A stretch of 5,519 bases of DNA from Methylococcaceae bacterium (lineage in GTDB: Bacteria; Pseudomonadota; Gammaproteobacteria; Methylococcales; Methylomonadaceae). Position numbers and translations under genes: made by a program. The notes below the pieces were generated by a model. The model searched no databases. It saw only the letters and a program-made list of their open reading frames with translations, and had not been told where the DNA came from. Below are positions 1-5,519 of the stretch, one piece after another. The stretch's first letter is position 1; every line of letters starts with the position of its first letter. The stretch is taken from the NCBI GenBank assembly GCA_009925045.1, contig RFQK01000115.1, positions 1 to 5,519 on the forward strand, in the 5' to 3' direction.

Positions 1-400
1 AAAATGGTGAGATTTTACGCGGACCACCTTGAGCATAGGTCGCATAACATTCTTCGATACCGGTGATACCACCGATACCGGCACCAATCGCCACACCGAT
101 ACGCTCAGCGTTTTCTTCAGTGACTACAAAGCCTGAATCTTCAATCGCCTGACAACCTGCCGCAATCCCGTAATGCACAAATCCGTCCATGCGTTTGGCA
201 TCTTTTTCGTTGATGTATTCGCCTATATTAAAATTGCGAATGACACCACCGAAGGTTGTAGCAAAACTGGAAATATCGAAAGAGTCTATTGGACCGATAC
301 CACTTTTGCCATTGACAATACCTTCCCAGGTATCTGCAACATTATTGGCTAGGGGTGTAACGGCGCCTAAGCCCGTTATGACAACTCGACGTGTGCTCAC
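1..400 (-). CDS. fabF: Beta-ketoacyl-ACP synthase II (FabF), N-terminal part, runs off the window
   Basis: This is the N-terminal 133 residues of a 3-oxoacyl-ACP synthase II, the cytosolic condensing enzyme that elongates acyl-ACP with malonyl-ACP in type II fatty acid synthesis. The translation begins with the FabF hallmark MSTRRVVITGLGAVTPLANN. It continues through GKSGIGPI (about residues 31-38), a KRMDGFVHYG segment (about 69-78) and IGAGIGGITGIE (about 105-116), all typical of the ketosynthase N-terminal half. The catalytic Cys and two His residues would lie beyond position 1, so activity cannot be judged. I place the start at the GTG ending at 400 because it gives exactly the family N-terminus. 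The ribosome binding site is weak (GGTAG a few bases upstream), in contrast to that of acpP, which suggests lower translation than the upstream ACP gene. It lies 82 nt downstream of acpP and is probably co-transcribed with it. Confidence 0.96.
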   Translation of the reverse strand, partial: MSTRRVVITGLGAVTPLANNVADTWEGIVNGKSGIGPIDSFDISSFATTFGGVIRNFNIGEYINEKDAKRMDGFVHYGIAAGCQAIEDSGFVVTEENAERIGVAIGAGIGGITGIEECYATYAQGGPRKISPF

Positions 401-443
401 AGTAACTACCGCTGGATGTTAGGAAAAAACAGAAGGGAAAGAG

Positions 444-472
444 AAGCGGCCAACAGAAAAAGTTGACCGCTT
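444..472 (-). promoter_or_regulatory. Strong intergenic hairpin between acpP and fabF
   Basis: In the minus-strand transcript, AAGCGGTCAAC (472 to 462) pairs with GTTGGCCGCTT (454 to 444) around a 7-nt loop, giving an 11-bp stem with a single U-G wobble (466 with 450). In the opposite transcript that pair would be a C-A mismatch, so the fold suits the strand carrying the genes. It begins 10 nt after the acpP stop codon. No U-tract follows directly; a run of six T comes only about 15 nt later, so it is not a classical intrinsic terminator. It may protect the 3' end of acpP mRNA, act as a processing site, or attenuate read-through into fabF. The structure is seen in the sequence; the role is inferred. 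Confidence 0.6.
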
Positions 473-482
473 AATAAAGCTA

Positions 483-716
483 TTACTGCAAATTGGCGTT
501 GATGTAATCAATGGCCAATTGAACTGTGGTGATTTTTTCAGCTTCTTCATCTGGAATTTCGCATTCGAATTCTTCTTCCAAAGCCATGACGAGTTCAACA
601 GTGTCTAAAGAATCTGCACCAAGATCGTCAACAAAAGACGCATCGTTTGCGATTTCTTCCTTCACGCCTAATTGCTCTGCGACAATCTTCTTTACACGTT
701 CTTCGATATTACTCAT
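483..716 (-). CDS. acpP: Acyl carrier protein AcpP
   Basis: This encodes a 77-residue acidic acyl carrier protein, the cytosolic cofactor protein that carries growing acyl chains on a 4'-phosphopantetheine arm in fatty acid synthesis. The sequence is close to E. coli AcpP throughout: it starts [12 protein letters not shown], holds the attachment motif [18 protein letters not shown] with the modified serine at residue 36, and ends with the helix containing [16 protein letters not shown]. The length is normal for the family. The ATG ending at 716 is chosen over an in-frame GTG ending at 743, because the ATG gives the conserved N-terminus and sits 7 nt after a good ribosome binding site. fabF follows downstream. 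The gene usually found just upstream of acpP in gammaproteobacteria, fabG, is absent here; a hotdog-fold gene takes that place, and acpP has its own promoter. Confidence 0.98.
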
Positions 717-723
717 ATTTTTT

Positions 724-729
724 TTCCTC
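724..729 (-). promoter_or_regulatory. Ribosome binding site of acpP
   Basis: The minus-strand sequence GAGGAA lies 7 nt upstream of the ATG ending at 716, separated from it by an A-rich stretch. It is the clearest Shine-Dalgarno sequence in the window. It fixes the acpP start at 716, since the in-frame GTG at 743 lies upstream of it. It fits high expression of the carrier protein. Confidence 0.85.
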
Positions 730-829
730 GAACAATGCGACACCGGATACTGAAGTGAACGCCTTATCTTTAGTTATTTATTGATTGAATTGGACTCTCG
801 TCATCGGCAGATGCCAAGTTGACGTTCAA

Positions 830-859
830 ATTATACTTGATGTTTTAAAAAATTCACAA
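830..859 (-). promoter_or_regulatory. Probable sigma-70-type promoter for acpP-fabF
   Basis: On the minus strand a perfect -10 box, TATAAT (835 to 830), lies 18 nt downstream of TTGTGA (859 to 854), a four-of-six match to the -35 consensus. Transcription would start near 823, leaving an untranslated leader of about 105 nt before the acpP ATG. An imperfect inverted repeat, TTGA, ACG, TCAA (829 to 819), directly follows the -10 box and covers the predicted start, so it could be an operator. The boxes are seen in the sequence; promoter activity is inferred. Confidence 0.6.
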
Positions 860-876
860 CTTCACATGGTGAAAGT
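847..876 (-). terminator. Weak intrinsic terminator after the hotdog-protein gene
   Basis: About 13 nt after the stop codon at 889-891, the minus-strand transcript contains TTCAC, CAT, GTGAA (873 to 861), extendable on each side if one bulged base is allowed. A second GTGAA sits just before a run of six T (852 to 847) and offers an alternative stem that abuts the T-tract. The stem is short and AT-rich, so termination is probably partial. The element overlaps the -35 box and spacer of the acpP promoter, so the end of one transcription unit and the start of the next share bases. Confidence 0.35.
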
Positions 877-888
877 AGTTTGTTGCAC

Positions 889-1830
889 TTAAACAGCCCG
901 CGAACTGACATTCTTTAAAATCTCCTCCAAGGGTGCCAAGTTAAGCTTAATTCTGAATAAAACCTGATGATTTTCCAGCAAACCGAAACACTCATAGGTT
1001 CTTAGCATGACAGATGAATGATTTAAGGTGTTTTCCGGAGATTCAGGCAGTTGTCGCACTAAAATGTGCAACATATCGTTGTTCTTGATCTGTCTCAGCA
1101 AAACCCTATCCACTGAGATGTCGTGCGAGGTGTAAACCATGGGGTTACGCTTAAAATCATGCTGTTCCAGCAAGGCTTTTTCTAGTAAAGCGCCCGAAGT
1201 CAAACTACATGGAAAAATTTCCGGGTAATTGGCCAAATCAGCCAGTTCGTCAAAATAATCAGACTGTTCCGCCAACGAACCCGACAGAAAGTTTTTAACA
1301 TTGCCGTTATGCATCCATTTGCGTTTCAGGAAAAAATTTGAGCCTGGCACCATGGTTTTATCGGCTAAGCCGGAGAGATCAGGTAATGCCTGAAAAGACT
1401 CAGTTGCCAAGAACAACGGCGTTTGGGTCTCTTTTTTATAAGCTAACAGAATGGTTTTTCCGTTTGCCTTTAGACTTACCCGGTTGGTTAAGGTTAAATC
1501 CGGAATGGTGTTGATTAATGTTTTGCGAATATCAAGCGTGACGTCTTGTTTAGGGCGCAAAGCATTCACGAAAATAATTTGATAGTTACTAAAACGTAAC
1601 TGATTTTCGGCAATGATACGGTCTTCATGATGCGCTTCCCGGTATAAACGCATCTGGTATTCAATCAGAGTATTGAGTTGAAAACCTAGGACTATCGGGC
1701 CTTTAAAGGGATTATGGGTAATCTGCAACCATTTACGCTTGTCATGGAACAAATTAAAGTCATCACTGGCATTACGAGCGGCTTCTATATGAATCTGATC
1801 AAAAACAAATACCTGATCCTTCATGGTCAT
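889..1830 (-). CDS. MaoC-like, probable double-hotdog protein of unknown substrate
   Basis: This is a 313-residue soluble protein with no signal peptide or membrane segment visible. Residues 20-50 resemble the MaoC / R-specific enoyl-CoA hydratase signature: ASDDFNLFHDK followed by NPFKGPIVLGFQL. The usual form is S-G-D-x-N-P-x-H, and here Asp24, Asn26 and His29 occupy the catalytic and structural positions. The rest of the first half (to about 150) and the second half (about 160-305, including FPCSLTSGALLEKAL and paired beta-strand-like segments near the end) are compatible with two hotdog folds in tandem, but the second half lacks a clear catalytic motif. A dehydratase or hydratase acting on an acyl-ACP or acyl-CoA is the simplest guess; a thioester-binding protein without catalysis is possible. 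The start ending at 1830 follows AAGGG by 10 nt; a second ATG two codons in is an alternative. It is the last gene of the ubiG-sufT operon, 20 nt after sufT and just before the acpP promoter. It looks more AT-rich than its neighbours. Confidence 0.75.
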   Translation of the reverse strand: MTMKDQVFVFDQIHIEAARNASDDFNLFHDKRKWLQITHNPFKGPIVLGFQLNTLIEYQMRLYREAHHEDRIIAENQLRFSNYQIIFVNALRPKQDVTLDIRKTLINTIPDLTLTNRVSLKANGKTILLAYKKETQTPLFLATESFQALPDLSGLADKTMVPGSNFFLKRKWMHNGNVKNFLSGSLAEQSDYFDELADLANYPEIFPCSLTSGALLEKALLEQHDFKRNPMVYTSHDISVDRVLLRQIKNNDMLHILVRQLPESPENTLNHSSVMLRTYECFGLLENHQVLFRIKLNLAPLEEILKNVSSRAV

Positions 1831-1850
1831 AGCGATGCTGCCCTTAAGTT

Positions 1851-2399
1851 TTAGAATAATCCCAATTGTACCTTGGCGACTTCCGACATCATTTCCCTAG
1901 CCCAAGGCGGATCCAGAACCACTTCAACGTTTACCGATGCAACACCGGGCAAGGCTTTGATTGATTTCTCTACATCGCCCTGTATCACAGGCCCCATGCC
2001 ACAACCGGGTGCGGTCAAAGTCATTTGTATGTGGACATCGTTACCGCCCTCAGCATTCGACTTGGCGCTACAGTGATAAACCAGCCCCAAGTCGACAATG
2101 TTAACCGGAATTTCAGGATCATAAACGGTTTTCATGACTTCCCAGCAATTACGCTCTACAGCAGCGGCGTCGACATCATCCACCAGATTTTGCAGGGTTT
2201 GCACTTGTTTACCCAATGCATCTGCATCTGCGCCGGCAATCCGCACCATATTGCCGTAATCGGTAATCACCGTATAGTTATTACCAAGCGCCTGATGAAT
2301 AGTCACTTCCTGCCCCTGTTGCAGAACACTATGATAACCATCAGGAATGGTCACAACGTTGACATCACGGGTTAAAAATACGACTTCTCTTTCTGCCAT
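1851..2399 (-). CDS. sufT: Fe-S cluster assembly factor SufT (DUF59/MIP18 domain)
   Basis: This 182-residue cytosolic protein matches the long SufT form: an N-terminal region of about 80 residues (with the segment GQEVTIHQALGNNYTV) followed by a MIP18/DUF59 domain. The domain motifs are clear: YDPEIPVNIVDLGLVY at residues 93-108, TAPGCGMGP at 129-137 with the conserved Cys133, and DPPW near 163. SufT proteins are known to help mature Fe-S proteins, especially when demand for clusters is high. Other suf genes are not in the window, so here sufT stands apart from the usual suf operon. It starts 7 nt after the SDR stop codon and ends 20 nt before the hotdog gene, so co-transcription is likely. 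The ribosome binding site is poor, which suggests translational coupling to the SDR gene. Confidence 0.92.
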   Translation of the reverse strand: MAEREVVFLTRDVNVVTIPDGYHSVLQQGQEVTIHQALGNNYTVITDYGNMVRIAGADADALGKQVQTLQNLVDDVDAAAVERNCWEVMKTVYDPEIPVNIVDLGLVYHCSAKSNAEGGNDVHIQMTLTAPGCGMGPVIQGDVEKSIKALPGVASVNVEVVLDPPWAREMMSEVAKVQLGLF

Positions 2400-2405
2400 A
2401 GGTTT

Positions 2406-3128
2406 TTAAAACTCTCTAACATCAATAACTTGACCCGTCTTACCTATGCTATCCGCACTGAACAGATAACGATAAACAGGTTGTAAACTTTCCATATCCG
2501 GTAAGGTGCTTTTATCTTCGGCCGGATACGCTTTTTTTCGCAACGGACAGTCAACCGGGCCTGGCACTAGGGTGTTGACGCGAATTTTTCCGGCGGATTC
2601 CAGTTCTTCGGCCAAAATCCCTGCAAAGCCTTCTAGCGCAATTTTAGAAACACCGTAAGCGCCGCTGTAGGCGCGTGGCAACCTAACGGCTGAATCGGAC
2701 GTAAAGACAATCGATGCGTATTCACTTTGATTCAAAACTGGCAGCAAGACCCGCGTTAATAAAAAAACCGCATTCAGGTTAACATTCAAGGTATGTCCCC
2801 AATCGCGGGTTTTATGCGCGGCAATCGGGGTATACGCTGAAAATTCAACAGCGGAATGCAGAACTCCCTGTAAGCTTCCGTAATGATTGCTGATCGCGTC
2901 CGCCAAGTCCTGATATTCCTGTTCACTCGCGCCCGCAAGATCAAAGGGATACAGCATCGGTTCGCAGCCGCCAGCGCTGGTGATCGCGTCATAAATCTTT
3001 TCCAGCTTGGGTATACTTTTATCCAGCAAGATAATATGAGCACCTTGCGTCGCTAAAGCCAACGCAGCTGTGCTGCCAAGCCCGCCACCGGCGCCTGTAA
3101 CTAAAATAACTTGTCCTGTTAAAGGCAT
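2406..3128 (-). CDS. YciK-like short-chain dehydrogenase/reductase
   Basis: This is a 240-residue classical SDR with a Rossmann fold. The nucleotide-binding motif TGAGGGLG is at residues 11-18, NVNLNA at 115-120, and the YxxxK motif is Tyr158 to Lys162 in GAYGVSKIALEG. The sequence and the genomic position after ubiG and the phosphatase match the YciK family, whose physiological substrate is not established. Two positions are unusual. The segment FTSDSAVRLPRAYSGAY aligns without gaps to the YciK segment FTSSSVGR...GAY and puts Asp145 where the catalytic Ser normally sits 13 residues before the Tyr; Ser144 and Ser146 flank it. The NNAG-type motif is replaced by HSAV (91-94). Activity may therefore be altered. 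The start overlaps the end of the phosphatase gene by 10 nt with no clear Shine-Dalgarno, so translation is probably coupled. It could be a FabG-type ketoreductase only by fold. Confidence 0.87.
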   Translation of the reverse strand: MPLTGQVILVTGAGGGLGSTAALALATQGAHIILLDKSIPKLEKIYDAITSAGGCEPMLYPFDLAGASEQEYQDLADAISNHYGSLQGVLHSAVEFSAYTPIAAHKTRDWGHTLNVNLNAVFLLTRVLLPVLNQSEYASIVFTSDSAVRLPRAYSGAYGVSKIALEGFAGILAEELESAGKIRVNTLVPGPVDCPLRKKAYPAEDKSTLPDMESLQPVYRYLFSADSIGKTGQVIDVREF

Positions 3129-3793
3129 GTTGCTGATTCTATCCAGTGCATTAAATGGCTAGGATGACTGATGAGTGCATCAGCCCCCCAGTGTTCGGGT
3201 TGGTCATCAGGTTTCAGATAACCATACATGGCAACCAAGGCCTTCATGTCAGCCTGTTTGCCTGCCGTAATATCATGGACGGCATCACCAATATAAACAC
3301 AATTTGCTGGTGAAACACTTGCTCGACGACAGGCTTCAAACATAGGCTCAGGATGTGGTTTGCTGAACGCTGTTGTGTCACCACTCACCGCACAAGCCGC
3401 CCGGCTGTCTAGCTGCAACGCTGCCAGCAAGGGATTGGTAAAGCGTTCGCGTTTATTGGTCACAACACCCCACTTTAAACCTTTGGCTTCTATCAACTGC
3501 AACACTTCTGCCATACCTGCAAATAACTCACTGCTGTCGGCTATATGGTTTTGATAGCTGTCCAGCATATAGTCCAGCATCTGAGCTTTTAACTCATCAC
3601 TATCTGAAACCCTACTCTGGTTAATCATCGCTAAAGCCCCATGAGAGATGAAAGGCCGTAAGGCCTCCTCCTCGGCGGGAAGAAAACCAAAAGCCAGAAG
3701 GGTGCGATTAAGACTCGCCAGTAAATCAGGTGCGGTATCCACCAAAGTACCGTCAAGATCAAACAACACACATTCCAGTTTGAAATCGGTCAT
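3119..3793 (-). CDS. mupP: HAD phosphatase, probable N-acetylmuramic acid 6-phosphate phosphatase (MupP-like)
   Basis: This 224-residue cytosolic HAD-superfamily hydrolase carries all four motifs: FDLDGTLVDT with nucleophile Asp12 and Asp14, Thr112 in WGVVTNK, Lys145 in SKPHPEP, and GDAVHD with Asp170 and Asp174. The cap between about residues 20 and 85 is the helical type of phosphoglycolate phosphatases, so automated annotation would probably say Gph. The MupP assignment is preferred because of the segments WGVVTNKRERFTNPLL and YGYLKPDDQPEHWGAD, which resemble Pseudomonas MupP, and because of the position between ubiG and a yciK-like gene, as in Pseudomonas. MupP dephosphorylates MurNAc-6-P in the recycling route that continues through AmgK and MurU. 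The start lies 3 nt after the ubiG stop without a good Shine-Dalgarno, so expression is likely coupled to ubiG. Phosphoglycolate phosphatase remains the alternative. Confidence 0.8.
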   Translation of the reverse strand: MTDFKLECVLFDLDGTLVDTAPDLLASLNRTLLAFGFLPAEEEALRPFISHGALAMINQSRVSDSDELKAQMLDYMLDSYQNHIADSSELFAGMAEVLQLIEAKGLKWGVVTNKRERFTNPLLAALQLDSRAACAVSGDTTAFSKPHPEPMFEACRRASVSPANCVYIGDAVHDITAGKQADMKALVAMYGYLKPDDQPEHWGADALISHPSHLMHWIESATCL

Positions 3794-3796
3794 GTT

Positions 3797-4521
3797 TTAT
3801 TCAGGACGTTGAAAAACGGCAATGTAATTGACATCAATATCCTTTCCTAAACTAAATTGTTTGTTAAAAGGATTGTATTGAATACCGGCCATACCGACTA
3901 TTTCCAGACCCGCTTCACGCGCCATCTGACTCAACTCTGCCGGCTTGATAAAAGTTTTGTAATCATGGGTACCTTTAGGCACCATATTCATTAAGTATTC
4001 AGCTGCCACGATCGCCAGAAGAAAAGCCTTGGGCACCCGATTTAAAGTGGAGAAAAACACCAAGCCGCCTGGCTTGACTAATTGTGCACAGGCTTGAATC
4101 ACAGAAGCAGGATCTGGCACGTGTTCCAACATTTCCATACAGGTAACATGATCAAAACTGGCCGGTTGTTCAGCCGCAAGGGCTTCAGCACTGATCACTC
4201 GATACTGTGCGCTGATACCGGTTTCCAGACCATGTAAATCCGCGATATCAATCAATTCGCTACTCAGATCAATACCAATAGCATCGGCTCCGGCCTTAAC
4301 CAAACCCTCAGTCAAAATACCACCACCACAGCCGACATCGACTAAACGCTGACCTTGAATGTTGGCATAGCGTTGAATAAAGTCCAGACGCAAAGGATTA
4401 ACATGATGCAATGTCCAGAACTCGCCATTGGCATCCACTCGCCATTGGCATCCCACCAACGCTCGGCCTGAGAGCCAAATTTATTGATTTCATGTAAATG
4501 AACGTTTTCGGTTGCTGTCAT
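3797..4521 (-). pseudogene. ubiG: ubiG, ubiquinone-biosynthesis O-methyltransferase, frameshifted by a 17-bp duplication
   Basis: UbiG is the SAM-dependent methyltransferase that performs both O-methylation steps of ubiquinone synthesis. The natural ATG ends at 4521 and encodes MTATENVHLHEINKFGSQ, then AERWWDANGE, the conserved UbiG start. A perfect 17-bp tandem duplication (4420-4453) then shifts the frame, and this reading stops at a TAG at 4344-4342 after 59 residues. The rest is intact in another frame from about 4459 to 3797: HHVNPLRL, the SAM motif VDVGCGGGI, CMEMLEHVPDP, KPGG and MVPKGTHDYKTFIKPAEL. Removing one repeat copy restores a continuous 235-residue UbiG, a normal length. In the intact frame no ATG precedes the SAM motif, but TTG (ending 4459, 7 nt after an AGG) or GTG (ending 4456 or 4438) could give a product of up to 220 residues lacking the first 22 or more. 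It may be a real mutation, a phase-variable state or a sequence error. mupP follows after 3 nt. Confidence 0.88.
4420..4453. repeat. Perfect 17-bp tandem duplication inside ubiG
   Basis: Two adjacent identical copies of ACTCGCCATTGGCATCC (plus strand) occupy 4420-4436 and 4437-4453. Read on the coding strand, each carries the codons for DANGE. Because 17 is not a multiple of three, the second copy breaks the ubiG frame. The flanking bases differ on both sides, so the repeat is exactly 34 bp with no third partial copy. It is a simple duplication, not a mobile element: there are no terminal inverted repeats or inserted foreign sequence. Confidence 0.97.
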
Positions 4522-4545
4522 GGTGGTATGCCTGTAGTGTCCTTA

Positions 4546-4579
4546 ATAGTTTACTATAATACTGGGTAATTAGACCAGT
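4546..4579 (-). promoter_or_regulatory. AT-rich inverted repeats in the mtaD-ubiG gap
   Basis: The 63-nt gap between the deaminase stop and the ubiG ATG contains two short inverted repeats. One is ATAGT, TT, ACTAT (4546-4557); the other is ACTGG and CCAGT (4561-4565 and 4575-4579) around a 9-nt loop. The minus-strand TATAGT (4558 to 4553) could serve as a -10 box, but I see no convincing -35 box at the right distance. The gap is wider than any within the ubiG-to-hotdog run, so a secondary promoter or operator for ubiG is possible, though weakly supported. Confidence 0.25.
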
Positions 4580-4584
4580 GACGC

Positions 4585-5519
4585 TTATGCTTGCAACTTC
4601 TGTTGCCAGCAAGCCACGCGCTGCTTGACCTCATCCAGATCAATACTGGTGAGCTGTCTTTGATTTAATAACTGTCTTCCCGCCACCCAAACATCACTTA
4701 CCTGATGCCTAGATGCTCCATAGACGAGATGTGACAGTGGGTTAAATAAGGGCTGCGCCTCAATATCAGCAACATCGATAGCCACTACATCGGCTGACTT
4801 ACCTTTGCATAATGATCCGATCTCGTGATCCAGACCTAAGGCCTTAGCGCCATTCAAGCTGGCCATTTCTAAAGCCTGAGCCGCCGATACGGCAGTCGCA
4901 TCTCCAGCCACAGCCTTTGCTATTAAAGCGGCTGTTCGCATTTCACCTAACATATCGAGGTCGTTATTGCTCGCCGATCCGTCGGTCCCTAAAGCCACAT
5001 TGATACCAGCCTCCAAACAGGCCGCCACCGGGCAGAAACCACTAGCCAATTTAAGATTGGATTCTGGGCAATGCACGATATGAGCACCGGTCTGAGCAAA
5101 GCGACTGATATCCGCTTCTGTCAATTGCGTCATATGCACAGCCATAAACGCTGGGGATAACAAACCTAAATCTTCAAGGCGCTGCAAGGGTGAGACACCA
5201 GTCTTAGCCGTCTGATCAGCAACTTCAAAGGCGGTTTCATGAACATGCATGTGGATACTCAAATCCAGTTCATTAGCAAAACTCAGCAGTTTTTGCAGGG
5301 GAGCATCCGAAACGGTGTAAGGCGCATGCGGAGCAAACGACCAACTCAATAAAGGCTGATGCCGCAGTTGTTCGTGCAAAGCTAAACCTTTACTAAAATA
5401 CTCATCAGGATCTTTGGCCCATGCAGTCGGAAAATCAAAAACGATCAGACCTAAATTGGCTCGCACCCCCGCCTGAATGGCTTGTTGCGCCACCACTTCA
5501 GGAAAAAAATACATATCAT
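4585..5519 (-). CDS. mtaD: 5'-methylthioadenosine / S-adenosylhomocysteine deaminase, 5' end outside window
   Basis: These are the C-terminal 310 or so residues of an amidohydrolase of the TRZ/ATZ family; the reading frame stays open past the window end, so the N-terminal part with the first metal-binding HxH is missing. Counting from the Met whose codon ends at 5514: His63 in PHAPYTVSD, HMHVHET at 88-94 (metal ligand His90 and catalytic Glu93), His127 in AVHMTQL, and HCPESNLKLASG at 148-159. The metal-binding Asp178 lies in LGTDGSASNNDLDMLGEMR. This pattern is that of MTA/SAH deaminases, zinc enzymes that convert methylthioadenosine or S-adenosylhomocysteine to the inosine form. The Met at 5514 is internal, not the start: DMYFFP is a conserved internal segment of the family. 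Placement before ubiG matches Pseudomonas PA3170, an MTA deaminase. Other amidohydrolases such as chlorohydrolase-type or guanine deaminases are less likely. Confidence 0.88.
   Translation of the reverse strand, partial: DMYFFPEVVAQQAIQAGVRANLGLIVFDFPTAWAKDPDEYFSKGLALHEQLRHQPLLSWSFAPHAPYTVSDAPLQKLLSFANELDLSIHMHVHETAFEVADQTAKTGVSPLQRLEDLGLLSPAFMAVHMTQLTEADISRFAQTGAHIVHCPESNLKLASGFCPVAACLEAGINVALGTDGSASNNDLDMLGEMRTAALIAKAVAGDATAVSAAQALEMASLNGAKALGLDHEIGSLCKGKSADVVAIDVADIEAQPLFNPLSHLVYGASRHQVSDVWVAGRQLLNQRQLTSIDLDEVKQRVACWQQKLQA

Follow-up and report, generated by a model that had tools for sequence, protein, structure and literature searches.

A 17-base doubling that breaks ubiG in a methanotroph draft genome is most likely an assembly error

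UbiG is the bifunctional O-methyltransferase of ubiquinone synthesis (TIGR01983; E. coli structures 4kdc, 4kdr, and 5dpm, matched by sequence), and E. coli lacking ubiG is described as viable and in use as a laboratory strain (PMC12457515). Two described phenomena come closest to the broken ubiG gene analyzed here. Many apparent pseudogenes in bacterial genomes are attributed to assembly errors by Cooley and Wright (2024; PMC11017572). In slippage phase variation, as described for Agr variants of S. aureus (PMC6686034), the length of a coding sequence changes in a way that can revert; in that report, an isolate carrying a duplication inside agrA yielded no revertants. Like the spurious pseudogenes described by the former authors, the gene is broken here and whole in a near-identical assembly, and several genes are broken in the same draft; it differs from them in that its break is a 17-base doubling, whereas the other clear breaks in the draft are losses. 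With the Agr variants as described it shares a change in coding length that is revertible in principle, but it consists of two 17-base copies in a housekeeping gene, with no tract in relatives and no sign of switching. Our searches of the literature on short reversible duplications, UbiG truncation, essentiality in Methylomonas, and false duplications from gap closing found nothing on this case.

The window is a whole contig of 5,519 bases (C19) from a draft genome (G000) of 1,998,120 bases in 478 contigs, 83% complete, which appears to be close to Methylomonas. Members of that genus lead an aerobic life with ubiquinone. The contig carries the following genes, all on the minus strand:

2-400, minus strand: start of fabF, cut by the contig end
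483-743, minus strand: acyl carrier protein
889-1830, minus strand: 313-residue protein without family (no Pfam or NCBIfam match)
1851-2399, minus strand: SufT
2406-3128, minus strand: YciK-like SDR gene, frame intact, overlapping the end of the MupP-like gene
3119-3793, minus strand: MupP-like phosphatase gene, downstream of ubiG, frame intact
4521-3797, minus strand: ubiG, frame broken
4585-5517, minus strand: TRZ/ATZ-type hydrolase, cut by the other contig end

The 313-residue protein, encoded between acpP and sufT, has a counterpart in genome G003 (84% identity over 309 residues). A second UbiG that might serve as a back-up was rejected, none being present in the draft: the genome search proposed in an earlier, sequence-only reading of the contig found, in this 83% complete assembly, a next family match of 43.6 bits, far under the cut-off of 102.95. 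The draft carries an intact UbiA and an intact Ubi hydroxylase.

The break in ubiG is composed of the following features:

4420-4436, minus strand: 17-bp unit, second copy in the ubiG reading direction
4437-4453, minus strand: 17-bp unit, first copy in the ubiG reading direction
4342-4521, minus strand: ubiG start frame (59 aa) from ATG 4521, with 28 residues of UbiG, then out of frame to a stop
3797-4459, minus strand: remainder of ubiG in another frame (220 aa) from TTG 4459, with UbiG residues 24-235 from 4435 on
4436-4438, minus strand: GTG in the downstream UbiG frame, spanning the repeat junction; candidate start of a UbiG minus its first 23 residues

The perfect tandem duplication that the sequence-only reading had held responsible for knocking ubiG out of frame lies where it was claimed, with the claimed effect. 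The repeat (4420-4453; period 17, 2.0 copies, 100% match) shows matching confined to its two copies, a run of 17 with none beyond, and it is the sole perfect tandem repeat with a unit of 10-300 in the 49 readable sampled contigs (336,982 bases); it is not due to chance. With no other example in those 49 contigs, tandem doublings were rejected as a draft-wide mark. The frame from ATG 4521 does run, as had been read, through the conserved WWD segment and into the second copy, inside which it departs from UbiG after residue 28, and it stops at 4342 after 59 residues. The 220-aa frame (TTG 4459 to 3797) belongs to UbiG at 240.1 bits against the curated TIGR01983 cut-off of 102.95. Together the two frames hold the residues of an intact 235-aa UbiG; with the WWD segment in one and the rest of the protein in the other, the gene as written in the contig has no single open frame.

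Removal of one copy had been predicted to give a full 235-residue UbiG, and a natural protein of that length bears this out. P0001 (235 aa), encoded on a contig of 35,821 bases in another assembly, is identical to the start frame of the window over residues 1-28 and to the other frame over residues 24-235; the identity is one of protein sequence. It came from a search in which 7,999 candidates were scored and the best 120 of 7,917 matches listed; P0002-P0007, likewise 235 aa long, show 98-99% identity in the part that was matched.

The existence of this intact allele, with identical protein sequence, bears on whether the doubling could be a recent, real duplication in a single strain that has an inactive ubiG and has lost, or is losing, ubiquinone synthesis. 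Tandem doublings such as this one are an ordinary kind of mutation; the copies match perfectly and do not form a homopolymer, the draft has no other UbiG, and both flanks encode the P0001 protein, so a mixture of distant strains is not needed. We nevertheless regard a real lesion as unlikely: besides the intact allele, the retention of UbiA and a Ubi hydroxylase indicates a pathway otherwise kept where looked at, and ftsH and dnaX are also broken in this draft, a combination difficult to reconcile with a living cell, since E. coli requires both FtsH and the tau form of DnaX. The sequence-only reading had offered a recent lesion, a reversible switch, and an assembly error, and had leaned away from sequence error; its argument from the non-homopolymer repeat does count against miscalled bases, but a faulty join is untouched by it.

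Comparison with relatives had also been proposed, a single copy at this place being taken as the mark of a sequence error, and a single copy is what P0001 and the loci of relatives present. Among 60 other genomes, 56 have a full-length UbiG match without internal stop (E 1e-80 or better); the four that do not (G009, G029, G033, and G050) are drafts 78-85% complete, and G029 has a UbiG piece of 78 residues. The locus set comprised 109 loci, 29 from the 60-genome search and 80 from a genome scan whose nearest named relatives are Methylococcales (108 distinct, L004 and L032 being the same). In all 109 the UbiG frame is open over at least 220 codons and the WWD segment is in frame, and none has a tandem repeat with a unit of 10-44 at this position or up to 90 bases from it in either direction; nine relatives, when aligned to the window, have a single copy.

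These loci weigh against a reversible slippage switch turning ubiquinone synthesis on and off. Two adjacent perfect copies could in principle slip to one, and an intact allele is present in essentially the same organism (P0001); were the doubling real and reversible, a methanotroph population would keep ubiquinone-off cells that regain synthesis by slipping to a single copy, a proposition we consider far-fetched. The repeat is found in none of the 109 loci, it has two copies only, ubiG is a housekeeping gene, and no notable hairpin occurs at the repeat (z -0.13). A search with the 59-aa product matched just three proteins (P0121-P0123), none with the out-of-frame tail, and a doubling shared by other metagenomes was rejected on the same ground. 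Beyond the two perfect copies and the intact allele, nothing found speaks for a switch, which we judge highly improbable.

P0121-P0123, of 100, 89, and 63 aa, are short metagenome proteins that begin as UbiG and depart from it at other points; breaks of ubiG in metagenome assemblies are not unique to this draft.

Translation might instead restart at TTG 4459 or GTG 4438, giving a working UbiG minus its first 23 residues. The signals pointed out in the sequence-only reading are present: an AGG stands 7 nt ahead of TTG 4459, and GTG codons lie in frame with it at 4456 and 4438, the latter created across the repeat junction; what is left of the frame is still recognized as UbiG, at 240.1 bits. 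The suggestion that a shortened enzyme could result is nonetheless weakened by what the missing part contains. Numbered relative to the first W of WWD, N(-16), E(-11), F(-7), and the two W show no variation across the 109 loci; 108 of these loci also keep K(-8), and 108 keep A(-3). The product from TTG 4459 would begin with eight foreign residues before entering UbiG at residue 24, and among the 120 listed of 7,917 matches none extends to the very start of the 220-aa form, query coverage being 96% at most. Because the invariant N, E, F, and two W are lost, a restart product is likely to be inactive, and rescue by this route seems extremely improbable.

Other genes of the draft are broken as well. 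To the window we added 60 further contigs of the 478 (C1-C41 minus C19, and about every tenth from C60 to C250); 12 of these 61 are all N, leaving the 49 contigs and 336,982 bases given above. In a first pass with 483 frames of at least 120 aa from G003, under a stricter rule blind to short N-terminal breaks like that of ubiG, 56 counterparts comprised 42 clean, 13 partial, and 1 split. A second pass, looser for short second pieces, used 844 frames of at least 100 aa from 1,057,607 bases of G003 (62 stretches); its 97 counterparts comprised 65 clean, 24 partial, and 8 split between frames. Six of the eight are clear and two weak, a division made after the cases had been seen. One weak case (L144) has as its second piece a 21-residue match with E 1.0, and the other (L154 near 2.6 kb) has a divergent start. 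The clear splits are ubiG, a 1,028-residue transporter-like protein, an OsmC-family protein, FtsH, a GloB-like hydrolase (which scores below its family cut-off), and DnaX; those other than ubiG lie as follows:

L112 near 14590: break in the transporter-like gene
L115 near 3921: break in dnaX
L125 near 3305: break in the osmC-family gene
L129 near 4672: break in ftsH
L154 near 8990: break in the GloB-like gene

All five lack bases relative to G003, by a net of about 50 to about 370. For dnaX the comparison could be brought closer, with P0124 (537 aa, on a contig of 81,399 bases), the best of 7,982 matches, 120 of them listed. The draft pieces are 99.4% identical to it over residues 1-348 and 98.4% over residues 411-537; residues 349-410 are missing and the frame is changed. 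At two loci, ubiG and dnaX, the draft is therefore broken where a near-identical protein is whole elsewhere.

Controls gave few splits: 1 of 43 for closed genomes against G003 (with a second piece of 13 residues) and 0 of 47 for G003 against closed genomes. With the draft's own frames against G003 the count was 3 of 87, and L129, which bears the ftsH break, accounts for two of the three. Closed genomes against the draft gave 1 of 5, again ftsH. The excess in the draft (8/97 versus 1/90 in controls that come from other genome pairs than draft versus G003) has a Fisher P of 0.036; for the clear cases alone, P is 0.12 (6/97 versus 1/90) or 0.029 (versus 0/90). The raised rate of split genes, to be weighed against the single split in the stricter first pass, may be read as support for faulty assembly, not as proof.

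Contig sizes in the draft have a pattern of their own: 43 of 61 sampled contigs have a length that is a multiple of 30 or differs from one by a single base, against an expectation of roughly one in ten (binomial P 2e-29), which raises the suspicion that the assembly went through stepwise trimming or processing of some sort. Along with the fragmentation into 478 contigs, the pattern speaks for an assembly error. The position of the ubiG break bears no relation by eye to this 30-base pattern. Among the sampled contigs there are no shared 31-mers and, counting against an assembly error, no end overlaps of at least 12 bases.

An intact copy elsewhere, encoding an otherwise identical protein, and the other broken genes in the draft (including ftsH and dnaX) make assembly error the most likely explanation. 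From the sequences compared, we consider it very probable that the 17-base doubling arose in assembly and that the organism itself has an intact ubiG. Two sequence pieces, probably sharing a 17-base end, may have been joined with the shared end written twice; where a true gap lay between pieces, such joining would lose bases, and where they overlapped by 17 bases it would double the overlap. We infer that faulty joins are the common cause of all the breaks, the join at ubiG having kept its overlap and the others having lost bases. The overlap mechanism rests on a single case, the ubiG doubling being the sole one in the sample with a unit of at least 10. At the ubiG locus itself, natural loss in a few strains would give the same picture. 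Given the viability of E. coli lacking ubiG, it is P0001 and the pattern across genes that carry the argument, rather than any vital role of ubiG; joint loss of continuous UbiG, FtsH, and DnaX in a living aerobe is unlikely.

For genome scans this locus is a warning: when a fragmented draft shows a striking lesion in a vital gene, the first step should be comparison with near-identical proteins elsewhere and with how often genes are broken in that assembly. Read literally, the present draft would depict an organism that has no continuous UbiG, FtsH, or DnaX. Were the doubling real, the ubiquinone pathway of a methanotroph would be broken, a surprising finding.
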